Shown in pieces: positions 1-64,000 of a DNA stretch of 64,000 bases. Below the pieces are notes generated by a model. That model was given only the letters and a program-made list of their open reading frames with translations, was not told where the DNA came from and did not search any database. The position numbers were made by a program, and so were the translations under genes. Source of the stretch: Bacteroidota bacterium (GTDB lineage: Bacteria > Bacteroidota > Bacteroidia > NS11-12g > UBA955); the NCBI GenBank assembly GCA_016787485.1, contig JAEUUL010000026.1, positions 1 through 64,000 on the forward strand. Direction: 5' to 3'. Positions within the stretch are counted from its first letter, which is position 1. Every line of letters begins with the position of its first letter.

Positions 1-2418
1 ATCCCGGCCATGGTTGGCAAATCCGTTCACTACGATGTCGCCATACACAAAGCATTGTGTTTTCAGCGGTTTCGGTGCCCAGCTCACCACAGGCAGCGTG
101 TTCACCTTCACCACCACTGTATCGCGGTGTTCGCAGGTGTAACCACTCTGGGTCACCTTCAGAAACAGTTCATAGGCAAAATTCTGGGCTGCTCCTCCAG
201 GAGGGTTCGTGTTCTTCGGACTCACCGTATAGTCGGTGTTGCTGCCCAGCGCTGTGCCTTTGCTTATATCCGTCCACATATACTGGCCGGCGAAGCCCAC
301 AGGGCGCTGTCCGCCACTGAGCAGGGTGCTGCTGTTGGTGCATATCGCACGGTCTTTACCTGCCAGGGATACCACCGTATCATTCACATTCAGTATGGCG
401 GTATCCTTGCTTTTGCACAGGAACTTGGGTTCGGTAATGGTTACAATATAGGGGCCTTTCACATGCTTGGTAATGGTGCGTGTGGTATCGCCGCTGTTCC
501 AACTGTAGTAAACAGTATCGTTATGGCCGGCATCGAAAGTAGCCTGTTCATAGGTACAAATACGCTGGTCTGCCATGGGTTGAATAACGGGCAGGGGTTT
601 CAGGTACACCACAGCGGTATCATAGAAAACACAACCATCCGCATCGGTTACTTTCACTTGTATGGTACTGTCACGGGTGATGTTATTCACAGTGAGTGAA
701 CTCAGGGTATCACCGGTTTCATGAATCAAAGGCCGGGTCCAGAAATATCTGTATGGCGTTTTTGCGTGACGGATATCTGCATTGAGTGTAATGTCGGTTG
801 CAAAACAGGCGAAGGTATCCGCCGTGGCAAGCTTCACCTGAGGCGGCATGGGAATATCCACAGTATCCCTGTAAATGGTGGGACAGTTGTCGCTGTTGTT
901 TACAGTATGCACAATGATGATTTTGCCACCATATTTGGTAAACCACACAGAATCTTTGGCCTTGCTTCGGTAGAAAAGTTCCTGGTTACCCAGACTGTCG
1001 CGGATACTCCACTTGTAGGTCGGACTTCCTTTAAAACCCGCAGGAATCTTGGCTTCAAAAACAAACATGCCGCATTTCTTGATGGTGTATTTGCGGGTGC
1101 TGGTGGCTTTGAATTTTACTTTCACCTTGAACCCTTTGATTGCATAAGAAGGTTTTGGGCAGTGCTGATCATTGGCAGTAACGGTAAAAGAGTAAGCCAC
1201 ATCGCTTGCCTGGCCTACTTTGGTCTGCCAGCAAAACTCTGCAGTTTTTTCACGGTCTTTTGGATTGGTAATGGTAAATGTAGCACCCGGAATACCCCGG
1301 TTCCATGTCATATCTACTGTATCCGGGATGGTTTGGTTCGGGGTAAAGGTTTCATCCTTTCCATCAATTTTGAAACAGAGTTTATCGCCTTCACACACAT
1401 AATTCGTGGTGGTTCCCACTATGTACGGAGCCTTGTTATAGCCACAATCATCCTTCACGATGATTTGCATATCACGACGGGTTTTACCCACCCATACCCA
1501 TTTCCCGGTGGTATCCTTTCGCCATTCCACCACTTCCAGCACCAGAATAGCTACCTCATCGCACTTGGTAGGGGTGAAAATAATGTCACCCGTACTGGTA
1601 TCCATAAAAAATCCACGTGGTGGTTTTGTGCTGGTATTCGGTGTGCAGGTTATACTGGTGGGCGGCACACAGTAAGGGGTCACCGGATATTTGTAACTGA
1701 ACGGGGATGTGTAAGGCACGCTGGTATTCGGCACACCCGCCAGTGCCGGTGCCATGCGGTACGATAGTGAATCATAATCCACCGAGTCCAGGGCTCCGTT
1801 GTTGAAATAATAAGCCTGATTGCAACAGGCATAGGCGATGGGAACGTTTGTAAGCGTGGGACTGGTATTGCATTTGCTCTTGCATTTGTTCAGATTGCAA
1901 ATGTTCAGTGTGGCAGTGGTCCAGAAATCTGCCCAGGTACCTCCCGTTGTAATGGCCGCGTTTCTGCAGCACTGATTGTAGGCAAAAGTGAGTTCGCAGT
2001 ATGTGCTACCCAATCCCACACTGGTAAAGGGGGACTTGGAAATATCAATGGTGGTTTCATACAGATGTTCCTCTACCCCTTCTCCGGTGTAACTTGTGTT
2101 CTGCGGGTTGCAAGGACTGCTGGCTGTAGAGCATCGGGGGGTAATGTCGCGGATAGATATGCGGGTAAGGGAAAGGGAATACCTGCCAGAACCCTGTCCG
2201 CCATTATTACCCGCATACCAGTATAGCAGACTCCAGCTTGGCGGAGCACTTGCCCCTCTGCAGTCGCGGTAAAACTTGATGATGAGTTTGTATTTGCCGT
2301 TGCCGAGGCACTGAAAACCCATATCGGCACCCATTACATGGTCCGCACGGGTGGTACCGGCCTGCGAGAAAAGCAGCAGGAGCAAGGATGGAAGCCAATT
2401 TTTGAGCAGAAATCGCAT
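1..2418 (-). CDS. Large secreted PKD-type adhesin, 5' part (partial at window edge)
   Basis: The frame stays open for 806 codons from an ATG at 2418 to the left window edge, so the C-terminus is missing. Residues 1-25 look like a signal peptide (MRFLLKNWLP..., hydrophobic LLLLLF core). It is followed by DHVMGADMGFQCLGNGKY and FYRDCRG, the N-terminal signature I associate with very long Bacteroidota surface proteins that carry repeated PKD/Ig-like modules and a gliding-motility-associated C-terminal domain. The rest is rich in paired Cys and in beta-sandwich repeats, for example stretches around 600-800 with CTYEQATFDAG and AGKDRAICTNSS, typical of PKD/SprB-like modules. By analogy it is exported and displayed on the surface through T9SS; the sorting domain itself lies outside the window. 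Ligand unknown. The antisense frames here are shadows. Confidence 0.85.
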   Translation of the reverse strand, partial: MRFLLKNWLPSLLLLLFSQAGTTRADHVMGADMGFQCLGNGKYKLIIKFYRDCRGASAPPSWSLLYWYAGNNGGQGSGRYSLSLTRISIRDITPRCSTASSPCNPQNTSYTGEGVEEHLYETTIDISKSPFTSVGLGSTYCELTFAYNQCCRNAAITTGGTWADFWTTATLNICNLNKCKSKCNTSPTLTNVPIAYACCNQAYYFNNGALDSVDYDSLSYRMAPALAGVPNTSVPYTSPFSYKYPVTPYCVPPTSITCTPNTSTKPPRGFFMDTSTGDIIFTPTKCDEVAILVLEVVEWRKDTTGKWVWVGKTRRDMQIIVKDDCGYNKAPYIVGTTTNYVCEGDKLCFKIDGKDETFTPNQTIPDTVDMTWNRGIPGATFTITNPKDREKTAEFCWQTKVGQASDVAYSFTVTANDQHCPKPSYAIKGFKVKVKFKATSTRKYTIKKCGMFVFEAKIPAGFKGSPTYKWSIRDSLGNQELFYRSKAKDSVWFTKYGGKIIIVHTVNNSDNCPTIYRDTVDIPMPPQVKLATADTFACFATDITLNADIRHAKTPYRYFWTRPLIHETGDTLSSLTVNNITRDSTIQVKVTDADGCVFYDTAVVYLKPLPVIQPMADQRICTYEQATFDAGHNDTVYYSWNSGDTTRTITKHVKGPYIVTITEPKFLCKSKDTAILNVNDTVVSLAGKDRAICTNSSTLLSGGQRPVGFAGQYMWTDISKGTALGSNTDYTVSPKNTNPPGGAAQNFAYELFLKVTQSGYTCEHRDTVVVKVNTLPVVSWAPKPLKTQCFVYGDIVVNGFANHGRD

Positions 2419-2690
2419 AAGATTGTCAATTACAAATAACGGAATTTTTTCCTGTTTTTCCATATGACATGAATCTGACAATATTCGTTGCCTGAACCCT
2501 GTTAAAAAATCTTCAGATTCGGATTCCAAAAATATTGTAAATCAAATACTGACAAGGGTTTATGAGAACTACACTTCTTGAAAAATAAATCCGGGGTATT
2601 TTGCGTGGAAAATGGGTGGAAAAGTCACACCAAATTGTATGCTGTATATCTATCCGGTAATTCCGGATTAAATGGCAAAAGAAAGCGTTG

Positions 2691-3188
2691 TCAGATGTCT
2701 TTGAAATAGGCCCGGATTGCGTTCCAGCAAACCTTTTTACGTTCTCCGTCGGCCAGCATAGTGGGCAAACTGTGACAGCGCAAAATCTGCAATCCATCCA
2801 GCATTCCGGTTTCATAGAAACGAATTTCGGGTGATTCGCCTTCCCAACTGTCCAACCACAATATCACATGCCGGGGTTCCATACCTGCAATTACAGATTC
2901 CGGTGTGCAATTGACCTTTTGTGCCTGCAGATTCAGAATACCAAAATCAGCAATTGTCAATTTATTCTCCGGCTTTTTGAGGCCACCCATAATCTGAACC
3001 AACGTGTTGCGCAGAGGCGGAGGACATTGGCTGTTTCCGGACATACTTACAATATTCAGGATGCCCTTTGCATAGCCTCCATCAATGGCAAATGGCCACA
3101 GCCTCATATCTGGTGGCAGAAAGACACCATCCCCATACAACCCGGCAAGAGCCATCGGATTATCCACATTCAGACCGGAATCCTGCAT
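2691..3188 (-). CDS. Hypothetical cytosolic protein, divergent from ilvE
   Basis: A 165-residue protein with an ATG start at 3188, no signal peptide and no membrane segment. I do not recognise the family. It has mixed alpha/beta composition with several Cys (CPPPLRN, VNCTPES, LRCHSLP) and the segment RHVILWLDSWEGESPEIRFYE. Its start lies 35 nt from the divergent ilvE start, so the two share a very short control region. Codon use looks like that of its neighbours, and the frame is uninterrupted against longer competing frames, which supports a real gene. Function is not inferred. Confidence 0.6.
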   Translation of the reverse strand: MQDSGLNVDNPMALAGLYGDGVFLPPDMRLWPFAIDGGYAKGILNIVSMSGNSQCPPPLRNTLVQIMGGLKKPENKLTIADFGILNLQAQKVNCTPESVIAGMEPRHVILWLDSWEGESPEIRFYETGMLDGLQILRCHSLPTMLADGERKKVCWNAIRAYFKDI

Positions 3189-3206
3189 AGAGTTTTCAAT
3201 TTCGTT

Positions 3207-3214
3207 TACTTTTG
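3207..3214 (+). promoter_or_regulatory. Bacteroidota -7 element (TACTTTTG) for ilvE
   Basis: Perfect match to TAnnTTTG, ending 9 nt before the ilvE ATG. No clear TTTG at -33 was found. If used, the mRNA would have almost no leader. Confidence 0.4.
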
Positions 3215-3223
3215 TGCTGATAA

Positions 3224-4303
3224 ATGGCCTACGAAATTACAATTCGCAAAACGGAAAACAGCCGGATTTCTTCCCTGGATGTTGAAAATATCGGGTTTGG
3301 AAAAATTTTCGCCGACCACATGTTTGTGGTTGATTACGATGGAAAAACCTGGACGGATGCGCGAATAGAGCCCTATGGCAACATGGAACTGAGTCCGGCT
3401 ACCAGCGCATTGCACTATGGGCAATCCATCTTCGAAGGGATGAAAGCTTTCGCCGCGAATGGCGAAGTCCAATTGTTCAGACCCATCGAGAATTGGAAAC
3501 GGCTGAATATATCTGCACGCAGGATGGTTATGCCGGAAATCCCTCAAGACCTTTTCATGCAAGGGCTCAACACCCTGCTGGATCTGGATCGTGCCTGGGT
3601 GCCTGCCGCTGATGGCTGCAGCCTTTACATACGTCCGTTTTTGTTTGCAACCGATGATTTTGTGGGTGTTCGTCCGTCTGAAAAGTACCGGTTTTGCATT
3701 TTTTGCTGTCCGGTAGGACCTTATTATAGCAAACCCCTCAGGGTGAAAGTAGAGGAAGACTACAGCCGTTCTGCACCTGGAGGCACAGGTTATACCAAAT
3801 GTGCCGGAAACTACGGGGCAAGTATGTTTCCCACCAAAAAAGCACAGCAGGAAGGTTATGATCAGGTATTATGGACAGACCCGGTGACGCATAAGTTTGT
3901 GGAGGAAACCGGCACGACCAACTTTTTTGCCGTTTTCCACGACAAAATTGTCACCCCAGAATTGGATGAAACCCTTCTGGCCGGTATTACCCGCAACAGC
4001 GTCATACACATACTCAAACATTTGGGTCATACGGTAGAAGAAAGAAAACTATCCGTGCAGGAACTTAAAGACGCACTGCAGGCAGGTGAGTTGAAGGAAT
4101 TGTTTATTACAGGAACGGCGGCAACCATGATTTATCTGGAAGGATTTGGTCACCATGGCACCTATTACGATGTAATCGCAAATGGAAACCATACCATAAG
4201 CAACCAGGTAAAAGACCTCATGGAATCCATCCGCTACGGACGTGGTGCCGATCTATTCCAGTGGATGACCCGCGTGGAAGCAATGAATGAAGTCCCTGCC
4301 TGA
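3224..4303 (+). CDS. ilvE: Branched-chain amino acid aminotransferase
   Basis: PLP-dependent class IV (fold-type IV) transaminase that interconverts Leu/Ile/Val and their 2-oxoacids with 2-oxoglutarate/glutamate; cytosolic. It is 359 residues, the usual length of the longer bacterial/eukaryotic-type BCATs. Visible motifs: SALHYGQSIFEGMKAF around 61-76, YIRPFLFATD around 135-144, and GYTKCAGNYGAS around 189-200, with the PLP Schiff-base lysine expected at K192. The later EETGTTNFFAVF and GITRNSV (about 230-270) are class IV PLP-phosphate-binding signatures. ATG start; a -7 element lies just upstream. Transcribed alone, convergent with the T9SS cargo gene at 4327. Confidence 0.95.
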   Translation: MAYEITIRKTENSRISSLDVENIGFGKIFADHMFVVDYDGKTWTDARIEPYGNMELSPATSALHYGQSIFEGMKAFAANGEVQLFRPIENWKRLNISARRMVMPEIPQDLFMQGLNTLLDLDRAWVPAADGCSLYIRPFLFATDDFVGVRPSEKYRFCIFCCPVGPYYSKPLRVKVEEDYSRSAPGGTGYTKCAGNYGASMFPTKKAQQEGYDQVLWTDPVTHKFVEETGTTNFFAVFHDKIVTPELDETLLAGITRNSVIHILKHLGHTVEERKLSVQELKDALQAGELKELFITGTAATMIYLEGFGHHGTYYDVIANGNHTISNQVKDLMESIRYGRGADLFQWMTRVEAMNEVPA

Positions 4304-4326
4304 TTGGGAAAAACAGAACTGCCGGA

Positions 4327-5829
4327 TTATAAAATCTGCAGCAGAACAGGAGTTGATGTGTTGGTGCGGATGATGTAAATGCCGGCTGACAATTGCGGCA
4401 ATATATTCTCACCTTTTTTCAGTTTCAACAGTACCTTACCCTGCATATCTGTCAGGTATATTTCACCTTCCTGCAAAAGTGCAGAAAGTGTGTGTCCGGA
4501 TTGAACCGGATTGGGGTAAACCCTGAGCTGAGGTTTGGTTACCCTTTTTTTTCCAAGGCTGAAGTCCGAATTTCCGTATAACTCTGTAATTCCTTTCAGA
4601 AACACAGAAAGTCTGGCGGAATCGGGTTTATCGGGTATCACGGTCACATGTGCATCGGAAACCCTGCAGGCACCGGGTAACAATTCTACCGCAGAGGTAC
4701 TTAGTATTCCGGTGCGGTGTCCGGGAATGTTACCGGCAGAATCTTCATTCCATGCTGGCTTTCCGGTAAAGGCAGGGTCAGTACCATTGCTGTAAACATA
4801 ACTGGCCGGGAATGTGATATCCAGTCCCGAGCCGCCATAACCCAGAGATGAGCCGGTTTTCCAGCAGCCATTGGCAAAATGGTAAAAGTGTGCTGCCCTT
4901 ACAGGTTGGCCTTTTACCGCATCTCCACCCGCTTCATAATAAATGCTGGAGGAAGTTTTACCAGACAACCAACCTGCACTCACCACCGGCCACCGGGGGC
5001 CATAAACAGCATCATTTGCAGGACCATTGAAACTGTAAATGGATTGGCGGGTAACATGTGTACCCAGATAATTGTCTTCAGAATTGCCCAATTGAAAGTC
5101 GGCAACAAGGCTTGTGCGGCAATTATGCAAAGTGTCGGCACCCCGGTTACAAACTGTTATTCTTGCCCATGCAGTGTATTGCAACAGGGTATCTGATCCG
5201 GCAGGTTTGAACCAGATGGCAGAAATATCTACAGGCATAGCCAGGGTTTTCAAATTGGATTTGTTAAGAGAATCCGAGCCCATGGCCCATACATTGTCCG
5301 AACCCGGCAAATAAGGGTAATCACCCTGTAAAGGATCGTATTTTTGATTTGCGTTCACATCCGCAAAGGGTGCACAACGCGCCGGAAATCCCGGTTTGCT
5401 GAAACTGCCGGGCCAGTTTGTAATGGATGAAAGAGGTGTATAACCTGCATCTTTATAATGGCTGCGGTGATCCTGCACATCCCTGGCAGAAATCTGTAAT
5501 ATTCTTGGCCATTCAGCGCCAGATACGTGCTGGCCTCCGCTGCCGTAGGGCCCTTCACACCAATGTGTAGCAATGCTGCGGGTTTCCTCACAGGCCACAA
5601 GGGTGTCGCTGCCCTTACCCAATGCAGTTACCCAAAATGCCAAGCGGTTCAGTGCGAATTTTCCCGAAGCTGCCGGATATTCCACTGCAGGCTTCTGGAC
5701 AAAACCGAGGCTGCCCACGCTGTTGATTTTTACACCCAGTTTACCCCAGGTGCGTGAAATAAGTGAATCCTGCGCTGCGACTGACCTTGCAGTAAAAAAT
5801 AAAATGAAAATGAAGAAATTTCTAAGCAA
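4327..5829 (-). CDS. Secreted protein with C-terminal T9SS sorting domain (sigma-cassette cargo)
   Basis: A 500-residue exported protein: signal peptide about 1-19 (MLRNFFIFILFFTARSVAAQ) and a C-terminal type A sorting domain from about 428 (LRVYPNPVQSG ... GKVLLKLKKGEN ... GIYIIRTN), so likely sent across the outer membrane by T9SS. The middle has DVNANQKYDPLQGDYPYLPG, an Asp-rich, possibly Ca-binding stretch common in Bacteroidota surface proteins; no catalytic domain recognised. The only plausible start is TTG at 5829, since no ATG occurs until well past the signal peptide. The preceding gene ends with TGA at 5833-5835 in the same frame, one codon upstream, so translation is probably coupled. 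Last gene of a sigma / membrane protein / cargo cassette. Confidence 0.8.
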   Translation of the reverse strand: MLRNFFIFILFFTARSVAAQDSLISRTWGKLGVKINSVGSLGFVQKPAVEYPAASGKFALNRLAFWVTALGKGSDTLVACEETRSIATHWCEGPYGSGGQHVSGAEWPRILQISARDVQDHRSHYKDAGYTPLSSITNWPGSFSKPGFPARCAPFADVNANQKYDPLQGDYPYLPGSDNVWAMGSDSLNKSNLKTLAMPVDISAIWFKPAGSDTLLQYTAWARITVCNRGADTLHNCRTSLVADFQLGNSEDNYLGTHVTRQSIYSFNGPANDAVYGPRWPVVSAGWLSGKTSSSIYYEAGGDAVKGQPVRAAHFYHFANGCWKTGSSLGYGGSGLDITFPASYVYSNGTDPAFTGKPAWNEDSAGNIPGHRTGILSTSAVELLPGACRVSDAHVTVIPDKPDSARLSVFLKGITELYGNSDFSLGKKRVTKPQLRVYPNPVQSGHTLSALLQEGEIYLTDMQGKVLLKLKKGENILPQLSAGIYIIRTNTSTPVLLQIL

Positions 5830-5832
5830 TCT

Positions 5833-7125
5833 TCAGGGTTTTATCACCACACCAAAACCTACTCCATAACTGGCACGCCTGTAAGGGCGCATAGCAGCAC
5901 CGCTTATGGCAGACCATTGCAAAGTGGGTTCTGCCACGAAGGCAATGCGACGGGTGAGCTGAACCCAGGCGCCTGCACCCAAGCGGGCATCGAGGGTGGC
6001 ACTGCGGTCTTTCATGCCATCCGTATTCAGCATTTCGCTGCGGTTAAATTCAGTTCCTGTCATACGTATGAGCATACCCGGAGTTACAGTGCCCGAAAGA
6101 CGCAGCATAACCTTGCCCTGTCCAATATGTGCACGGAATGCCAAAGGAATGCCGATATGAGACTGACGGTAGGCCACTTTGTCTCTGGTTGTAAGGGTTT
6201 CAGTGGTATAACTGGTGTCACTCACCAGTACCAGTTTGTTTGGCAGTCCGGGTTGGATGATTACGATTGTATGCGTATCAATCTGCATGTGTTTCTGCTG
6301 TGATAAGCGTTGGTATTCGCCATTTCCGGCCACTTCCTGGAAGCTCAGGCCGGCACCGGCCATCATGCCCTTGCCCAGATCAGCAAGCACTATACCATGA
6401 TACTGTGACATGTAATGGTTGCCGCGTAAACTGAGAGAACGGGCATTGTCAAACATGCGCTGCCTGTTCACCGTGTTGGCAGACATCAATTCAATATACA
6501 ACGGCAGTCTGTTGGTGGCATTTCCATTCAATTCACCCAATCCAATGCCTTCAAGGCTGGCCGGCATATCCGGGTTTAACCATTGCACCCATTTGCTATA
6601 CAATTTCCTGCCTTGTTGGGTGATGGAGATGCGTTTTACCACAGAGGTTACTTCCACTGCAGAATTTTCAGTACCGGCAGTTTCAGTCTTACCAGATATG
6701 TTTTTATTGCCCGCATTGCCCGATATTCCGGAAACCATTGTTTTTCTGGTTGTGGATTCAGAATGCAGTAGTGCATTGCTTCCGGTCTTTACGGCTGAGT
6801 GCTCAGGGTTTGTTAATGTATTTTTTGCGTTTTCAACATTGGCCTCCCGGTAGTTCGCAGCGTTCGGGTTAGACTGCAATGTGGCATTTGCAGCCGCTGA
6901 TGGGATATTCTTGACCGATGCGTCTTGAGACGAGGGTTGTCTCAGGAGCAACAGTGTAGCTCCGGTAACGGCAAAAAGGCCGGCTACCACCACCAGTGCG
7001 GGTTTCCACCACACGGCTTTCTTCGAAGCCCCCCGGCGGGCCATCACTGCCTCGAAACTGAGCTTCTCATTCAGCGGTGTCTCCAGATCGTATAATTTGT
7101 CTTTAAAATGTTTGTCAGGTGTCAT
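5833..7125 (-). CDS. Single-pass membrane protein next to ECF sigma factor (candidate anti-sigma/regulator)
   Basis: A 430-residue protein. The N-terminal 40 residues are cytosolic and charged, residues about 42-61 (KPALVVVAGLFAVTGATLLLL) form one membrane span, and a low-complexity Ser/Thr/Asn linker follows (about 65-160). The C-terminal part resembles the barrel-like domain often attached to Bacteroidota anti-sigma-type genes (PYRRASYGVGFGVVIKP at the end). The start ATG overlaps the sigma stop by 4 nt (ATGA), as in sigma/anti-sigma pairs. I infer a role in controlling the sigma factor; no zinc anti-sigma motif is visible, so this rests on context and topology. Confidence 0.65.
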   Translation of the reverse strand: MTPDKHFKDKLYDLETPLNEKLSFEAVMARRGASKKAVWWKPALVVVAGLFAVTGATLLLLRQPSSQDASVKNIPSAAANATLQSNPNAANYREANVENAKNTLTNPEHSAVKTGSNALLHSESTTRKTMVSGISGNAGNKNISGKTETAGTENSAVEVTSVVKRISITQQGRKLYSKWVQWLNPDMPASLEGIGLGELNGNATNRLPLYIELMSANTVNRQRMFDNARSLSLRGNHYMSQYHGIVLADLGKGMMAGAGLSFQEVAGNGEYQRLSQQKHMQIDTHTIVIIQPGLPNKLVLVSDTSYTTETLTTRDKVAYRQSHIGIPLAFRAHIGQGKVMLRLSGTVTPGMLIRMTGTEFNRSEMLNTDGMKDRSATLDARLGAGAWVQLTRRIAFVAEPTLQWSAISGAAMRPYRRASYGVGFGVVIKP

Positions 7126-7652
7126 GCTTTCACTTTTTCTGAATGTATAATCATATCCTGCAGGGCCTTGCGTGCCTTGTTCAGTTGACTCCGGCTGGTG
7201 CCTTCATCTATGCCCAGTTCATCTGCAATTTCCTTATGGCTGTATCCTTCTATGGCGAATAAATTAAATACGGTTCGGTATCCCACGGGCAATTTGTCCA
7301 GCATTGACAGCAGCTCGCGGGTGTTCAATTCATCAAATCCTTTGTCATGGTAGGCAATATCATTGGATTCAGAATCGATGGTGTCCATGTACCTGGCAAC
7401 GCGCAACTTGTTGATACTTGTATTCACCACCACACGGCGCATCCATGTTTCCAGTGAACTCTGGAACCTGAACAGGGGCAGGTGGTCAAATATTTTTACA
7501 AAAGCTTCCATCAGTACATCTTCAGCGTCTTCTCTGGATTGACAATAGCGGATACTCACAGACAATAACTTCGGGGCGTAAGTGTCCCAGAGTTTTCGCT
7601 GACATATACGGTCTTCCCTTATGCAGCCTTCCACGAGTTCCTTTTCTGTCAT
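7122..7652 (-). CDS. RNA polymerase ECF-type sigma-70 factor
   Basis: A 176-residue ECF sigma factor that directs RNA polymerase to a regulon probably including its own operon. Region 2 spans about 20-90 (LSVSIRYCQSREDAEDVLMEAFVKIF, then LETWMRRVVVNTSINKLR, the -10 recognition part). Region 4 spans about 113-170 (LDKLPVGYRTVFNLFAIEGYSHKEIADELGI, then SRSQLNKARKAL, the -35 recognition helix). ATG at 7652; the last 4 nt overlap the membrane protein gene. A TACTTTTG element lies about 90 nt upstream. Target genes cannot be read from this window. Confidence 0.93.
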   Translation of the reverse strand: MTEKELVEGCIREDRICQRKLWDTYAPKLLSVSIRYCQSREDAEDVLMEAFVKIFDHLPLFRFQSSLETWMRRVVVNTSINKLRVARYMDTIDSESNDIAYHDKGFDELNTRELLSMLDKLPVGYRTVFNLFAIEGYSHKEIADELGIDEGTSRSQLNKARKALQDMIIHSEKVKA

Positions 7653-7742
7653 CCGCTAAAAGATTCCGCTGTTGCATTCCATGTTTACCCTCATAGACAG
7701 ATGCTAATCTGAAAACGTGGCCTGCAGATGAATTTTTTTTTT

Positions 7743-7750
7743 CAAAAGTA
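7743..7750 (-). promoter_or_regulatory. -7 element (TACTTTTG) upstream of the ECF sigma operon
   Basis: Perfect TAnnTTTG on the minus strand, about 90 nt before the sigma factor ATG. No TTTG at the right distance upstream, so only half of the consensus is present. Confidence 0.35.
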
Positions 7751-7875
7751 AACAGGGTGCGGGAAAAAATGCATGGCCATGCGCAATTCCTTGTCTCTTC
7801 CCTGCCTTATGCACAGTTGTGGCAAAGCTTTTGCGCTTTGTTTCACAGCAAGCCTGCATTTTTGTACCCGGATCC

Positions 7876-10770
7876 ATGCGCATACTACCGATTCTTCTGT
7901 TCATTCTGATAAGCCACCCTGCCGCGGCCCAGAGTTGGCGTACAGGCAATTACCACCATCCATGGGCAGATTCTGTATTGAAAACACTTACCCTGCGCCA
8001 GCAAATAGGACAAATGATGATGGTGGCAGCATGGAGCAACAAAGGTCCGGAACATACCGAAGAAATAGAAAATCTCATTCGCAACCATCAGGTAGGCGGA
8101 CTCTGCTTCTTTCAGGGTCAGGCTTTGAAACAGGCTTATCTTACCAATTACTATCAGGATCTTTCCCGCATACCCATGCTTGTGAGCATGGATGCAGAGT
8201 GGGGACTGGCCATGCGGTTGCGCGATATGCAAAAGTTCCCCTACCAGATGACCCTGGGTGCTGCCCATAATGACAGCCTGATATACCGCTGCGGTTTGGG
8301 CATTGGGCTGGAATGCCGCAGGCTGGGGGTTCATATCAACTTTGCACCGGATGTGGATGTAAATACCAATCCGGAAAACCCCATTATCGGATTCCGCAGT
8401 TTTGGCGAGGAAAGCACGGATGTGGCCCGACAAGGTGAATGGATGATGCGGGGATTGCAGGATGCGGGAATCATTGCTTGTGCAAAGCATTTTCCGGGAC
8501 ACGGCGACTCAGAAGCTGACTCACATATAGAACTGCCCTTACTCGGACACAGTAAAGACCGTCTGGACAGTCTGGAACTATATCCATTCCGCCGCTTGTT
8601 CTCTGCAGGTGTAAAAAGTGCTATGGTAGGCCATCTTGAAATCCCATCGCTGGATACCACCCCCCACAGACCCTCTTCCCTCTCCCCTGCGGTGGTGAAC
8701 ACACTGCTCAAGCAACAGATGGGATTCCGCGGACTTGTCATAACCGATGCGCTGAACATGAAAGGTGTTAGCCGCACTTACGGGGGTGGTTATGCCGAGG
8801 CCGCTGCGGTGCTGGCAGGAAACGACATTATTCTCTTTCCGGAAAATGTACCAAAAGCCATTGAACTGATTGAAAACCTGGTCAAAGAGGGCCAGCTGGA
8901 CAGTGCAGAACTCTCAGACCGGGTGCGTAAAATACTATATTTCAAAGCCATGCAGGGGCTAGACCATTATCAGCCCGTGGAAACCGGGTCATTGATGGCC
9001 GACCTTGACCTTTCTGCTTCCAAAAAACTGGAAGCAGAAGCAGCTGCACAGGCTGTAACCGTTGTTACTGACCGGAATGAAATACTGCCATTGCTGCAGC
9101 ACACACGACGCAGTATGGCATGGTGGGGTATTGGCAAAGCCGGCAATTATCCTTTTGGTGTTTACCTGCAGAAATACCATAAAATGGATGCCTTCTTCAC
9201 ATACCGCGACAGTGGGTATGAGACCTTTGGAACCATGGCCGACAGCCTTGCCAGAAACTACGAAACGGTAATCGTAAGTCTGCATGACCAAAACCTATGG
9301 GGAAAGAAAAGTACCTGGCTGCCCCAGCCTGTTGTGCAAAATCTTTACACCCTGGCAGAAAGAACCCGGGTGGTGGTGGTCATGTTCGGCCACCTGTATA
9401 TCCTGAAAAACCTGCCCAACCTCACCTGTGCCCTGGTGGCCTACGAAGACGAACCCGCCTACCAGAAAGCGACAGCAGATATTCTGTTTGGCGAAAAACC
9501 CAGCCTTGGACACCTGCCCGCAACTGCTGGCAAAGGATACCTTGCCGGTGCCGGAGTGCATACAGAAGACCGGCTGGTTCACCATATACCGGTAAGCAGC
9601 CCGGTAACTGCCGGATTCAAATACGATTTCAGCACAGACATGGACAGTCTCCTGAGTTCCGCCCAGCGAATGCATGCGACCCCTGGCGGACAAGTGATGG
9701 TACTGCACAAAGGAGAAATAATTTATAACCGGGCCCACGGAAGCTTTTTTTATGACAGCGTGAGACCCGTGAGCAAAAACAGCATGTTCGATCTGGCCAG
9801 TATTACCAAGGTGGCGGCCACAACCCTGTGTGTGATGCGATTGCAAGAAAAAGGCATGCTGCGGCTGGATGCGCACATTCACGATTATTTGCCAGAAGTG
9901 CAGGGCACAAACAAAAGTAAACTCACCATCAGGGAATTGCTCACGCATGAAGCAGGTTTGCCGGCCTATATACCCTTTTACAAACAAGCCACCAAAGAAC
10001 CCGGGTTTCTGAACAGGCAGAAGGACAGTATTCATACCGTACAACTCAGCGACAGTGTATGGATGACGGCTGCATGGCAGGATTCCGTATGGCAGCAAAT
10101 CCTTCGTTGTGAGGTGAAAAAGAAACAAGGATTTTTGTATTCCGATCTCGGCTTTATCATCCTTGGGAAAATTGTTCAGCGCGTATCCGGTAAAACGGTG
10201 GCTGAGTATGTCTCCAAATTCTTTTACCAGCCCATGGGACTAACCCGCACCAGTTTTCAACCGGCGCAAACGTATTATCCTGCAGAGATGCCACCCACTG
10301 TAGAAGATAACTATTTCCGCAACGGCCGGGTGCAGGGTTATGTGCACGACCCCACCGCAGCCATGCTGGGCGGGGTGGCAGGCCATGCCGGTTTGTTTTC
10401 CAATGCAGAGGACCTCGCCAAACTCATGCAAATGCTGCTGAACGGAGGTATGTGGGAAGGCAACAGATACCTGAAAACGTCTACCATAAAAGACTTTACA
10501 AGCGCGGCCCACAAAAACACGCACCGGGGTCTTGGTTTCGACAAGCCCAACGGAGCCAAAGATCCGGCAAAGAACAACGTATCGCCGCTGGTTCCTGTGG
10601 AAGCCTTTGGCCACAGCGGCTTCACCGGCAACTGGGCCTGGGCCGACCCTAAAAATCAGATTGTTTTTGTGTTTCTGAGCAACCGCACTTACCCGGATGA
10701 GAACAACCGCAAACTCATTACGGAAAATATTCGCAGCAAGGCAATAGAAATAGTTTACAAGGCCAGGTAG
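7876..10770 (+). CDS. Fused GH3 beta-N-acetylhexosaminidase and serine beta-lactamase-like hydrolase
   Basis: A 964-residue exported protein. The start is set at the ATG at 7876 because it gives a clean signal peptide (MRILPILLFILISHPAAAQ); an in-frame upstream ATG at 7819 would add 19 unconvincing residues. Residues about 30-370 are a NagZ-type GH3 domain: KHFPGHGDSEADSH from K204 carries the catalytic His/Asp loop and ITDALNMKG holds the nucleophile D291. About 390-570 is a GH3 C-terminal-like linker. About 600-955 is a class C beta-lactamase/PBP-like domain with SITK (S642, K645), YSD near 755 and an HSGFTG near 914. It likely acts on peptidoglycan-type amino sugars in the periplasm. This domain order is known in Bacteroidota. 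Whether the second domain is a peptidase or esterase is open. Confidence 0.9.
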   Translation: MRILPILLFILISHPAAAQSWRTGNYHHPWADSVLKTLTLRQQIGQMMMVAAWSNKGPEHTEEIENLIRNHQVGGLCFFQGQALKQAYLTNYYQDLSRIPMLVSMDAEWGLAMRLRDMQKFPYQMTLGAAHNDSLIYRCGLGIGLECRRLGVHINFAPDVDVNTNPENPIIGFRSFGEESTDVARQGEWMMRGLQDAGIIACAKHFPGHGDSEADSHIELPLLGHSKDRLDSLELYPFRRLFSAGVKSAMVGHLEIPSLDTTPHRPSSLSPAVVNTLLKQQMGFRGLVITDALNMKGVSRTYGGGYAEAAAVLAGNDIILFPENVPKAIELIENLVKEGQLDSAELSDRVRKILYFKAMQGLDHYQPVETGSLMADLDLSASKKLEAEAAAQAVTVVTDRNEILPLLQHTRRSMAWWGIGKAGNYPFGVYLQKYHKMDAFFTYRDSGYETFGTMADSLARNYETVIVSLHDQNLWGKKSTWLPQPVVQNLYTLAERTRVVVVMFGHLYILKNLPNLTCALVAYEDEPAYQKATADILFGEKPSLGHLPATAGKGYLAGAGVHTEDRLVHHIPVSSPVTAGFKYDFSTDMDSLLSSAQRMHATPGGQVMVLHKGEIIYNRAHGSFFYDSVRPVSKNSMFDLASITKVAATTLCVMRLQEKGMLRLDAHIHDYLPEVQGTNKSKLTIRELLTHEAGLPAYIPFYKQATKEPGFLNRQKDSIHTVQLSDSVWMTAAWQDSVWQQILRCEVKKKQGFLYSDLGFIILGKIVQRVSGKTVAEYVSKFFYQPMGLTRTSFQPAQTYYPAEMPPTVEDNYFRNGRVQGYVHDPTAAMLGGVAGHAGLFSNAEDLAKLMQMLLNGGMWEGNRYLKTSTIKDFTSAAHKNTHRGLGFDKPNGAKDPAKNNVSPLVPVEAFGHSGFTGNWAWADPKNQIVFVFLSNRTYPDENNRKLITENIRSKAIEIVYKAR

Positions 10771-10975
10771 TTGCACATGAGTAACGGTTCTGAAATCGAA
10801 AATCATCGTCTCTTGCTGTTTGATATATATCCGCCGGACCCTGTCAATGTATGCTTTTATCTCCGCTTTTTTTCCGGAACAGGCCACCTGTAGCAAAAGT
10901 CCTGCGCACCAACAGGGGTAATACATCAAAGCCATTCCGCTTTATCAATCCGTCCTTTTTTCTGACTAACAGGCA
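10771..10975. other. Intergenic region without recognised gene
   Basis: Lies between the GH3 fusion and a lipoprotein gene. An antisense frame (about 10240-10935, minus) has a vaguely lipoprotein-like start but runs deep into the beta-lactamase domain and is not credible. No terminator hairpin with a U-tract is visible after the GH3 gene. Confidence 0.5.
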
Positions 10976-11006
10976 TTTGGATTTTTGAAAGTAATTATTA
11001 CATTTG
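10976..11006 (+). promoter_or_regulatory. Complete Bacteroidota promoter (TTTG-N19-TACATTTG)
   Basis: TTTG at 10976-10979 and TACATTTG at 10999-11006 with a 19-nt spacer, the canonical sigma-ABfr arrangement. It predicts a leader of about 85 nt before the lipoprotein ATG at 11098. Confidence 0.7.
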
Positions 11007-11097
11007 CCTTAGGGGAACACCAAAAATCAAAAAATGGTCCCGTCACAAATCGATATTTCAGTTTATTCAGATCAGGAAAAACATTAAGTAAATAGAT

Positions 11098-11664
11098 ATG
11101 AAAAATACCATTCCCGTATTATTCCTTTTCTTTATGTTCATCTCAGGATGTGAAAAAAAAGACAAAGAAGGAGCTTGCAAAGCCGGAGTAAGCAAATTGT
11201 TGCAAATGGCCACACCAAATACGAGTACAATAAATTATAATACCTCCAGTTTTTCAATCAACGGAATTAACGAAGTCAGTTATTTTGTGGCTTTCGGGCA
11301 AGCCAATTTCTACATTACATCTAAAATTGAAAATGTATGTACAAAGACCCATTTAAAACCCGCGTTTACATTAAGTATCACCGACTCATCCGGATTCAAC
11401 AATATACAAATCTACGCCCAGGCTTATTGGTCTACTTATGATGAAAACTATATTTTGTTTGATGGAACACCTTCTCCGGGTCAATCTATCAAGGCTAATA
11501 AGGAAATAGGTCTTAAACAGGCTTTTGGTGAAGGACCGGGCAATATGGAATTCTTTCTGGGTTTAAGATTCAGCACTCTCGGCTCTTTCTCCGCCGATAG
11601 AAAATATTTTGAAAAAATGGTTAAGTATATTGAAACATACTGTCAGTATGACAATGCACTCTGA
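11098..11664 (+). CDS. Small hypothetical lipoprotein
   Basis: A 188-residue protein with a lipoprotein signal: hydrophobic FLFFMFISG then C18, followed by a charged EKKDKEG stretch compatible with Bacteroidota lipoprotein export. The mature part is a beta-rich domain (ASFSING-type strands, YFVAFGQANFYIT, KPAFTLSITDSSG) with no recognised family. It is more AT-rich than its neighbours and is transcribed alone from the promoter at 10976-11006. No close functional context; function unknown. Confidence 0.75.
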   Translation: MKNTIPVLFLFFMFISGCEKKDKEGACKAGVSKLLQMATPNTSTINYNTSSFSINGINEVSYFVAFGQANFYITSKIENVCTKTHLKPAFTLSITDSSGFNNIQIYAQAYWSTYDENYILFDGTPSPGQSIKANKEIGLKQAFGEGPGNMEFFLGLRFSTLGSFSADRKYFEKMVKYIETYCQYDNAL

Positions 11665-12049
11665 TTGGGTTTCCAATTCTAAAGGGACAATCCTTGTGCA
11701 ATTATCATTCCTCCGCATCTATGGGTTAGAATGCATAAGCATGGATTGTTAACAGCCTTTTTGCTCCCGAAAAATCAAACACCAAAACTGAACCGGGTAG
11801 GTTGTTCCCATTCATTAAACATACCCTGAAGAAAACTACCACAAACTCATCACCGGAATGATTTGCAACAAGGTGCCAAAACCAGCACTCAAAGCGAAGC
11901 GGAATATGGTACTCCGGATGCATGAACCAACATTTGCATTAAAGGCACAATGCTGTACGCTTTTGTGACTCATCTGAAATCAGAAATCCATAAAAAGACA
12001 CTTTACCTTCACAAATAAGCTGAATCGCACCCACCACAGGAAGACCGGA
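11665..12049. other. Intergenic region without recognised gene
   Basis: Only short frames are present (one of 65 codons at 11726-11923, minus, without family features). No terminator and no RNA gene recognised. Confidence 0.5.
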
Positions 12050-12079
12050 TTGCATTTTTCACTTCAATCTATATCTTTG
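12050..12079 (+). promoter_or_regulatory. Complete Bacteroidota promoter (TTG-N19-TATCTTTG)
   Basis: TTG at 12050-12052 and TATCTTTG at 12072-12079, 19-nt spacer, about 60 nt before the ATG at 12142. Confidence 0.65.
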
Positions 12080-12141
12080 CTTTACAAACAATACAATACT
12101 TCTCTTCTATCAGACTTGAAATCCAAATCCAACTCTATACC

Positions 12142-12615
12142 ATGAAAACAACCCAAATCCTTGTATGTTTTGCCCTGGCCCTTGCCACTGCAGCGGCCTG
12201 CAAAGAAGAAGACCCAACAACCTACGCCCTTACATTTGATGATGTGAAAGGAAATTACATCGGTTCTGCCGCAATGGATTACCCGAATATAGTTGCCGGT
12301 GGTTACACTTCAGTAACCGGTACAGATACCCTGCGCATAGAAAAAATCAGCGATAAAATCACGCTGAGCAGCCGGTTATTGGGAAGTATTACGGGCACAG
12401 AAGGTGCAAGAACAGAAAATAGTTTTGAACTGAAATTCACCGAACAACTCAATGGCAAACGGGGTACGGCAGGAGAAAATTATAAGTCAGCCTCAGGAGG
12501 TGGAAATCTCATCATACGTCTGACAGCTGGAAAATTCGAGTTGAAGAATGACACCCTGGAAACGGATTCCTGCATGGACTGCACCCGTTACCGGGCTGTT
12601 TCGCTGGAAAAGTAA
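12142..12615 (+). CDS. Small hypothetical lipoprotein
   Basis: A 157-residue protein with a lipoprotein signal ending ATAAAC (C20) followed by KEED, an acidic stretch like the Bacteroidota lipoprotein export signal for surface exposure. The mature domain looks like an all-beta, lipocalin-type small barrel (YALTFDDVKGNYIGSAAMDYP, DTLRIEKISDKITLSS, NSFELKFTEQ), but I cannot name a family. Two Cys at the end (DSCMDCTRY) could form a disulfide. It has its own promoter and is monocistronic. Confidence 0.75.
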   Translation: MKTTQILVCFALALATAAACKEEDPTTYALTFDDVKGNYIGSAAMDYPNIVAGGYTSVTGTDTLRIEKISDKITLSSRLLGSITGTEGARTENSFELKFTEQLNGKRGTAGENYKSASGGGNLIIRLTAGKFELKNDTLETDSCMDCTRYRAVSLEK

Positions 12616-12894
12616 ACAATAAACCAGGAGCTGGTATTGCAGTGATATCAGTTCTGTTTCATTTTTTCTGCATCTGCTATTTGTATTGATTCTGCGGGCA
12701 ACGTCTGATTCCCAAAAGGCTGGTGTGCAGATTTTTATCCTTTAAAAAAAATTTACCGAAACATTACCAGGACTGCCAGGACAGGCTTTTGCCCGTAACC
12801 CGTAATTTAATGAAATGCCAGAAACAACATTGGCACACCCTGTGAAAATGCCTTTCCGGAATATAAATTTTAAAAGAAAATTCTAATCAGCGAT

Positions 12895-13332
12895 TTAACC
12901 GTTTGCCCCTGCATCATACTCTACCATCCATTCTATACCATACTTGTCTCTGAACATGCCAAAATACACACCCCATGGGCTTTCGCCAATGGGGGCCTCT
13001 ATTTCGCCACCAGCAGAAAGACCGTGAAAAAGGGTATCTGCTTCTTCCCTGCTCTCCGTGGATAGGGTGATTTTACTCCGGTTTTCATTTTCATTGACCA
13101 CACCCATAATCTCCGGCACATCGTTTGCCATTAAAAAACTGTTTTTGCCAATGGGAAGCTCAATGCGCAGGATTTTATCCGCCTCATGTTCTTTAATATG
13201 ACTGGCCATTTCAGAAGGCAAATCCCTGAAACGGATGATGCGTGTGAACTCTCCGCCAAATACTGATTTGTAAAACCGGAAGGCCTCTTCGGCATTGCCG
13301 TTAAAATTGATATAAGGATTGATTTGTGCCAT
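12895..13332 (-). CDS. VOC-superfamily (PhnB-like) protein
   Basis: A 145-residue cytosolic protein of the PhnB / '3-demethylubiquinone-9 3-methyltransferase' branch of the vicinal-oxygen-chelate superfamily. The two beta-alpha-beta-beta-beta modules are visible: INPYINFNGNAEEAFRFYKSVFGGEF (1-28) and FHGLSAGGEIEAPIGESPWGVYFGMFRDKYGIEWMVEY (about 103-140), the classic PhnB ending. Enzymatic activity in this branch is mostly unproven. It heads a run of small same-strand genes (with those at 13908 and 14369) but is separated from them by the repeat element. Confidence 0.9.
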   Translation of the reverse strand: MAQINPYINFNGNAEEAFRFYKSVFGGEFTRIIRFRDLPSEMASHIKEHEADKILRIELPIGKNSFLMANDVPEIMGVVNENENRSKITLSTESREEADTLFHGLSAGGEIEAPIGESPWGVYFGMFRDKYGIEWMVEYDAGANG

Positions 13333-13419
13333 TTTAATTTTTATAAACTGATTAAATTTTCAATATATATAATCTGACTATCAGGTAGATTAAACAATCT
13401 ATATTCATAATATCGGTTA

Positions 13420-13809
13420 TCCACTTTTGGCTTGAACCAAAAGTGGAGCAAAAGTTCAAGGCTTCAGGGTCTGAAGTCTGAACATTTGCAACCCGTCGAA
13501 TGCCATCGGCGATCTCCTCGATTCCTCGGAGCTTCCTTGGCATTTCGCGCCGGCTTGCTGCACTTATCAGCCTTCATTCCCTGAGGCCGGGCCGAGAAAA
13601 TGGATGCTGTGGCGGCTTTTCATACCGCTAAATCTTGCTTATCCGTTTTGCATCCCTGTAAGACGGCCCCGCAGCGCGAGGAGGGCAGCGCAGCCCGCAG
13701 TGAAACGGAGGGCGCAAGCTGGCAAGCTGCCCGGACAGGCCTGCGTTAGGAAAGGCGCCTTGGGCCGTCTGCCTTTTGGGCTCCACCTTTTTTGGCGAAA
13801 AAAGGTGGA
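13420..13809. repeat. Candidate interspersed repeat bounded by palindromes
   Basis: A non-coding, more GC-rich block of about 390 bp bounded by two perfect hairpins with related termini. The left one (13420-13447) has 11-bp arms TCCACTTTTGG/CCAAAAGTGGA around a 6-nt loop. The right one (13782-13809) has 12-bp arms TCCACCTTTTTT/AAAAAAGGTGGA around GGCG. Inside are more palindromes, such as CTTCAG/CTGAAG at 13462-13476 and TGCCA/TGGCA at 13501-13542. From memory, very similar sequences recur between genes in many Bacteroidota genomes and give rise to spurious small-protein annotations; I cannot verify that here. Looks like a REP/MITE-type element. Confidence 0.6.
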
Positions 13810-13907
13810 AAAAATGACAGTTTGGGCAATAGATTTTCCATGTATGGGTATTGTGCAATCTTCCAATAGTCATAGTATGTAATTTTCTAATCCTTTTGCA
13901 GCTGAAA

Positions 13908-14315
13908 TTACTTTGCCCGCATTTTATTCCCTTTGGGATCATGGGTTACTTCCGCCAGCCCCAAGGCCTCCATCAATGGGGGGATGTACATCCCAAAGCG
14001 TCCGCGCAGTCCTTTTTTTAAACCATACCATCCTTTTACCGGGTTGCTTTCTGAACGGCCCCAGGCCTCAACGGTCCCTTCCTTTGCAGGTTTTTGTTCG
14101 TCTGCACTGCCCAGTTCCATCCAGTCACCGTGTTCTTTCAGCATCCTGTGCAGGTCATCCAGGCAGCGTAAATCATAATGCAAAACCGTTTTACCCACAG
14201 TGCATACCAGCACTTCCCTGCCATCTTTTTCATCCACATGCATGGTGTATTCGCTGGTCAGTGGCGGCGTTTTCAGTGTTAAGGGTTTTTCTTTTGTTCC
14301 GATGTTGTAAGCCAT
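13908..14315 (-). CDS. Small conserved Bacteroidota protein of unknown function
   Basis: A 135-residue cytosolic protein starting MAYNIGTKEKPLTLKTPPLTSEY. It has a compact beta-rich N-terminal half with VLVCTVGKTVLHYD, then LDDLHRMLKEHGDWMELGSADEQKPAKEG and a basic end WYGLKKGLRGRFGMYIPPLMEALGLAEVTHDP. The pattern looks strongly conserved and matches a small uncharacterised family I recall from Bacteroidota genomes, but I cannot name the domain with certainty. It sits 53 nt from the DUF1801 gene on the same strand; such small genes often travel together with VOC proteins. Confidence 0.75.
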   Translation of the reverse strand: MAYNIGTKEKPLTLKTPPLTSEYTMHVDEKDGREVLVCTVGKTVLHYDLRCLDDLHRMLKEHGDWMELGSADEQKPAKEGTVEAWGRSESNPVKGWYGLKKGLRGRFGMYIPPLMEALGLAEVTHDPKGNKMRAK

Positions 14316-14368
14316 AATATGTGGTTATTTTTTGGGAAGTTCTGATTGAATGCTGTCAGGTGTTTTTC

Positions 14369-14758
14369 TTATTTCAGTCGTTCCAGTTTGCCTTTTCGTT
14401 TCACAATGTTCTTGTAATCCCATTGAATGGATTTACTCTTTTCCAGCCAACGCTTCAGGTCTCCGGTATTGATCTCTTCAGCCATCTGATAAAATATGGA
14501 AGCGTCTTTAAATTTTTCCCCGCGCACATTCAATCCCACTTCATCAAAATCTGCTCCACTCCAGAACATGAGTCGGATACCTTTTTTCTGTTTGCTGTAA
14601 CCCACCACCGGATTGCCATCCAGAAACCAGACGGGGTGCCCATGCCAGATTTTGCTTTCGGCCTCTGGTAGTTGCTCATCGATGCAGCCAGCCAGTGCAT
14701 TGCATAGTTCGGATTCCTCCAGAGAATGATTGTAGACTTGAATTTCCTGTTTCATCAT
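14369..14758 (-). CDS. DUF1801 (YdhG-like) protein
   Basis: A 129-residue cytosolic protein of the DUF1801 fold. Start placed at ATG 14758 (14755 also possible); the longer frame to 14884 adds an unlikely hydrophobic stretch. Motifs: LEESELCNALAGCIDEQLPEAESKIWHGHPVWFLDGNPVVGYSKQKKGIRLMFWSG, the characteristic 'H-G-H-P-V-W' and 'K-x-G-I-R-L-M-F-W' pattern of the family, and a final WDYKNIVKRKGKLERL. Function of the family is unknown. Same strand as the preceding small genes; likely a short operon with 13908-14315. Confidence 0.85.
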   Translation of the reverse strand: MMKQEIQVYNHSLEESELCNALAGCIDEQLPEAESKIWHGHPVWFLDGNPVVGYSKQKKGIRLMFWSGADFDEVGLNVRGEKFKDASIFYQMAEEINTGDLKRWLEKSKSIQWDYKNIVKRKGKLERLK

Positions 14759-14993
14759 GATGGATTCAACGACAAAGCTCCGGGCAGCGTTGATTATAAA
14801 AATCAAATATATGAACAAATTCCTGTTTTGTATCAAATGGGCTTTTTTTGATACAACCTCTAAACAGGATTGCCAGAAATTCACAGTAAGATGCAGCGTT
14901 TGAGTAACGAAATCTTAATTATAAATTCTGCACCAGTATATAAACTTCAGGCAAGTATAACCGTTAAAATCTATCGTTTTCTTGTCCTCCCCC

Positions 14994-16394
14994 TCAATTG
15001 CACCCGCCCAGCGGGTTCTGCACCATTTTGGGGTTGGCACTCATTTCGTCGGCGGGGATGGCCAGAATCAGACCGGGGCAATTCCAGAGGGCATTGCGGA
15101 TGCGCAGGCCGGCGTTGTTGTCCCGGATGGCCTGTCGTTTCAGATCGTGCAGGCGGTTGCCTTCAAGGGCCATTTCCAGTCTGCGTTGCTTGCGTACTTC
15201 GTTCACAATGTCTGTATTGTTCAGCGAATTATAATCGGACAAGCCGGCGCGGTTTCGAATGTCGTTCAACTGCAGCAGTGCTTCTATGCGTTTACTCTGC
15301 TCTGCGGCAGACTCGGCATATATAAGTTTGATTTCGGCAAGGTGCATAACCGGTATTGAAAACCAGCTGGATGTGTTCATTTTGGTGGGCCAGTACTCAT
15401 CGGGCGGGCCGGCAGCAGGTGTTGTCACTTTCAGCCAGTTTTTGTAGCGCAGGTCACTGGTATCTGCTTTGGCTGCATTGAAGAAATCTGAACTGTAAAG
15501 CATCATGGGACGCCCGTTTTCGCTGCTGAAAGCAGAAATAAGACGACCACCGCTGCTTTGGCCTGGTTTTGCATTGCCAGTGCTGGACAATTCAAAAATA
15601 TTGTCATCACTGCCTCCCTGTCCAAAGCGTTTTGTAAGGTTGTTTTCAAAAATGTTGGGACTGTTTTCCACCACATCTTTTGCGTTTTTATAGGCAAGCA
15701 CAAAATCACCCTGATGGAAGTACACACGGGCCAGCAGACCTTTGGCAGCCCATACATTCACCTGTCCTTTGTTCATATCAGCAGGCAATTCCTGAACTGC
15801 AGTGTTCAGGTCGGCCAGAATCTGATTGTATACGGCGGCAACTGTGCTACGCGGCAGTGTCTCTGTGCCGGGTTTGATGCGGATGGGAATTCCTGAATGG
15901 CTATTGTCTGCCGTATAACCATAAGGCTGTGCAAATAACCGCACGAGTTCCAGATGGGTCCAGGCGCGGAGACAAAGGGCTTCTCCGCGAACCCGGGCCA
16001 GTTCCTGTGGCGTAAAACCCGGGACCTTCTTCAGTGCATCCAGCACCAGATTGCAGCGGTAGATGATGGTATAACCTGTATTCCACAGGTTTTTGCTTGT
16101 TTGGGTAAACAGGCTGGTATTGCGGTTGTACACTGCGAGATAACTGCCTGAAAGTCCGTCGCTGCTCAGGTTGTCGGTCATGAGTTCTGCAGCCACCCAG
16201 CATTCGCCACCCATAAAGTTGTCGTCGCGGAAAAGGTCGTAAGCCCCGGTGAGTACTTTTTGCACCGCGGCCGGACTGGTAATGGCGTCTTCGGCCAGCA
16301 GCACATTTTTGGGCTTGATTTCCAGCCACTTTTCGCAACCTGCGATGGACAGGCAGCTGAGAATCACAACCATATACCGCGCCGTGTTTCTCAT
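14994..16394 (-). CDS. SusD/RagB-family outer-membrane lipoprotein
   Basis: A 466-residue surface lipoprotein that caps the SusC channel and binds the imported nutrient. Signal peptide with lipobox LSIAGC (C20), then EKWLEIKPKNVLLAEDAITSPAAVQKVLTGAYD, the standard SusD opening. TPR-like helices include FTPQELARVRGEALCLRAWTHLELVRLFAQPYG (about 127-159) and the C-terminal SusD domain has LQLNDIRNRAGLSDYN and EVRKQRRLEMALEGNRLHDLKRQ (about 375-430). Its ATG overlaps the susC stop by 4 nt. No glycoside hydrolase is adjacent, so the substrate cannot be guessed. Confidence 0.95.
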   Translation of the reverse strand: MRNTARYMVVILSCLSIAGCEKWLEIKPKNVLLAEDAITSPAAVQKVLTGAYDLFRDDNFMGGECWVAAELMTDNLSSDGLSGSYLAVYNRNTSLFTQTSKNLWNTGYTIIYRCNLVLDALKKVPGFTPQELARVRGEALCLRAWTHLELVRLFAQPYGYTADNSHSGIPIRIKPGTETLPRSTVAAVYNQILADLNTAVQELPADMNKGQVNVWAAKGLLARVYFHQGDFVLAYKNAKDVVENSPNIFENNLTKRFGQGGSDDNIFELSSTGNAKPGQSSGGRLISAFSSENGRPMMLYSSDFFNAAKADTSDLRYKNWLKVTTPAAGPPDEYWPTKMNTSSWFSIPVMHLAEIKLIYAESAAEQSKRIEALLQLNDIRNRAGLSDYNSLNNTDIVNEVRKQRRLEMALEGNRLHDLKRQAIRDNNAGLRIRNALWNCPGLILAIPADEMSANPKMVQNPLGGCN

Positions 16395-19300
16395 AACTCC
16401 AGACGAAGGGTAAGCATGAAACTGCGTTCCTGTGGTGCCGACAGGTTGGTTACATTTGGACTGATATTGCGCGAGGCAGCCAGGCTGTAGTCGCGGATAA
16501 CTTCAGGATCTCCGGGGTAACGGCTGAACAGCCAGAGATTGAATCCACTCAGTGTGATGGAACCCAGTTTGAGTTTTCGTCCGTTGTTGTTGTGCTCATT
16601 CCTGAATTTATACCTGAGACTCAATTCACGCAGCCTGATGTAAGAGCCATCATATAGCCACTGCGTGCTGTGGTAGTTGTTGATATTGTCCAGATTGCCG
16701 TAGGTAAGCGGACTAAGGGTAAGACGCGGATAGCGGGCATCGTCACCGGGTTTTTGCCAGCGGTCCTCCAGGTCGGTAAGTACATTGCTGTTGCCCAGCA
16801 TGGTCAGCTGACGTTTGGCAGCTTCGTCGTACAATTTGCCGCCAAATACCCCATAAAAAGAAAAGGCCAGACTCCATGCCCCTTTGTCGAAGCGGTTCTC
16901 GAGAAAGCCGATGAGCTTGGGCTGCACATTGCCTGCAACTACCCTGTTTGCCAGATTGTATTCAAATGTTTGCTTGCCGTTTTTATCAAGAAATACAGGT
17001 TTGCCCGTGGCTTTGTCCACATGGGAGTATCGCACCAGATAAAACACCCCCATGGGCTGACCATTGAGAATGCGTGTTTCGCCTCCACCCACAATGGCAT
17101 CGGGGTCGGTAAAACCCATATCCAGCACCTTGTTCCGGTTGGCCATGCAGTTGAATTTGATGCTCCATCCGGCCCGGCTGCTTTTGCTCAGTTTGTCTAT
17201 GATTTGCGCATTCAGCAGAAATTCAAATCCATTGTTACTCACAGAGCCCACATTCTGAAAATAGCGGTAATCCCCGTTTGGGTTCACCACGCCACTGCTG
17301 GATGGGATGCGGCTGTCGAGCAATACATCACGGGTAAGGCGGTTGTAATAGGATGCTTCCAGGTAAATGCGGTTTTTGAACAGGGCCATTTCAATCCCGG
17401 CATCGGCTACCCGGCACATTTCCCATTTCAGGTTTGGATTTGCAAGGGTAAGGGGCTGTAGTATCTGTTGATTGTTATAGATATTTCCATTGGCAGGCGG
17501 GCCGTAAGTGCCATAACGGATAAAATTGGGAATGGCAGAACTGCCGATATATCCCCAACCGGTGCGCAATTTAAGAAAGGAGAACACCTTGCTGTTTTTC
17601 ATCCATGGCTCCTCACTCATCAGATAACCCAATGCTGCGCTGGGAAACTGGCCGAAGCGGTTGTTTGAACCAAAACGACTGCTTCCATCCATACGGTAAG
17701 AAGCTTGCATGAGCCAGCGATCGCCGATTTTGGCATTTACCCGGCTGAAAAAGCTGAGAAATGACCATGCCTCCCAGGTTTTGGGTGCGGAAGCGGCATC
17801 GGCGGCAGTAAGCGCACGGTCCATTCCATTGCGGTTTTCCTGAAAAATCTCATAGACCTGCGACTGATACTCCGAACCCAAAAGAATGTTAAAATCCGTA
17901 TGGCTGGATTTGCGGATGTAATAAATCAGGTTTGTATTGGCCAGATAGTTGTCACTCACATAACTTCTGAGTTGCGACAGGGATTTGCGCTGTGCGGCGG
18001 GTATGCGGTCTTTTGCCTGAAAGGCCTTGTCAATAAACAGATTGTCTTTGAGGTCCTGCCGGTCGTAGTTTCCCCGCAACTCCCATATCAGGTTTCTGGC
18101 AATTTCCGTTTCCAGTCCCAGGTTGGCCAGAAAACGGACTTCGTCTGTATGCCAGTCCTGGTATTTTCTGCGCAGCAGCGGGTTTCCGGCTTCGCCAAAT
18201 CCCGTTTCCCTCTCCAGGCTGTAGATGGGCAGGGCCACACTGTAAGCTGCCCCCAATCCGCCCTGTGCCCCCTGACTCTGCCTGTTGTTCCGGCTTTCGG
18301 TAAGATTAAGGCCAAAATGGAAACGGGTGCGTTTTCCCAGGTCTGCATTGCCATTCATACGTGCTGAGGTGCGCCGGAAATTGCTTCCGATCATATAACT
18401 GCCTGCGTTGAGATATCCCAGTGAGTTGTACAGCCGCCATTTGCCCGACTGAAAGCTGTAGGATGCATTGGTTTCCGTCTTTAACCCGGTATGGGTAAGG
18501 GCTTTTACCCAGTCTGTACTCGTATTTTCTGCCTGATTCCAGGAAATGCCATCGGGCAGTTTTGCTTTGCCGCTGTTTCCATCATTCTGCCATGCTTCCT
18601 GATACATGGACAGCCAGGCTGTACTACCGGCAAGGGGTAATTTTACGGTAGGGTTGCTGGTTCCGATGCTGCTGGAAAAGATGAGTTTGCCAGGTGCGTC
18701 TTTGCTGTGGCGTTTGGTGGTGATATACACTACCCCGTTTGCCCCGCGCGATCCATAGATACCAGCGGCGGCAGCGTCTTTAAAAATATCCACCGATTCA
18801 ATATCTGCCACGTTCAGGAAAGAAATGGGGTTGTTTTGCTGCCCGTTGCCTGAGAGTCCGATCTGGATGAACTGGTCCTGGTTGATAGGCAGTCCGTCAA
18901 GCACGATCAATGGTTCGCCGTTGGCACTTACACTGGCTATGCCCCTAACCCTGATAAGGGCGCCGGCTCCTGCCACGCCTCCACTCTGTATGACCTGAAT
19001 TCCGGGGGCTTTGCCTTGCAGTGTGGCATCGAAACTCAGGCCGGGATTGGCTGTAAGCTCATTGCCACGCACCTTGCTGATATTGCCGATAACGTCTTTT
19101 TTGATTTGGCGGGCATAGCCCACGATGATGACCTCTTTCAGGTTATTGGTTTTGGGGCGCAACCCCAGAAAAATCACCAGACGGTCGTTGCCAGATTCAT
19201 TTTCCACTTCGTCAGAGGCAGATTCATAGCCCACAAAACTGGCGGTAATTGTAACCTTTCCCTGCGGTATGTTTTGCAGGGTAAACTTGCCGGAAGCATC

Positions 19301-19459
19301 TGTGTAAGTTGAGATTGAGCCCGGCTCGGCAACCACAAGGGCGTTGCCCAGGGGTTCTTCGCGTTCATTCAGGATTGTACCCTGCACAATACCGTTCTGG
19401 GCAATGAGTCTTGTGGCAACACACAAAACAACAATCCATAGTATTCGCATACGATACAT
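16391..19459 (-). CDS. SusC/RagA-family TonB-dependent outer-membrane transporter
   Basis: A 1022-residue importer. Signal peptide about 1-20; CarboxypepD_reg-like domain about 22-105 (GIVQGTILNEREEPLGNALV ... GYESASDEV); plug domain about 108-225 (KEVIIVGYARQIKKDVIGNIS, APGIQVIQSGGVAGAGALIRVRGI, PLIVLDGLPI, DIESVDIFKDAAAAGIYGSRGANGVVYITTK); then the 22-strand barrel to the end. It forms a pair with the overlapping susD gene. An AGGAGG lies 3 nt before the first ATG, unusual in a phylum where Shine-Dalgarno motifs are rare; the second ATG at 19450 would place it 12 nt away, so the start is slightly uncertain. The mpl gene ends 41 nt upstream. Confidence 0.95.
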   Translation of the reverse strand: MYRMRILWIVVLCVATRLIAQNGIVQGTILNEREEPLGNALVVAEPGSISTYTDASGKFTLQNIPQGKVTITASFVGYESASDEVENESGNDRLVIFLGLRPKTNNLKEVIIVGYARQIKKDVIGNISKVRGNELTANPGLSFDATLQGKAPGIQVIQSGGVAGAGALIRVRGIASVSANGEPLIVLDGLPINQDQFIQIGLSGNGQQNNPISFLNVADIESVDIFKDAAAAGIYGSRGANGVVYITTKRHSKDAPGKLIFSSSIGTSNPTVKLPLAGSTAWLSMYQEAWQNDGNSGKAKLPDGISWNQAENTSTDWVKALTHTGLKTETNASYSFQSGKWRLYNSLGYLNAGSYMIGSNFRRTSARMNGNADLGKRTRFHFGLNLTESRNNRQSQGAQGGLGAAYSVALPIYSLERETGFGEAGNPLLRRKYQDWHTDEVRFLANLGLETEIARNLIWELRGNYDRQDLKDNLFIDKAFQAKDRIPAAQRKSLSQLRSYVSDNYLANTNLIYYIRKSSHTDFNILLGSEYQSQVYEIFQENRNGMDRALTAADAASAPKTWEAWSFLSFFSRVNAKIGDRWLMQASYRMDGSSRFGSNNRFGQFPSAALGYLMSEEPWMKNSKVFSFLKLRTGWGYIGSSAIPNFIRYGTYGPPANGNIYNNQQILQPLTLANPNLKWEMCRVADAGIEMALFKNRIYLEASYYNRLTRDVLLDSRIPSSSGVVNPNGDYRYFQNVGSVSNNGFEFLLNAQIIDKLSKSSRAGWSIKFNCMANRNKVLDMGFTDPDAIVGGGETRILNGQPMGVFYLVRYSHVDKATGKPVFLDKNGKQTFEYNLANRVVAGNVQPKLIGFLENRFDKGAWSLAFSFYGVFGGKLYDEAAKRQLTMLGNSNVLTDLEDRWQKPGDDARYPRLTLSPLTYGNLDNINNYHSTQWLYDGSYIRLRELSLRYKFRNEHNNNGRKLKLGSITLSGFNLWLFSRYPGDPEVIRDYSLAASRNISPNVTNLSAPQERSFMLTLRLEL

Positions 19460-19500
19460 AACCCTCCTGATTGGCGAATTAAACCCATTTTCGGGTTACT

Positions 19501-20868
19501 TCAAAAAAAATCGGTGTGAAGCAGCCCTCCGAAATTTCCGCTGCTCATGAGCAGAAGCACGGCAGGGCCCTTCTGCAATTCATTTTTTACAGCTTCTCTG
19601 AGTTCCTGCGTTTGTGAAAATGCCTTGCCCACGCCGAAGGCAGATTCGATTTCAGAAGCTTCGGGCACCTGCATTTTTTTCAGGGCAAAAACGTGTGGGT
19701 CGAAAAGGACAAAAGCAGCATCGGCAGGTGCAAGTGTGCCGCCGTATTCGCGCATAAATCCGGGTTGCAGACTGCTAAAGGTATGCACCTCGAAAACAGC
19801 GATAAGCCTGCGGCCTGGGTACTGCTCCCGCACAGCCTGAACAGTGGCTTTCACCTTGCTGGGGGCATGGGCAAAATCACGGTACACGATGCAGGTATCG
19901 GTTTCTGCCATTTTTTCCAATCGCCGGGCAGTACCACCAAAGTTTTGCATGGCCTGCCAGAATGCATGTTCAGAAATACCCAGCTCTGCAGCCAGCAAGG
20001 CCACACCCGCAGCATTCTGCAAATTGTGCCTGCCAAATATGCGCAATGCATAAGTTCTGTCCCCGATATATACCGTTGTGCCTTCTTCGGAAACCTCATA
20101 ACGGGGTTCTGTGTAGGCTCTGCCTTGCAGATGCAGTTCTTCTGCGAGTTGGTTGAGGTGTTCATCTCCTCCGAACCAGAATGTTTTTGCCCCTGGTTCC
20201 AGTGTTTGCAGAAAAATGCGGAACTGCTCCAGATAATTTCCGAAGGTGGGAAACACATTCACATGGTCCCAGGCAATACCGGTTAGCATAGCCAGATGGG
20301 GCTTATAGACGTGAAATTTGGGCACAGGGTGCAATGTGCTTGTGAGATATTCATCGCCCTCGATAACGATAAGTGGTGCATGGCTGATACGGACCATGCG
20401 TTCGAAACCCTGCAACTGCGATCCCACGAGATAATCGAAATCCATTCCACAATGCTGCAGTACGTGCATGAGCATAGCCGTACAGGTGGTTTTGCCATGG
20501 CTGCCTCCTATCACAATCCGCTTTTTATTTCTGCTGTGCTCATAGATGAATTCCGGGAATGAATACACCCGGATTCCCAATTCCTGCGCCAGCTTCAACT
20601 CCGGATTGTCTGCCCGGGCATGCATGCCCAGAATGATGCCATCTAATTCCGTATGAATTTTCTCCGGAAACCAGCCCAAATCTGCTGGCAGAATCCCTGC
20701 ATTTTTCAGTCGTGTTCGTGCCGGGTCGAAAATTTCATCATCGCTGCCCGTTATCTGGTGCCCATGCGCCAGCAGTTCCAGCGCCAGGTTGTGCATTACG
20801 GCTCCGCCAATGGCGATAAAATGGTAGGATTTAACGGTATAGGATGATTGATTTCCGCCTTCGGACAT
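19501..20868 (-). CDS. mpl: UDP-N-acetylmuramate:L-Ala-gamma-D-Glu-meso-DAP ligase (murein peptide ligase)
   Basis: A 455-residue Mur-ligase family enzyme that attaches recycled tripeptide to UDP-MurNAc with ATP; cytosolic. N-terminal Rossmann part YHFIAIGGAVMHNLALELLAHGHQITGSDDEIFDP. The ATP-binding loop GGSHGKTT is near 121-128, and the central domain has GDEYLTS and GIAWDHVNVF. The C-terminal domain has DFAHAPSKVKATVQAVREQYPGRRLIAVFEVHTFSSL, which is diagnostic of Mpl rather than MurC. Start placed at ATG 20868; a TTG 9 nt upstream is possible. Same strand as susC/susD but probably an independent housekeeping gene. Confidence 0.9.
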   Translation of the reverse strand: MSEGGNQSSYTVKSYHFIAIGGAVMHNLALELLAHGHQITGSDDEIFDPARTRLKNAGILPADLGWFPEKIHTELDGIILGMHARADNPELKLAQELGIRVYSFPEFIYEHSRNKKRIVIGGSHGKTTCTAMLMHVLQHCGMDFDYLVGSQLQGFERMVRISHAPLIVIEGDEYLTSTLHPVPKFHVYKPHLAMLTGIAWDHVNVFPTFGNYLEQFRIFLQTLEPGAKTFWFGGDEHLNQLAEELHLQGRAYTEPRYEVSEEGTTVYIGDRTYALRIFGRHNLQNAAGVALLAAELGISEHAFWQAMQNFGGTARRLEKMAETDTCIVYRDFAHAPSKVKATVQAVREQYPGRRLIAVFEVHTFSSLQPGFMREYGGTLAPADAAFVLFDPHVFALKKMQVPEASEIESAFGVGKAFSQTQELREAVKNELQKGPAVLLLMSSGNFGGLLHTDFF

Positions 20869-20999
20869 GGTTTTCAAACATACAATGTCCTGCAGGCACT
20901 GTGGCAGTTTCCCTGTGCTGAATTTTCAACATGGGCGTGCATAACCGGGCAGAAGGCAAAAGAGGGGAAGCCCGGACCAAAACCACAGTTAAATCTGTG

Positions 21000-21007
21000 T
21001 AGATTTG
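21000..21007 (+). promoter_or_regulatory. -7 element (TAGATTTG) for the thioredoxin-like gene
   Basis: Perfect TAnnTTTG only 4 nt before the ATG at 21012, so transcription would begin at or near the start codon (leaderless mRNA). No -33 TTTG seen. Confidence 0.4.
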
Positions 21008-21011
21008 CAGC

Positions 21012-21560
21012 ATGAATCTTGGCGACAAACTGTTTCGCTTTCAGTTGAAAAATGTGGATGGCAGCATGGTATCAAACTATGACTTTGCAGACAAGCATTC
21101 TTTATTGATTATGGTTACCTGCAACCATTGCAAATATTCACAGGCATACTGGAAAAGGTTGCAAAAACTGGCTGAGAAATACGAAGAGGACAGCATAGGC
21201 ATGGTGGCCATTTGTGGCAACGATGCAGAGCAATATCCACAGGACAGTTTTGAAAACATGCAGGAATTGCACCGGCAGTTGAAATTGCGCTTTCCGTATC
21301 TGCACGACCCGGATCAGGAGGTGTTGAAACAGCTGGGCGCCACCCGAACTCCGGAAGTATTTCTGTTTAACAGCCACCGTGAACTGGTATATACCGGTGC
21401 TATAGATGACAATTGGGAAAATGAGGGGGCGGTGATGCAGATTTATCTGGAAGATGCGCTTGAATACTGTCTGGATGGTCTGGAAGTGGATTATCCTGTG
21501 ATACCACCTGTAGGCTGTTCCATCAAATGGAAACCCGGCAATATGCCACAGACCGTATGA
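21012..21560 (+). CDS. Thioredoxin-like peroxiredoxin-family protein
   Basis: A 182-residue cytosolic protein of the AhpC/TSA-thioredoxin fold. The active-site motif TCNHCKYSQ puts the redox pair at C37/C40, and the cis-Pro loop is TRTPEVFLFN near 115-124. The sequence around DKLFRFQLKNVDGSMVSNYDFADKHSLLIMVTCNHC follows the Bacteroidota 'redoxin, AhpC-like' pattern, and the C-terminal INDNW-type segment (AIDDNWENE) is also typical of these proteins. Probably reduces peroxides or disulfides. The stop overlaps the SDR start (ATGA at 21557-21560), so the two are co-translated. No signal peptide. Confidence 0.88.
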   Translation: MNLGDKLFRFQLKNVDGSMVSNYDFADKHSLLIMVTCNHCKYSQAYWKRLQKLAEKYEEDSIGMVAICGNDAEQYPQDSFENMQELHRQLKLRFPYLHDPDQEVLKQLGATRTPEVFLFNSHRELVYTGAIDDNWENEGAVMQIYLEDALEYCLDGLEVDYPVIPPVGCSIKWKPGNMPQTV

Positions 21561-22357
21561 AGAAAGTGGCATTGATTACCGGAGCCAGCAGCGGCATAGG
21601 GGAAGCACTGGCAAAGGTTGCTGCAGAAAAAGGGTACAATCTGGCCCTGATTGCCCGCAATGCCGACAACCTTGAGGCGGTGGCAAGCGTTTGCAGGAGC
21701 AAGGGCGCTGATGTGCTTGCTTTTACCGGAGATGTGAGCAGGGAAGCGGACTGCAAAGGATTTTTTGAGGCGGCTCTGCAAAAGTTTGGTACTTGTCACG
21801 TTTTGATCAACAATGCCGGAATCAGCATGCGTGCAGTGTTTAACCATACAAGTCCCGATGTACTGGCCAGACTCATGGATATCAATTTCTGGGGTACGGT
21901 ATATTGTACAAAATATGCACTGCCTGCATTGCTTGAAAACAAAGGCTCTGTTGTGGGGGTGAGTTCTGTGGCCGGATTCAAGGGACTGCCCGGCCGCACG
22001 GGCTATAGTGCCAGCAAGTTTGCCATGCAGGGCTTTCTTGAAAGTTTGCGTTGTGAAAACCTGGAAACCGGGCTTCATGTGCTCATTGCTTGTCCGGGAT
22101 ATACTGCCAGCAACATACGCAAAACAGCCCTTGGCAAAGATGGCAGCAGCCAGAAAGAAACTCCGCTGGATGAGAGCAAGCTGATGTCTGCCGAAACGGT
22201 AGCCGAAAAAATATGGGCAGCTGTTGAAAGCAGAAAAAAATACCTGGTACTCACCTTTAAAGGAAAAATGGCGGTGTGGATAAACAAATGGTGGCCCGGA
22301 CTGGCCGACAGACTGGCCTACAACCTGATAAAAAAAGAGCCCGACAGCCCATTTTGA
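21557..22357 (+). CDS. Short-chain dehydrogenase/reductase (SDR)
   Basis: A 266-residue NAD(P)-dependent oxidoreductase. Start at ATG 21557, inside the stop of the preceding gene; an upstream in-frame ATG would add residues that merely overlap that gene. Cofactor motif TGASSGIG (8-15), NNAG (85-88), catalytic Ser near 136, Y150 and K154 in GYSASKFAM. The C-terminus (GKMAVWINKWWPGLADRLAYNLIKKEP) resembles the membrane-proximal tail of DHRS7/YqjQ-like SDRs. Substrate unknown. Two-gene operon with the thioredoxin-like protein. Confidence 0.92.
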   Translation: MKKVALITGASSGIGEALAKVAAEKGYNLALIARNADNLEAVASVCRSKGADVLAFTGDVSREADCKGFFEAALQKFGTCHVLINNAGISMRAVFNHTSPDVLARLMDINFWGTVYCTKYALPALLENKGSVVGVSSVAGFKGLPGRTGYSASKFAMQGFLESLRCENLETGLHVLIACPGYTASNIRKTALGKDGSSQKETPLDESKLMSAETVAEKIWAAVESRKKYLVLTFKGKMAVWINKWWPGLADRLAYNLIKKEPDSPF

Positions 22358-22458
22358 TCGTTTGTTTGTTCGCAGCCAAATAATCAGTTGCGGCATCTCA
22401 ATGTTTGGATTCTCACTTTTTTTGTTTTACTTGCCGGCCTAACCAAATCAAACCAAAT

Positions 22459-22959
22459 ATGGAAAACACTACACTGGACGCCAATTCTGGCCAAAAACTC
22501 CCTTCAGCACTCAATGTGCTCACCATCCTCACTTTCATTGGTTGTGCTCTTGCACTGATCAGTTCGGTATGGGGCTATGTATCTGCTGGTACTTCTTATG
22601 AAATGGTAAAAGGCATGTCTGGCGCAATGTCAGATCTGGCTAAAGAAGACGGCGGCGCTGCTGCCAGCACAGTGATGAACGAAAGCCTGAAAATGGTGGA
22701 AAAAGCTTACAATAACCGCATGATTATCCTGCTGGTTGGCATACTGGGTGTTGCCCTCTGTGCATATGGCGCAATGCAAATGCGCAAATTGAAAAAACAG
22801 GGCTTTTACATTTGGCTGGCTGGTGAAGTACTTCCCATTCTTGCCGGTGTAATTCTGGTAGGCGGTGGCCTTTTCGGCGGCATGATGATGGTAGTAGGTA
22901 TGATTGTGCCTGCTGTTTTCATTATCCTCTACGGATTGCAACTGAAACATATGAGCTAA
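22459..22959 (+). CDS. Small four-helix membrane protein A
   Basis: A 166-residue integral membrane protein. Start at ATG 22459 (MENTTLDANSG); the longer frame is not needed. Predicted spans: about 18-40 (LNVLTILTFIGCALALISSVWGYV), 85-105 (MIILLVGILGVALCAYGAM), 112-132 (GFYIWLAGEVLPILAGVILVG) and 138-158. The loop 41-80 is Met/Gly/Ala-rich. It is a paralogue of the next gene, sharing the LTILTFIG/LCILTWIG and KKQGFYIWLAGEVLP/QKRGFFIYAVGELLP segments. A strong terminator follows. Family widespread in Bacteroidota, function unknown. Confidence 0.8.
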   Translation: MENTTLDANSGQKLPSALNVLTILTFIGCALALISSVWGYVSAGTSYEMVKGMSGAMSDLAKEDGGAAASTVMNESLKMVEKAYNNRMIILLVGILGVALCAYGAMQMRKLKKQGFYIWLAGEVLPILAGVILVGGGLFGGMMMVVGMIVPAVFIILYGLQLKHMS

Positions 22960-22983
22960 ACGGAATTTCCGATAAAAAGGAAA

Positions 22984-23010
22984 GGGCCGCAATCATGCGG
23001 CCCTTTTTTT
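22984..23010 (+). terminator. Intrinsic terminator
   Basis: GGGCCGC-AATCAT-GCGGCCC followed by seven T; a perfect 7-bp GC-rich stem. It separates the two paralogous membrane protein genes into different transcripts, or allows partial readthrough. Confidence 0.9.
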
Positions 23011-23036
23011 GTGCCATATTTGCAGAAATAACTACC

Positions 23037-23564
23037 ATGGAAAATTTTACCGACACACAGGTGGAAAAACGGCGCACCACCCTGCTTACAGTTCTTTGCA
23101 TACTTACCTGGATAGGTTCAGCTTTCGGTTTACTGGGAGGATTCAGCAATACTTTCGGAAAAGGACCGCGTGAACAACTGAACCAGATGCAGGAGCAAAT
23201 GGACAAAATGGGCAGCGACAACCCTGCCGCGTCGATGATGGAAGGCATTGCCAACAATATGGCCGCCAACATGGAGACCCTTGAGAAATGGACACGCCCT
23301 CTTGGGATTCTGGCACTTATCGGAGTCGTGCTTTGCCTGATTGGTTCCATTATGATGTGGAAGCTGCAGAAACGGGGATTTTTTATTTACGCTGTTGGGG
23401 AATTGTTGCCTGGTATCATTTCATTGCCACTGATGTGGAACTTCATCATGGGTATGACCGGAATGATGGGAACAATTACCAAAGCCATGACAGTAGGAGG
23501 ATTTGTCATCGCACTGATTATGGTGTTTCTGTACTACAGGCAAACCAAATACATGAACGACTAA
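23037..23564 (+). CDS. Small four-helix membrane protein B (paralogue of A)
   Basis: A 175-residue integral membrane protein starting at ATG 23037 (MENFTDTQVEKRRTT). Spans about 15-37, 78-98, 107-127 and 140-162. The loop after span 1 (REQLNQMQEQMDKMGSDNPAASMMEGIANNMAANMETLEK) is Met/Gln-rich and amphipathic. Same layout and conserved G-F-x-I-Y-x-x-G-E-L-L-P segment as the upstream gene. Directly abuts the MarC gene (TAA then ATG with no spacer), so the two are probably co-translated. Function unknown. Confidence 0.8.
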   Translation: MENFTDTQVEKRRTTLLTVLCILTWIGSAFGLLGGFSNTFGKGPREQLNQMQEQMDKMGSDNPAASMMEGIANNMAANMETLEKWTRPLGILALIGVVLCLIGSIMMWKLQKRGFFIYAVGELLPGIISLPLMWNFIMGMTGMMGTITKAMTVGGFVIALIMVFLYYRQTKYMND

Positions 23565-24128
23565 ATGGGAATAGGCTTTTCTGAAGTACTTACCGTATCC
23601 CTTACCCTTTTTGCAGTAATCGATATGCTGGGCTCGGTGCCCATCATCATCAGCTTAAAAAGCAAAATCCCCAACATCAGCGCCTGGAAGGTTACCCTCG
23701 CCTCGGGGGTACTGATGATAGGGTTTCTCTATGCAGGTGAATCTATCCTGAAATATCTGGGAATCGACCGTCAGTCCTTTGCATTGGCGGGTTCTGTGGT
23801 GATGTTTATCCTCGGTCTGGAAATGGTCTTGGGTATCGACTTCTTTCGCAGCGACCCGGAAGTACCCTCTGCCAGTATTGTACCCATCGCCTTCCCCATC
23901 ATTGCGGGAAGCGGAACCCTTACCACCATACTTTCACTAAAAGCCATTTACGATGAAACTGTCATACTGCTTGGAATTTTACCCAACCTGCTGGTCATAT
24001 TCATTGTCATGATCAGTACCGGGTATCTGGAACGTAAAATCGGGAAAAGCGGCATGCTCACCATCCGCAAATTTTTCGGGGTGATTCTGCTGGCGATTGC
24101 GGTGAAGATTTTCCGCGGGAATGTGTAA
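23565..24128 (+). CDS. MarC-family integral membrane protein
   Basis: A 187-residue six-span inner-membrane protein of the MarC/UPF0056 family (LysE-like superfamily). Motifs: the first helix TVSLTLFAVIDMLGSVPIIISL, then FALAGSVVMFILGLEMVLG and the conserved VPIAFPIIAGSGTLTTIL (about 106-123). The family was once linked to multiple antibiotic resistance in Escherichia coli, but this has not held up, so the substrate is unknown. Start ATG immediately follows the preceding stop. Confidence 0.92.
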   Translation: MGIGFSEVLTVSLTLFAVIDMLGSVPIIISLKSKIPNISAWKVTLASGVLMIGFLYAGESILKYLGIDRQSFALAGSVVMFILGLEMVLGIDFFRSDPEVPSASIVPIAFPIIAGSGTLTTILSLKAIYDETVILLGILPNLLVIFIVMISTGYLERKIGKSGMLTIRKFFGVILLAIAVKIFRGNV

Positions 24129-24171
24129 AATGGTTTTTGGCAATTGGTCTCCAACAGGGAATCCGCTAAAG

Positions 24172-25107
24172 TCAGCTCACTCCATCTGCGTATGATTCCA
24201 AATTGGTAATTCCCCAATTCTTCAGTTCGTCTTCCGACCATAAATCCGGGAAGAAAATGCGGCGCTGGTAGCGCGGATGCATGTACTTCTGCCAGTCGCT
24301 GCCGCCGGTGGCTTCACTGTCGCCCAGGTATTTTTTGGCGGCATTCAGGTGCGCCATCACCCATTTTACATTTACGGTGTAATCATAGTGGCGCATGGCC
24401 CTTACAAGCTGCGGATCCCTGCGGTCTGCCTCAGGCAGGCTTTTAAATTTGGTCCACAGATTTATCGTATTGTATTCCTCCATAAAATCGAGGAATTCCT
24501 TTTTATATTTCTTTTCAAAATTGCGCAGCAGTGTACTTTTTTCACCGGTGTGGTAATCTTTGCCTGCGGCCTGCCAGTACAGATGTTCCAGGGCATGCTC
24601 ATAGGGCGTGTTTCGGTCAATGTTGGCTCTGTAACGATAGTCAATCAGATTGATGAGTTCTGTGCTTGCAAACTCAATCAAACGGTACTGCGCACTCTGA
24701 AAACCACTGGCGGGAGTGAGTGTATCCCTGAATTTCATATACTGGTTGTGCTCCATACCATCTCCCATAATATCGAAAGAACTGCACAACATATCAAAAT
24801 AACGGCGAATACGGTCCAGGTGCATAGAGAATTTCTCCGTACTGATTTGTTCGCTTTTTGAAACCTGCTGAATCTCCCACAAAATCATTTTGAACAACAA
24901 CTCATTGATCTGGTGGTACATAATAAACACCATTTCATCGGGGAGTTGGGTGCGCTGGGTTTGCAGTCCCAGCAGGGCATCCACCTGAATAAAATCCCAG
25001 TAAGTCATGGGTTCTGCATAGAGCAGACCGCGCAGGTGCACATCGGGGTCCTGGCCCATGGCCGCATATTTCGCATCAATGGCTGCAAGTATCTCTTCCC
25101 TGTTCAT
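24172..25107 (-). CDS. kynA: Tryptophan 2,3-dioxygenase
   Basis: Haem enzyme that opens the tryptophan indole ring to N-formylkynurenine, first step of the kynurenine route; cytosolic tetramer. 311 residues, slightly longer than the Xanthomonas enzyme. Motifs: FIMYHQINELLFKMI (61-75) with substrate-pocket H65, SGFQSAQYRLIEF (134-146), and WVMAHLNAAKKYLG with the likely haem ligand H253, followed by EATGGSDWQKYMHPRYQRRIFFP. No other kynurenine gene is nearby. The start ATG is preceded by a TATATTTG element. Confidence 0.93.
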   Translation of the reverse strand: MNREEILAAIDAKYAAMGQDPDVHLRGLLYAEPMTYWDFIQVDALLGLQTQRTQLPDEMVFIMYHQINELLFKMILWEIQQVSKSEQISTEKFSMHLDRIRRYFDMLCSSFDIMGDGMEHNQYMKFRDTLTPASGFQSAQYRLIEFASTELINLIDYRYRANIDRNTPYEHALEHLYWQAAGKDYHTGEKSTLLRNFEKKYKKEFLDFMEEYNTINLWTKFKSLPEADRRDPQLVRAMRHYDYTVNVKWVMAHLNAAKKYLGDSEATGGSDWQKYMHPRYQRRIFFPDLWSEDELKNWGITNLESYADGVS

Positions 25108-25120
25108 ATTCGTAAGGGCG

Positions 25121-25128
25121 CAAATATA
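25121..25128 (-). promoter_or_regulatory. -7 element (TATATTTG) for kynA
   Basis: Perfect TAnnTTTG on the minus strand, 13 nt before the kynA ATG at 25107; no clear -33 TTTG. Confidence 0.4.
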
Positions 25129-25169
25129 AGTGTGTAAAAACAGGGCAGTGTGACCTGTGTTGCATTCCT

Positions 25170-26243
25170 TTAAAGTTGCCTGTACAATTGCATCAACTGT
25201 GCGGCCAGTCTGCCGGGTTCAAGCTTTTCCAGCAGCGTTTCACGGGCTTTTGCCATCGGCAATGTGTGGTCTGTAAGCTGCAGTTTGAGCATGGCATCCG
25301 CAATCTCCTCCATTTTATTCGGGTGAAAATACAATGCCGCAGGTCCGGCCAATTCCCTGAATACGCCTATGTTGCTTACGGCCATGGGTTTACCGGCTGC
25401 GGCAGCTTCGGCGAGTGGAATGCCAAATCCCTCATACAGGCTGGGGTAAACAAAGGCTTCGCACTGATGAACAAGGTTTTGCAGTATTTCTGTTTCACAA
25501 TCCGTAAACAAATGAATGCGATCCTGCAAACCGGCACTGCGAATCATGTTTCGGCAGGTCTCAAGGGTTTCTCCGGATTTACCGGCGAGAATCAGATCCA
25601 TATCCGTGAGTTTGCGGATGCGGCCGAATGCTTCGATGAGGGCACCCTGGTTTTTACGGCCTGTAAAACTGCTTACATACAGAAAAAACGGACGGGGATG
25701 CACCTGCGGCAACACAGGCCGGGTATAAAACGTCTCAGCCACAGGCTGATAAACCACATGAATTCTGCTGGCAGACACACCGTAAAACTCCTGCAAATCT
25801 GCGGCAGTGGCCTGGCTGGTGGCAATGATACAATCCGCGCGTGTAGCGGCATAGCGGGTTTTAAAATGGTAAATATTGCGGTCCAGTATGGGATAATAAT
25901 CCGGGAAGCGACGAAAAATGACATCGTGAATGGTAACCACGCTGCGAATGTTTTTGCGTGACAATCCCACCGGAATCTCATTGCTCAGACCATGAAAAAC
26001 CGGAATCTGCAGTGCTTGTATATCTCTGGCAATACCCAAACTACGCCATAAAGGTGTAGGACGATTGGGCACATACAAGTGCAGGTTCGGAAACTCCGGA
26101 TCAAACGAAACGGGTTTTGCATTCAGCAGCCAGAATTCATCCTGTTGAAAATGGCGGGCCAACGCATACACCATGCTCCGGCTGTAATTCCCCAGTCCGG
26201 TACTGTTGTGAAAAAAACGTTTCGCGTCGAACCCTATGCGCAT
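25170..26243 (-). CDS. GT4-type glycosyltransferase
   Basis: A 357-residue GT-B fold retaining glycosyltransferase. Acceptor-side N-terminus MRIGFDAKRFFHNSTGLGNYSRSMV. The donor side has FFLYVSSFTGRKNQGALIEAFGRI, DMDLILAGKSGE and the E-x7-E signature EGFGIPLAEAAAAGKP. Start at ATG 26243 shares one base with the dapD stop (TGATG), so translation is coupled; GTG 26246 is a less likely alternative. Probably adds a mannose- or glucose-type sugar to a cell-surface glycan; acceptor unknown. Pairing with dapD may be incidental. Confidence 0.9.
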   Translation of the reverse strand: MRIGFDAKRFFHNSTGLGNYSRSMVYALARHFQQDEFWLLNAKPVSFDPEFPNLHLYVPNRPTPLWRSLGIARDIQALQIPVFHGLSNEIPVGLSRKNIRSVVTIHDVIFRRFPDYYPILDRNIYHFKTRYAATRADCIIATSQATAADLQEFYGVSASRIHVVYQPVAETFYTRPVLPQVHPRPFFLYVSSFTGRKNQGALIEAFGRIRKLTDMDLILAGKSGETLETCRNMIRSAGLQDRIHLFTDCETEILQNLVHQCEAFVYPSLYEGFGIPLAEAAAAGKPMAVSNIGVFRELAGPAALYFHPNKMEEIADAMLKLQLTDHTLPMAKARETLLEKLEPGRLAAQLMQLYRQL

Positions 26244-27055
26244 CACACGGCTACATTGTACTCCCGCAGTGCTTCATTCAGAGAGGTCTTGGTGTCCGTG
26301 CTTTCCTTGCGCTGCCCGATGATAAGGGCACAAGGCACATAAAAATCACCACCGGCGAAGGTCTTTTTCATACTGCCCGGAATGACCACACTGCGCGGAG
26401 GAATAATCCCTCTGGGCAATTCCTCTCCGGTTTGTGCATCCATAATCTTAGTACTCATGGTAAGGGTTACACCGGCACCCAGCACAGCCTGGCTGCCCAC
26501 CCGCACTCCTTCTACCACAATGCAGCGTGAACCTACGAAACAATCGTCTTCAATAATAACGGGTGCTGCCTGTACCGGCTCGAGAACACCCCCTATGCCC
26601 ACACCGCCACTCAGATGCACATTTTTTCCGATTTGCGCACAACTGCCCACTGTAGCCCAGGTGTCTACCATGGTTCCACTGTCCACATAGGCTCCAATAT
26701 TCACGTATGAAGGCATAAGGATAACCCCGGGAGCCACAAATGCACCATAGCGGGCAACGGCATGGGGAACCACACGTATGCCCAGTTCCTTATACCCGGT
26801 TTTCAATTTCATTTTATCGTAAAATTCCATGGGGCCGGCATGCAGGGTTTCCATCTGCCTGGTGGGGAAATACATGATTACGGCTTGCTTTACCCATTCA
26901 TTTACCTGCCAGCCACCATCAACCGGTTCTGCCGTTCGCAAGCGGCCCTTGTCCAGTTCTTCGATGACCCACCCGATGGCAGAAAGGGTCTCTGCATCAT
27001 TCAACAATTCCCGGTTTTGCCAGGCATTCTGTATCAATTCTCTAACTTTTTGCAT
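26243..27055 (-). CDS. dapD: 2,3,4,5-tetrahydropyridine-2,6-dicarboxylate N-succinyltransferase
   Basis: Cytosolic trimeric enzyme of the succinylase route to meso-diaminopimelate and lysine; transfers succinyl from succinyl-CoA. 270 residues with start at ATG 27055 (MQKVRELIQNAWQNRELL); a longer frame to 27103 is not supported. The left-handed beta-helix repeats are clear: ARYGAFVAPGVILMPSYVNIGAYVDSGTMVDTWATVGSCAQIGKNVHLSGGVGIGGVLEP (about 100-160), then IIEDDCFVGSRCIVVEGVRVGSQAVLGAGVTL. The C-terminal strand region has PPRSVVIPGSMKKTF. Divergent from the peptidase gene across 49 nt. Confidence 0.95.
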   Translation of the reverse strand: MQKVRELIQNAWQNRELLNDAETLSAIGWVIEELDKGRLRTAEPVDGGWQVNEWVKQAVIMYFPTRQMETLHAGPMEFYDKMKLKTGYKELGIRVVPHAVARYGAFVAPGVILMPSYVNIGAYVDSGTMVDTWATVGSCAQIGKNVHLSGGVGIGGVLEPVQAAPVIIEDDCFVGSRCIVVEGVRVGSQAVLGAGVTLTMSTKIMDAQTGEELPRGIIPPRSVVIPGSMKKTFAGGDFYVPCALIIGQRKESTDTKTSLNEALREYNVAV

Positions 27056-27104
27056 TGCTTTGAAATTGGAAGCAAATTTGCATCCCCAAACCGGTAAACC
27101 CAAA

Positions 27105-29237
27105 ATGAATTATTTACGCCATAGTTTGATAGCACTCGCGGTATTCGCAAGCCTATCCTTATCAGCGCAGGATAAATTCCTGACCATAGAGGAATGTTTC
27201 AACCCCAAAATGGCCCCCGGCGGGCTGCGGGGTGTATCATGGATACCGAATTCTCACAAATTCACCCAGGTAAAAGGCAAGGCATTGGTAAGTACGGACC
27301 CCTACAGCAAGCGACAGGATACCATAATGACCCAGGACCGTCTGATTGCCCTGGTAAAAGCTGAAGGCGGGGAACTGGAAGGAATGCCCATGATTACCTG
27401 GAAAGATGAATTCACTTTTTGGTTTACCAGCAAGAATCAGCTGTGGACGTACAACACGGTGGAAGGCACATTGGTAGCCAAACGCCGGTTTGGTGAAAAT
27501 CCCGATGCGCTGGAAGTCGCCTCAAAGTCGCTGAATATAGCCACGGTAGAAGCGTATAACATTCAGGTACACACTGCAGGCGGCAGCCGCAAAATCACCT
27601 ACGACGGTGAAGACGGACTTACTTACGGACAATCGGTTCATCAAAACGAGTTTGGCATCTCCAAAGGACTATTCTGGAGCACGGAAGGCCACAAACTCGC
27701 ATTTTACCGCATGGATGAACGCCGGGTTACAAAAGTGCCGCTGATGGACATCACCACCCGTCCATCACATGAAACCAAATTCCGATATCCTCTGGCTGGC
27801 GACAGTAGTCATACTGTTACAGTTGGGGTATACAACACACTCACTGAAGAAACCATCTATCTGAAAACCGAAGGGCCCTACGACCAATATCTGACGAATA
27901 TCACCTGGAGTCCGGATGACCAGTACATCTATATCGCCTGGCTGAACCGCGACCAGAACCATATGCAACTGCGCCGCTACCGCGCACAGGACGGTGAACT
28001 GGACAAAATTCTCTTTGAAGAGAAGCATGAAAAGTATGTAGAACCAGAGCACGGTCCCATTTTCCTGCCGGAAAGCAATACACAGTTTTTGTGGTTCAGT
28101 GAACGGGACGGATTCAATCATTTGTACCTGTACAAAGACAACAAAAATCTGACCCCTGTAACCGCTGGTAACTGGGAAGTAACCGATTTCCTGGGTTTTG
28201 ACAAAAGTGGTGAAGGCTTCTATTTCGAAGGCACACGCGAAAGTCCGCTGGAAAGACAGGTTTATTACATTAAGGTGAAGGAGAAAGATGGCAAAGCGAA
28301 GAAAATCACCACCGGCAGCGGCACACATAAGGTATTGTTAAACACAAGCGCAGGCTTGTATATGGACATTCTCAGCAGCCGCAAAGAACCCCGGAAATAC
28401 ACGGTGTATAAACTTGACGGCACACTCATCAACGAAGTGTACAAGGCAGCCAACCCACTGGAAGAGTACAAACTGGGCGAAGTAAAAATAGAACCTATTC
28501 TGGTGGATGGTGTGGCATTGTATTCCCGCACTTTCCTGCCGCCGGATTTCAGTGCGGACAAAAAGTATCCTGTTGTGGTATATGTATATGGTGGCCCTCA
28601 TGCACAAATGGTAACAGAATCATGGCTGGGGGGCGGAAGTTTGTGGATGCACTACATGGCTCAGAACGGGTATGTGGTATTTACCGTAGACAACCGTGGC
28701 TCGGCAGCCCGCGGTCTCAATTTTGAAAACGCAACCCACCGGCAGTTGGGTACTCTGGAAATGCAGGACCAGCTTGCAGCGCTTGCCTATCTGAAACGCA
28801 TGCCCTGGGTGGACAGTAACCGGATCGGTGTGCACGGCTGGAGTTTTGGCGGATTTATGACCACCAGCCTCATGACCCGCAAACCCGGTACTTTTAAAGT
28901 AGGCGTGGCTGGCGGACCAGTGATTGACTGGAAGTTTTACGAAATCATGTATACAGAAAGGTACATGGACAGGCCACAGGACAACAAGGAAGGATATGAC
29001 AAGGCCAACCTGCTGAACTATGCAGACAAACTCGAAGGCCGGCTGCTGATGATTCACGGCATGGATGACAATGTGGTCATCTGGCAACACAGCCTGTTAT
29101 ATATCAAGGCCATGGTAAAGGCCATGAATGCCAACCTGGATTATTTTGTCTACCCCGGCCACAAGCACAATGTGGTCGGTCCGGACCGCGCCCATTTGTA
29201 TAAAAAAGTATGTCAGTACTTTTTCGATTATCTCTGA
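27105..29237 (+). CDS. DPP-IV-type S9 peptidase
   Basis: A 710-residue exported serine peptidase that removes dipeptides from N-termini. Start at ATG 27105 gives signal peptide MNYLRHSLIALAVFASLSLSAQ; the frame extends upstream only as a shadow. Residues about 70-460 form the DPP-IV N-terminal beta-propeller, and about 480-710 the alpha/beta-hydrolase domain. Catalytic triad visible: GWSFGGF with S580, HGMDDNVV with D654/D655, and PGHKHNVV with H688. Likely periplasmic, in peptide use. The next gene starts 4 nt after its stop, so the two are probably one operon. Confidence 0.93.
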   Translation: MNYLRHSLIALAVFASLSLSAQDKFLTIEECFNPKMAPGGLRGVSWIPNSHKFTQVKGKALVSTDPYSKRQDTIMTQDRLIALVKAEGGELEGMPMITWKDEFTFWFTSKNQLWTYNTVEGTLVAKRRFGENPDALEVASKSLNIATVEAYNIQVHTAGGSRKITYDGEDGLTYGQSVHQNEFGISKGLFWSTEGHKLAFYRMDERRVTKVPLMDITTRPSHETKFRYPLAGDSSHTVTVGVYNTLTEETIYLKTEGPYDQYLTNITWSPDDQYIYIAWLNRDQNHMQLRRYRAQDGELDKILFEEKHEKYVEPEHGPIFLPESNTQFLWFSERDGFNHLYLYKDNKNLTPVTAGNWEVTDFLGFDKSGEGFYFEGTRESPLERQVYYIKVKEKDGKAKKITTGSGTHKVLLNTSAGLYMDILSSRKEPRKYTVYKLDGTLINEVYKAANPLEEYKLGEVKIEPILVDGVALYSRTFLPPDFSADKKYPVVVYVYGGPHAQMVTESWLGGGSLWMHYMAQNGYVVFTVDNRGSAARGLNFENATHRQLGTLEMQDQLAALAYLKRMPWVDSNRIGVHGWSFGGFMTTSLMTRKPGTFKVGVAGGPVIDWKFYEIMYTERYMDRPQDNKEGYDKANLLNYADKLEGRLLMIHGMDDNVVIWQHSLLYIKAMVKAMNANLDYFVYPGHKHNVVGPDRAHLYKKVCQYFFDYL

Positions 29238-29241
29238 GTTG

Positions 29242-30090
29242 ATGGAGGTAAAAATCATTGAATGTCCGCGGGATGCCATGCAGGGCATAGCCCATAACAT
29301 CCCCACAGAAAGGAAAATCGAATTTCTGCGTGCATTGCTGGCATGCGGCTTTCATACGCTGGACTGCGGCAGTTTTGTCAATCCGGCCGTGGTGCCACAA
29401 ATGGCCGATACCGCCGAAGTGCTGGAAGCCATTGGTCCGCTGCGGGGAAACACCCAACTCCTGGTGATTGTGGGCAATGAAAGAGGGGCTGAAACGGCTG
29501 CGGCCGTGGAATCCATAGGGTATATCGGTTTTCCATTTTCGGTGAATGACACCTTCCAGCAGCGCAACACCAAAGCCGGCCGAGACGAGGCCTTTGAACG
29601 GCTGAAATCCATTCACCGCATAGCGGCTGATGCGGGCAAAGAAACGGTAGCCTATATCAGCATGGCGTTTGGCAACCCCTACGGCGACCCCTATGACCGT
29701 GATGAAGTGGTATTGTGGGCCAACCGCATCGCTGCCCTGGGCATCAAAACCATCAGTTTGTCTGATACCGTGGGCTCTGCCCGGGTGGAAGATGTACAGT
29801 TTCTGTACGATCATCTGATCAACCGGCACATTGGGGTAGAATTTGGTGCGCATTTCCACTCCATCCCCGGACGCTGGATGCCCAAAATAGCCGCTGCCTA
29901 CCATGCAGGCTGCAGGCGGTTCGACGGGGCCATCCTGGGCTATGGGGGCTGCCCTATGGCGGCCGATACCCTCACCGGAAATATTCCTACCGAAGGGCTG
30001 CTGAGCTGGCTGGGCGAGAAAACGGATACCGGGATTGACAAAGCTGCGTTTGCAAAAGCGATGGCCATGGCACCTGAAATTTATGGATAA
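29242..30090 (+). CDS. Hydroxymethylglutaryl-CoA lyase
   Basis: A 282-residue TIM-barrel enzyme that splits HMG-CoA into acetyl-CoA and acetoacetate, last step of leucine breakdown. Start at ATG 29242 (MEVKIIECPRDAMQG). R10-D11 match the conserved R-D of the active site, SLSDTVG (173-179) is typical, H204/H206 in GAHFHSIPG are the metal ligands and C237 in GYGGCPMA is the flexible-loop catalytic Cys, followed by the TGNIPTE signature. Coupled to the upstream peptidase gene, which suggests joint use in amino-acid breakdown; no other leucine-degradation gene is in the window. Confidence 0.92.
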   Translation: MEVKIIECPRDAMQGIAHNIPTERKIEFLRALLACGFHTLDCGSFVNPAVVPQMADTAEVLEAIGPLRGNTQLLVIVGNERGAETAAAVESIGYIGFPFSVNDTFQQRNTKAGRDEAFERLKSIHRIAADAGKETVAYISMAFGNPYGDPYDRDEVVLWANRIAALGIKTISLSDTVGSARVEDVQFLYDHLINRHIGVEFGAHFHSIPGRWMPKIAAAYHAGCRRFDGAILGYGGCPMAADTLTGNIPTEGLLSWLGEKTDTGIDKAAFAKAMAMAPEIYG

Positions 30091-30147
30091 TCAATCATTG
30101 TGACATGGGGTATTGCGAATACGGAATTCACTTACCACATTTGTATC

Positions 30148-30312
30148 ATGGCCAAACTTCCAAAATTCGAAGTAACCAAACGCGCCAACGGTGAGTTTCA
30201 ATTTAATCTGACTGCATCCAATGGCGAGACCATCCTGAGCAGTGAAGGCTACAAAGCCAAAGACAGCTGCCTGAACGGGATTGAAAGCGTGCGCAAAAAC
30301 AGCCACTTTTAA
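30148..30312 (+). CDS. Truncated YegP/DUF1508 protein (single repeat)
   Basis: A 54-residue protein made of one DUF1508 module (KFEVTKRANGEFQFNLTASNGETILSSEGYKAKDSCLNGIESVRKN) and then a short SHF end. It is a near copy of the first half of the gene at 31622: 8 mostly synonymous differences in the first 66 nt, then 92 identical nt, then loss of similarity. Eight bases present in the full copy after the shared block are absent here, which shifts the frame into TAA. It could be functional, since single-module YegP proteins exist, or be a decaying duplicate. Confidence 0.65.
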   Translation: MAKLPKFEVTKRANGEFQFNLTASNGETILSSEGYKAKDSCLNGIESVRKNSHF

Positions 30313-30366
30313 TACAAATTTGGTAATTTTGAATTATAAAAAGCATTCACTAAGGAAAAGTTCACT

Positions 30367-31089
30367 TTATTTTGACGACGGACAAGGTTTAAATGGTTTT
30401 ACATAATGGTTCACCAATTGAAAATCCCACAAATCACCAAATCCGGGGAGAGACCTGTATCTTATTATCCCAACATTTTTAGCCCAATATGTTTCTGACC
30501 AGTTTTCAATTCCATCAGGAAACTGGCTATCCGGATTTGTGCGTATCACAATCACATCCGTATACTTTTTGCCGTTGATGGTTGTATCCTGAATGTAACG
30601 GCCTCCTTTAACTGCATTATAATAAGGGTATATAAAATATGGATGTTCTACCCCCATTGGGTTTGCGCGGGAACGGGTAATCCACCAATGGTCGTTAAGC
30701 GGCTTATGCCACCTATCATCCAGATACGCACCTGCAATGGCGTGCTCCCAAATGGGTTTATGGTTAAAATCGTCCGGGTTGCGTGCCTGGTGTACAAAAA
30801 AGCAGTATTCCGTTTTCAATTTCCACCACTCGTTGCTGTCTGAGGGGGTGCTGTAATGGAATGAGACACAATCTATGGTATCGCGGTGACCCGGCTTACT
30901 GCCTCCCACTTTTTTGTTTTCATACACCCACCAACTACCGGAATCAAAGGCCCAATATAACTTGCAAACGCTGTCTATGGGCAGATAGCCCAAATCCACA
31001 GGGGGTGTTTTGTGGGGGGTTGGTTTCCGGCAGGCTGCAAGAAACAACAGAAACATTGCCAGAGTAAAACAAACATTGTGTAACCGCAT
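30367..31089 (-). CDS. Hypothetical lipoprotein
   Basis: A 240-residue lipoprotein: signal peptide ending FLLFLAAC (C20), then RKPTPHK. The mature part is Trp/Tyr-rich (YWAFDSGSWWVYENKK, NDHWWITRSRANPMG, NWSETYWAKNVGIIRY) and probably all-beta. The KYTDVIVIRTN and GIIRYRSLPGFGD strands recall DUF-type Bacteroidota lipoproteins in which a 'YWA-x-VGI-I' segment ends a beta-clam domain, but I cannot name the family. It lies between the two yegP copies on the opposite strand, so the duplication may have spanned or been split by this gene. Confidence 0.75.
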   Translation of the reverse strand: MRLHNVCFTLAMFLLFLAACRKPTPHKTPPVDLGYLPIDSVCKLYWAFDSGSWWVYENKKVGGSKPGHRDTIDCVSFHYSTPSDSNEWWKLKTEYCFFVHQARNPDDFNHKPIWEHAIAGAYLDDRWHKPLNDHWWITRSRANPMGVEHPYFIYPYYNAVKGGRYIQDTTINGKKYTDVIVIRTNPDSQFPDGIENWSETYWAKNVGIIRYRSLPGFGDLWDFQLVNHYVKPFKPCPSSK

Positions 31090-31621
31090 ATAACAAAGTT
31101 TAAGAAATTTCTGATAAATTCAAATAACACAGGTAAATTATGATAAAAATCTTTTTGTAATTCACACATTCAGTACCCATATTCCATTCATATCCAATCA
31201 TTATCAAAGAAATCTCTAACTGCATCCCTCAATTCAGAGTCAAATTCTGAAATATGATTTAAATCGGTTATTCACATTTTGTTATTATGCTTTTGATTCC
31301 AAAATATGAATCATTCAGTCAACTCTATTCTATCAACTTTGTGCAAAAGATGGCTAGTGCAAAACCTTCAATCAAAGATAATTAAGCAATTACCTATTGA
31401 GCTATTTATTGTCCGACTCATTCATGCTATTGCCCCTATATGAAAAATGCAAATGGAAAAACCTGTATAATCCGTATAGACAATTTTGGGAAATTGTGGA
31501 TATTTGTGCAGAGTTCCCGCAAGTGATGAAGTTCTTTTTTCAATGATGAACATAAAGCCAACGAAGACTCAGTAAGTAAAACTCCTATCAAAATTCAACA
31601 AATAGTAAATTATTATCCATC
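31090..31621. other. AT-rich intergenic region without recognised gene
   Basis: A divergent spacer between the lipoprotein gene (minus) and full-length yegP (plus), clearly AT-richer than the surrounding genes. No frame of useful length. A near-match to the -7 consensus (AAACTTTG, 31095-31102, minus) precedes the lipoprotein gene. No RNA gene recognised. Confidence 0.5.
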
Positions 31622-31960
31622 ATGGCCAAACATCCAAAATTCGAAGTAACCAAACGCACCAATGGCGAATTTCAGTTCAATCTGACCGCATCCAATGGCG
31701 AGACCATCCTGAGCAGTGAAGGCTACAAAGCCAAAGACAGCTGCCTGAACGGGATTGAAAGCGTGCGCAAAAACAGCCAGGACAGCACTTTGTTCGAGAA
31801 AAAGGAATCGGCAAATGGCAAATTCTACTTCAACCTGAAAGCAACCAACGGACAGATTATCGGCACCAGCCAGATGTATGCCAGCGCCGCCAGCCGGGAC
31901 AATGGTTGCGAATCGGTGGCTAAAAATGCCGCAGACGCTGAAGTAGAAGACAATTCCTGA
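31622..31960 (+). CDS. YegP-family protein with two DUF1508 repeats
   Basis: A 112-residue cytosolic protein with two tandem DUF1508 modules: about 4-50 (KFEVTKRTNGEFQFNLTASNGETILSSEGYKAKDSCLNGIESVRKN) and about 56-103 (LFEKKESANGKFYFNLKATNGQIIGTSQMYASAASRDNGCESVAKN). This is the full-length YegP layout, with an acidic tail EVEDNS. The family is thought to have a role in stress but its biochemistry is unknown. Compare the truncated copy at 30148. Confidence 0.93.
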   Translation: MAKHPKFEVTKRTNGEFQFNLTASNGETILSSEGYKAKDSCLNGIESVRKNSQDSTLFEKKESANGKFYFNLKATNGQIIGTSQMYASAASRDNGCESVAKNAADAEVEDNS

Positions 31961-32012
31961 GCTGATTTCTCCAAAAAAATAAAATCATCCTGAATGGGGT
32001 GAATATCCTTTT

Positions 32013-32663
32013 ATGCCCCTGCTGGAAATAGCCGTATTCTCTGAATATGCCGCCATGCTGGCCGCAAGTTCCGGGGCGCACCGGCTGGAATTGTGCAACG
32101 ACTATTCCACCGGTGGTGTGAGCATGCCGGCCGACACCCTGCGCAGGCTGAGAACCCTGCTTCCCCTGCCCTGCTTTGTGATGGTGAGACCCCGCCCCGG
32201 AGATTTTGTATACACAGAATCGGAAATCCGAACCATGGAGACATATATCAAAGAGGTGCGGGACTTGAGATATGAGGGTTTTGTGTTCGGCTGCCTTACA
32301 CCAAAGGGAGAAACCGATACGGATGCCACAGCCAGACTCATCCAGGCGGCTGGCGGTTTGCAATGCACCTTTCACCGGGCTTTTGACGAATGCCCGGATC
32401 CGGGTACAGCTCTGGAAGTTCTGAAAGACCTTGGGATTGCCCGCATTCTTACGGCCCGTTCGGCGGACTGGCTGCGCCTGCGTGACCACAGCGGCGGAAA
32501 GCCCCTCATCCTGCCGGGTGGCGGACTGCGCAGCAACAATATGAAGCCCTGGGTGGAAGCCGGATTTCCGGAATTCCATTCTTCTGCCATTCTTTCACCT
32601 GCAGCTCCGGACTTTTTGCCGGATTCCGACGAAATTCGCCGCATGCTGGCATTGTGTGTATGA
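32013..32663 (+). CDS. cutC: CutC-family protein
   Basis: A 216-residue TIM-barrel protein of the CutC family (named for copper homeostasis, though that role is doubted and no activity is proven). Motifs: SGAHRLELCNDYSTGGVSMP, CFVMVRPRPGDFVYTESEI, FVFGCLTPKGETD, CTFHRAFDECPDP, RILTARS and ILPGGGLRSNN. About 20-30 residues shorter than typical CutC; the missing part is the helix after RILTARS. Its stop overlaps the GH2 start (ATGA at 32660-32663). In Bacteroidota, CutC genes often sit beside glycosylasparaginase and beta-mannosidase genes, as here, which hints at a link to glycan use. Confidence 0.92.
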   Translation: MPLLEIAVFSEYAAMLAASSGAHRLELCNDYSTGGVSMPADTLRRLRTLLPLPCFVMVRPRPGDFVYTESEIRTMETYIKEVRDLRYEGFVFGCLTPKGETDTDATARLIQAAGGLQCTFHRAFDECPDPGTALEVLKDLGIARILTARSADWLRLRDHSGGKPLILPGGGLRSNNMKPWVEAGFPEFHSSAILSPAAPDFLPDSDEIRRMLALCV

Positions 32664-35113
32664 GGGCCGTCGCCTGCCTGTTTTTCTTTTGCTCCTTGTC
32701 TGCCGCAAAGGCACAGGATACTGTATTGCTCGGTCCCTGGCAGTGCCGTGGAACCGATGTATTTACCGAATGGCAGAATGCAGGCTTCAGACCTGTGATG
32801 CATGAATTGTACGGAAATACCGGCTGGGATGCTGAAACCCTCGCAGGAAACAACTGGCTGGCCGACCAAACATGGGAACTGGAAACCGATTATTACGCTT
32901 CAGGGCCAGCCTGGCAGCACTATACCCTGCGTGCAGACCGGCCGGATGTTTTTGCAGAGATCTATATCAACGGACGGTTTGTTCTGGCTACTCAAAATGC
33001 ATTTACAGCGGTGGAAACGGACATCAGCAAGTACATCCGGACCGGCAGTTCACATGCCATCCGGGTCATCCTGCGCCCGGTGACGGCCACAGGACGTGAA
33101 AAAAAACAACTGTTTCCCCACCCGCTGTGCGCAGACAATGACAGTTCCGGCCTGTCGCCCTATGTGCGAAAACCGGCTTATGAGTGGGGTTGGGACTTTG
33201 CGCCCAGACAGCTCCGCTGCGGATTGCCGAATGGCATACAGATTCTGGGTTGGAACGATGCCCGTATCAACGGTTTTGCCGTCACCTGCGATTCTCTGAA
33301 GGGCGACAGCCTGGCATACCTCAGTGCAGTGATTTCAGTGCAAACAAAGACGGGAGACAGTGCCAAAGTGCTGTTGCAGTTGCCGGGCGGAACCAGCCCG
33401 CTGCTTACCGTGCCTGGTGGCCGCGAACTGCGGCATGCATTCCGGGTAAAACACCCCCATTTGTGGTGGCCGAATGGCTGGTACCAGCAAGCCGGGGATT
33501 CAATCCCATTTCTCTACACAGCAACAGCCTTGTTACCGGATGTACCCGATGGGCGTTCTGTGTCGGTGCCGGTGGGGATCAGAACCGTGGAACTGCGCCA
33601 GGACAGTACCCTTGGTGGGCGCAGTTTTGCCTTTTGGGTGAACGGCAAACCCCTGTATGCCAAAGGAGTGAATATGGTACCGACCAGGGGAATGCTCAGC
33701 GCCTGGCAGCACGATTCCATCTGGGTGCGGGGCCCCGGATTGCAAAGGCTGGCCGGAACCGGCGCCAATATGCTGCGGGTATGGGGCGGTGGCACCTACG
33801 AAGACGATTGGTTTTACAACCGCTGCGACAGTCTGGGCCTGCTGGTATGGCAGGATTTCATGTTTGCCGGAAGCCTGTACCCTGCCCACAAAGAATTCAT
33901 TCAAAATGTGACAGCCGAGGCGCAATACCAGGTAAGGCGTCTGCGTAGTCACCCCTGCATGGCACTCTGGTGTGGCAACAATGAAACAGAAGTGGCCTGG
34001 CACAACTGGGGCTGGCAGAAGAAATACGGCATACACGGAGCCGACAGCAGTGCCCGCTGGCATGAGTACCTGCACCTGTTTGATACGATACTCAGAAAAT
34101 GCGTGCGGGATTACCACCCCCAACTGGCATATGTGCGCACCTCTCCCCTGAGCAACTGGGGAAAACCGGCTGACTTCAACCAGGGTGACAACCATTATTG
34201 GGGGGTATGGCACGGCGAAGCACCCGTTTTAGCCTATAGAACGCATATTCCCCGCTTTGCCAGTGAATTCGGCCTGCCTTCATTTCCCCTGCAAGGTTAT
34301 CCCTGGGATTCTGCAGGGCTGGAGGATGTGAAATCCCGGATGCTGAGTTACAAGGGTCTGGGAATGTTGCAACGGTATCTGGAGCAAAACAGGAAACACC
34401 TGACAACCGGTACCGGAACGGATATGGCGACACAATCCTGGCAATTGCAGGCATGGACTGTGGAAACGGCCATTACCGCCCAGCGGATGAAACGCCCATG
34501 GTGCATGGGCAGCCTTTGGTGGCAATACAACGATGTATGGCCTGGCATCACGTGGAGTATACTGGATGTAACCGGTGAACCCAAACCTGCCCTGGCTTTG
34601 CTGAAAAAATCTTTCGCCCCCCTGATTGCCGGGCCGGATATGGGGGACAGCACGAAATTCATGCTTGGCTATGCCAATGACGGCTGGGGAGACACCACCC
34701 TGTATCTGGCAGTTTTCCGCATAAACCCTGCCGATTCTTTAACCAAACCTGTCTGGACTCAATCCCGCAGGGTACCCGCAGAATCAGCAGGAATTGGCAT
34801 AAAAGTGAATGCCCGCAAACTGAAGCGGTTATGTGCCAAAAACGATTCTCTGCTGCGCGTGGTGGCGTACACCCAGAGTCAACCCCTGGGTGCATGGATA
34901 TGGAATGCCGGTGATTATGACCTGAAATACCATTTCCCGGTTCACCTGAAACCGGCATGGAAGGCAACCCGGAATTTTGTGGTCCGCGTAACACAGTCAT
35001 CAGCCCGTTTTACAAAACGGGTATGGAAAGGAATCAACAGCATGATTCGCAAGCCTCAAAGCAAAAATTCTGCATCCTTCAGCACATTTCCTGTGCTGTC
35101 GTGCTCGGCATAG
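32660..35113 (+). CDS. GH2 beta-mannosidase
   Basis: An 817-residue exported glycosidase that cleaves Man-beta-1,4 ends such as Man-beta-GlcNAc. Start at ATG 32660, giving signal peptide MRAVACLFFFCSLSAAKAQ. GH2 layout: N-terminal jelly-roll about 25-190, Ig-like domain about 200-300, TIM barrel about 305-620 (YAKGVNMVPTRGMLSAWQHDS, NMLRVWGGGTYEDDWFYNRCDSLGLLVWQDFMFAGSLYP), C-terminal beta domains after. Acid/base E442 in WCGNNE and nucleophile E536 in FASEFGLP. The final 19 codons overlap the end of the convergent glycosylasparaginase gene, so the C-terminal tail (after about 798) is probably a late extension. Translation coupled to cutC. Confidence 0.93.
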   Translation: MRAVACLFFFCSLSAAKAQDTVLLGPWQCRGTDVFTEWQNAGFRPVMHELYGNTGWDAETLAGNNWLADQTWELETDYYASGPAWQHYTLRADRPDVFAEIYINGRFVLATQNAFTAVETDISKYIRTGSSHAIRVILRPVTATGREKKQLFPHPLCADNDSSGLSPYVRKPAYEWGWDFAPRQLRCGLPNGIQILGWNDARINGFAVTCDSLKGDSLAYLSAVISVQTKTGDSAKVLLQLPGGTSPLLTVPGGRELRHAFRVKHPHLWWPNGWYQQAGDSIPFLYTATALLPDVPDGRSVSVPVGIRTVELRQDSTLGGRSFAFWVNGKPLYAKGVNMVPTRGMLSAWQHDSIWVRGPGLQRLAGTGANMLRVWGGGTYEDDWFYNRCDSLGLLVWQDFMFAGSLYPAHKEFIQNVTAEAQYQVRRLRSHPCMALWCGNNETEVAWHNWGWQKKYGIHGADSSARWHEYLHLFDTILRKCVRDYHPQLAYVRTSPLSNWGKPADFNQGDNHYWGVWHGEAPVLAYRTHIPRFASEFGLPSFPLQGYPWDSAGLEDVKSRMLSYKGLGMLQRYLEQNRKHLTTGTGTDMATQSWQLQAWTVETAITAQRMKRPWCMGSLWWQYNDVWPGITWSILDVTGEPKPALALLKKSFAPLIAGPDMGDSTKFMLGYANDGWGDTTLYLAVFRINPADSLTKPVWTQSRRVPAESAGIGIKVNARKLKRLCAKNDSLLRVVAYTQSQPLGAWIWNAGDYDLKYHFPVHLKPAWKATRNFVVRVTQSSARFTKRVWKGINSMIRKPQSKNSASFSTFPVLSCSA

Positions 35114-36027
35114 TTGAATCCTTTGCGCAGGGCAAAAGCACCTGTTTCTCCGCGGGTATTGATGGCCAGAAATCCAATTTGGGTATTGCTCCAGTCTGCA
35201 CCACGCCGAACAAATAGTTTTTTGATTTCCTTCACTGCCTCTGCACAGGCTTTTTTGGGTGACATGCCATGCTTCATGTTCTGCACCACCCTGAAACTTC
35301 CTACCACTCGTATTACTTCCTCTCCATGACCGGTGGCGGTAGCGGCACCTGCTTCATTGTCCACATACAGGCCTGCACCAATAATGGGAGAATCTCCCAC
35401 CCTGCCATGCATTTTCCAGGCCAAACCGCTGGTAGTGCAAGCACCACCCAGGTTTCCCAGACTATCCAGTCCAACCATGCCAATGGTATCGTGGTTTTCA
35501 ATGTTTATAACGGGTTTGTATTTGCTTGTTTTCAGCCATTCGCGCCACTCTGCTTCAGATTCAGGGGTAAGCAGGTTTTTCAGCTCAAATCCCTGTTGCA
35601 GGGCAAATTGCTGTGCACCTGCACCCACAATCATCACATGTGGCGTCTTTTCCATCACTGCCCGGGCTACGGATATGGGGTTTTCTATCTTTTCCAGGGC
35701 AGCAACCGATCCGATATTGCCTTTATGGTCCATAATACAGGCATCAAGGGTAACAACACCATCACGGTCCGGTCGCCCGCCAAGTCCCACGCTGCGTTCC
35801 GACGGGTCTGACTCAATGAGTCGTACCCCTTTTTCTATGGCATCCAGTGCTGACCCACTACTGCCCAGTACTTTCCAGGCTTCTTCATTGGCTTTCAGTC
35901 CGAAATTCCAGGTACTGATTACCACAGGTTTGCGTTTTTTGCGCGATGCGGCTTCCAAATGATTCAGTGCCAGCAATCCGGCGCTTCCCAACAGTGTGTT
36001 TTTGATAAAATCCCTGCGTTTTGACAT
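35056..36027 (-). CDS. N4-(beta-N-acetylglucosaminyl)-L-asparaginase (glycosylasparaginase)
   Basis: A 323-residue Ntn-hydrolase that self-cleaves and then splits the GlcNAc-Asn bond of N-glycopeptides. Tat-type signal (SKRRDFIKNTLLGSAGLLAL, 2-21) predicts export of a folded precursor. The autocleavage site and nucleophile T181 lie in ENHDTIGMVGLDSLGNLGGACTTSGLAWKMHGRVGDSPIIGAG (glycosylasparaginase rather than L-asparaginase or isoaspartyl peptidase). 3' end overlaps the beta-mannosidase by 58 nt. Starts 3 nt after the GH20 stop, so the two form an operon. Confidence 0.93.
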   Translation of the reverse strand: MSKRRDFIKNTLLGSAGLLALNHLEAASRKKRKPVVISTWNFGLKANEEAWKVLGSSGSALDAIEKGVRLIESDPSERSVGLGGRPDRDGVVTLDACIMDHKGNIGSVAALEKIENPISVARAVMEKTPHVMIVGAGAQQFALQQGFELKNLLTPESEAEWREWLKTSKYKPVINIENHDTIGMVGLDSLGNLGGACTTSGLAWKMHGRVGDSPIIGAGLYVDNEAGAATATGHGEEVIRVVGSFRVVQNMKHGMSPKKACAEAVKEIKKLFVRRGADWSNTQIGFLAINTRGETGAFALRKGFNYAEHDSTGNVLKDAEFLL

Positions 36028-36030
36028 GGT

Positions 36031-37638
36031 CTAGCGGGTTTGGGTTTGCAAAATATGGGTGGCGCAGCGTACATCCATCATTTGCAACCGCACAATATGC
36101 TGCTGCATCCGTTTTACAAAGTCAGTGTAATCCCTGTCCGGCTTCGCGGTCCAGAGGGCCTCTGCCAGGGCACACTGCCGCGGAAACACCATATATTCCA
36201 CCTGTTTGCTGTTGGGCATATATTCAGTCCATACATTGCCCTGTGCACCCAGAATATGTTTCTTTTCTTCAGCATTCAGGTCCTCTGGTACTGGTTTATA
36301 GGCATATACGGCTTCTACCGGGTTATATCCGCCTATAGCCACTGGCTCGGTGCTGTCTTTGCTTTGATAATGGTCGAAATAACAGGGCTTTCCCGGAGAC
36401 ATCACCACATCATGTTTTTGTCTTGCGGCCTCTATGCCGCCTGCTGTGCCGCGCCAGCTCATCACCACCGCATTGGGAGCCAGGCCACCTTCAAGTATTT
36501 CATCCCATCCCACCAAAATTTTACCTTTATCGTTCAGGTGGGTTTCCATGGTTTGCACAAACCAGCTTTGCAGTTCCTCTTCTGTATTCAGGCCCTTGTC
36601 TTTCATGCGTTGCTGACATTTGGGACAAGATTTCCACCTTGTTTTTTCGCACTCATCACCACCAATATGAAAATACGCAAAAGGAAAGAGTGGAATCACC
36701 TCATCCACGATGTTCTTTAAAAACTGCAGGGCAGCGTCGTTTCCCGGGCAATACACATCCGGGAAACCGCCCCAGGTTTTTGCCACTTCAAACGTACCAC
36801 CCGTGCAACTGTACTCCGGGTAAGACGCCAGAGCCGCCAGACTGTGGCCGGGCATTTCTATTTCCGGCACCACATTGATAAAACGGCGCCTGGCATATTC
36901 TACCACTTCCTTTATCTCATCCTGTGTATAATAACCTCCGTAACGGATGCTGTCCACTCTGTTGTCCTTATACCGGCCAACCATACTGCCGTTGCGCCAT
37001 GCGCCCGTTCTGGTCAGTTCCGGATATTGTTTGATTTCAATGCGCCAGCCCTGGTCATCGGTGAGGTGCCAGTGAAACACATTCATCTTGTGCAAAGCCA
37101 TCAGGTCCAGGTATTTCTTTACGAACTCAAGCCCGAAAAAATGACGGCTTTCATCCAGATGCATGCCCCGCCACCTGAAAACTGCCGTGTCCTGTATGGT
37201 TAATACGGGCAGTGTGCCCAACTGACGGCGTTGAAACGGCTTGCCGTCATGCTGCCATACAAGCGGATCGGTCCGTAGCTGACGCAAGGTTTGCAGGGCA
37301 TAAAATGCACCGGCAGCATTTGATGCTTCAATGCGTATCTGCTTTTTGGTCACTGACAGGGTGTAACCATCCATTTTGATGTTTTTATTGTGGAGGATGA
37401 CAAGTCCTCTGCGGGCTTTTTTTCTGGCTTTTACCGGCATCATATCGGTAAACCAGGAAACAGCAGCCAGCACTTCTTCTCCATGGCCCAGCGCAGGATC
37501 AATAAACACAATCAATACCTCCTGGGGATGGTATTCTCCTTTTCCCGGGGCAACAGACTGCGGCGCGGGAACCAGGGCCGGCTGCGCCTGAAGGGCAGCT
37601 ATTCCGGTCATGAAAATGACAAAAAGTAAAACACGCAT
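36031..37638 (-). CDS. GH20 beta-N-acetylhexosaminidase
   Basis: A 535-residue exported exo-hexosaminidase releasing terminal beta-GlcNAc/GalNAc. Start at ATG 37638 (MRVLLFVIFMTGIAALQAQ); TTG 37647 would add three residues. N-terminal GH20b-type domain about 22-150 (PALVPAPQSVAP), then the TIM barrel with FRWRGMHLDESRHFF, MNVFHWHLTDDQGWRIEI, VVPEIEMPGHS and FHIGGDECEK. The catalytic pair is D328-E329 (substrate-assisted mechanism). The C-terminal barrel end has GAQGNVWTEYMPNSKQVEYMVFPRQCALAEALW. First gene of an operon with the glycosylasparaginase. Confidence 0.94.
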   Translation of the reverse strand: MRVLLFVIFMTGIAALQAQPALVPAPQSVAPGKGEYHPQEVLIVFIDPALGHGEEVLAAVSWFTDMMPVKARKKARRGLVILHNKNIKMDGYTLSVTKKQIRIEASNAAGAFYALQTLRQLRTDPLVWQHDGKPFQRRQLGTLPVLTIQDTAVFRWRGMHLDESRHFFGLEFVKKYLDLMALHKMNVFHWHLTDDQGWRIEIKQYPELTRTGAWRNGSMVGRYKDNRVDSIRYGGYYTQDEIKEVVEYARRRFINVVPEIEMPGHSLAALASYPEYSCTGGTFEVAKTWGGFPDVYCPGNDAALQFLKNIVDEVIPLFPFAYFHIGGDECEKTRWKSCPKCQQRMKDKGLNTEEELQSWFVQTMETHLNDKGKILVGWDEILEGGLAPNAVVMSWRGTAGGIEAARQKHDVVMSPGKPCYFDHYQSKDSTEPVAIGGYNPVEAVYAYKPVPEDLNAEEKKHILGAQGNVWTEYMPNSKQVEYMVFPRQCALAEALWTAKPDRDYTDFVKRMQQHIVRLQMMDVRCATHILQTQTR

Positions 37639-37975
37639 GCGCGGCAAATGTAGTAAGAGAATGATATGACCGTATGTGTTTTAAGGGTGATTCCTTTTGC
37701 TTTCTGACTGAATGGAAGCCAGGGAAAAAGGTTGAAAATGCCTGCTTTCCTGAACCCATGCAGTTCAAACCGGACTTTTAAAGGGAAAACCCGGGCAAAA
37801 CGCACAGATTTTTAACCCGGCAGGGTACGCATTCAGGTACATTTACAGAAAGTTTCAGGTTGCTGCAGCCGGTTGAGTGTGCATTTTCTGAGTGCTAATC
37901 CATTACCTGTCAGGCGATAAGGAATTTATTTTATTGATTTTCAGGCACTTATACAAAAGCCAGATAAGATATACC
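37639..37975. other. Intergenic region without recognised gene
   Basis: Lies upstream of both the GH20 gene (minus) and the cold-shock gene (plus). No frame with family features, no terminator. The cold-shock promoter is annotated separately. Confidence 0.5.
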
Positions 37976-37983
37976 TATCTTTG
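37976..37983 (+). promoter_or_regulatory. -7 element (TATCTTTG) for the cold-shock gene
   Basis: Perfect TAnnTTTG, 18 nt before the ATG at 38002. No clear -33 TTTG. The implied leader is short for a cold-shock gene. Confidence 0.45.
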
Positions 37984-38001
37984 TACCTTAATATTTATCA
38001 A

Positions 38002-38193
38002 ATGAATACAGGTATTGTAAAATTCTTTAATGACTCCAAAGGATTTGGATTCATCAAAGACAACCAGTCAAACACAGAGTATTTTGTGCATGTAAGCGGC
38101 TTGGTTGATGAAGTGTACGAGAACGACGAAGTGACCTTTGACCTCAAAGAGGGTAAAAAAGGATTGAACGCGGTGAACGTAAAACGCGCATAA
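38002..38193 (+). CDS. Cold-shock domain protein
   Basis: A 63-residue single CSD (OB-fold) RNA/ssDNA-binding chaperone. Start at ATG 38002 (MNTGIVKFFNDSKGFGFIKD); the seven extra residues of a longer frame are not needed. RNP1-like KGFGFI (14-19) and RNP2-like YFVHVSGL are intact, followed by NDEVTFDLKEGKKGLNAVNV. Monocistronic: own -7 element and a terminator immediately downstream. Confidence 0.94.
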   Translation: MNTGIVKFFNDSKGFGFIKDNQSNTEYFVHVSGLVDEVYENDEVTFDLKEGKKGLNAVNVKRA

Positions 38194-38217
38194 GTTTAGT
38201 AACCTCACAACACAAAA

Positions 38218-38246
38218 AGCCCTCCGGAATGCGGGGGGCTTTTTTT
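38218..38246 (+). terminator. Intrinsic terminator after the cold-shock gene
   Basis: AGCCCTCC-GGAATGC-GGGGGGCT stem (one G-T pair) followed by seven T. Confidence 0.85.
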
Positions 38247-38275
38247 ATGCAAAATGGCCATGCAGTGGATTCTGC

Positions 38276-38283
38276 TATATTTG
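38276..38283 (+). promoter_or_regulatory. -7 element (TATATTTG) for the gene at 38307
   Basis: Perfect TAnnTTTG, 23 nt before the ATG at 38307; it lies just after the cold-shock terminator. No -33 TTTG seen. Confidence 0.4.
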
Positions 38284-38306
38284 CTCATGACTAATTGATT
38301 TCATTC

Positions 38307-39149
38307 ATGCATATTCAATCGGATTTTATTTCATTTCAATGTCCGGACGACTGGCAAATTGAAAATGTGGCCAGATATATCTGGCGATTAAGTTACACAG
38401 ACGATGATACCAGAATATTGGTCAGTATTGCCAATCATGCGGATATATCCCTGCAACAATTCTCCATCTCACCCGAAAAAATAGCCATTCAACTTGGAAT
38501 GGATTCTAAACTTAAAAAATTTGACCAACTGTACCAATGGGGAATTGCTGAAAATATCTATTGGTTTGAATTGCGTAAATCGGCAGAATTATTTCGCACA
38601 GAAAATGGTACTATTTCATATAAAGCATTTTTAGTTCAGAATGATAATGATTATAGAAATGTATATGCCTGTGTATCTGTGAGAGTTAAAGAACCCGAAT
38701 TCCTTTCTTTCGACAGTGCATATGGCAACCTTTTATTATATGTCCTCCGAACAATTGAATTTCATTCAACTGGCCATTCTTATCACATTTCCAAAAATTC
38801 GAATGACTTGCGTATTGAAAATTGGCTGAATAATACCCGACTTGTATATCAGGACAATTACAATTCCGGACAGTATAGCGGTGGTGGTGGGTATTTGATA
38901 GAAAAAGAATTCAGACTGTATTCAAACGGTGCATTTCAGTATAAATATTTTTCAAGTGTGTCGGTAAACAGTTATTCCGGAGTTTCATTGGGAGGCGGCT
39001 ATAAAGAAGACAAAGGATCTGGAAACTGGCAGGTCAGCAATGGACAATTGGTTCTGGCGTTTGCAGACGGCCGTAACTGGGGACTGATGATAACCGAAGG
39101 CAGTCCGATAAAACTCGATGGTGAGATTTTCGCGGTTTACAATCTGTAA
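38307..39149 (+). CDS. Hypothetical two-part protein
   Basis: A 280-residue protein without signal peptide or membrane span. Start at ATG 38307; an upstream TTG is less likely. The N-terminal half (about 1-150) is a mixed alpha/beta domain (QSDFISFQCPDDWQIENVARYIWRLSYTDDDTRILVSIANHADISLQQF). The C-terminal half (about 170-280) has a Gly/Tyr-rich all-beta domain (YNSGQYSGGGGYLIEKEFRLYSNGAFQYKYFSSVSVNSYSGVSLGGGYKEDKGSGNWQVSNGQLVLAFADG) like small modules found at the ends of other Bacteroidota proteins. AT-richer than its neighbours. Family not recognised. Ends 3 nt from the convergent response-regulator gene. Confidence 0.75.
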   Translation: MHIQSDFISFQCPDDWQIENVARYIWRLSYTDDDTRILVSIANHADISLQQFSISPEKIAIQLGMDSKLKKFDQLYQWGIAENIYWFELRKSAELFRTENGTISYKAFLVQNDNDYRNVYACVSVRVKEPEFLSFDSAYGNLLLYVLRTIEFHSTGHSYHISKNSNDLRIENWLNNTRLVYQDNYNSGQYSGGGGYLIEKEFRLYSNGAFQYKYFSSVSVNSYSGVSLGGGYKEDKGSGNWQVSNGQLVLAFADGRNWGLMITEGSPIKLDGEIFAVYNL

Positions 39150-39152
39150 ACC

Positions 39153-39887
39153 TCAGCGCCTCATCAGATTCATTTTCTGAATCAGTTCCATCAGCGGGTC
39201 TTTGTAGTTTTTACCCACCGGGATTTCCTTGTTTCCGATTTTCACAGCAGTGCTTTGTACACTCTGTATTTTATCTATAGCCACAATGAAGCTGCGGTGC
39301 ACACGGATGAATTTCTCCGGAGGCAAAGCATTCTCCATGTTTTTCATGGTTTGCAGGGTTACGATGCGCCGGTCTTCCTGGGTCCAGATTTTTACATAGT
39401 CGGCAAAAGCTTCTACGTATAATATGTCGGCATAATTCACTTTCAGCAGCTTGCCATCGCTTTTCACAAACATGTGGCCCTCGTTCAGGGTGCTGTCTTC
39501 TGCATTGCCCGATTTGCGCAGGTCGAAATATTCTTCGATGCGTTTCACGGTTTTGGCAAAACGGTCAGGACTGATGGGCTTGAGCAGGTAATCCAGGGCT
39601 TCCATTTCAAAAGCTTCGGCAGCGTATTCCTGGTAAGCAGTGGTGAAAATGACCACAGTTCCGCTGTCCTTCAGTGCCTTGGCAAAATCGATACCCGATA
39701 CCCCGGGCATATTGATGTCGCTGAACACGACCTGCACAGGTTGCTGTTTCAGTCTCTCCATGGCTTCCAGCGCATTGCTGCACTTGCCCATGAGTTTCAG
39801 GTTTGAATGGCGTTGTATCAGGGAGGCCATCACTTCCAGTGCCAGGGGTTCGTCGTCTACACAGAGACAGGTGAATTCTTCGTTCAT
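39153..39887 (-). CDS. LytTR-type response regulator
   Basis: A 244-residue cytosolic DNA-binding regulator. Receiver domain 1-125 with phospho-acceptor D57 (VVFSDINMPGVSG), the acidic pair D11/D12, T-loop and K near 108 (LLKPI). LytTR DNA-binding domain about 140-240 (MFVKSDGKLLKVNYADILYVEAFADYVKIWTQEDRRIVTLQTMKNMENALPPEKFIRVHRSFIVAIDKI). It follows the histidine-kinase gene with one base between them. Target genes cannot be seen here; regulators of this type usually control a few envelope-related genes. Confidence 0.95.
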   Translation of the reverse strand: MNEEFTCLCVDDEPLALEVMASLIQRHSNLKLMGKCSNALEAMERLKQQPVQVVFSDINMPGVSGIDFAKALKDSGTVVIFTTAYQEYAAEAFEMEALDYLLKPISPDRFAKTVKRIEEYFDLRKSGNAEDSTLNEGHMFVKSDGKLLKVNYADILYVEAFADYVKIWTQEDRRIVTLQTMKNMENALPPEKFIRVHRSFIVAIDKIQSVQSTAVKIGNKEIPVGKNYKDPLMELIQKMNLMRR

Positions 39888-39888
39888 A

Positions 39889-40935
39889 TCAGAGTTGCAG
39901 GGTTAGATGTACTTTATAGGCTTGCGGGGTCTCCGTAAGATTGAGTTGATAACGTCCGGCATAGCTCAGATCCAGCCGTTTGCGCAGATTTTCGAGGCCT
40001 ATGCCACCAGGACCATGACTGGCACCAGCAGCCACATCTGCCTTTGAGTTTTCTATGTCGAAATCCAGTGTACCGTTGTGCTCTGCCATGTGTATATGTA
40101 CCCAGCCGTGCTCTATGGCGGCAGAAACACCATGCTTAAAGCTGTTTTCGACAAAAGTGAGGAACAGCATGGGTTCTATCAGCCAGTTGCCAAAATGCCC
40201 CTGAGTTTCGAAGCGAATATCTACCCTGGAACCCACGCGAATGCGTTCCAAATCGATGTAATCCTCCAAATATCGGACTTCCTTTTCCAATGGCACGGGT
40301 CCATCCGCTGTTTCGTACAACACATAGCGCAGAATATTGCTGAGCCGCAATACCACCTCCGGTGCCTGGTCAGACTTGGTGAGGGTAAGGGCATACAGAT
40401 TGTTCAGGGAATTGAACAGAAAATGCGGATTGATCTGCGACTTGAGAAACTTCAGTTCGGTTTGCAGGTTGATCTGCTGCAGTTGCTTGTTCAACTGTTC
40501 TTCACTGTACCAGTTCTTCAGGAGTTTCAGAACCATGCTGAGTACCACTGTAAACAGCACACTCAGCCCTATAATGAGAACGAAATCCCAGGACCATACA
40601 ATGCTCTTCAGTTCCTTATTGTTGATGACATTGTGAACGATGATGCTGATAGGGAAAATAGCTGCCACAACACTGAGAGCCAGAAGAACCACATAGGTGA
40701 GATACTGACGTGAGTACAGATAGCGGTTAACCAGGTAATAATTGTTAAAGTAAGCGACCACCCCATGCAGGCTCAGGATGAGTCCGGAATAGAGAACCCA
40801 TTCACGTGGATTGTGACCTGGCTGTACCGCCAGCGCAAAAAAGAGGGTGTAAACCAGCCAAAAGAAAAGGTGATAGAGCCTGGCCTGAAGGATCCACTTG
40901 TAGGCGAGCCGGGCTAGAGATTTACCTGTTTGCAA
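39889..40935 (-). CDS. LytS-type sensor histidine kinase
   Basis: A 348-residue membrane kinase of the His_kinase (PF06580) type. Four predicted spans at about 20-38, 46-64, 80-100 and 117-138; no large periplasmic sensor. H171 in SQINPHFLFNSLNNLYALT is the phospho-acceptor, and the ATPase part has VENSFKHGVSA and GGIGLENLRKRL (N and G boxes). TTG at 40935 is the only early start: the preceding in-frame stop is five codons upstream and no ATG occurs in the first 130 codons. One base separates it from the response-regulator gene; the small membrane protein gene lies 15 nt upstream. Confidence 0.92.
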   Translation of the reverse strand: MQTGKSLARLAYKWILQARLYHLFFWLVYTLFFALAVQPGHNPREWVLYSGLILSLHGVVAYFNNYYLVNRYLYSRQYLTYVVLLALSVVAAIFPISIIVHNVINNKELKSIVWSWDFVLIIGLSVLFTVVLSMVLKLLKNWYSEEQLNKQLQQINLQTELKFLKSQINPHFLFNSLNNLYALTLTKSDQAPEVVLRLSNILRYVLYETADGPVPLEKEVRYLEDYIDLERIRVGSRVDIRFETQGHFGNWLIEPMLFLTFVENSFKHGVSAAIEHGWVHIHMAEHNGTLDFDIENSKADVAAGASHGPGGIGLENLRKRLDLSYAGRYQLNLTETPQAYKVHLTLQL

Positions 40936-40950
40936 AAAAGGAAATGGGGC

Positions 40951-41208
40951 TTAATTGCGATCCTTGAGGATCATAAGCAGCCGGAAACCCCAGTTCATCA
41001 GTGTATTTGCATCGCGCACATTGGCTCCATAAGACTTCTTCATCTCCTGGGCTTCAGTCTGAGTCCGGGAATCGGCCTTATGATGGGCAAAGTACACCTG
41101 TGCGGCTGCAAAACCGGCAATGTTTATCAGCACCAGGGCCAATATCAAATGCCATTTGCTCATTGCTGCTTTCGCTTTCATGGGTGTTTCGGTTTCAAAT
41201 ATACTCAT
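40951..41208 (-). CDS. Small single-span membrane protein before the LytS/LytTR pair
   Basis: An 85-residue protein with one span about 20-40 (WHLILALVLINIAGFAAAQVYFA) and a charged C-terminal half (HHKADSRTQTEAQEMKKSYGANVRDANTLMNWGFRLLMILKDRN). Start at ATG 41208; a TTG at 41223 adds five residues. Same strand and 15 nt from the kinase gene in the same frame, so it likely belongs to the same operon. I infer, weakly, that it is an accessory part of the sensor; no family recognised. Confidence 0.6.
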   Translation of the reverse strand: MSIFETETPMKAKAAMSKWHLILALVLINIAGFAAAQVYFAHHKADSRTQTEAQEMKKSYGANVRDANTLMNWGFRLLMILKDRN

Positions 41209-41293
41209 ATTTCCTCTAAACAACGTTGGGTTCGTTTAATAAACGATTCTATCCGACAAAAGTTACACGGAACCAACAAAACTTTTTTTGGCC

Positions 41294-43165
41294 TCAGAAT
41301 CTGAGGTAATCAGCAATCAGCCGGAACTGTGCAGCCTGCCCTGCCCGGAGCAGTTTATCTGCAATTTTACTGTTACCACGCTGGAATACCACACCGGCTG
41401 GCTCATTGTGAAAAACCAGTGCGGTTGAATCGGAAACCAGACCAAAGCCGCCTGTGTAGAAATAGATTGCTGAGGAAACGTGAGGATTGAGCAAACCTGC
41501 CGACCATGAAAACCGTGTGGCTGCTGCTGAATCCGCAATGGCGCACAAAAATGGAGCAATACCGGTTTGGCTCACCACGCGATTTACTGCCATTCCCTTG
41601 TATTGTGGCAACAATGGGGAGCCCCAAACCACAATGGGGATGTGAAAATGCCCCGGGTGGTCATATTCCATGTCCGGATCGCCTATATCCCGGCCATGGT
41701 CCGCCACCAGCACAAAAATGGTGTTGCTAAACCATGGCTTGTGTTGGTTGCTGTTGAAAAAACGCCTCAATTCCCTGTCGGTATACTGTATGGAATTGAA
41801 GAACTTGTGAACCGGCTTACTCCCCTGAACCTGCAAAGGACCTGGAACATCATAAGGTTCGTGGCTACTGAGGGTGAGTGCTCCGGCAAAAAAGGGTTTT
41901 TGCAATGTATCCAGGATAGCGGACAATGAAGAGAACATTGTGCCATCATACATGCCCCATTTGGATTCCCGTGAGCCGGAAAAAGAATGCAGATCTGCCA
42001 CTTGTTGAAATCCTGAATTGCGCAGATAGGCCCCCATATTGGCAAAATCCAGGTCTCCCCCATAAGTAAATACTGTGCGGTATCCTCTGCTGCCAAATAC
42101 CTGTGCAAGGGAGGGCAAACGTGCTGCTTTGTCCGGTTCATTGAGAATGCTTTGCCAGGGTTGTCCGGGCCAGCCACTGAAAACACAGGCCAGTCCTTTG
42201 TCTGTGCGGTCGCCCTGCGCGTAGGCGCGCGTGAAGGCAAGGCCCGTTGCCGCCAGACTGTCTAAAAAGGGCGTATGGTTGCGTTTGCCGCCAAATCGCT
42301 GGGAGACTCCGGCCGTAAAACTTTCCAATACAATTACGACCACATTGGGTCTCTCGGTTTGGGTGAAGGTAAATGCCGTGGAAGGTTTGCCAAATAAGAT
42401 CAAAGACTCGTCCGCCGGAACACCGTGGTTATAGTCTTCGGGATTTACCTTATCCGATTTGTTCGTAACGTAATAAAAGAAATTCCATCCGCTGTTTACC
42501 GCAGCCAGATTGGCCGCCTGCAACGGACTGAAATAGGCGGAACTCTGGGAAATGGGGACATTGCCGGTACCGCCCCGCAACCCAAGTACCAGCAATGGCA
42601 GAATGAGTACCTGCAATGTGGCAGTTTTTACCGACAAACTTGCAGGGGAAGGCCTTTTCAAACCAGAAATGCGGTAATACAGCCAGACAATAACCACCAG
42701 TTCAAACCCCAGAATGCCCCAGGCGGCATCTGAAGAACTGGCTAGGGCTTCATCCGGATGCCTCATATAATCCAGTGCCTGCCGGTTGAACTTACTGCCC
42801 CATACCCTGTACATTTCAGCATCGGCTGCAGAAAGAAAAACAAGGCACACAGTAAGCAGCAGCAGATAGCCTGTGGTCATACTCCATTGGGGTGTCTTGC
42901 GCAGCAACAAACAGAAAAACATGTACAGCCAGACAGGTAAAAAAAGGTAACAGGTCATACTCAGGTCCAGTGGCAAACCATGCCACCAGGTGCCTGCCAT
43001 GTCTGGTGCTGACATTTGACCTGCGGCGCCCCTGTGCAGCAAAAACACGGTGCGTGAAATCCACTGCAGAAGAAAAATGAGGGCAAACTGATAAACCCCA
43101 AATGAAAAAAACCCGAGAGTTCCCGGGTTTTTTTTATGAAACAAAATGTCTTTAATCAGATTCAT
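41294..43165 (-). CDS. LTA-synthase-like sulfatase-domain membrane protein
   Basis: A 623-residue inner-membrane protein with an alkaline-phosphatase-fold periplasmic domain. N-terminal membrane domain 1-200 with about five spans (YQFALIFLLQWISRTVFLL, LSMTCYLFLPVWLYMFFCLLL, GYLLLLTVCLVFLSA, AWGILGFELVVIVWLYY, LQVLILPLLVLGL). Catalytic domain about 270-600: NVVVIVLESFT with metal ligand E281, T321 in QGDRTDKG as nucleophile, and ADHGRD and DHPGHFHIP as later metal ligands. In Bacteroidota such proteins probably transfer a phosphoglycerol- or phosphoethanolamine-type group to a surface glycan or lipid; exact substrate unknown. The ATG overlaps the upstream T9SS gene by 4 nt, and a terminator-like hairpin lies within the first 20 codons. 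Confidence 0.9.
   Translation of the reverse strand: MNLIKDILFHKKNPGTLGFFSFGVYQFALIFLLQWISRTVFLLHRGAAGQMSAPDMAGTWWHGLPLDLSMTCYLFLPVWLYMFFCLLLRKTPQWSMTTGYLLLLTVCLVFLSAADAEMYRVWGSKFNRQALDYMRHPDEALASSSDAAWGILGFELVVIVWLYYRISGLKRPSPASLSVKTATLQVLILPLLVLGLRGGTGNVPISQSSAYFSPLQAANLAAVNSGWNFFYYVTNKSDKVNPEDYNHGVPADESLILFGKPSTAFTFTQTERPNVVVIVLESFTAGVSQRFGGKRNHTPFLDSLAATGLAFTRAYAQGDRTDKGLACVFSGWPGQPWQSILNEPDKAARLPSLAQVFGSRGYRTVFTYGGDLDFANMGAYLRNSGFQQVADLHSFSGSRESKWGMYDGTMFSSLSAILDTLQKPFFAGALTLSSHEPYDVPGPLQVQGSKPVHKFFNSIQYTDRELRRFFNSNQHKPWFSNTIFVLVADHGRDIGDPDMEYDHPGHFHIPIVVWGSPLLPQYKGMAVNRVVSQTGIAPFLCAIADSAAATRFSWSAGLLNPHVSSAIYFYTGGFGLVSDSTALVFHNEPAGVVFQRGNSKIADKLLRAGQAAQFRLIADYLRF
43105..43135 (-). terminator. 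Terminator-like hairpin inside the 5' end of the sulfatase gene
   Basis: On the minus strand, AAAAAAACCCG-GGAACTCT-CGGGTTTTTTT: an 11-bp stem ending in a seven-T tract. It sits within codons about 11-20 of the LTA-synthase-like gene and 27 nt beyond the stop of the upstream NHL/PKD gene, so it could end much of the upstream transcript. The AT arms come from Lys and Phe codons, so chance is possible. Confidence 0.5.
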
Positions 43166-45000
43166 TCTTTGATGAATCTTGCACTTCGCAAAGAACCATC
43201 AGGCAAAGTGCAATGCAGAATATACATACCGCTGTTCAGATGTGTCAATGAGGCTATACCTCCTGTAACAGCGATTTCACTTTTACGGCCATCCAAGCCC
43301 AGCAGGCTATAACGGGTACCGGCAGGCATTCCCTGCACGTGCAACTGGTCTGCAGCCGGGTTAGGGTATACCATGAGTACCGGACCTGACATTTTATTTA
43401 CGCTGTTTACCTGAATGACAATATAAGCATTCTTTGTGGTCGTTCCGAAGCCATTTACATTGGTGGCTTTCAGTGTTACGTTGTACGAGCCGGTTGCTGT
43501 AAATACCACTTTGGGATTCTGGCTTCCATTGTTTGTACCGCCACCATAGGTGTGTGAAGCAGGAGTAATCGTCCACTCCCAGGTGGTGGGACTGTATGAA
43601 GACATATCAATAAATCGCACTGTATCCCCTACAATGGTGGTCGTTTTGTTCGAGGAGAAGTCGGCAGTGGGTTTGGTTGTTGTAGAACTGCTCACATTGA
43701 TATAGTTGCTGATGGTTTTGGGTACACTGCCGGTGCTGTTGGTTGCTGTGAGTGTAACTGTATAGGAGCCGGTATTGTTAAAGGAGATGAACACCACAGA
43801 ATCTGTAAGTTTGGAACCAGCCTGTAAGGTGTAAGTCATAGGGGTAATGGCCCAGGAAAGCGAGGTCCAGAACTTGCTTTTATTGGTCAGTTTAATGGTT
43901 TGGTTAACTGTGGGTGCCGTGTTATTGGCCACAAAATCAGGGACAGGAGGCTGTATAACTGTAATACGGCGAATTACATTGTTTTCGCGGTCGCAGAGGT
44001 AAATACTCTTGTCGGATGCGCGGTAGGTCATCAGTCCCAAATCGCCGAACCTGGCTGCAGTGCCATTGCCATCCTGATATCCACTCAGCGTTGCGCTGCC
44101 GGCATACACAGAAAGTTTGCTGCCATCCCACGACTTGATGCACACAGAATCTGCGATGTAATACACACCGTCCACAAAGACTACATCAACGGGTTGCGAA
44201 AGTCCGGAAACCACTGTACTTACTGCGCCGCTGGTAAGATTAATGCTGCGGATGACGCGGTTGTTGCGGTCTGCCACCAGCAAAGTATTGTCGTCTTTGA
44301 GCCAAATACCCTGAGGAGCATAAAACAAGGCGGAAGTTCCGGTAGCATCTTTAAAACCAGAGGTTCCTCCTTTTCCGGCGAATGTGGTCACAGAACCGCC
44401 GGATAACTTTCGGATGCAGTCATTATTATAATCTGATACATAAATGGTCCCGTTGGAAGTAACAGCAATGTCAGAAGGAGAACCAAATTCTGCATTGGCA
44501 TAGGTACCGTCGGCATATCCACCGGCAAAACTCTTTTTACCTGCTACTGTACTCCACAGGGTTACGTTTGAAGTATTAACAAAGGCTGAACCCTTCCGTA
44601 TAACGTTGTTGTCTTTGTCGCAGATATATACCTCGTTGGTTTTGCGGTTTACGGCCACACCTTCCGGTGTATAAAAGCGGCTCACAGTTCCACTTGCGTT
44701 GTCCAGTCCTATGGAACCCGGGTCGTTGGGGTCGGCCAGTGCTCCGCCGCGAATGCGGCTTGTGCCACCATCGAACAGCATCATGTTGTGCTGGTCGGTA
44801 ACCCAGAACCGGTTGTTGGTATCCACACAGATACCTGCAGGAATGCTGAATTTTTCTGTTGTAAGGGGAGAATTGTTGGGTGTTCCGTTGTAGCCTCCGG
44901 GTACCAGGGTTTGTGTTCCTGCGTACGTTGTAACAGCCTGACTGTACGCCCCCACGGCAGCCAGCAGCATCCCGGAGATCAGGATTGCGGTTTTCTTCAT
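43162..45000 (-). CDS. Secreted NHL beta-propeller / PKD protein with T9SS sorting domain
   Basis: A 612-residue exported protein. Signal peptide about 1-20 (MKKTAILISGMLLAAVGAYSQ). Six NHL repeats about 45-350 build a beta-propeller (FSIPAGICVDTNNRFWVTDQHN, FYTPEGVAVNRKTNEVYICDKDNNVIRK, GSPSDIAVTSNGTIYVSDYNNDCIRK, YAPQGIWLKDDNTLLVADRNNRVIRS). Two PKD modules follow, about 355-440 and 445-530 (VVFTATGSYNVTLKATNVNG). The type A sorting domain is at the end (LMVYPNPAADQLHV ... GGIASLTHLNSGMYILH). Likely secreted by T9SS and attached to the surface; binding partner unknown. Abuts purC without spacer and overlaps the sulfatase gene by 4 nt. Confidence 0.9.
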   Translation of the reverse strand: MKKTAILISGMLLAAVGAYSQAVTTYAGTQTLVPGGYNGTPNNSPLTTEKFSIPAGICVDTNNRFWVTDQHNMMLFDGGTSRIRGGALADPNDPGSIGLDNASGTVSRFYTPEGVAVNRKTNEVYICDKDNNVIRKGSAFVNTSNVTLWSTVAGKKSFAGGYADGTYANAEFGSPSDIAVTSNGTIYVSDYNNDCIRKLSGGSVTTFAGKGGTSGFKDATGTSALFYAPQGIWLKDDNTLLVADRNNRVIRSINLTSGAVSTVVSGLSQPVDVVFVDGVYYIADSVCIKSWDGSKLSVYAGSATLSGYQDGNGTAARFGDLGLMTYRASDKSIYLCDRENNVIRRITVIQPPVPDFVANNTAPTVNQTIKLTNKSKFWTSLSWAITPMTYTLQAGSKLTDSVVFISFNNTGSYTVTLTATNSTGSVPKTISNYINVSSSTTTKPTADFSSNKTTTIVGDTVRFIDMSSYSPTTWEWTITPASHTYGGGTNNGSQNPKVVFTATGSYNVTLKATNVNGFGTTTKNAYIVIQVNSVNKMSGPVLMVYPNPAADQLHVQGMPAGTRYSLLGLDGRKSEIAVTGGIASLTHLNSGMYILHCTLPDGSLRSARFIKE

Positions 45001-45948
45001 TTATGTCAGCTTGGATAATTCGAGTTGAATGTTTTGTTCCATGTCGTCTATGATATTGACGTAGGAACGGCGATTTAGTTGCTTACCGGTCATGGCGGTG
45101 TACAATTCCGTATACCTTTCAGTGATAGAATCCACAAATTCATCCGGCATTTCGGGCACTACCTGTCCCTTTAATCCCTGAAAACCATGTTCCATCAGCC
45201 ATTCCCGCACAAATTCCTTGCTCAGTTGCCGCTGAGGCTGGCCTTTGGACTGCAGTTTCTCGTAGGTGTCGGCATAAAAAAACCGGCTGCTGTCGGGTGT
45301 ATGCACTTCGTCAATCAAAAACAATTTGCCATCTTTTTTGCCAAATTCATATTTGGTATCCACCAGAATAAGGCCATGACCTGCTGCATACTCCCGGCCA
45401 TGCTCGAACAGAGCCAGGGCAGTATCTACCAGTTTCTCCAGTGTTTTCTTTGAAACCAGTTTGCGATCCAGTATTTCCTGCAGGGATATATCCTCGTCGT
45501 GGCCGCTGGTGGCCTTGGTGGCTGGTGTAACTATAGGCTCGGGCAGGCGGTCATTTTCACGCAATCCTTCAGGTAGTCTTTGTCCGCACAGCACTCTTCC
45601 ACCCTCCCGGTATACACGCCAGGCATGTCCGGTAAGGTAGTGGCGCACCACAAACTCAATGGGGATAGCCTCGCAGCGATGCCCGATGGTGACTTGTGGA
45701 TCCGGACTGGAAATTTTCCAGTTGGGCACAATGTGCGAAGTGGAATCCAGAAACACATTGGCCACCTCGGTAAGCACCTGCCCTTTATAGGGAATGCTCT
45801 TGGGCAACACATGGTCGAATGCCGAGATTCTGTCGCAAGCGACAATCACCAGCAAATCTTCTCCAATGGTATATACATCGCGCACTTTGCCACGGTAGAA
45901 CTGAGTCTGGTTCTTAAAAAAATAGTTTGTACTTGTAAGGGCTTTCAT
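45001..45948 (-). CDS. purC: Phosphoribosylaminoimidazole-succinocarboxamide synthase
   Basis: SAICAR synthetase, step 8 of purine synthesis (CAIR + Asp + ATP); cytosolic. 315 residues with the start at ATG 45948 (MKALTSTNYFFKNQTQFYRGKVRDVYTIGEDLLVIVACDRISAFDHVLP), matching the usual PurC opening; ATG 45969 and others upstream are possible. Motifs: RGKVRDVY, DRISAFD, EFVVRHYLTG, LILVDTKYEFG and IDEVHTPDSSRF. It is the longer, fungal/Bacteroidota-type form. Preceded by TATATTTG. Confidence 0.94.
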   Translation of the reverse strand: MKALTSTNYFFKNQTQFYRGKVRDVYTIGEDLLVIVACDRISAFDHVLPKSIPYKGQVLTEVANVFLDSTSHIVPNWKISSPDPQVTIGHRCEAIPIEFVVRHYLTGHAWRVYREGGRVLCGQRLPEGLRENDRLPEPIVTPATKATSGHDEDISLQEILDRKLVSKKTLEKLVDTALALFEHGREYAAGHGLILVDTKYEFGKKDGKLFLIDEVHTPDSSRFFYADTYEKLQSKGQPQRQLSKEFVREWLMEHGFQGLKGQVVPEMPDEFVDSITERYTELYTAMTGKQLNRRSYVNIIDDMEQNIQLELSKLT

Positions 45949-45983
45949 CATCATCAACGCAGTAGTCATACCCACAGATTATG

Positions 45984-45991
45984 CAAATATA
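45984..45991 (-). promoter_or_regulatory. -7 element (TATATTTG) for purC
   Basis: Perfect TAnnTTTG on the minus strand, 15 nt before ATG 45969 and 36 nt before the preferred ATG 45948. No clear -33. Confidence 0.4.
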
Positions 45992-46015
45992 AAGGAATTT
46001 GCAATTTACAGGTTA

Positions 46016-46978
46016 TCAGTGGTTGTCCACATCTTCGGGACTGTGTTTATCGTAGGCTTTTACAATTTCTTTTACAAGGCGGTGTCTCACCACATCTTCT
46101 GTGTTCAGTTCAATCACTGCAATGCCATCAATTCCTTTCAGCAAACGGATTGCCCGGTTCAGACCGCTTTGCTGTTTGCGGGGCAAATCCACCTGGGTCA
46201 GGTCTCCTGTAATAATCATCTTGGCATTGGGCCCCATTCGGGTGAGGAACATTTTCAGCTGCAGGTCGGTGCTGTTCTGGGCCTCATCCAGTATCACATA
46301 GCAATTGTCCAGTGTGCGGCCGCGCATAAATGCAAGCGGAGCAATTTCCACGGTGCGGCTTTCAATCATACTTTTCAGCTTCTCCATAGGAATCATGTCC
46401 TCCAGTGCATCGTACAACGGACGCAGATAAGGGTCAATTTTTTCCTTCAGGTCACCCGGTAAAAAACCCAGGTTCTCCCCTGCTTCAACCGCTGGACGTG
46501 TCAGAATAATGCGGCGGATTTCACGTTCTTTCAGCGCCAGCACGGCAATAGCGACCGCAGTGTATGTTTTCCCGGTACCGGCCGGACCCAGGGCAAACAA
46601 AATATCATTCTTCAGACTGGCCTTAACCATGGCACGCTGATTGGCAGTGCGGGCTTTGATTTTCTGGCCCCGGGTGCCTATCAGCAAGGTGTCATTGTCC
46701 TCCGGACCGGTATCGGCATTGTATCCATTGCCTCCGAATACATCATTGAGGATATGCTGATTTAACTCCCCTTTTTTCAGGTAGTACTTTTCAAGCAATT
46801 CCATTTTGGTTGCAAAATTCTCCAACTCCGTTTCTTCACCCAGCACCTTGATTTCGTCGCCACGGGCAACAAATTGCAACTTTGGAAATTTGCTCTTAAT
46901 GATATTGAGGTGCGTGTTGTTTGCACCATAAAATATTTGCGGATTGATAATCTCCAGCGTGTAAACTCTTTCTGCCAA
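46016..46978 (-). CDS. PhoH-family ATPase
   Basis: A 320-residue cytosolic P-loop ATPase of the PhoH/YbeZ type, linked to RNA metabolism and ribosome maturation. Start set at TTG 46978, because the family begins as here (xAERVYTLEIINPQIFYGANN) and no ATG occurs before residue about 60. Upstream codons of the longer frame lie in or before the promoter. N-terminal KH-like segment about 15-70; ATPase with GPAGTGKTYTA (Walker A), ILTRPAVEAGENLGFLPGDL, CYVILDEAQN (Walker B) and ITGDLTQVDLP. No ybeY is adjacent. Confidence 0.93.
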   Translation of the reverse strand: MAERVYTLEIINPQIFYGANNTHLNIIKSKFPKLQFVARGDEIKVLGEETELENFATKMELLEKYYLKKGELNQHILNDVFGGNGYNADTGPEDNDTLLIGTRGQKIKARTANQRAMVKASLKNDILFALGPAGTGKTYTAVAIAVLALKEREIRRIILTRPAVEAGENLGFLPGDLKEKIDPYLRPLYDALEDMIPMEKLKSMIESRTVEIAPLAFMRGRTLDNCYVILDEAQNSTDLQLKMFLTRMGPNAKMIITGDLTQVDLPRKQQSGLNRAIRLLKGIDGIAVIELNTEDVVRHRLVKEIVKAYDKHSPEDVDNH

Positions 46979-47005
46979 ACTATGCCTTTTTGCTGTTCTT
47001 TTGCA

Positions 47006-47034
47006 CAAAGATACAGGAAGGCGACCTTGGCAAA
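47006..47034 (-). promoter_or_regulatory. Complete Bacteroidota promoter (TTTG-N17-TATCTTTG) for the PhoH gene
   Basis: On the minus strand, TTTG at 47034-47031 and TATCTTTG at 47013-47006, 17-nt spacer. Its predicted start lies downstream of every in-frame ATG/GTG in the longer frame, which supports the TTG start at 46978. It overlaps the divergent gene's start region. Confidence 0.65.
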
Positions 47035-47803
47035 ACCGGTTTTCATTCACATTCTTTCAGACGCGGGTTCAGACCCGCTTGAAACGACTGCTGCACAGGC
47101 AATGGTTTACCGTTTCCTGCCGGAAGCAAAATTGATTTACAGCGCACGCCGGTTTTCTTCGGGTGATGTGGTTTCTTCCGGAATTCTGCTCCGTTTGTTG
47201 CACAATCGGTTTCCCACTCCCACCATTCACTTTTGTTATACCCGCATAAAAAGCCGCGACCCGGGAAGGTATACCGCCGCCTTTACAGATACTGGTGTGT
47301 TTTTTGCCCCGGATTTTGGTATACTGCCCCTTGCACTTGAAGGATTGCAGGTTCGGTATTACGGACTGGACTACCTCCCCCAGGGTGCCGATGCCCTGCA
47401 GGACCTGTATTTGCCCGCCGCCATGCAGGTATTGGACAACAATTACCAGCCACTGCCACACTGGACTGAAAAACCTGCGGTAAGCAGCCCATTGGTTTCA
47501 CCTACCACTGGAGACGGACACTACAGGCTCACTGTGGTTTATTGCGACGATCAGGGAAATGCTTATCTCAATATGGACAAAAACACGTTTGAAACCATTA
47601 CCGCCGGTAAAAAATGGTATATACGTCCTGCATTTAAAGTTGCCATAGAACGCATTTCAACCACCTACCGGGACGAGGATGATGGTGCCGCCCTTGCCTT
47701 GTTTGGCGCAGGAGACCTGCTGCAAATAGCCATTTGCGATGGATCGGCACGCCGCTATCTGGGCCTGGATGTGGCAAAAATGGTACTACTGGAAGTCTTG
47801 TGA
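47027..47803 (+). CDS. Diverged SAM-hydroxide adenosyltransferase-family (DUF62) protein
   Basis: A 258-residue protein with the two-domain layout of the SAM hydroxide adenosyltransferase (fluorinase/chlorinase/DUF62) family. N-terminal domain about 1-150 (VFIHILSDAGSDPLETTAAQAMVYRFLPEAKLIYSARRFSSGDVVSSGILLRLLHNRFP); C-terminal barrel about 165-258 (YRLTVVYCDDQGNAYLNMDKNTFETI ... GAGDLLQIAICDGSARRYLGLDVAKMVLLEV). The usual TTDFG and DPGVG-x-x-R motifs are absent or altered, so the SAM-hydrolysing activity is doubtful. Start at TTG 47027 matches the family N-terminus; ATG 46982 is possible but overlaps the divergent promoter region. Co-transcribed with the next gene (1 nt gap). Confidence 0.75.
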   Translation: MAKPVFIHILSDAGSDPLETTAAQAMVYRFLPEAKLIYSARRFSSGDVVSSGILLRLLHNRFPTPTIHFCYTRIKSRDPGRYTAAFTDTGVFFAPDFGILPLALEGLQVRYYGLDYLPQGADALQDLYLPAAMQVLDNNYQPLPHWTEKPAVSSPLVSPTTGDGHYRLTVVYCDDQGNAYLNMDKNTFETITAGKKWYIRPAFKVAIERISTTYRDEDDGAALALFGAGDLLQIAICDGSARRYLGLDVAKMVLLEVL

Positions 47804-47804
47804 T

Positions 47805-48101
47805 ATGTTTATCCGCATTGTAAAAATGGAGTTTGTTCCGGAAAAGGTTCCGGATTTTCTGGCAGTGTTTGCCGAAGCTGCACCGCAGATACGCAACTTC
47901 CCCGGCTGCGAGAGACTGGAACTGCTGCAAGACCGGCTGCACCCGAATGTACTGTTTACCTACAGCTATTGGGACCACTCAGACTCTCTGGAAGCGTATC
48001 GCAAATCAGACCTGTTTCTGAGCACCTGGGCACGAACCAAAATCCATTTTTGTGCGGCCCCTCAGGCCTGGAGTGTGAACCAGCATACAGTACTGCCCTG
48101 A
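47805..48101 (+). CDS. Antibiotic biosynthesis monooxygenase (ABM) domain protein
   Basis: A 98-residue single-domain ferredoxin-like protein (MFIRIVKMEFVPEKVPDFLAVFAEAAPQIRNFPGCERLELLQDRLHPNVLFTYSYWDHSDSLEAYRKSDLF). It matches the ABM / quinol monooxygenase (YgiN-like) fold: beta-alpha-beta-beta core with the PGC-x-x-L and W-x-s-x-x-L-x-x-Y pattern. These proteins oxidise quinol-type compounds or act in stress; substrate unknown. Starts one base after the preceding stop. Confidence 0.88.
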   Translation: MFIRIVKMEFVPEKVPDFLAVFAEAAPQIRNFPGCERLELLQDRLHPNVLFTYSYWDHSDSLEAYRKSDLFLSTWARTKIHFCAAPQAWSVNQHTVLP

Positions 48102-48105
48102 ATTT

Positions 48106-49506
48106 TCAGGCTTCAAGCCACTTTCCGGGGTTCAGTATCCCGTTTGGGTCAAAAACCTGTTTGATGCCCCGCATCAACTGAAAATGAATGGGATCAAAAA
48201 CCACATCGAGATACTGTTTCTGCACCAGTCCTATTCCATGTTCTCCGCTGATGGTGCCACCCAACTCCCGGCACAATTCAAAAATCTCCCGGATGCCACG
48301 CGGCAGCTCCACATTCCATTGCTCATCCGTCATCTGGTTTTTTAAAATATTCACGTGCAGATTGCCATCGCCGGCGTGGCCATAACAAACCGACTCAAAC
48401 CCATAGCGGTTTCCGATTTCCTTCACACCGGTGAGCAGTGCAGGCAGGGCAGCTCTGGGTACAACGGTATCTTCCTCCTTATATATACTCGCCGATTTTA
48501 CGGTTTCTCCGATGCTGCGCCGCACTTTCCACCATTTGGCTTTCTGGTCTGCTGTGTCTGCCTGCAACACATCCATCACCCGGCATTTTTCCAATGCCGG
48601 AAATAATGTTTCTGCATCGCGGTAAAGTTGTTCCTGGTCGTTGCCATCCAGTTCAATGAGCAGATAATATGCAGCCCCTTCCTGAAACGGGAATGGCGTT
48701 TGGGTAGCGTTTGCACTAAGTTCCACACCCCTGGATTCCATCAGTTCCAGTGCTGAAGGTACGATACCAGTGAGCAATATTTCGTTCACGGCCTTTGCTG
48801 CTTCTCCGGCCCCGGAAAAAGAGGCCAGCATCAGCAGGTCATATTGTGGTTTGGAAACCAGCCGGAATACAATCTTGGTAACCACTCCGAGCAGTCCTTC
48901 GCTGCCCACCATGAGTTGGGTAAGATTGAATCCTGTGCTGTTCTTCACTGTGTTTGCCCCCGTCCAAATCAGTTCCCCGGTGGGCAGTGCAACCTGTAAA
49001 TTCAGCACATAATCCCTCGTGGTACCGTATTTCACTGCGCGGGGACCGCCGCTGCCATGGGCAATGTTGCCGCCCAGAAAACAGGAACCGCGGCTGGCCG
49101 GATCCGGTGGATAATACAGCCCCAATGCTTCGACCTGATCTCTGAAGACCTGATTGATGACCCCTGGTTCAACCGTCGCCTGAAAGTTTTCCATGTCGAG
49201 ATTCAGCACCCTGTTTAGCCGGGAAGTAACCAACACCACACCCGGGTATACCGGCAATGATCCGGCAGACAAACCGGTTCCGGCGCCTCTGGCATACACG
49301 GGTATGCGCGCATCATTGCACAGTTTCAGAACTGCAGCTACTTCCTCTGCTGTAGCCGGGAGCACAGCCAGGGCAGGTTCATACTGCAAATCCTCGGTAT
49401 AATCCCGGCCAAGGGGTTTCAGTGTTTCAGCATCGGTTATCACATTCTCAGCACCACATGCTGCGCGCAGTGCATTTGTCAGGTTTGTATCAGGTTTTTG
49501 AAACAT
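48106..49506 (-). CDS. FAD-linked oxidase of the glycolate/D-lactate oxidase (GlcD) type
   Basis: A 466-residue flavoprotein oxidising a 2-hydroxyacid such as glycolate or D-lactate. Start at ATG 49506 (MFQKPDTNLTNALRAACG). N-terminal PCMH-type FAD-binding domain: PALAVLPATAEEVAAVLKLCNDARIPVYARGAGTGLSAGSLPVYPGVVL and GGNIAHGSGGPRAVKYGTTRDYVLNL. The C-terminal FAD-oxidase domain has CYGHAGDGNLHVNIL and GTISGEHGIGLVQKQYL, the family signatures, followed by IKQVFDPNGILNPGK. No Fe-S partner (GlcE/GlcF) is adjacent, and it has no membrane span. Substrate not certain. Confidence 0.92.
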   Translation of the reverse strand: MFQKPDTNLTNALRAACGAENVITDAETLKPLGRDYTEDLQYEPALAVLPATAEEVAAVLKLCNDARIPVYARGAGTGLSAGSLPVYPGVVLVTSRLNRVLNLDMENFQATVEPGVINQVFRDQVEALGLYYPPDPASRGSCFLGGNIAHGSGGPRAVKYGTTRDYVLNLQVALPTGELIWTGANTVKNSTGFNLTQLMVGSEGLLGVVTKIVFRLVSKPQYDLLMLASFSGAGEAAKAVNEILLTGIVPSALELMESRGVELSANATQTPFPFQEGAAYYLLIELDGNDQEQLYRDAETLFPALEKCRVMDVLQADTADQKAKWWKVRRSIGETVKSASIYKEEDTVVPRAALPALLTGVKEIGNRYGFESVCYGHAGDGNLHVNILKNQMTDEQWNVELPRGIREIFELCRELGGTISGEHGIGLVQKQYLDVVFDPIHFQLMRGIKQVFDPNGILNPGKWLEA

Positions 49507-49586
49507 GCGGGAAATCAGCTTCAAAGAAAATTCATTTCCGTGCGAAAAGCACGAAATCTGCTATACTTGCATACCGTATTGGTAGA

Positions 49587-50762
49587 ATGAAACTTAGCCC
49601 GCGTGCCAAACTCACCCTCGCCATCCTGTTTGTGGTGTTGTACATGCTTTCGGTTTTTGCCTGGTGGACCTATGCCCTTATTGATTACGGACACCGCGAA
49701 AAAAACCTGAGCATGGTGCTTTACAGATCAGATAGCCTGCACTTGTCCGGAGAGATATCTCACTCTCTCATCAGCGGAAGGTTTCAGGGTCCGGATTCCA
49801 TGAATTTCATTTATCATGGCAAAATCATGCAGGCGGATACTTCAAAAATACTGGCTGGAACACTGCCCCGTTACCCCAACTACGAAGTATTGTTTTTCCC
49901 CAATCAGCCTCTGGAAAAAGCATTCCGCGTAGAGATTAAAAAAAGCGTGGTTTTGGCACTCAACAAACGCCTGCAGCGGAGAACCGACGGCTGGCTGTGG
50001 GAAGGTACTTCCATAGTACTCGTGCTTATGGTGATTGCCATATTCATGTATCTTTATCTGGACCGGATTCTCACGGTAAACCAGCAGCAAAACAACTTCC
50101 TTCTCACGGTAACCCATGAACTGAAAACCCCGGTTGCCAGTGCCAAACTCGCCGTACAAACCGCAGAAAAGCAATTGCCCCAGGGTTCGGAAAGTCCGAA
50201 ACGTCTGCTCCAAATGGCAGACAAGAATCTGGAACGTCTGGGCAACATCATGGACCGGGTGCTGATGGCTACGCGCCTTGAAACCAACCGGAATATTTAT
50301 TCGGCTCAACCCATCGTGCTGGAAGAACTGGTGCATCATACCCTTGAAGAATTAAAACACAGCCTTCCGGATACTGCCGTTGTGGATACCCAGCTGGAAA
50401 AAGACCTTGCCATCACCGGAGACTGGCAGATGCTTACCATGGCGCTGAGCAATCTCATCAGCAATGCAGTAAAATACAGCAAAACCGGTGAAGAGAAAAT
50501 CACCATCCGCACATACACTGAAAAAGGCAGGGTTGCCATGTCTGTGTCAGATTTGGGTATTGGCATTCCGTCAGACGAACGTCAGCGAATCTTCAAAAAA
50601 TTTTACCGGATAGGCGATGAAAAGACGAGAAGCAGCTCTGGGACTGGGCTCGGGCTGTATTTGGTAAAAAAGATATTGCGTCAGCACAAAGCAATAATTT
50701 GGTCAGAAAACAATGTTCCTCACGGAACTGTGTTTAGAATTGTATTCAGGAATCGCATTTGA
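49587..50762 (+). CDS. Membrane sensor histidine kinase
   Basis: A 391-residue classical sensor kinase. Spans about 9-31 and 134-155 enclose a small periplasmic domain about 32-133, with no recognisable HAMP. The dimerisation helix has TVTHELKTPVASAKLAVQT with phospho-acceptor H177. The ATPase domain has NLISNAVKYSKTGEEK, VSDLGIGIPSDERQRIFKKFYRIGDEKTRSSSGTGLGLYLVKKIL. Start at ATG 49587 (MKLSPRAKLTLAILF); upstream codons of the longer frame lack sense. Paired with the response-regulator gene 21 nt downstream, resembling the Bacteroidota RprX/RprY type. Signal unknown. Confidence 0.93.
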   Translation: MKLSPRAKLTLAILFVVLYMLSVFAWWTYALIDYGHREKNLSMVLYRSDSLHLSGEISHSLISGRFQGPDSMNFIYHGKIMQADTSKILAGTLPRYPNYEVLFFPNQPLEKAFRVEIKKSVVLALNKRLQRRTDGWLWEGTSIVLVLMVIAIFMYLYLDRILTVNQQQNNFLLTVTHELKTPVASAKLAVQTAEKQLPQGSESPKRLLQMADKNLERLGNIMDRVLMATRLETNRNIYSAQPIVLEELVHHTLEELKHSLPDTAVVDTQLEKDLAITGDWQMLTMALSNLISNAVKYSKTGEEKITIRTYTEKGRVAMSVSDLGIGIPSDERQRIFKKFYRIGDEKTRSSSGTGLGLYLVKKILRQHKAIIWSENNVPHGTVFRIVFRNRI

Positions 50763-50783
50763 AGACACTTATACCCTATTTAT

Positions 50784-51500
50784 ATGAAACAATACAGAAT
50801 TTTATTGGTTGAGGACGAGGCAGACATTTCAGACCTTATCAAGTTCAATCTTGAGAACGAAGGTTACAAGGTTGTTGCTGTGAGAGATGGAGTAGATGCC
50901 TTACAGAGATTTAAGGAAGAAAGTTTTGACCTGATTATTATGGACGTTATGCTTCCTCTGGTAGATGGCCTCACCGCAACTGAAAACATCCGGCTCAGCA
51001 ATTCAAACATCCCTATCCTGTTCCTGTCGGCCAGAAACACAACACAAGACCGTATTGCAGGACTCAAGCGCGGTGGCGACGACTACCTCACCAAACCGTT
51101 TAACCTGGAAGAACTGTTGCTGCGCGTGCAAAAATTACTGGGACGCAATATCCCTGTAATGGATAACCCTTTCACCCTTATGGAGTACCGCTTCGGTGAA
51201 AATTACGTAAACTTCAACAGTTACGAAGCCCAGGGTGTATCCGGTGATTTTGTGCTCACAAAGAAAGAAGCCATGCTGCTGAAACTTTTGATAGAACACA
51301 AAAATGAAGTGGTAAGCCGCGAAAAAATCCTGCAGTCGGTATGGGGTTACAATGTGTATCCCAGCACCCGCACCATAGACAATTTCATTCTGGCGTTTCG
51401 CAAATACTTTGAAAAAGACCCTAAGAACCCTGCTTATTTCATCAGCATGCGCGGGGTGGGTTATAAGTTCAACGAAGCCAAAACCAGGTCAGAAAGCTAA
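50784..51500 (+). CDS. OmpR/PhoB-family response regulator
   Basis: A 238-residue DNA-binding regulator, cognate to the upstream kinase. Receiver domain 1-120 with D11/E12, phospho-acceptor D54 (LIIMDVMLPLVDG) and K105 region (DYLTKPFNLEELLLRV). Winged-helix output domain about 140-235 (LTKKEAMLLKLLIEHKNEVVSREKILQSVWGYNVYPSTRTIDNFILAFRKYFEKDPKNPAYFISMRGVGYKF). Its last 12 nt overlap the convergent DUF5686 gene. Confidence 0.95.
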   Translation: MKQYRILLVEDEADISDLIKFNLENEGYKVVAVRDGVDALQRFKEESFDLIIMDVMLPLVDGLTATENIRLSNSNIPILFLSARNTTQDRIAGLKRGGDDYLTKPFNLEELLLRVQKLLGRNIPVMDNPFTLMEYRFGENYVNFNSYEAQGVSGDFVLTKKEAMLLKLLIEHKNEVVSREKILQSVWGYNVYPSTRTIDNFILAFRKYFEKDPKNPAYFISMRGVGYKFNEAKTRSES

Positions 51501-54044
51501 ACCGATACTTGCTTTTACCCCGAAATTACGCACCCGGGGCTCATTCCTGTAGGTGAGGCGCCATACGGCATCCACCCGCAGTATTTTCAGTATATTTTCT
51601 ATACCGGCACTTACCTCCCAGTAAGGAAGCGTGGAAAAGGTCTTGAACTGACTGATGGGTTCGTATTCAGATCCCGTGTTGATATTCCTGGGTATAATAT
51701 CAAAATTCTTCTGCGCAAGCGTGCCGTATATGGCTTTGGTGGCAAATATTTCGCGCCATTTTAATTTGCGAAGCAATGGAACCCTGTTGAAAAGATAACC
51801 GTTCAAATGGTGCTCAATACTGCCTGAAACGCTGCGGTCTGTTATAAATTCAAAAATCCGCATCTGGTTGTAAGCCCCCGGATTGTATACAAAACTCTGG
51901 TTCCCTATGTATACCGTAAGCAAGGGATAGGGCAATACACCAAATACCCTGGAACCTTCCAGATTGAACATGGTGCGGCCAACTGCACCCCATACCTTGT
52001 TGTAATTAATTCCGGCAATGATGCGGGTGTATCTGAACTGCGAATTCAATATGCCGGGCACTCCCTGTATCACTGTACCATAGTATTCCGGACCAATCCC
52101 GGAAAAGGTAACCCGCCGGTAATCATTGGCCAGAAAATAATAACGCGGGGCATATCGGATACTCAGGGTGAGGGTGGAGTTTGTAAAATTGGTGGAATAC
52201 ACCGAAGTATCAGGCAAAACAGGATACCAGGCAAAATTGAAACTGTTTACCCGTGTGAACTGGTAATAGCGATTACCAGCAGTGAGTGAAACCCTGAGGC
52301 CATTTCGCAGGTCTGTGCCAAAATACATTCTGAAATCCCGGTTCAGGTTTACATAGTTGCTGCCCAGCAAATTAAAAGTCGTGAAGAGCCCTGTGGCATA
52401 GTTGTCATTGTCTGTCATCCCTATCTGGTCCACATCCCTGCGGTAGATAAGCCCTATTTTGCGCCAGCGCATCCGCTTGAGCATATACTCCGCATCCAGA
52501 CTGTATTTCCATTTCTGGTCCCAGAAGCCATAGGCCGCAAATCCCTCAAAATGCCATTTGTGTGAAAACTTGTACGAGGTTCGGAAACCCAGCCTTACCC
52601 GCGGCCCTTCCAGCTGATTGAAACTGACCAGGCTGTAATAGGGCCCCAGATCAATCTTCCCGAAATTCCGGTAACCATCTACCAGAAAATTGGCCAGATC
52701 GGTATATGTGCGTATGCGGGGCATCTGCAGCAGGGTATCTATCTTGGACAAAATGCGAGCCTCTGCTGCGTTCATGGCCAGGTGCCGGTTGCTGTTCCAG
52801 AAACTATCCGGCTTTGTGGTGGCGTCAGGCGCCATGGTTACCCGGCTCTCGTAAAATTTGGGCGGATGCACCGTGGTCGTGTTCACCTTTTTTGCGGTTA
52901 CAGTGATCGTTGCAACTACGCCCACAGCATTGGTACTTAGCTCTGCGGCATCTACCACAGCGCGGGTGTTTACGCAGAAATACGCACCGGACTCGGTTCT
53001 GGAATACTCCTGGGTGATGCGCAATTTTTCCAGAAAATTAATATTGGACTGGTTGTTCAGTTCCAGTGAAAGCCGCAACAGGGCCCCCGTTGTATCCTCA
53101 ATCCACACAAAACCATGAAATGCGAGGTCTTTGCTGTTTTTGGGTTCACAATAAATCTGAAATACCCGGCGGGGACCGCTTTTGTCCACGTTTACCAGCT
53201 GATAATTGTAGATAGCCATGGCTGATTCTGCAATGGGCGACAGTATTCCTTTGTCTATCACCACCTGGGTATTGTCGTAGAAATTGTAACTCACAAAACT
53301 GGAACCCAGCAATTGAGATAAAAATGTGCCGTCCTGCACCCCTATCCCCTTCAGCCGCGATGCCCTTATCACTTCTTTGGTTAAAAACGGATTGCGGTTG
53401 AAATAGTAATCGCTGATGACTTCTGAGATAAAAACCGGCAATATGGATTTCGATTTATCGCCACTGATATAACTGATGGTATCGAACATAGAACCCAGTT
53501 CCTTGCCGAATTTCCCCCGTCTCAGCTTTTCGTTGATGTTGTTAAGGGCAATGATATTCTTGGTAAAGTTTTCGCACTCATATTGCTGCAGATTGGCCGG
53601 ACTGTTCTCTTTCCGCTTGTCCTGTGCCAGGGCTATCCATTTCAGAGCCGGATTGTATTTGAGTTTTATCTCCACGGTTCCGGTCTGCACAATCTCCCGC
53701 TTCATTTCTATCTCAAGCACATTGCTCTCTCCTTTTTTCAGTGTCACATAATTCACCAGATAACCCAGATAGGTGCATTTCAGGGTATCGGATTTCAGTG
53801 AGTCTGTGGTATAGAAAAAGTTGCCCTCAAAATCTGAGTAAAACCCATAGTCGGTGCTGCCAAAGTACAGATTGGCAAATGCGAGGGGTTCGCGGGTTTC
53901 CTCTGCGTAAATACGACCCCGTATGGTGGTTATCTGACCCTGCACAGACCATACGCAGCATATCAGGGCTATTAAAACGGTTATTCTCCTCACAGCAAAC
54001 TTCAAAAATACCTTATTCAACCCAAACAACGGGCCAATGTGCAC
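51489..54044 (-). CDS. DUF5686 / carboxypeptidase-regulatory-like outer-membrane protein
   Basis: An 851-residue predicted outer-membrane protein. Signal-like hydrophobic stretch about 20-37 (ITVLIALICCVWSVQG); CarboxypepD_reg-like beta domain about 38-115 (ITTIRGRIYAEETREPLAFANLYFGSTDYGFYSDFEGNFF); then the DUF5686 region and a C-terminal barrel with alternating strands (RVRLGFRTSYKFSHKWHFEGFAAYGFWDQKWKYSLDAEY ... VKASIGLAF). The family probably acts at the outer membrane; its role is unclear. No ATG lies near the N-terminus: GTG 54044 is used here, with TTG 54020 or later TTG/GTG codons as alternatives. Confidence 0.85.
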   Translation of the reverse strand: MHIGPLFGLNKVFLKFAVRRITVLIALICCVWSVQGQITTIRGRIYAEETREPLAFANLYFGSTDYGFYSDFEGNFFYTTDSLKSDTLKCTYLGYLVNYVTLKKGESNVLEIEMKREIVQTGTVEIKLKYNPALKWIALAQDKRKENSPANLQQYECENFTKNIIALNNINEKLRRGKFGKELGSMFDTISYISGDKSKSILPVFISEVISDYYFNRNPFLTKEVIRASRLKGIGVQDGTFLSQLLGSSFVSYNFYDNTQVVIDKGILSPIAESAMAIYNYQLVNVDKSGPRRVFQIYCEPKNSKDLAFHGFVWIEDTTGALLRLSLELNNQSNINFLEKLRITQEYSRTESGAYFCVNTRAVVDAAELSTNAVGVVATITVTAKKVNTTTVHPPKFYESRVTMAPDATTKPDSFWNSNRHLAMNAAEARILSKIDTLLQMPRIRTYTDLANFLVDGYRNFGKIDLGPYYSLVSFNQLEGPRVRLGFRTSYKFSHKWHFEGFAAYGFWDQKWKYSLDAEYMLKRMRWRKIGLIYRRDVDQIGMTDNDNYATGLFTTFNLLGSNYVNLNRDFRMYFGTDLRNGLRVSLTAGNRYYQFTRVNSFNFAWYPVLPDTSVYSTNFTNSTLTLSIRYAPRYYFLANDYRRVTFSGIGPEYYGTVIQGVPGILNSQFRYTRIIAGINYNKVWGAVGRTMFNLEGSRVFGVLPYPLLTVYIGNQSFVYNPGAYNQMRIFEFITDRSVSGSIEHHLNGYLFNRVPLLRKLKWREIFATKAIYGTLAQKNFDIIPRNINTGSEYEPISQFKTFSTLPYWEVSAGIENILKILRVDAVWRLTYRNEPRVRNFGVKASIGLAF

Positions 54045-54161
54045 CTAAATTGATTCAACAACTGTGAATAACCATGATTTGACGGATCACCAACAATTTT
54101 TAATCCCCTATCCTTGTTTAATTATCGGATTCAACCCAATTTGCAACAGATTCCCCCATTC

Positions 54162-57100
54162 ATGAAATGCCTGCCATTCAAGGCCATTGTTTTAATTGCC
54201 CTTGCCACTATTTATTCACCCATTCAGGCTCAGGATACACTTACTGAGGCTGCACCCGAAGAAACACTGGTCTCTGCCATCCGGCCCCACAAATACCCCT
54301 CTCTGCTCTGGGAAGTAAGTGGAAACGGACTGAAAAAGCCCAGCTACCTGTATGGCACCATGCACGTAAGCCGTAAGCTCGTGTTCCGCCTCACCGATTC
54401 TTTCTTTAAGGCACTCTATGCCGCCGATGTGGTGGCGCTTGAAAGCGATGCGAACAAGTGGATCGATGAACTGGCAGAGGAAGGATATGGCCGGTACAAC
54501 TTTTATGGCAATTACCAGGACTATGGATACAATTCAGGATTCTATAACAGTGCATTCAAAGTGGGATTCCCGAAGAAAACATTGTTTGAATACCTGCTGC
54601 AGCGCGAGGAAGAACTGGCCGATGCCATGATGTACCGCAAAAGTGACAAATCCCGCAATTTCAGCGAGGAGCAGTTTCTGGATATGTTCATCCACCAGGC
54701 CGGCATGAAACTGGGCAAGCAGGTTACCGGACTGGAAGATTACAAGGTAAGCCGCAAAATGGTGGCCAAAAGTGAAATCCGTGACAGCAAAGAGGAAAAG
54801 AAAGATAAAAAACGCAGAAGGCTGGATTACTACGGGGAAAACGGAATTTACGAACAACTTGAAAATGCCTACCGCATGGGTGATCTGGATTTGCTGGACT
54901 CTCTGGAAACCCTGATGGCGCCCGGTAAAAATTTTCTGAAATGGATGCTTTGGGAACGGAATAAGGTTATGGTCCATAGTTTTGACAGCATTGTAAAAAC
55001 CGGGAAAGTACTGTTTGCAGGTGTGGGCTCTGCGCATGTACCCGGCGACAGTGGCGTGGTGGAAATGTTGCGGAGACTGGGCTATAGTGTGCGGCCCGTG
55101 AAAGGAAAAGCAAACAAATGGGCAGGCAAGCAAAAGGAACAGATAGACCTGATGCAGTACAAACAAACCTACAGCCAGTTTCAGTCGCCAAACGGGGACT
55201 TTAAAGCCCAGTTTCCCGGCATTCCCCTGGATTATGCACAGGGAACCATGCAGGAATATTTTTATCCGGATATGGCAAACGGCGCTTACTACTCCGTAAC
55301 CAGACTGCCCTATTACGGAGCACTCAGTTCGCAAACTCCGGCCTTTGTGCTCAGCCGCATAGACTCCCTCCTTTTTGAAAATATTCCCGGAAAAATCATC
55401 AGCAAAAAAGACATCGTCCGCAATGGTTACCCCGGATTTGACATTGAAAACCGCACCAGTCTGGGCGACTATCAGCGATACATGATTATTGCCACCCCTA
55501 CCTATCTCTGGTTTGCAAAAATGGCCGGCCAAAACAATTATGTAAGCGGAAAAAACAGCGATATTTTCTTCAATTCTTTTGAAATAGAAGAAAAAGCAGG
55601 CAATAAATGGACCACCTACAGCCCCCCCTGCGGTGGTTATGAAATCTCCTGGCCCACTCAGGTGCTGCGCCTGCGCGGAAAACGCGATACCAGTCACCTG
55701 TTGAAAGGACATATAGACCTGCATGCAGTGGATAAACAGGGCAACTATTATTTTCTGCAAAATGCAGAATTAAATGGCAACGATTATTTCGAAGAAGACA
55801 GCTTCGAACTGAGTGAACTTGCCGGCAGTCTTTACTACGACCTGAAAGGAAAAGACCTGCAACGGGAATGGATCACCGTGAACGGACAACCCGGTATTCA
55901 AACCCGTTTTTATTCTCAGCTGGCGCAGGGGAAAATGTATCTGCGTCTGTTTATTTATGGCAATCAGTTTTATCTGGCGGGTTGCAAATCTGCCGATGAA
56001 ACATCTGCATTGCAATTTTTACAATCACTGAAAACAGTGCCATACAAATACCATAAGGAAATGAGCTGGTATACCGACAGCCTGATGATGGCAAAAGTAA
56101 AAACCGTAGAGCTTGAAAACTGGGGCAAACCGAAAGAAGATGATGTTTCCGGCCAATACCAATTTGAATACAGCGGGGACGACGAAGATGCGGAACCAAA
56201 AGATTCTTTGCATATGGGTTCCCTGTTCAACAGCACATCCTACGGATATACTACCGGAGAATCTGTTTTTGTGCAGCGCAGTATCAGCAGTATTTTCGAC
56301 AAACCCATCGGTCTTGATTCCACCCTGCAGGAAATGCGGAAATACATTAAAAAAAGCAGCATAGCCATTACAAGACTCGATACCGGCAGCAAAGAAGGGT
56401 GGCAATACATAGAACTGGTGCAGACCGATACAAACAGCAGCCGGGCTGCATATAAGAAAATCATGCGCAGGGACAGAGACCACTATTATCTCAGTTGCTA
56501 TTACGACACAGTTTCAAAACTCACCCCCTTTGTAAAAGCCGTCATGGACAACTTTGAGCCAATGGATTCTGTGATGCCTTACCGCATACCAAGGAAGCAG
56601 CGGTCCGATTCTCTGTTGCGTGGCTGCCTGTCTGCAGATAGTTTCACACAGCGCATACACCGCAGCCTGGCAATGGATTACAGCGACTGGGATGCCGCAG
56701 ATGCACCTGCAATTATCCGCACTTTGGAAAAATTGAACCGGCAGGGTAAACGCAACTTTGAAAGCCGGCTGTACAGCCAATTGCTCCGTGCTCTTGGCAA
56801 TTTGCACCACCCGGATGTATTGCCCTACCTGAAAAAACAATTTTATAAGGCCGGCGATACCGCAGAACTTCAGATCCAGTTGCTCAATCAGATTTCAGAG
56901 ATTCATACAAATGAAGCAGGCCGCATATTTACAGATCTGTTGCTGGAAGAAACCCCTCTCAGCAACAGCGAGTGGGAAACCAAAGGCTTGCTCAGCAATT
57001 ACATGGATACACTGAAATATGCCAAAACCTTGTTCCCGAAATTGTTTGAATTGCTGCGCTACAATGAATACCGCAGTCAGGTGCTTACCCTGGCCGCCGC

Positions 57101-58001
57101 CCTGCTCGATTCAGGCTGGCTGAATATAGCAGCCTGCGAGCCCTATAAAAACGGACTCGTGATGGAATTCCGCGACCAGTGGAAACGCGAAAAAGCATCG
57201 CAAACACGCACAAAAAAGAGCTGGGAATGGGGAGGTGAAACGGATCCTGACGAGAAAGACAATGAGGAAAAATATGGTACAAATACGTACGAAAAAACCT
57301 CAGACAAATTAAATAACATCAACAAAAACAGCTACAGGGGAGATTATGAAAACAACGCGTCCAATGCGACCGAACAATACAACGGAAGCGAACTCCTGGC
57401 GCTGGCCCGCATCATGATCCCCTGGTACAATCAGCCCGATGTAAAGCGGCGAATGGATAAATTGCTGCTGCCTGCAAAACGGCCCGATTTATTTGAATGG
57501 ACCTCCTTTTTCCTCAAACATAAATTGCCGGTGCCAGACTCCGTACTGAACATTTTCCGCAAGCGCAGCGATTACCAGTGGGGACTGGCAGAATTCAATC
57601 AGTTGCCTGACTCGGTTTTGCTAAAAATAAAAGACCCAAAACCCAAAGTAGAATCCTTTATCCGCTACCGCAATATGGGTCCGGCCGATTCACTTGTCTT
57701 TCTGGGTACGCGCAATATCCATTCCCGCAAAGTGAGTGGCACGCTGTATTTCTACAAGCACTCTTACAAAAACAGCTATTATTCCGACGAGTGGTATATG
57801 GATTGGGTGCTGCTGCCGGAAAAAGAAACCAAAGAGCACTGGACCGCACCTGAATGGTACCGGCTGAATTACGATTACGACACCCAGCGCAAAGCAGAAG
57901 AGCAGATGAATGATGCTGTGGAAATTCTGCGAAAAATGGACCGCAAACGCTGGGAACCCCGCAACCAGGGCAACTCCAGAAGGTACAGGTACAGGTATTG
58001 A
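54162..58001 (+). CDS. Giant exported TraB/GumN-family protein with long C-terminal extension
   Basis: A 1279-residue protein. Start at ATG 54162 gives signal peptide MKCLPFKAIVLIALATIYSPIQAQ. Residues about 45-330 are a TraB/GumN (TIKI-like) domain with LLWEVSGNGLKKPSYLYGTMHVS (G65-T-M-H68) and FAGVGSAHVPGDSGVVEMLRRLGYSV near 285-310, the two signature histidine-bearing motifs of this putative metalloprotease family. The remaining 950 residues are unusual: a beta-rich region about 350-830, then a helical-repeat-like region about 850-1200 with a highly charged stretch near 1030-1080. TraB/GumN proteins are usually near 300 residues. Transcribed alone; function of the extension unknown. Confidence 0.88.
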   Translation: MKCLPFKAIVLIALATIYSPIQAQDTLTEAAPEETLVSAIRPHKYPSLLWEVSGNGLKKPSYLYGTMHVSRKLVFRLTDSFFKALYAADVVALESDANKWIDELAEEGYGRYNFYGNYQDYGYNSGFYNSAFKVGFPKKTLFEYLLQREEELADAMMYRKSDKSRNFSEEQFLDMFIHQAGMKLGKQVTGLEDYKVSRKMVAKSEIRDSKEEKKDKKRRRLDYYGENGIYEQLENAYRMGDLDLLDSLETLMAPGKNFLKWMLWERNKVMVHSFDSIVKTGKVLFAGVGSAHVPGDSGVVEMLRRLGYSVRPVKGKANKWAGKQKEQIDLMQYKQTYSQFQSPNGDFKAQFPGIPLDYAQGTMQEYFYPDMANGAYYSVTRLPYYGALSSQTPAFVLSRIDSLLFENIPGKIISKKDIVRNGYPGFDIENRTSLGDYQRYMIIATPTYLWFAKMAGQNNYVSGKNSDIFFNSFEIEEKAGNKWTTYSPPCGGYEISWPTQVLRLRGKRDTSHLLKGHIDLHAVDKQGNYYFLQNAELNGNDYFEEDSFELSELAGSLYYDLKGKDLQREWITVNGQPGIQTRFYSQLAQGKMYLRLFIYGNQFYLAGCKSADETSALQFLQSLKTVPYKYHKEMSWYTDSLMMAKVKTVELENWGKPKEDDVSGQYQFEYSGDDEDAEPKDSLHMGSLFNSTSYGYTTGESVFVQRSISSIFDKPIGLDSTLQEMRKYIKKSSIAITRLDTGSKEGWQYIELVQTDTNSSRAAYKKIMRRDRDHYYLSCYYDTVSKLTPFVKAVMDNFEPMDSVMPYRIPRKQRSDSLLRGCLSADSFTQRIHRSLAMDYSDWDAADAPAIIRTLEKLNRQGKRNFESRLYSQLLRALGNLHHPDVLPYLKKQFYKAGDTAELQIQLLNQISEIHTNEAGRIFTDLLLEETPLSNSEWETKGLLSNYMDTLKYAKTLFPKLFELLRYNEYRSQVLTLAAALLDSGWLNIAACEPYKNGLVMEFRDQWKREKASQTRTKKSWEWGGETDPDEKDNEEKYGTNTYEKTSDKLNNINKNSYRGDYENNASNATEQYNGSELLALARIMIPWYNQPDVKRRMDKLLLPAKRPDLFEWTSFFLKHKLPVPDSVLNIFRKRSDYQWGLAEFNQLPDSVLLKIKDPKPKVESFIRYRNMGPADSLVFLGTRNIHSRKVSGTLYFYKHSYKNSYYSDEWYMDWVLLPEKETKEHWTAPEWYRLNYDYDTQRKAEEQMNDAVEILRKMDRKRWEPRNQGNSRRYRYRY

Positions 58002-58040
58002 GGGGGACGTTTCAGATTGCCCGGCTTGTACAGGCAATTC

Positions 58041-58463
58041 CTATTCCCTGACTTCAATTCCCATAAAAACCGCATCCTCCGGATCTGTTGAGTCTACCAT
58101 CACCATCAGATTCGTACCCTCCGGCACTGCACCGTAGGAAGAGGTGAATTCTTTGAACGTATACTTCCGTTTATTAAATTCATATTCAATCAGAATATAA
58201 TTGCCTTTCAGATATCCGTGTCTTTCCAATTTTCCTGTAATGATTTTTCCATTCTTCCATACTTTATTTTCATATGTATCGGCGTACCATTTGCTCAGTT
58301 TGGGGCCAAAAACAAATATGGATATGATGAAAAGGATACACAGAACGAACTCCCAGAAAGGCCATTCATAAAAAATGGTATACCAGGGGGATTCGGCTCC
58401 ATCCGCCGGCAATTCCGGCTTTGATTTCTTCCTGCTTCTGTTGATTATTTTTTTACGCAACAT
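58041..58463 (-). CDS. Small single-span membrane protein
   Basis: A 140-residue protein with a basic cytosolic N-terminus (MLRKKIINRSRKKSK), one span about 31-53 (WEFVLCILFIISIFVFGPKL) and a beta-rich C-terminal domain (KNGKIITGKLERHGYLKGNYILIEYEFNKRKYTFKEFTSSYGAVPEGTNLMVMVDSTDPEDAVFMGIEVRE), resembling a DUF3592-type small barrel. Start at ATG 58463; ATG 58478 is equally possible. It lies just after the T9SS cargo gene on the same strand. Confidence 0.75.
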   Translation of the reverse strand: MLRKKIINRSRKKSKPELPADGAESPWYTIFYEWPFWEFVLCILFIISIFVFGPKLSKWYADTYENKVWKNGKIITGKLERHGYLKGNYILIEYEFNKRKYTFKEFTSSYGAVPEGTNLMVMVDSTDPEDAVFMGIEVRE

Positions 58464-58486
58464 GAATAAAACGGTCATGTTTTGGA

Positions 58487-60490
58487 TTATAAAACCCAGA
58501 TCTTTTCCCAATACGCGCCATTCACTTGCACCAGATAGAGTCCTTGAGTTGCAGGCAAGGAAATAAATGCCTGTTTAGTGCCTGAAAACAAGTTTTCCTG
58601 CAGTTTGCTGCCTTCTGCTGTATAAATATCTGCCCGAAAAATGGGAATTTGAGATGATGTGATCTGGAAATCACCGGTGCTGGGGTTGGGGAAAATGCGG
58701 AAAGTACCGGAAAAGGTATTGTGTATATTGAGTATTGTTACTTCTATTGCGACACTTATACTATCACACTCTGCGCCGTTCCATGTGCGCAGTTTGTATA
58801 TCCCTTTCTGGTATAATTTCAATGCCGGAGTTATTGCGTTCAGAATGGCTGTATCATTTACATACCATTGGTACTTGTAAGCCCAGGTTTTGGTAAACAA
58901 ACTGTCACCTTTACGTTCAATCACAGCGACTCTGGCAAAACTATCGCAAACCCTCACCCTGATGGTGTCTGTGTATGTGCAAAAAACAGCATTGGTAGCA
59001 CGGCAGATAAAGCTTCCCGTATTTGAGAATTTGTAATCTTTTATCTTTATTTCACTTGTATCACCCAGCTTTTGCCAGTGCAGGCAGTGCATTTTCTCCG
59101 GACCTGTAATACTGCCATTCAAATTTGCCCCTTTCGGTAGCAAAATATCTTCACCCAGATAATCAGGTTTCAGGGGTTTTAAAATTTCAATGAATTTAAC
59201 TACAGTATCTATTCTGCTGCCATTGCCTGCCATGCAGCGCACCTGCCACATACCCGTATCCGGAAAGGTGAAATTTGCCTGCTTTCCGGTGCCTGTATAT
59301 TTTTTATTTCCCTTACTGAATTGCCATTGCCAGGAGTTTGCCTTTATTGTGTCAATGGCGTTGAACTTGAATGTATTCGTTTTGCAGTTGCGGGTATAAT
59401 TAAAGTTCAATGCCGGGGTATGGAAATAACTGGCGTTGAAAGACGGGAAACCAGCATAACATTTTTTGTTGCCGAATAGATATGGAGTGTATGAAAAATT
59501 GTAATCAGTATTTTTACCTTTTGATAGTTTCCCCAACCGACTTTGTTCCCAGAGAGCCACATAGAGGTTGCCATCCGGAGAATTTTGAATTTGACTAACG
59601 CAATCATTTGCAGAGGTATCAAATAATTTACGTGCAGATTTTGACACATTCATTAATTCCATTACAGAAATATCATACTCCCAAATCTTTCCTGGTCGAA
59701 GCGTAGAAACAAACACTTTGTTATTTGCAATAAACTCAAGGCCGTATGGAAAACCGATTACATTAAGCACAAAAAGTGGTACAATTTCACCATTCTGATT
59801 ATTGAATGAGCAAAATGTCACTTTTTCTTCATCAACAGATGTAACTGCAAGATACCTACCATCCGAGCTAAACTTCATACAACCCTGCCCGGGATACCAA
59901 TCTTGATAAAACGGCCCGGCATGGCTGATGACAGGGCAGGTTTCAAGTCCGTTTTCCGTTATCAGAAATGAATAAAGTGTATCGCCCAGCCGGCTGTGGC
60001 ATACCACCCATTGCCATTTGCCATTCTGGTGGTTTACCAGTGCCTGTGCTTCGCTGGCCCGGTAAATAAGGCTTTTGCCCAGTGTGCGGAATGCGCCGGC
60101 CTTGCGGTCAAAGCAGGAGTATATATAATTGTAACCACTGCTGCTGCCGAATATATGAAAAATACTGTCGTTAAGACTGGTAATGATATTGGCTTGGCTG
60201 GCAGAACTGCCGCCACCCATTGAAAAATCATTGTTTAGTGGATTATGGTCTGATTGTATCAATTTTCCATTTAATGTATAGTAAGACAGATTGCCATTTG
60301 TGTCATTGTATACACCAGTACCTTCATACTGAGGAAATGGTGGCTTATAAATTCCCGTCAAAGTATCAATTGAACCAGTTTTAGTAAATTTTAATCCTAT
60401 ACTTTGCCCAAAAACCCAGGTTCTGGTTCTGTCAATCTGACCAATTGCAATAGTCGGAAATAACAATATAGCCAGAATTGTCGACTTCAT
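58487..60490 (-). CDS. Secreted beta-propeller protein with T9SS sorting domain
   Basis: A 667-residue exported protein. Start at ATG 60490 with signal peptide MKSTILAILLFPTIAIGQ. About 20-360 is a WD/propeller-type region typical of Bacteroidota surface proteins (RTWVFGQSIGLKF, GKLIQSDHNPLNND, NIITSLNDSIFHIFG, MKFSSDGRYLAVTSVDEEKVTFCSFN). A PKD-like module lies about 375-450 (WQWQFSKGNKKYTGTGKQANFTFPDTGMWQVRC), followed by Ig-like segments, and the type A sorting domain is at about 590-667 (FRIFPNPSTGDFQI ... LPATQGLYLVQV). Likely T9SS cargo attached to the surface. Its -7 element overlaps the stop of the upstream HTH gene. Confidence 0.88.
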   Translation of the reverse strand: MKSTILAILLFPTIAIGQIDRTRTWVFGQSIGLKFTKTGSIDTLTGIYKPPFPQYEGTGVYNDTNGNLSYYTLNGKLIQSDHNPLNNDFSMGGGSSASQANIITSLNDSIFHIFGSSSGYNYIYSCFDRKAGAFRTLGKSLIYRASEAQALVNHQNGKWQWVVCHSRLGDTLYSFLITENGLETCPVISHAGPFYQDWYPGQGCMKFSSDGRYLAVTSVDEEKVTFCSFNNQNGEIVPLFVLNVIGFPYGLEFIANNKVFVSTLRPGKIWEYDISVMELMNVSKSARKLFDTSANDCVSQIQNSPDGNLYVALWEQSRLGKLSKGKNTDYNFSYTPYLFGNKKCYAGFPSFNASYFHTPALNFNYTRNCKTNTFKFNAIDTIKANSWQWQFSKGNKKYTGTGKQANFTFPDTGMWQVRCMAGNGSRIDTVVKFIEILKPLKPDYLGEDILLPKGANLNGSITGPEKMHCLHWQKLGDTSEIKIKDYKFSNTGSFICRATNAVFCTYTDTIRVRVCDSFARVAVIERKGDSLFTKTWAYKYQWYVNDTAILNAITPALKLYQKGIYKLRTWNGAECDSISVAIEVTILNIHNTFSGTFRIFPNPSTGDFQITSSQIPIFRADIYTAEGSKLQENLFSGTKQAFISLPATQGLYLVQVNGAYWEKIWVL

Positions 60491-60505
60491 GCGTACTTTG
60501 GTACA

Positions 60506-60540
60506 CAAAGTTAACGAATTCCTTTAAAAAAGTCCTCAAA
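60506..60540 (-). promoter_or_regulatory. Promoter (TTTG-N23-TAACTTTG) for the T9SS cargo gene
   Basis: On the minus strand, TAACTTTG at 60513-60506 is a perfect -7 match, with TTTG at 60540-60537 and a 23-nt spacer (long side of the range). The -7 element begins with the TAA stop of the HTH gene. Confidence 0.45.
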
Positions 60541-60741
60541 ACTAATTTTGTGGATTTCTAAAATTCTGTGAAGGGTCTTAATCGTAATGTTTTTGCCCTT
60601 TTCAATACCCCAGTAGTGTTTTCTGTCTATATCATGTTCAATGGCAAAGTTCTCATAACTGGTATATCGTCCGGCAATGCGCAGCGCTTTTAGTTTCTGT
60701 GAAACCCGTTTTTCTAATCTGGAATATGTCAGTTTGGTCAC
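60511..60741 (-). CDS. Small XRE-type HTH regulator
   Basis: A 76-residue DNA-binding protein with a Cro/C1-type helix-turn-helix: VSQKLKALRIAGRYTSYENFAIEHDIDRKHYWGIEKGKNITIKTLHRILEIHKISFEDFF, where helices 2-3 lie about 28-52. The start is GTG at 60741, the first codon possible and the only one that keeps the N-terminal helix. It lies immediately upstream of the T9SS cargo gene on the same strand and its stop overlaps that gene's -7 element, so it may control it or itself. No DNA partner visible. Confidence 0.8.
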   Translation of the reverse strand: MTKLTYSRLEKRVSQKLKALRIAGRYTSYENFAIEHDIDRKHYWGIEKGKNITIKTLHRILEIHKISFEDFFKGIR

Positions 60742-60801
60742 ATAGAAAAAGATTGGATTTGTCTATTTGGAATTACGGATTAAAATACGCAGTATTGTAT
60801 T

Positions 60802-61620
60802 ATGGAAGCCGTGATAAAAACACTGAAATTCAATATAATATTGTTGTTGTTTCTTTCTTCATGCACTATTCAAAAAAGACAATACAACAAAGGGTTGCAT
60901 CTGCAATGGAGAAATTCAAATTGGCGGATAGCACATAATTTACATTACAAAGAATTACAAAATAACCGTTGGAAAGAGAAATCCATAGTCAATTGTTTTT
61001 CAAAAGTCGAAAACAACCAGGTGTTTCAACCCAACCATTTCTTGTATAATTCAGAATCAATAGTTCGTCCATTCAATCCAGGCAATAAACCACTCTATAC
61101 AAAAAATAAATTATCCCCCAACCATAAAATTGACACGAATAGTTGTGATTTCATACTCTTAAGGACCGGCGAAGAAATTAAGTGCAAAATTATAAAAATC
61201 AAATCCAAAGAAGTACGTTTTAAAAAATGTGCAAGCACGAATGGACCGACTTATATTATAAAAAAATCTGATATTTCACAGATCAAATATTTCAACAATA
61301 AAACAGACACATTATCTGATTTAATAAATGACACCAATTATTCCGTAAATAAACATAAAGTATCCATAAAGAAAAATGGAAGTATGGGCATCGCTTCTTT
61401 ATCCACCAGTATTGCAGGTTTCTTATTGTCTCTTATGTTTGAGTGGTTTTTTCTCGGTATCCCATTTTTGATTTTCGGTGTGATTTTTGGAATAAAAGGA
61501 TTAAAAAACAGGAAGCTAAAAGGCTTGGCGATTTTGGGTTTGACATTTTGCACTTGTGCTATCATTATCGATGTGCTATGGACAATATTATTAATATTAT
61601 TATTCTCAGGGTACCACTGA
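60802..61620 (+). CDS. Lipoprotein with two C-terminal membrane spans
   Basis: A 272-residue protein with a lipoprotein signal (FNIILLLFLSSC, C21), followed by TIQKRQYNKGLHLQW, a Bacteroidota lipoprotein opening I recognise only as a pattern. The middle (about 110-165) has a beta module CDFILLRTGEEIKCKIIKIKSKEVRFKKCASTNGPTYIIKKSDISQIKY, also a recurring Bacteroidota motif. Two spans close the protein (about 194-228 and 240-268) in a DUF4190-like helical pair (IASLSTSIAGFLLSLMF, GLAILGLTFCTCAIIIDVLW). Lys/Asn-rich and markedly AT-rich compared with its neighbours, which may mean recent transfer. Function unknown. Confidence 0.8.
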   Translation: MEAVIKTLKFNIILLLFLSSCTIQKRQYNKGLHLQWRNSNWRIAHNLHYKELQNNRWKEKSIVNCFSKVENNQVFQPNHFLYNSESIVRPFNPGNKPLYTKNKLSPNHKIDTNSCDFILLRTGEEIKCKIIKIKSKEVRFKKCASTNGPTYIIKKSDISQIKYFNNKTDTLSDLINDTNYSVNKHKVSIKKNGSMGIASLSTSIAGFLLSLMFEWFFLGIPFLIFGVIFGIKGLKNRKLKGLAILGLTFCTCAIIIDVLWTILLILLFSGYH

Positions 61621-61656
61621 AGAGAGTTTCAAAAAGTATAGTGAATTTAATTCATT

Positions 61657-62100
61657 TCAATTCTCACTCGGCTCTTTCAACGGCACATCCACAGCGCACA
61701 TGATGGCGGTGCAGGTGGCTACCTGTTTTTCGGTGCCATCGGCGAAACAATCGTAGACTCCCCCATCGCAAAAAATGAGAAAATTGCCGGCTTTCTGCAC
61801 TTTGCCCCTCGCTTTGATTATCCCCGCAGTGGAGGGGTTCATGTAACTGATTTTCAAATCGGCTGTTACTATGTTCTTCCCTGCCGGCGCCATGGTATAG
61901 GCGGCTATACCGGTGGCCACATCGCACAATGTGGCGGTAACCCCGCCATGGGTGAAGCCGTTTTGCTGAAGGTGGTGATCCTGAATATTCAGTGTGAGTT
62001 CGCAGTGGCCCTGGTCCAGCCCTGACAGCTCGATACCCATGTACTCAATGAATTTGTTCTGTTTCAGCCTGTGCTGAATATAGCTTTTTAAAGATTCCAT
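61657..62100 (-). CDS. PaaI-family hotdog thioesterase
   Basis: A 147-residue acyl-CoA thioesterase of the hotdog fold. The signature NGFTHGGVTATLCDVATGIAAYT holds HGG (51-53) and the acidic residue D60 used in catalysis, then TADLKISYMNPSTAGIIKARGKVQKAG and a final VATCTAIMC strand. Substrate not known; PaaI types hydrolyse phenylacetyl-CoA-like thioesters. It starts 3 nt after the gldB stop on the same strand, so it is probably co-transcribed with gldB, in the place where some gliding bacteria have gldC. Confidence 0.92.
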   Translation of the reverse strand: MESLKSYIQHRLKQNKFIEYMGIELSGLDQGHCELTLNIQDHHLQQNGFTHGGVTATLCDVATGIAAYTMAPAGKNIVTADLKISYMNPSTAGIIKARGKVQKAGNFLIFCDGGVYDCFADGTEKQVATCTAIMCAVDVPLKEPSEN

Positions 62101-62103
62101 TTG

Positions 62104-63147
62104 TTATTTGATTGGATTGTATCCGCTTAAACGGAGCAGGTCATTGGCATTTTTCATATTCCACATATCCGGCAATGAGGTTTTGTGTTTGTCCATATAG
62201 GCACTCACAATTCTGTACCCGCTGAAATGCCCGATCAATGGCGGACAATCCGGTGGTATGCCTGCACCAAAGGTGTGGGTTCCATAATTGAAAAACCGTT
62301 TGTAGGCATTGAAATCGGAACTGAACAGCACATTTGAACTCAGATAGAATCTCCAGATCTGCCCTTCTTCGGTTTCCATACGGGTCCATTCCTCTTCTTT
62401 GTAGCCAAAGAGCTCCCAGGGTTTCAAATCGGGAAAAACCTGCTGCAGGGTATACCAGATTTTGCCATTGAAAACGGCCTCATCCAGCATGGTTTTACCG
62501 GTTTGCTCATACTCATACCGGCTTTTGAGATAATTCCACAACAGCATGGGAGCCACCTGCTTTGGCGCATTGTACCGGTTGAAAAACTCCGGCACTTCCA
62601 GCATCTCATATACCGGAAATGTATCTCCCAGAAACATTTCTGCACTGAAAGCCAGAATGGTTTGTCCGGGCAGGGTATCTACAAATGTGTTGTAGTTGCT
62701 GAACTGGGAAAAATAACTGTAAACCACCGGCTTCTTCTTCTCAGGCAGCAGTAACCAAAGCCGGTTTGCTGCATCTTCTATCTGTTTTGCAGTTTCACGG
62801 TAAGTTCCAAACGTTTTGCGCAGGGCTGTAAAAACCGGTTTGTTCATGCGAAGCAACTCATTCAGGTACACCGCTTTTACGGTATCGCTTTGCATAGCCA
62901 GTCCGGGCCTGGAAAAGTCCATAATCTCCATGAGCCACAGTTCGAAGAAGCGGCCATACTCTTTCTGCAGCGCCCTGAATTCTGCCAGGCTCAGGCTATC
63001 TCTGCTGAGACTGTCCAGCTCTCCGCAAAAATTCCTGAATTCCACAGGAACCCCTACGGCCTTTTTTTGTTCACAACCCGCGAAAAATGCGGATAGAATA
63101 AGGCCTGAGCATAGCACGCAATTGACCAAAAATCTGTTAGTTTGCAT
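62104..63147 (-). CDS. gldB: Gliding motility lipoprotein GldB
   Basis: A 347-residue lipoprotein of the GldB family, which is required for gliding in Flavobacterium johnsoniae and occurs widely in Bacteroidota. Start at ATG 63147; lipobox FFAGC (C25). Family features: an N-terminal helical part, LPGQTILAFSAEMFLGDTFPVYEMLEVPEFFNRYNAP around 180-215, LDEAVFNGKIWYTLQQVFPDLKPWELFGYKEEEWTRMETEEGQIWRFYLSSNVLFSS and the end IGHFSGYRIVSAYMDKHKTSLPDMWNMKNANDLLRLSGYNP. The gldB-nadE neighbourhood is also known from other gliding Bacteroidota. Its start lies 7 nt from the divergent porT-like start. Confidence 0.88.
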   Translation of the reverse strand: MQTNRFLVNCVLCSGLILSAFFAGCEQKKAVGVPVEFRNFCGELDSLSRDSLSLAEFRALQKEYGRFFELWLMEIMDFSRPGLAMQSDTVKAVYLNELLRMNKPVFTALRKTFGTYRETAKQIEDAANRLWLLLPEKKKPVVYSYFSQFSNYNTFVDTLPGQTILAFSAEMFLGDTFPVYEMLEVPEFFNRYNAPKQVAPMLLWNYLKSRYEYEQTGKTMLDEAVFNGKIWYTLQQVFPDLKPWELFGYKEEEWTRMETEEGQIWRFYLSSNVLFSSDFNAYKRFFNYGTHTFGAGIPPDCPPLIGHFSGYRIVSAYMDKHKTSLPDMWNMKNANDLLRLSGYNPIK

Positions 63148-63154
63148 CCGGATT

Positions 63155-63916
63155 ATGAAAACGCAAAGAAACATCACTTTGTTGTTCGGTGCCATAGCAA
63201 CCTTTTGTTGTGCGATTCAAGCACAGGCCCAGGACAAAAAATCTGCACGCAGTGTGGTTATCGGATTCAAAGCCAGTCCAAACTTCGCCTGGACCCGGAT
63301 TATGGAGGGCAGTCTGAAAAATGACGGCATGGGTCTGGGTTTCAGTTACGGATTGATGGGCGATTTCAACATTGCCGGCAACCCGAATTACTGGCTGTCC
63401 TGCGAAGCCATAGTGACCAGTTTTCCCAGCAAGGTTGCCGCAACGGATACCCTTCGCAAAGGGGCTGCTGCCTATACCGGCGTGGATTTCAGCTACAAAA
63501 TGCAGTACATTCAGATCCCGGTTACCTTAAAACTGAAGACCAACGAAATCGGTAACCTGAAATATTGGGGACAATTTGGTGTGGGTCCTTCATTTATGAT
63601 TCAGAACCGGCTCACAACCAACGCCAATCCCAGTCTGTACAAACCGGGTAAAGCCCAAAGCCACTCTCCCAATTCAAGCGGGAATGACGGCTTTGATTTT
63701 GAAGGCGACGGAGCAAATGGCGGCGAATTTCAGGACAATGTAGTGCCCCTGCGCCTTCCTTTGGTGCTGGGTGCGGGTATAGAATACAACATCAGCGGCA
63801 AAACCGCACTGGTGGCCGGTCTGCGGTTTGACAACGCCTTTACGGATCTTTTTTGGGATAAGAACGTAAAGGGAAGAAACAACTACCTGGGCATTCAGCT
63901 GGGATTGTTTTTCTGA
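63155..63916 (+). CDS. PorT-family outer-membrane beta-barrel protein
   Basis: A 253-residue protein with signal peptide about 1-26 (MKTQRNITLLFGAIATFCCAIQAQAQ) and eight or so amphipathic strands (VVIGFKASPNFAWTRI, GLGFSYGLMGDFNIAG, WLSCEAIVTSFPS, MQYIQIPVTLKLKTN, KYWGQFGVGPSFMI, LPLVLGAGIEYNISGKTALVAGLRFDNAFTD, NYLGIQLGLFF). Length and pattern match the PorT family, of which Porphyromonas gingivalis PorT acts in T9SS; other OMP_b-brl_2 barrels look similar, so the T9SS role is inferred. Start at ATG 63155. nadE follows 19 nt later on the same strand. Confidence 0.8.
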   Translation: MKTQRNITLLFGAIATFCCAIQAQAQDKKSARSVVIGFKASPNFAWTRIMEGSLKNDGMGLGFSYGLMGDFNIAGNPNYWLSCEAIVTSFPSKVAATDTLRKGAAAYTGVDFSYKMQYIQIPVTLKLKTNEIGNLKYWGQFGVGPSFMIQNRLTTNANPSLYKPGKAQSHSPNSSGNDGFDFEGDGANGGEFQDNVVPLRLPLVLGAGIEYNISGKTALVAGLRFDNAFTDLFWDKNVKGRNNYLGIQLGLFF

Positions 63917-63935
63917 TCCACAGTCCGGCTCTGGT

Positions 63936-64000
63936 ATGAAAATATGCCTGGCTCAGCTCAATTACCGGATTGGTGATTTCGAAGCCAATACCCGTAAAAT
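63936..64000 (+). CDS. nadE: NAD+ synthetase, glutamine-dependent (5' end only)
   Basis: Only the first 21 codons lie in the window: MKICLAQLNYRIGDFEANTRK, which is the conserved opening of the N-terminal nitrilase (glutaminase) domain of glutamine-dependent NadE, last step of NAD synthesis. It runs off the right edge. Position beside gldB and the porT-like gene agrees with a neighbourhood known in Bacteroidota. Confidence 0.85.
   Translation, partial: MKICLAQLNYRIGDFEANTRK

Follow-up and report, generated by a model that had tools for sequence, protein, structure and literature searches.

Architecture of the intergenic block and its copies in the genome

The window, that is the whole 64-kb stretch of DNA analysed here, carries a block of 390 bp (13420-13809) bordered by a glyoxalase-like gene (12895-13332, minus strand) and a DUF6855 gene (13908-14315, minus strand). 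The block consists of two facing structured units, each of which begins with an outer hairpin. The left hairpin (13420-13447, plus strand) is perfect, with 11-bp arms, 6 nt between them and the loop CTTGAA, and the right one (13782-13809, minus strand) is equally perfect, with 12-bp arms and 4 nt between them; both possess the feet TCCAC/GTGGA. The initial annotation had reported two perfect palindromes with TCCAC...GTGGA termini, and both hairpins are indeed there: a pattern describing both feet has two matches in the 64-kb window and none in 100 dinucleotide shuffles. The further internal palindromes that it had also reported turned out to be long, nested helices and not perfect palindromes.

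Read on the plus strand, the left unit (13420-13588) comprises the outer hairpin, a short A-rich linker, the motif TCAAGG and a long, imperfect, interrupted stem (13449-13588) with a conserved internal loop and a conserved tip. The hairpin loop CTTGAA (13431-13436) is complementary to TTCAAG (13455-13460), so that the segment 13431-13460 (plus strand) may form a pseudoknot or an alternative helix. The tip (13507-13537, plus strand), YGGYGATCTCCT...CGGAGCTTCCT, is the most conserved stretch, with invariant columns in alignments A1 and A3, and reads GTGATCTCC...GGAGCTTCC in many relatives. The stem scored 159.8 bits with the covariance model R1, of which the window copy is itself a member, and is supported by compensatory changes. 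A middle part (13589-13659), variable among the aligned copies from the same genome, separates the left unit from the convergent right unit (13660-13809), which was modelled on the minus strand as its own outer hairpin and, after it, a long stem with the closing sequences AGACGGCCC/GGGCCGTCT. The coordinates 13420-13809 delimit the structured pair alone; a weak inverted similarity extends beyond it, between a left flank (13350-13414, plus strand), partly common to another copy in the genome (L008), and a right flank (13832-13892, minus strand). This similarity scores 41, a value that 5 of 2000 shuffles also attained, as did 2 of 3000 random pairs.

Folding of the block gave a z-score of -3.2 on the plus strand (0/100 shuffles as good) and -4.4 on the minus strand (1/100 as good). 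No Rfam family matched at its gathering score anywhere in the window or in the loci of 12 relatives, and a permissive Rfam search returned four weak eukaryotic matches, all under their gathering scores and none credible. Two overlapping open reading frames of 92 and 104 aa lie on the block, neither with a Pfam match.

Counting the window copy, 14 places in the 3.41-Mb assembly matched at E<1e-30, in agreement with the earlier expectation of a multicopy repeat. These represent eight pairs of a left and a right unit (the window copy counted), three left-only and two right-only copies, the pair at C9:43342-43897 being reported as two places since extra sequence splits it. The 13 other places are 73-91% identical to the window copy, and the model found 11 left units in the genome at E<=2.6e-24 plus one weak one. 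Aligned with one another, the copies are homologous across both units and vary in the middle, and small palindromes are set within their linker or hairpin loop; the element is modular. Examples are the palindrome CCCGATAGCTATCGGG in the linker (among copies L004, L007, L010/L012 and L011) and an insert of roughly 35 nt (CCCGA...CAGGGA or similar) in the left hairpin loop (among L002, L004, L005 and L007). The genome also encodes two Y1_Tnp proteins, L053 (C34:269228-269557) and L054 (C41:50494-50856), beside whose genes the palindromes GCCCTGAAAGGGC and TTGTTGGTGCC...CACCAACAA were observed.

With a simple ORF caller, 33 of 48 unit placements were free of any overlap exceeding 40 nt with a call of at least 70 aa, 14 shared sequence with calls of 71-163 aa, and one fell within the start extension of a 544-aa frame. 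The flanking genes occur in every combination of directions. The remark in the initial annotation that such sequences give rise to spurious small proteins was borne out once: a Parabacteroides distasonis record has a hypothetical protein annotated on top of a unit.

The window copy is short, lacks a transposase gene and has several dispersed copies, as MITEs do. A target-site duplication, which the initial annotation had proposed to look for, was found for it neither by a loose scan nor by a strict rule (CA...TG ends, 9-bp duplication, at most one mismatch). Among 12 loci of the same genome the strict rule yielded 0 matches and the looser scan a single one, L011, whose flanks carry a longer direct repeat; this left-only copy (C38:135062) has a repeat beginning AGGGTTTTGCACT on both flanks. 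The window copy is MITE-like and not a proven MITE, its mobility being assigned from relatives; the copies in this genome are old, which makes erosion of their ends plausible.

Conservation of the predicted fold

The initial annotation had named covariation as a check, and compensatory changes were found in both units. For the left unit, a MAFFT alignment of 17 units displayed double compensatory changes in 17 of 39 predicted pairs. In 45 model-aligned units double changes affected 33 of the 39 pairs, 92.7% of cells could pair and the covariation score was 0.599, whereas shuffles gave 0.154 and slid partners no more than 0.128. These figures lean towards structure, since the model served both to find the units and to align them. 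Matches of the model on the reverse strand (L041, L043, L001 and L010) are included in alignment A4 and excluded from A5 by a stricter E-value, a cut that also removed L133 and the second unit of L098, both of which we take as real. For the right unit, double changes were seen in 12 of 27 predicted pairs (15 sequences).

When the hairpin, the loop pairing and the core were considered together in 15 units, 24 of 55 pairs showed double changes; the last pair of the loop helix was doubly changed in five of these units and unpaired in three. Of 182 distinct modules from all loci examined, 178 had a loop CTTGAN complementary to the downstream N'TCAAG. The combinations at loop position six were A/T (10/10), T/A (35/35), C/G (133/136) and G (0/1), many of the C/G cases being fixed by the search pattern for the 5' module and many modules coming from the same genome.

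Near-invariant G-U pairs point to the plus strand for the left unit and to the minus strand for the right unit. Once two such pairs are set aside, the left unit has 29 G-U and 31 A-C cells and no strand bias; its strand preference thus rests on these two pairs, and good folds of the block were obtained on either strand. With compensatory base changes in both units, the block qualifies as a candidate structured non-coding RNA, the transcript itself being putative. What lies between the ends of a mobile repeat is usually considered free to decay. Here an interior fold has been kept by compensatory change over several families while the sequence was largely replaced, which implies that something selects for the structure.

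Distribution and signs of mobility in relatives

In DNA searches that each included the own genome, matches came from 7 of 38 close relatives (E<=0.001) and from 8 of 108 genomes of the order (E<=1e-5). In the class, the left-unit model R1, run with strict filters, matched 13 of 395 genomes at E<=0.001 (own included), or 9 of 197 genera, and 14 chosen genomes held 0 to 28 copies each at E<=1. A relaxed pattern for the 5' module retrieved 111 stretches from GTDB r220; the 80 listed among them are all named Bacteroidota or Balneolota, with many from Parabacteroides and Tannerella forsythia. Relatives found by the model or the pattern share the same fold at widely differing sequence, and in several of the 5'-module stretches the core looks, by eye, like another class with the tip AACTC...TCAAACAG. 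A 30-mer typical of the other right units of the genome was present in no GTDB r220 record scanned; the 30-mer is absent from the window copy itself, and the own genome may be missing from that scan. The statement in the initial annotation that near-identical sequences occur in many Bacteroidota is borne out only partly, the relatives being diverged. IMG/VR held no contig with the exact pattern, no phage matched the element, and plasmid matches were confined to three P. distasonis records, with none for the window query.

Convergent pairs also occur in other genomes (L143, L145 and L136/L137) and around a gene for the small protein 'smalltalk' in a P. distasonis record. P. distasonis carries three units between HU-family and 'smalltalk' genes in three paralogous cassettes; there (L327-L329) the unit begins shortly beyond the stop codon of the HU-family gene, ahead of the 'smalltalk' gene, and in L328 a second, convergent unit follows the latter. 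Nineteen similar units, some truncated, were aligned from T. forsythia, and three tandem units about 350 bp apart were observed in another genome (L156, G001 C22). Among 365 ORFs near 111 loci no neighbour was widespread; small clusters were found, the largest of 8 ORFs.

Two syntenic genomes, G462 and G478, have units at the same place, and one of them possesses a composite of about 510 bp, flanked by GTACCTT, that the other lacks; the difference may be an insertion or a deletion. In another unit shared by these two genomes (L144 compared with L145), one of them is without the core, lost between AATCAA repeats in what looks like replication slippage. L145 also carries, beside an imperfect palindrome, a 350-aa frame (3640-4692, minus strand) for a putative IS110-family transposase, which L144, though syntenic, lacks.

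Signs of mobility were found in relatives. The 577-bp element L032 of G023, a genome of the same family as that of the window, has the ends CACATCTGTCCAAAA / CACTGCTGTCCAAAA and the 9-bp duplication AGCTGGAAC, and its unit scored 158.5 bits with a model that includes it. In G213 and G302 the end pattern TTGTYCGATWAAAA gave 11 and 5 matches, respectively, and none in reversed controls; a longer end pattern occurred in 14 of 395 genomes, with no reversed-control match shown. Nine elements with paired repeats were recognised in G213 and G302 (eight distinct ones from the end-pattern matches, L340 repeating L339 and being counted once, plus L372), five of which bear exact 9-bp duplications (L331, L332, L337, L344 and L343); L372 agrees at 8 of 9 positions, and L333, L336 and L339 have paired ends and no target duplication. 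The model, run on all nine, found the unit in L343 (E 1.8e-8) and L339 and weakly in L336, so that L343 is the only one of the five with exact duplications in which it was found. L331, L332, L333 and L372 match the tip motif, and the model found a unit in a further locus, L334, of which one end was located.

L343 and L032 thus combine terminal inverted repeats and an exact 9-bp target duplication around the unit, as IS4-type MITEs do. Less clean is the 310-bp element L164 of G138 (at the same place as L117), with the ends CATTGGCGTCAAATT / CATTGGCTTCAAGTT, repeats agreeing at 13 of 15 positions, a unit of 36.2 bits and nine common flanking bases, CGATACTTC, with one extra base on the left. Under the strict rule, 13 of 15 other loci gave no match, including L164 on account of its extra base, and the matches of L137 and L162 were unconvincing. 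G412 and G266 contain very small elements of 121-247 bp whose ends are similar and whose 9-bp duplications are exact (L349, L361, L366, L367 and L373), and in these five the model detected no structured unit. In the T. forsythia copies, judged by inspection, such ends were not noticed.

A candidate source of transposase was found as well. In G255 the frame of an IS4-family transposase (164 bits; cut-off 115) ends beside such a terminal repeat. G213 has three relatives of this frame that are intact, one more that contains stops, and a distant match that is partial. Two loci of G213, L380 and L383, are complete 1401-bp elements with similar ends, each bearing one intact transposase, and have the make-up of an autonomous insertion sequence; the IS protein scored 194 bits as IS4 transposase against the cut-off of 115, and one of the two elements, L383, is flanked by a 9-bp duplication, TTTATAAAA. 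A search at E<=1e-5 with a single protein, the IS4 protein of L359, matched 4 of 12 genomes; it found nothing in the own genome or in G023, which has the clean element.

Interpretation and comparison with known systems

We consider the block, with a probability of about 0.63, to be an old copy of a dispersed, non-coding and non-autonomous mobile element of two convergent structured units, moved in the manner of IS4 elements. The copies in this genome would have spread as those of the relatives did, and their outermost ends would since have disappeared; movement of such elements would depend on an IS4-type DDE transposase provided in trans. The initial annotation had left the choice between a MITE or REP-type element and a structured RNA; the conserved fold and the MITE-like ends of some relatives speak for the MITE and the RNA, and the REP-type reading found no support.

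A competing explanation is that the structured unit is itself mobile by another route, for instance a single-strand or RNA-mediated one, and was captured secondarily by IS4-type MITEs in some lineages. It would account for the left-only and right-only copies of the genome, the 19 similar and partly truncated T. forsythia units, the tandem units of G001 and the elements of G412 and G266 that have similar ends without the unit. We think it less likely, as no precise empty site was found for a bare unit (no clean one in the T. forsythia and P. distasonis searches) and as the unit lies within repeats and a 9-bp duplication in two lineages cleanly and in a third less cleanly. These duplications also bear on the idea of a structured non-coding RNA or cis-regulatory family that was inherited or duplicated together with its neighbourhood and is not itself mobile. 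Retention of the fold and loop motifs through compensatory change, the three P. distasonis units in paralogous cassettes and the units at the same place in G462 and G478 would suit such a family, which we nevertheless think unlikely given the intergenic copies in all orientations and the absence of a widespread neighbour near the 111 loci.

REP/BIME elements and REPINs are inverted pairs of palindromic units between genes, and movement of a repeat of this type by a Y1 (RAYT) transposase might be suspected from palindromic intergenic repeats in a genome with two Y1_Tnp genes. This origin was rejected as very improbable: both Y1 genes adjoin other palindromes and, by eye, no TCCAC hairpins, the units exceed REPs of 20-40 nt by far in length and complexity, and target duplications occur in some relatives. 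A coding or chance origin, to which the overlapping frames of 92 and 104 aa might point, is next to negligible, since neither frame has a Pfam match and the copies differ by single-base indels and compensatory changes.

As to what an IS4-type element with such an interior might do, two convergent units, each seemingly folding on the strand read inwards, suggest transcripts entering from both sides. With less confidence than in the mode of movement, we propose that the fold would form in a putative RNA read inwards from each end (plus strand for the left unit, minus strand for the right), and that this folded RNA may shield or regulate read-through transcripts or act as a small RNA. The read-through transcripts of the IS4-family members IS10 and IS50 are folded protectively and offer a possible precedent. 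The hairpin and the pairing of its loop may represent a pseudoknot or a switch with two states. The structure may instead act at the DNA level, for instance by binding protein when extruded; we favour, with modest confidence, a role of the putative inward transcripts at the RNA level. More tentative is the broader proposal of an undescribed, Bacteroidota-wide superfamily of structured RNA modules, carried as cargo by IS4-type MITEs, often in convergent pairs, whose RNA would function in regulation, propagation or both. In practice, the covariance model can annotate, in Bacteroidota genomes, a repeat that is open to misreading as a protein gene, and the co-occurrence of the MITE and the IS4 element in G213 makes mobilisation directly testable.

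From REP/BIME elements and REPINs the element differs in the length and complexity of its units, and no RAYT partner was found for it. The initial annotation named no described mobile element of this kind, and our searches of open-access PubMed Central papers brought up no description of it. BrickBuilt of Porphyromonas gingivalis resembles it as a Bacteroidota MITE with predicted stem-loops; according to the parts of its description consulted, BrickBuilt contains an internal minisatellite of 23-nt repeats, has no BLASTn matches beyond P. gingivalis and ends in GAGACCTTTGCA, from which the terminal repeats found here differ (PMC4596501). MITECca01 of Cardinium is likewise a Bacteroidota MITE with its parental IS in the genome; it is an IS982-family element of about 240 bp, and the portions of the report consulted mention no structured core (PMC9769881). 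Structured-RNA candidates from the human microbiome include palindromic ones in Bacteroidetes, which, compared by the description in the sections consulted, might overlap with the element (PMC8040213). IS4-family MITEs are also close: like them, the elements of the relatives are short, lack a transposase gene and have terminal inverted repeats (CAYTR..TGTCC) and 9-bp target duplications, and G213 also holds an IS4-family insertion sequence with similar ends. The copies of the window genome differ from such MITEs in being without demonstrable ends, and the element as a whole in possessing a structured core, backed by covariation and present in many families, that the model does not find in the insertion sequence.
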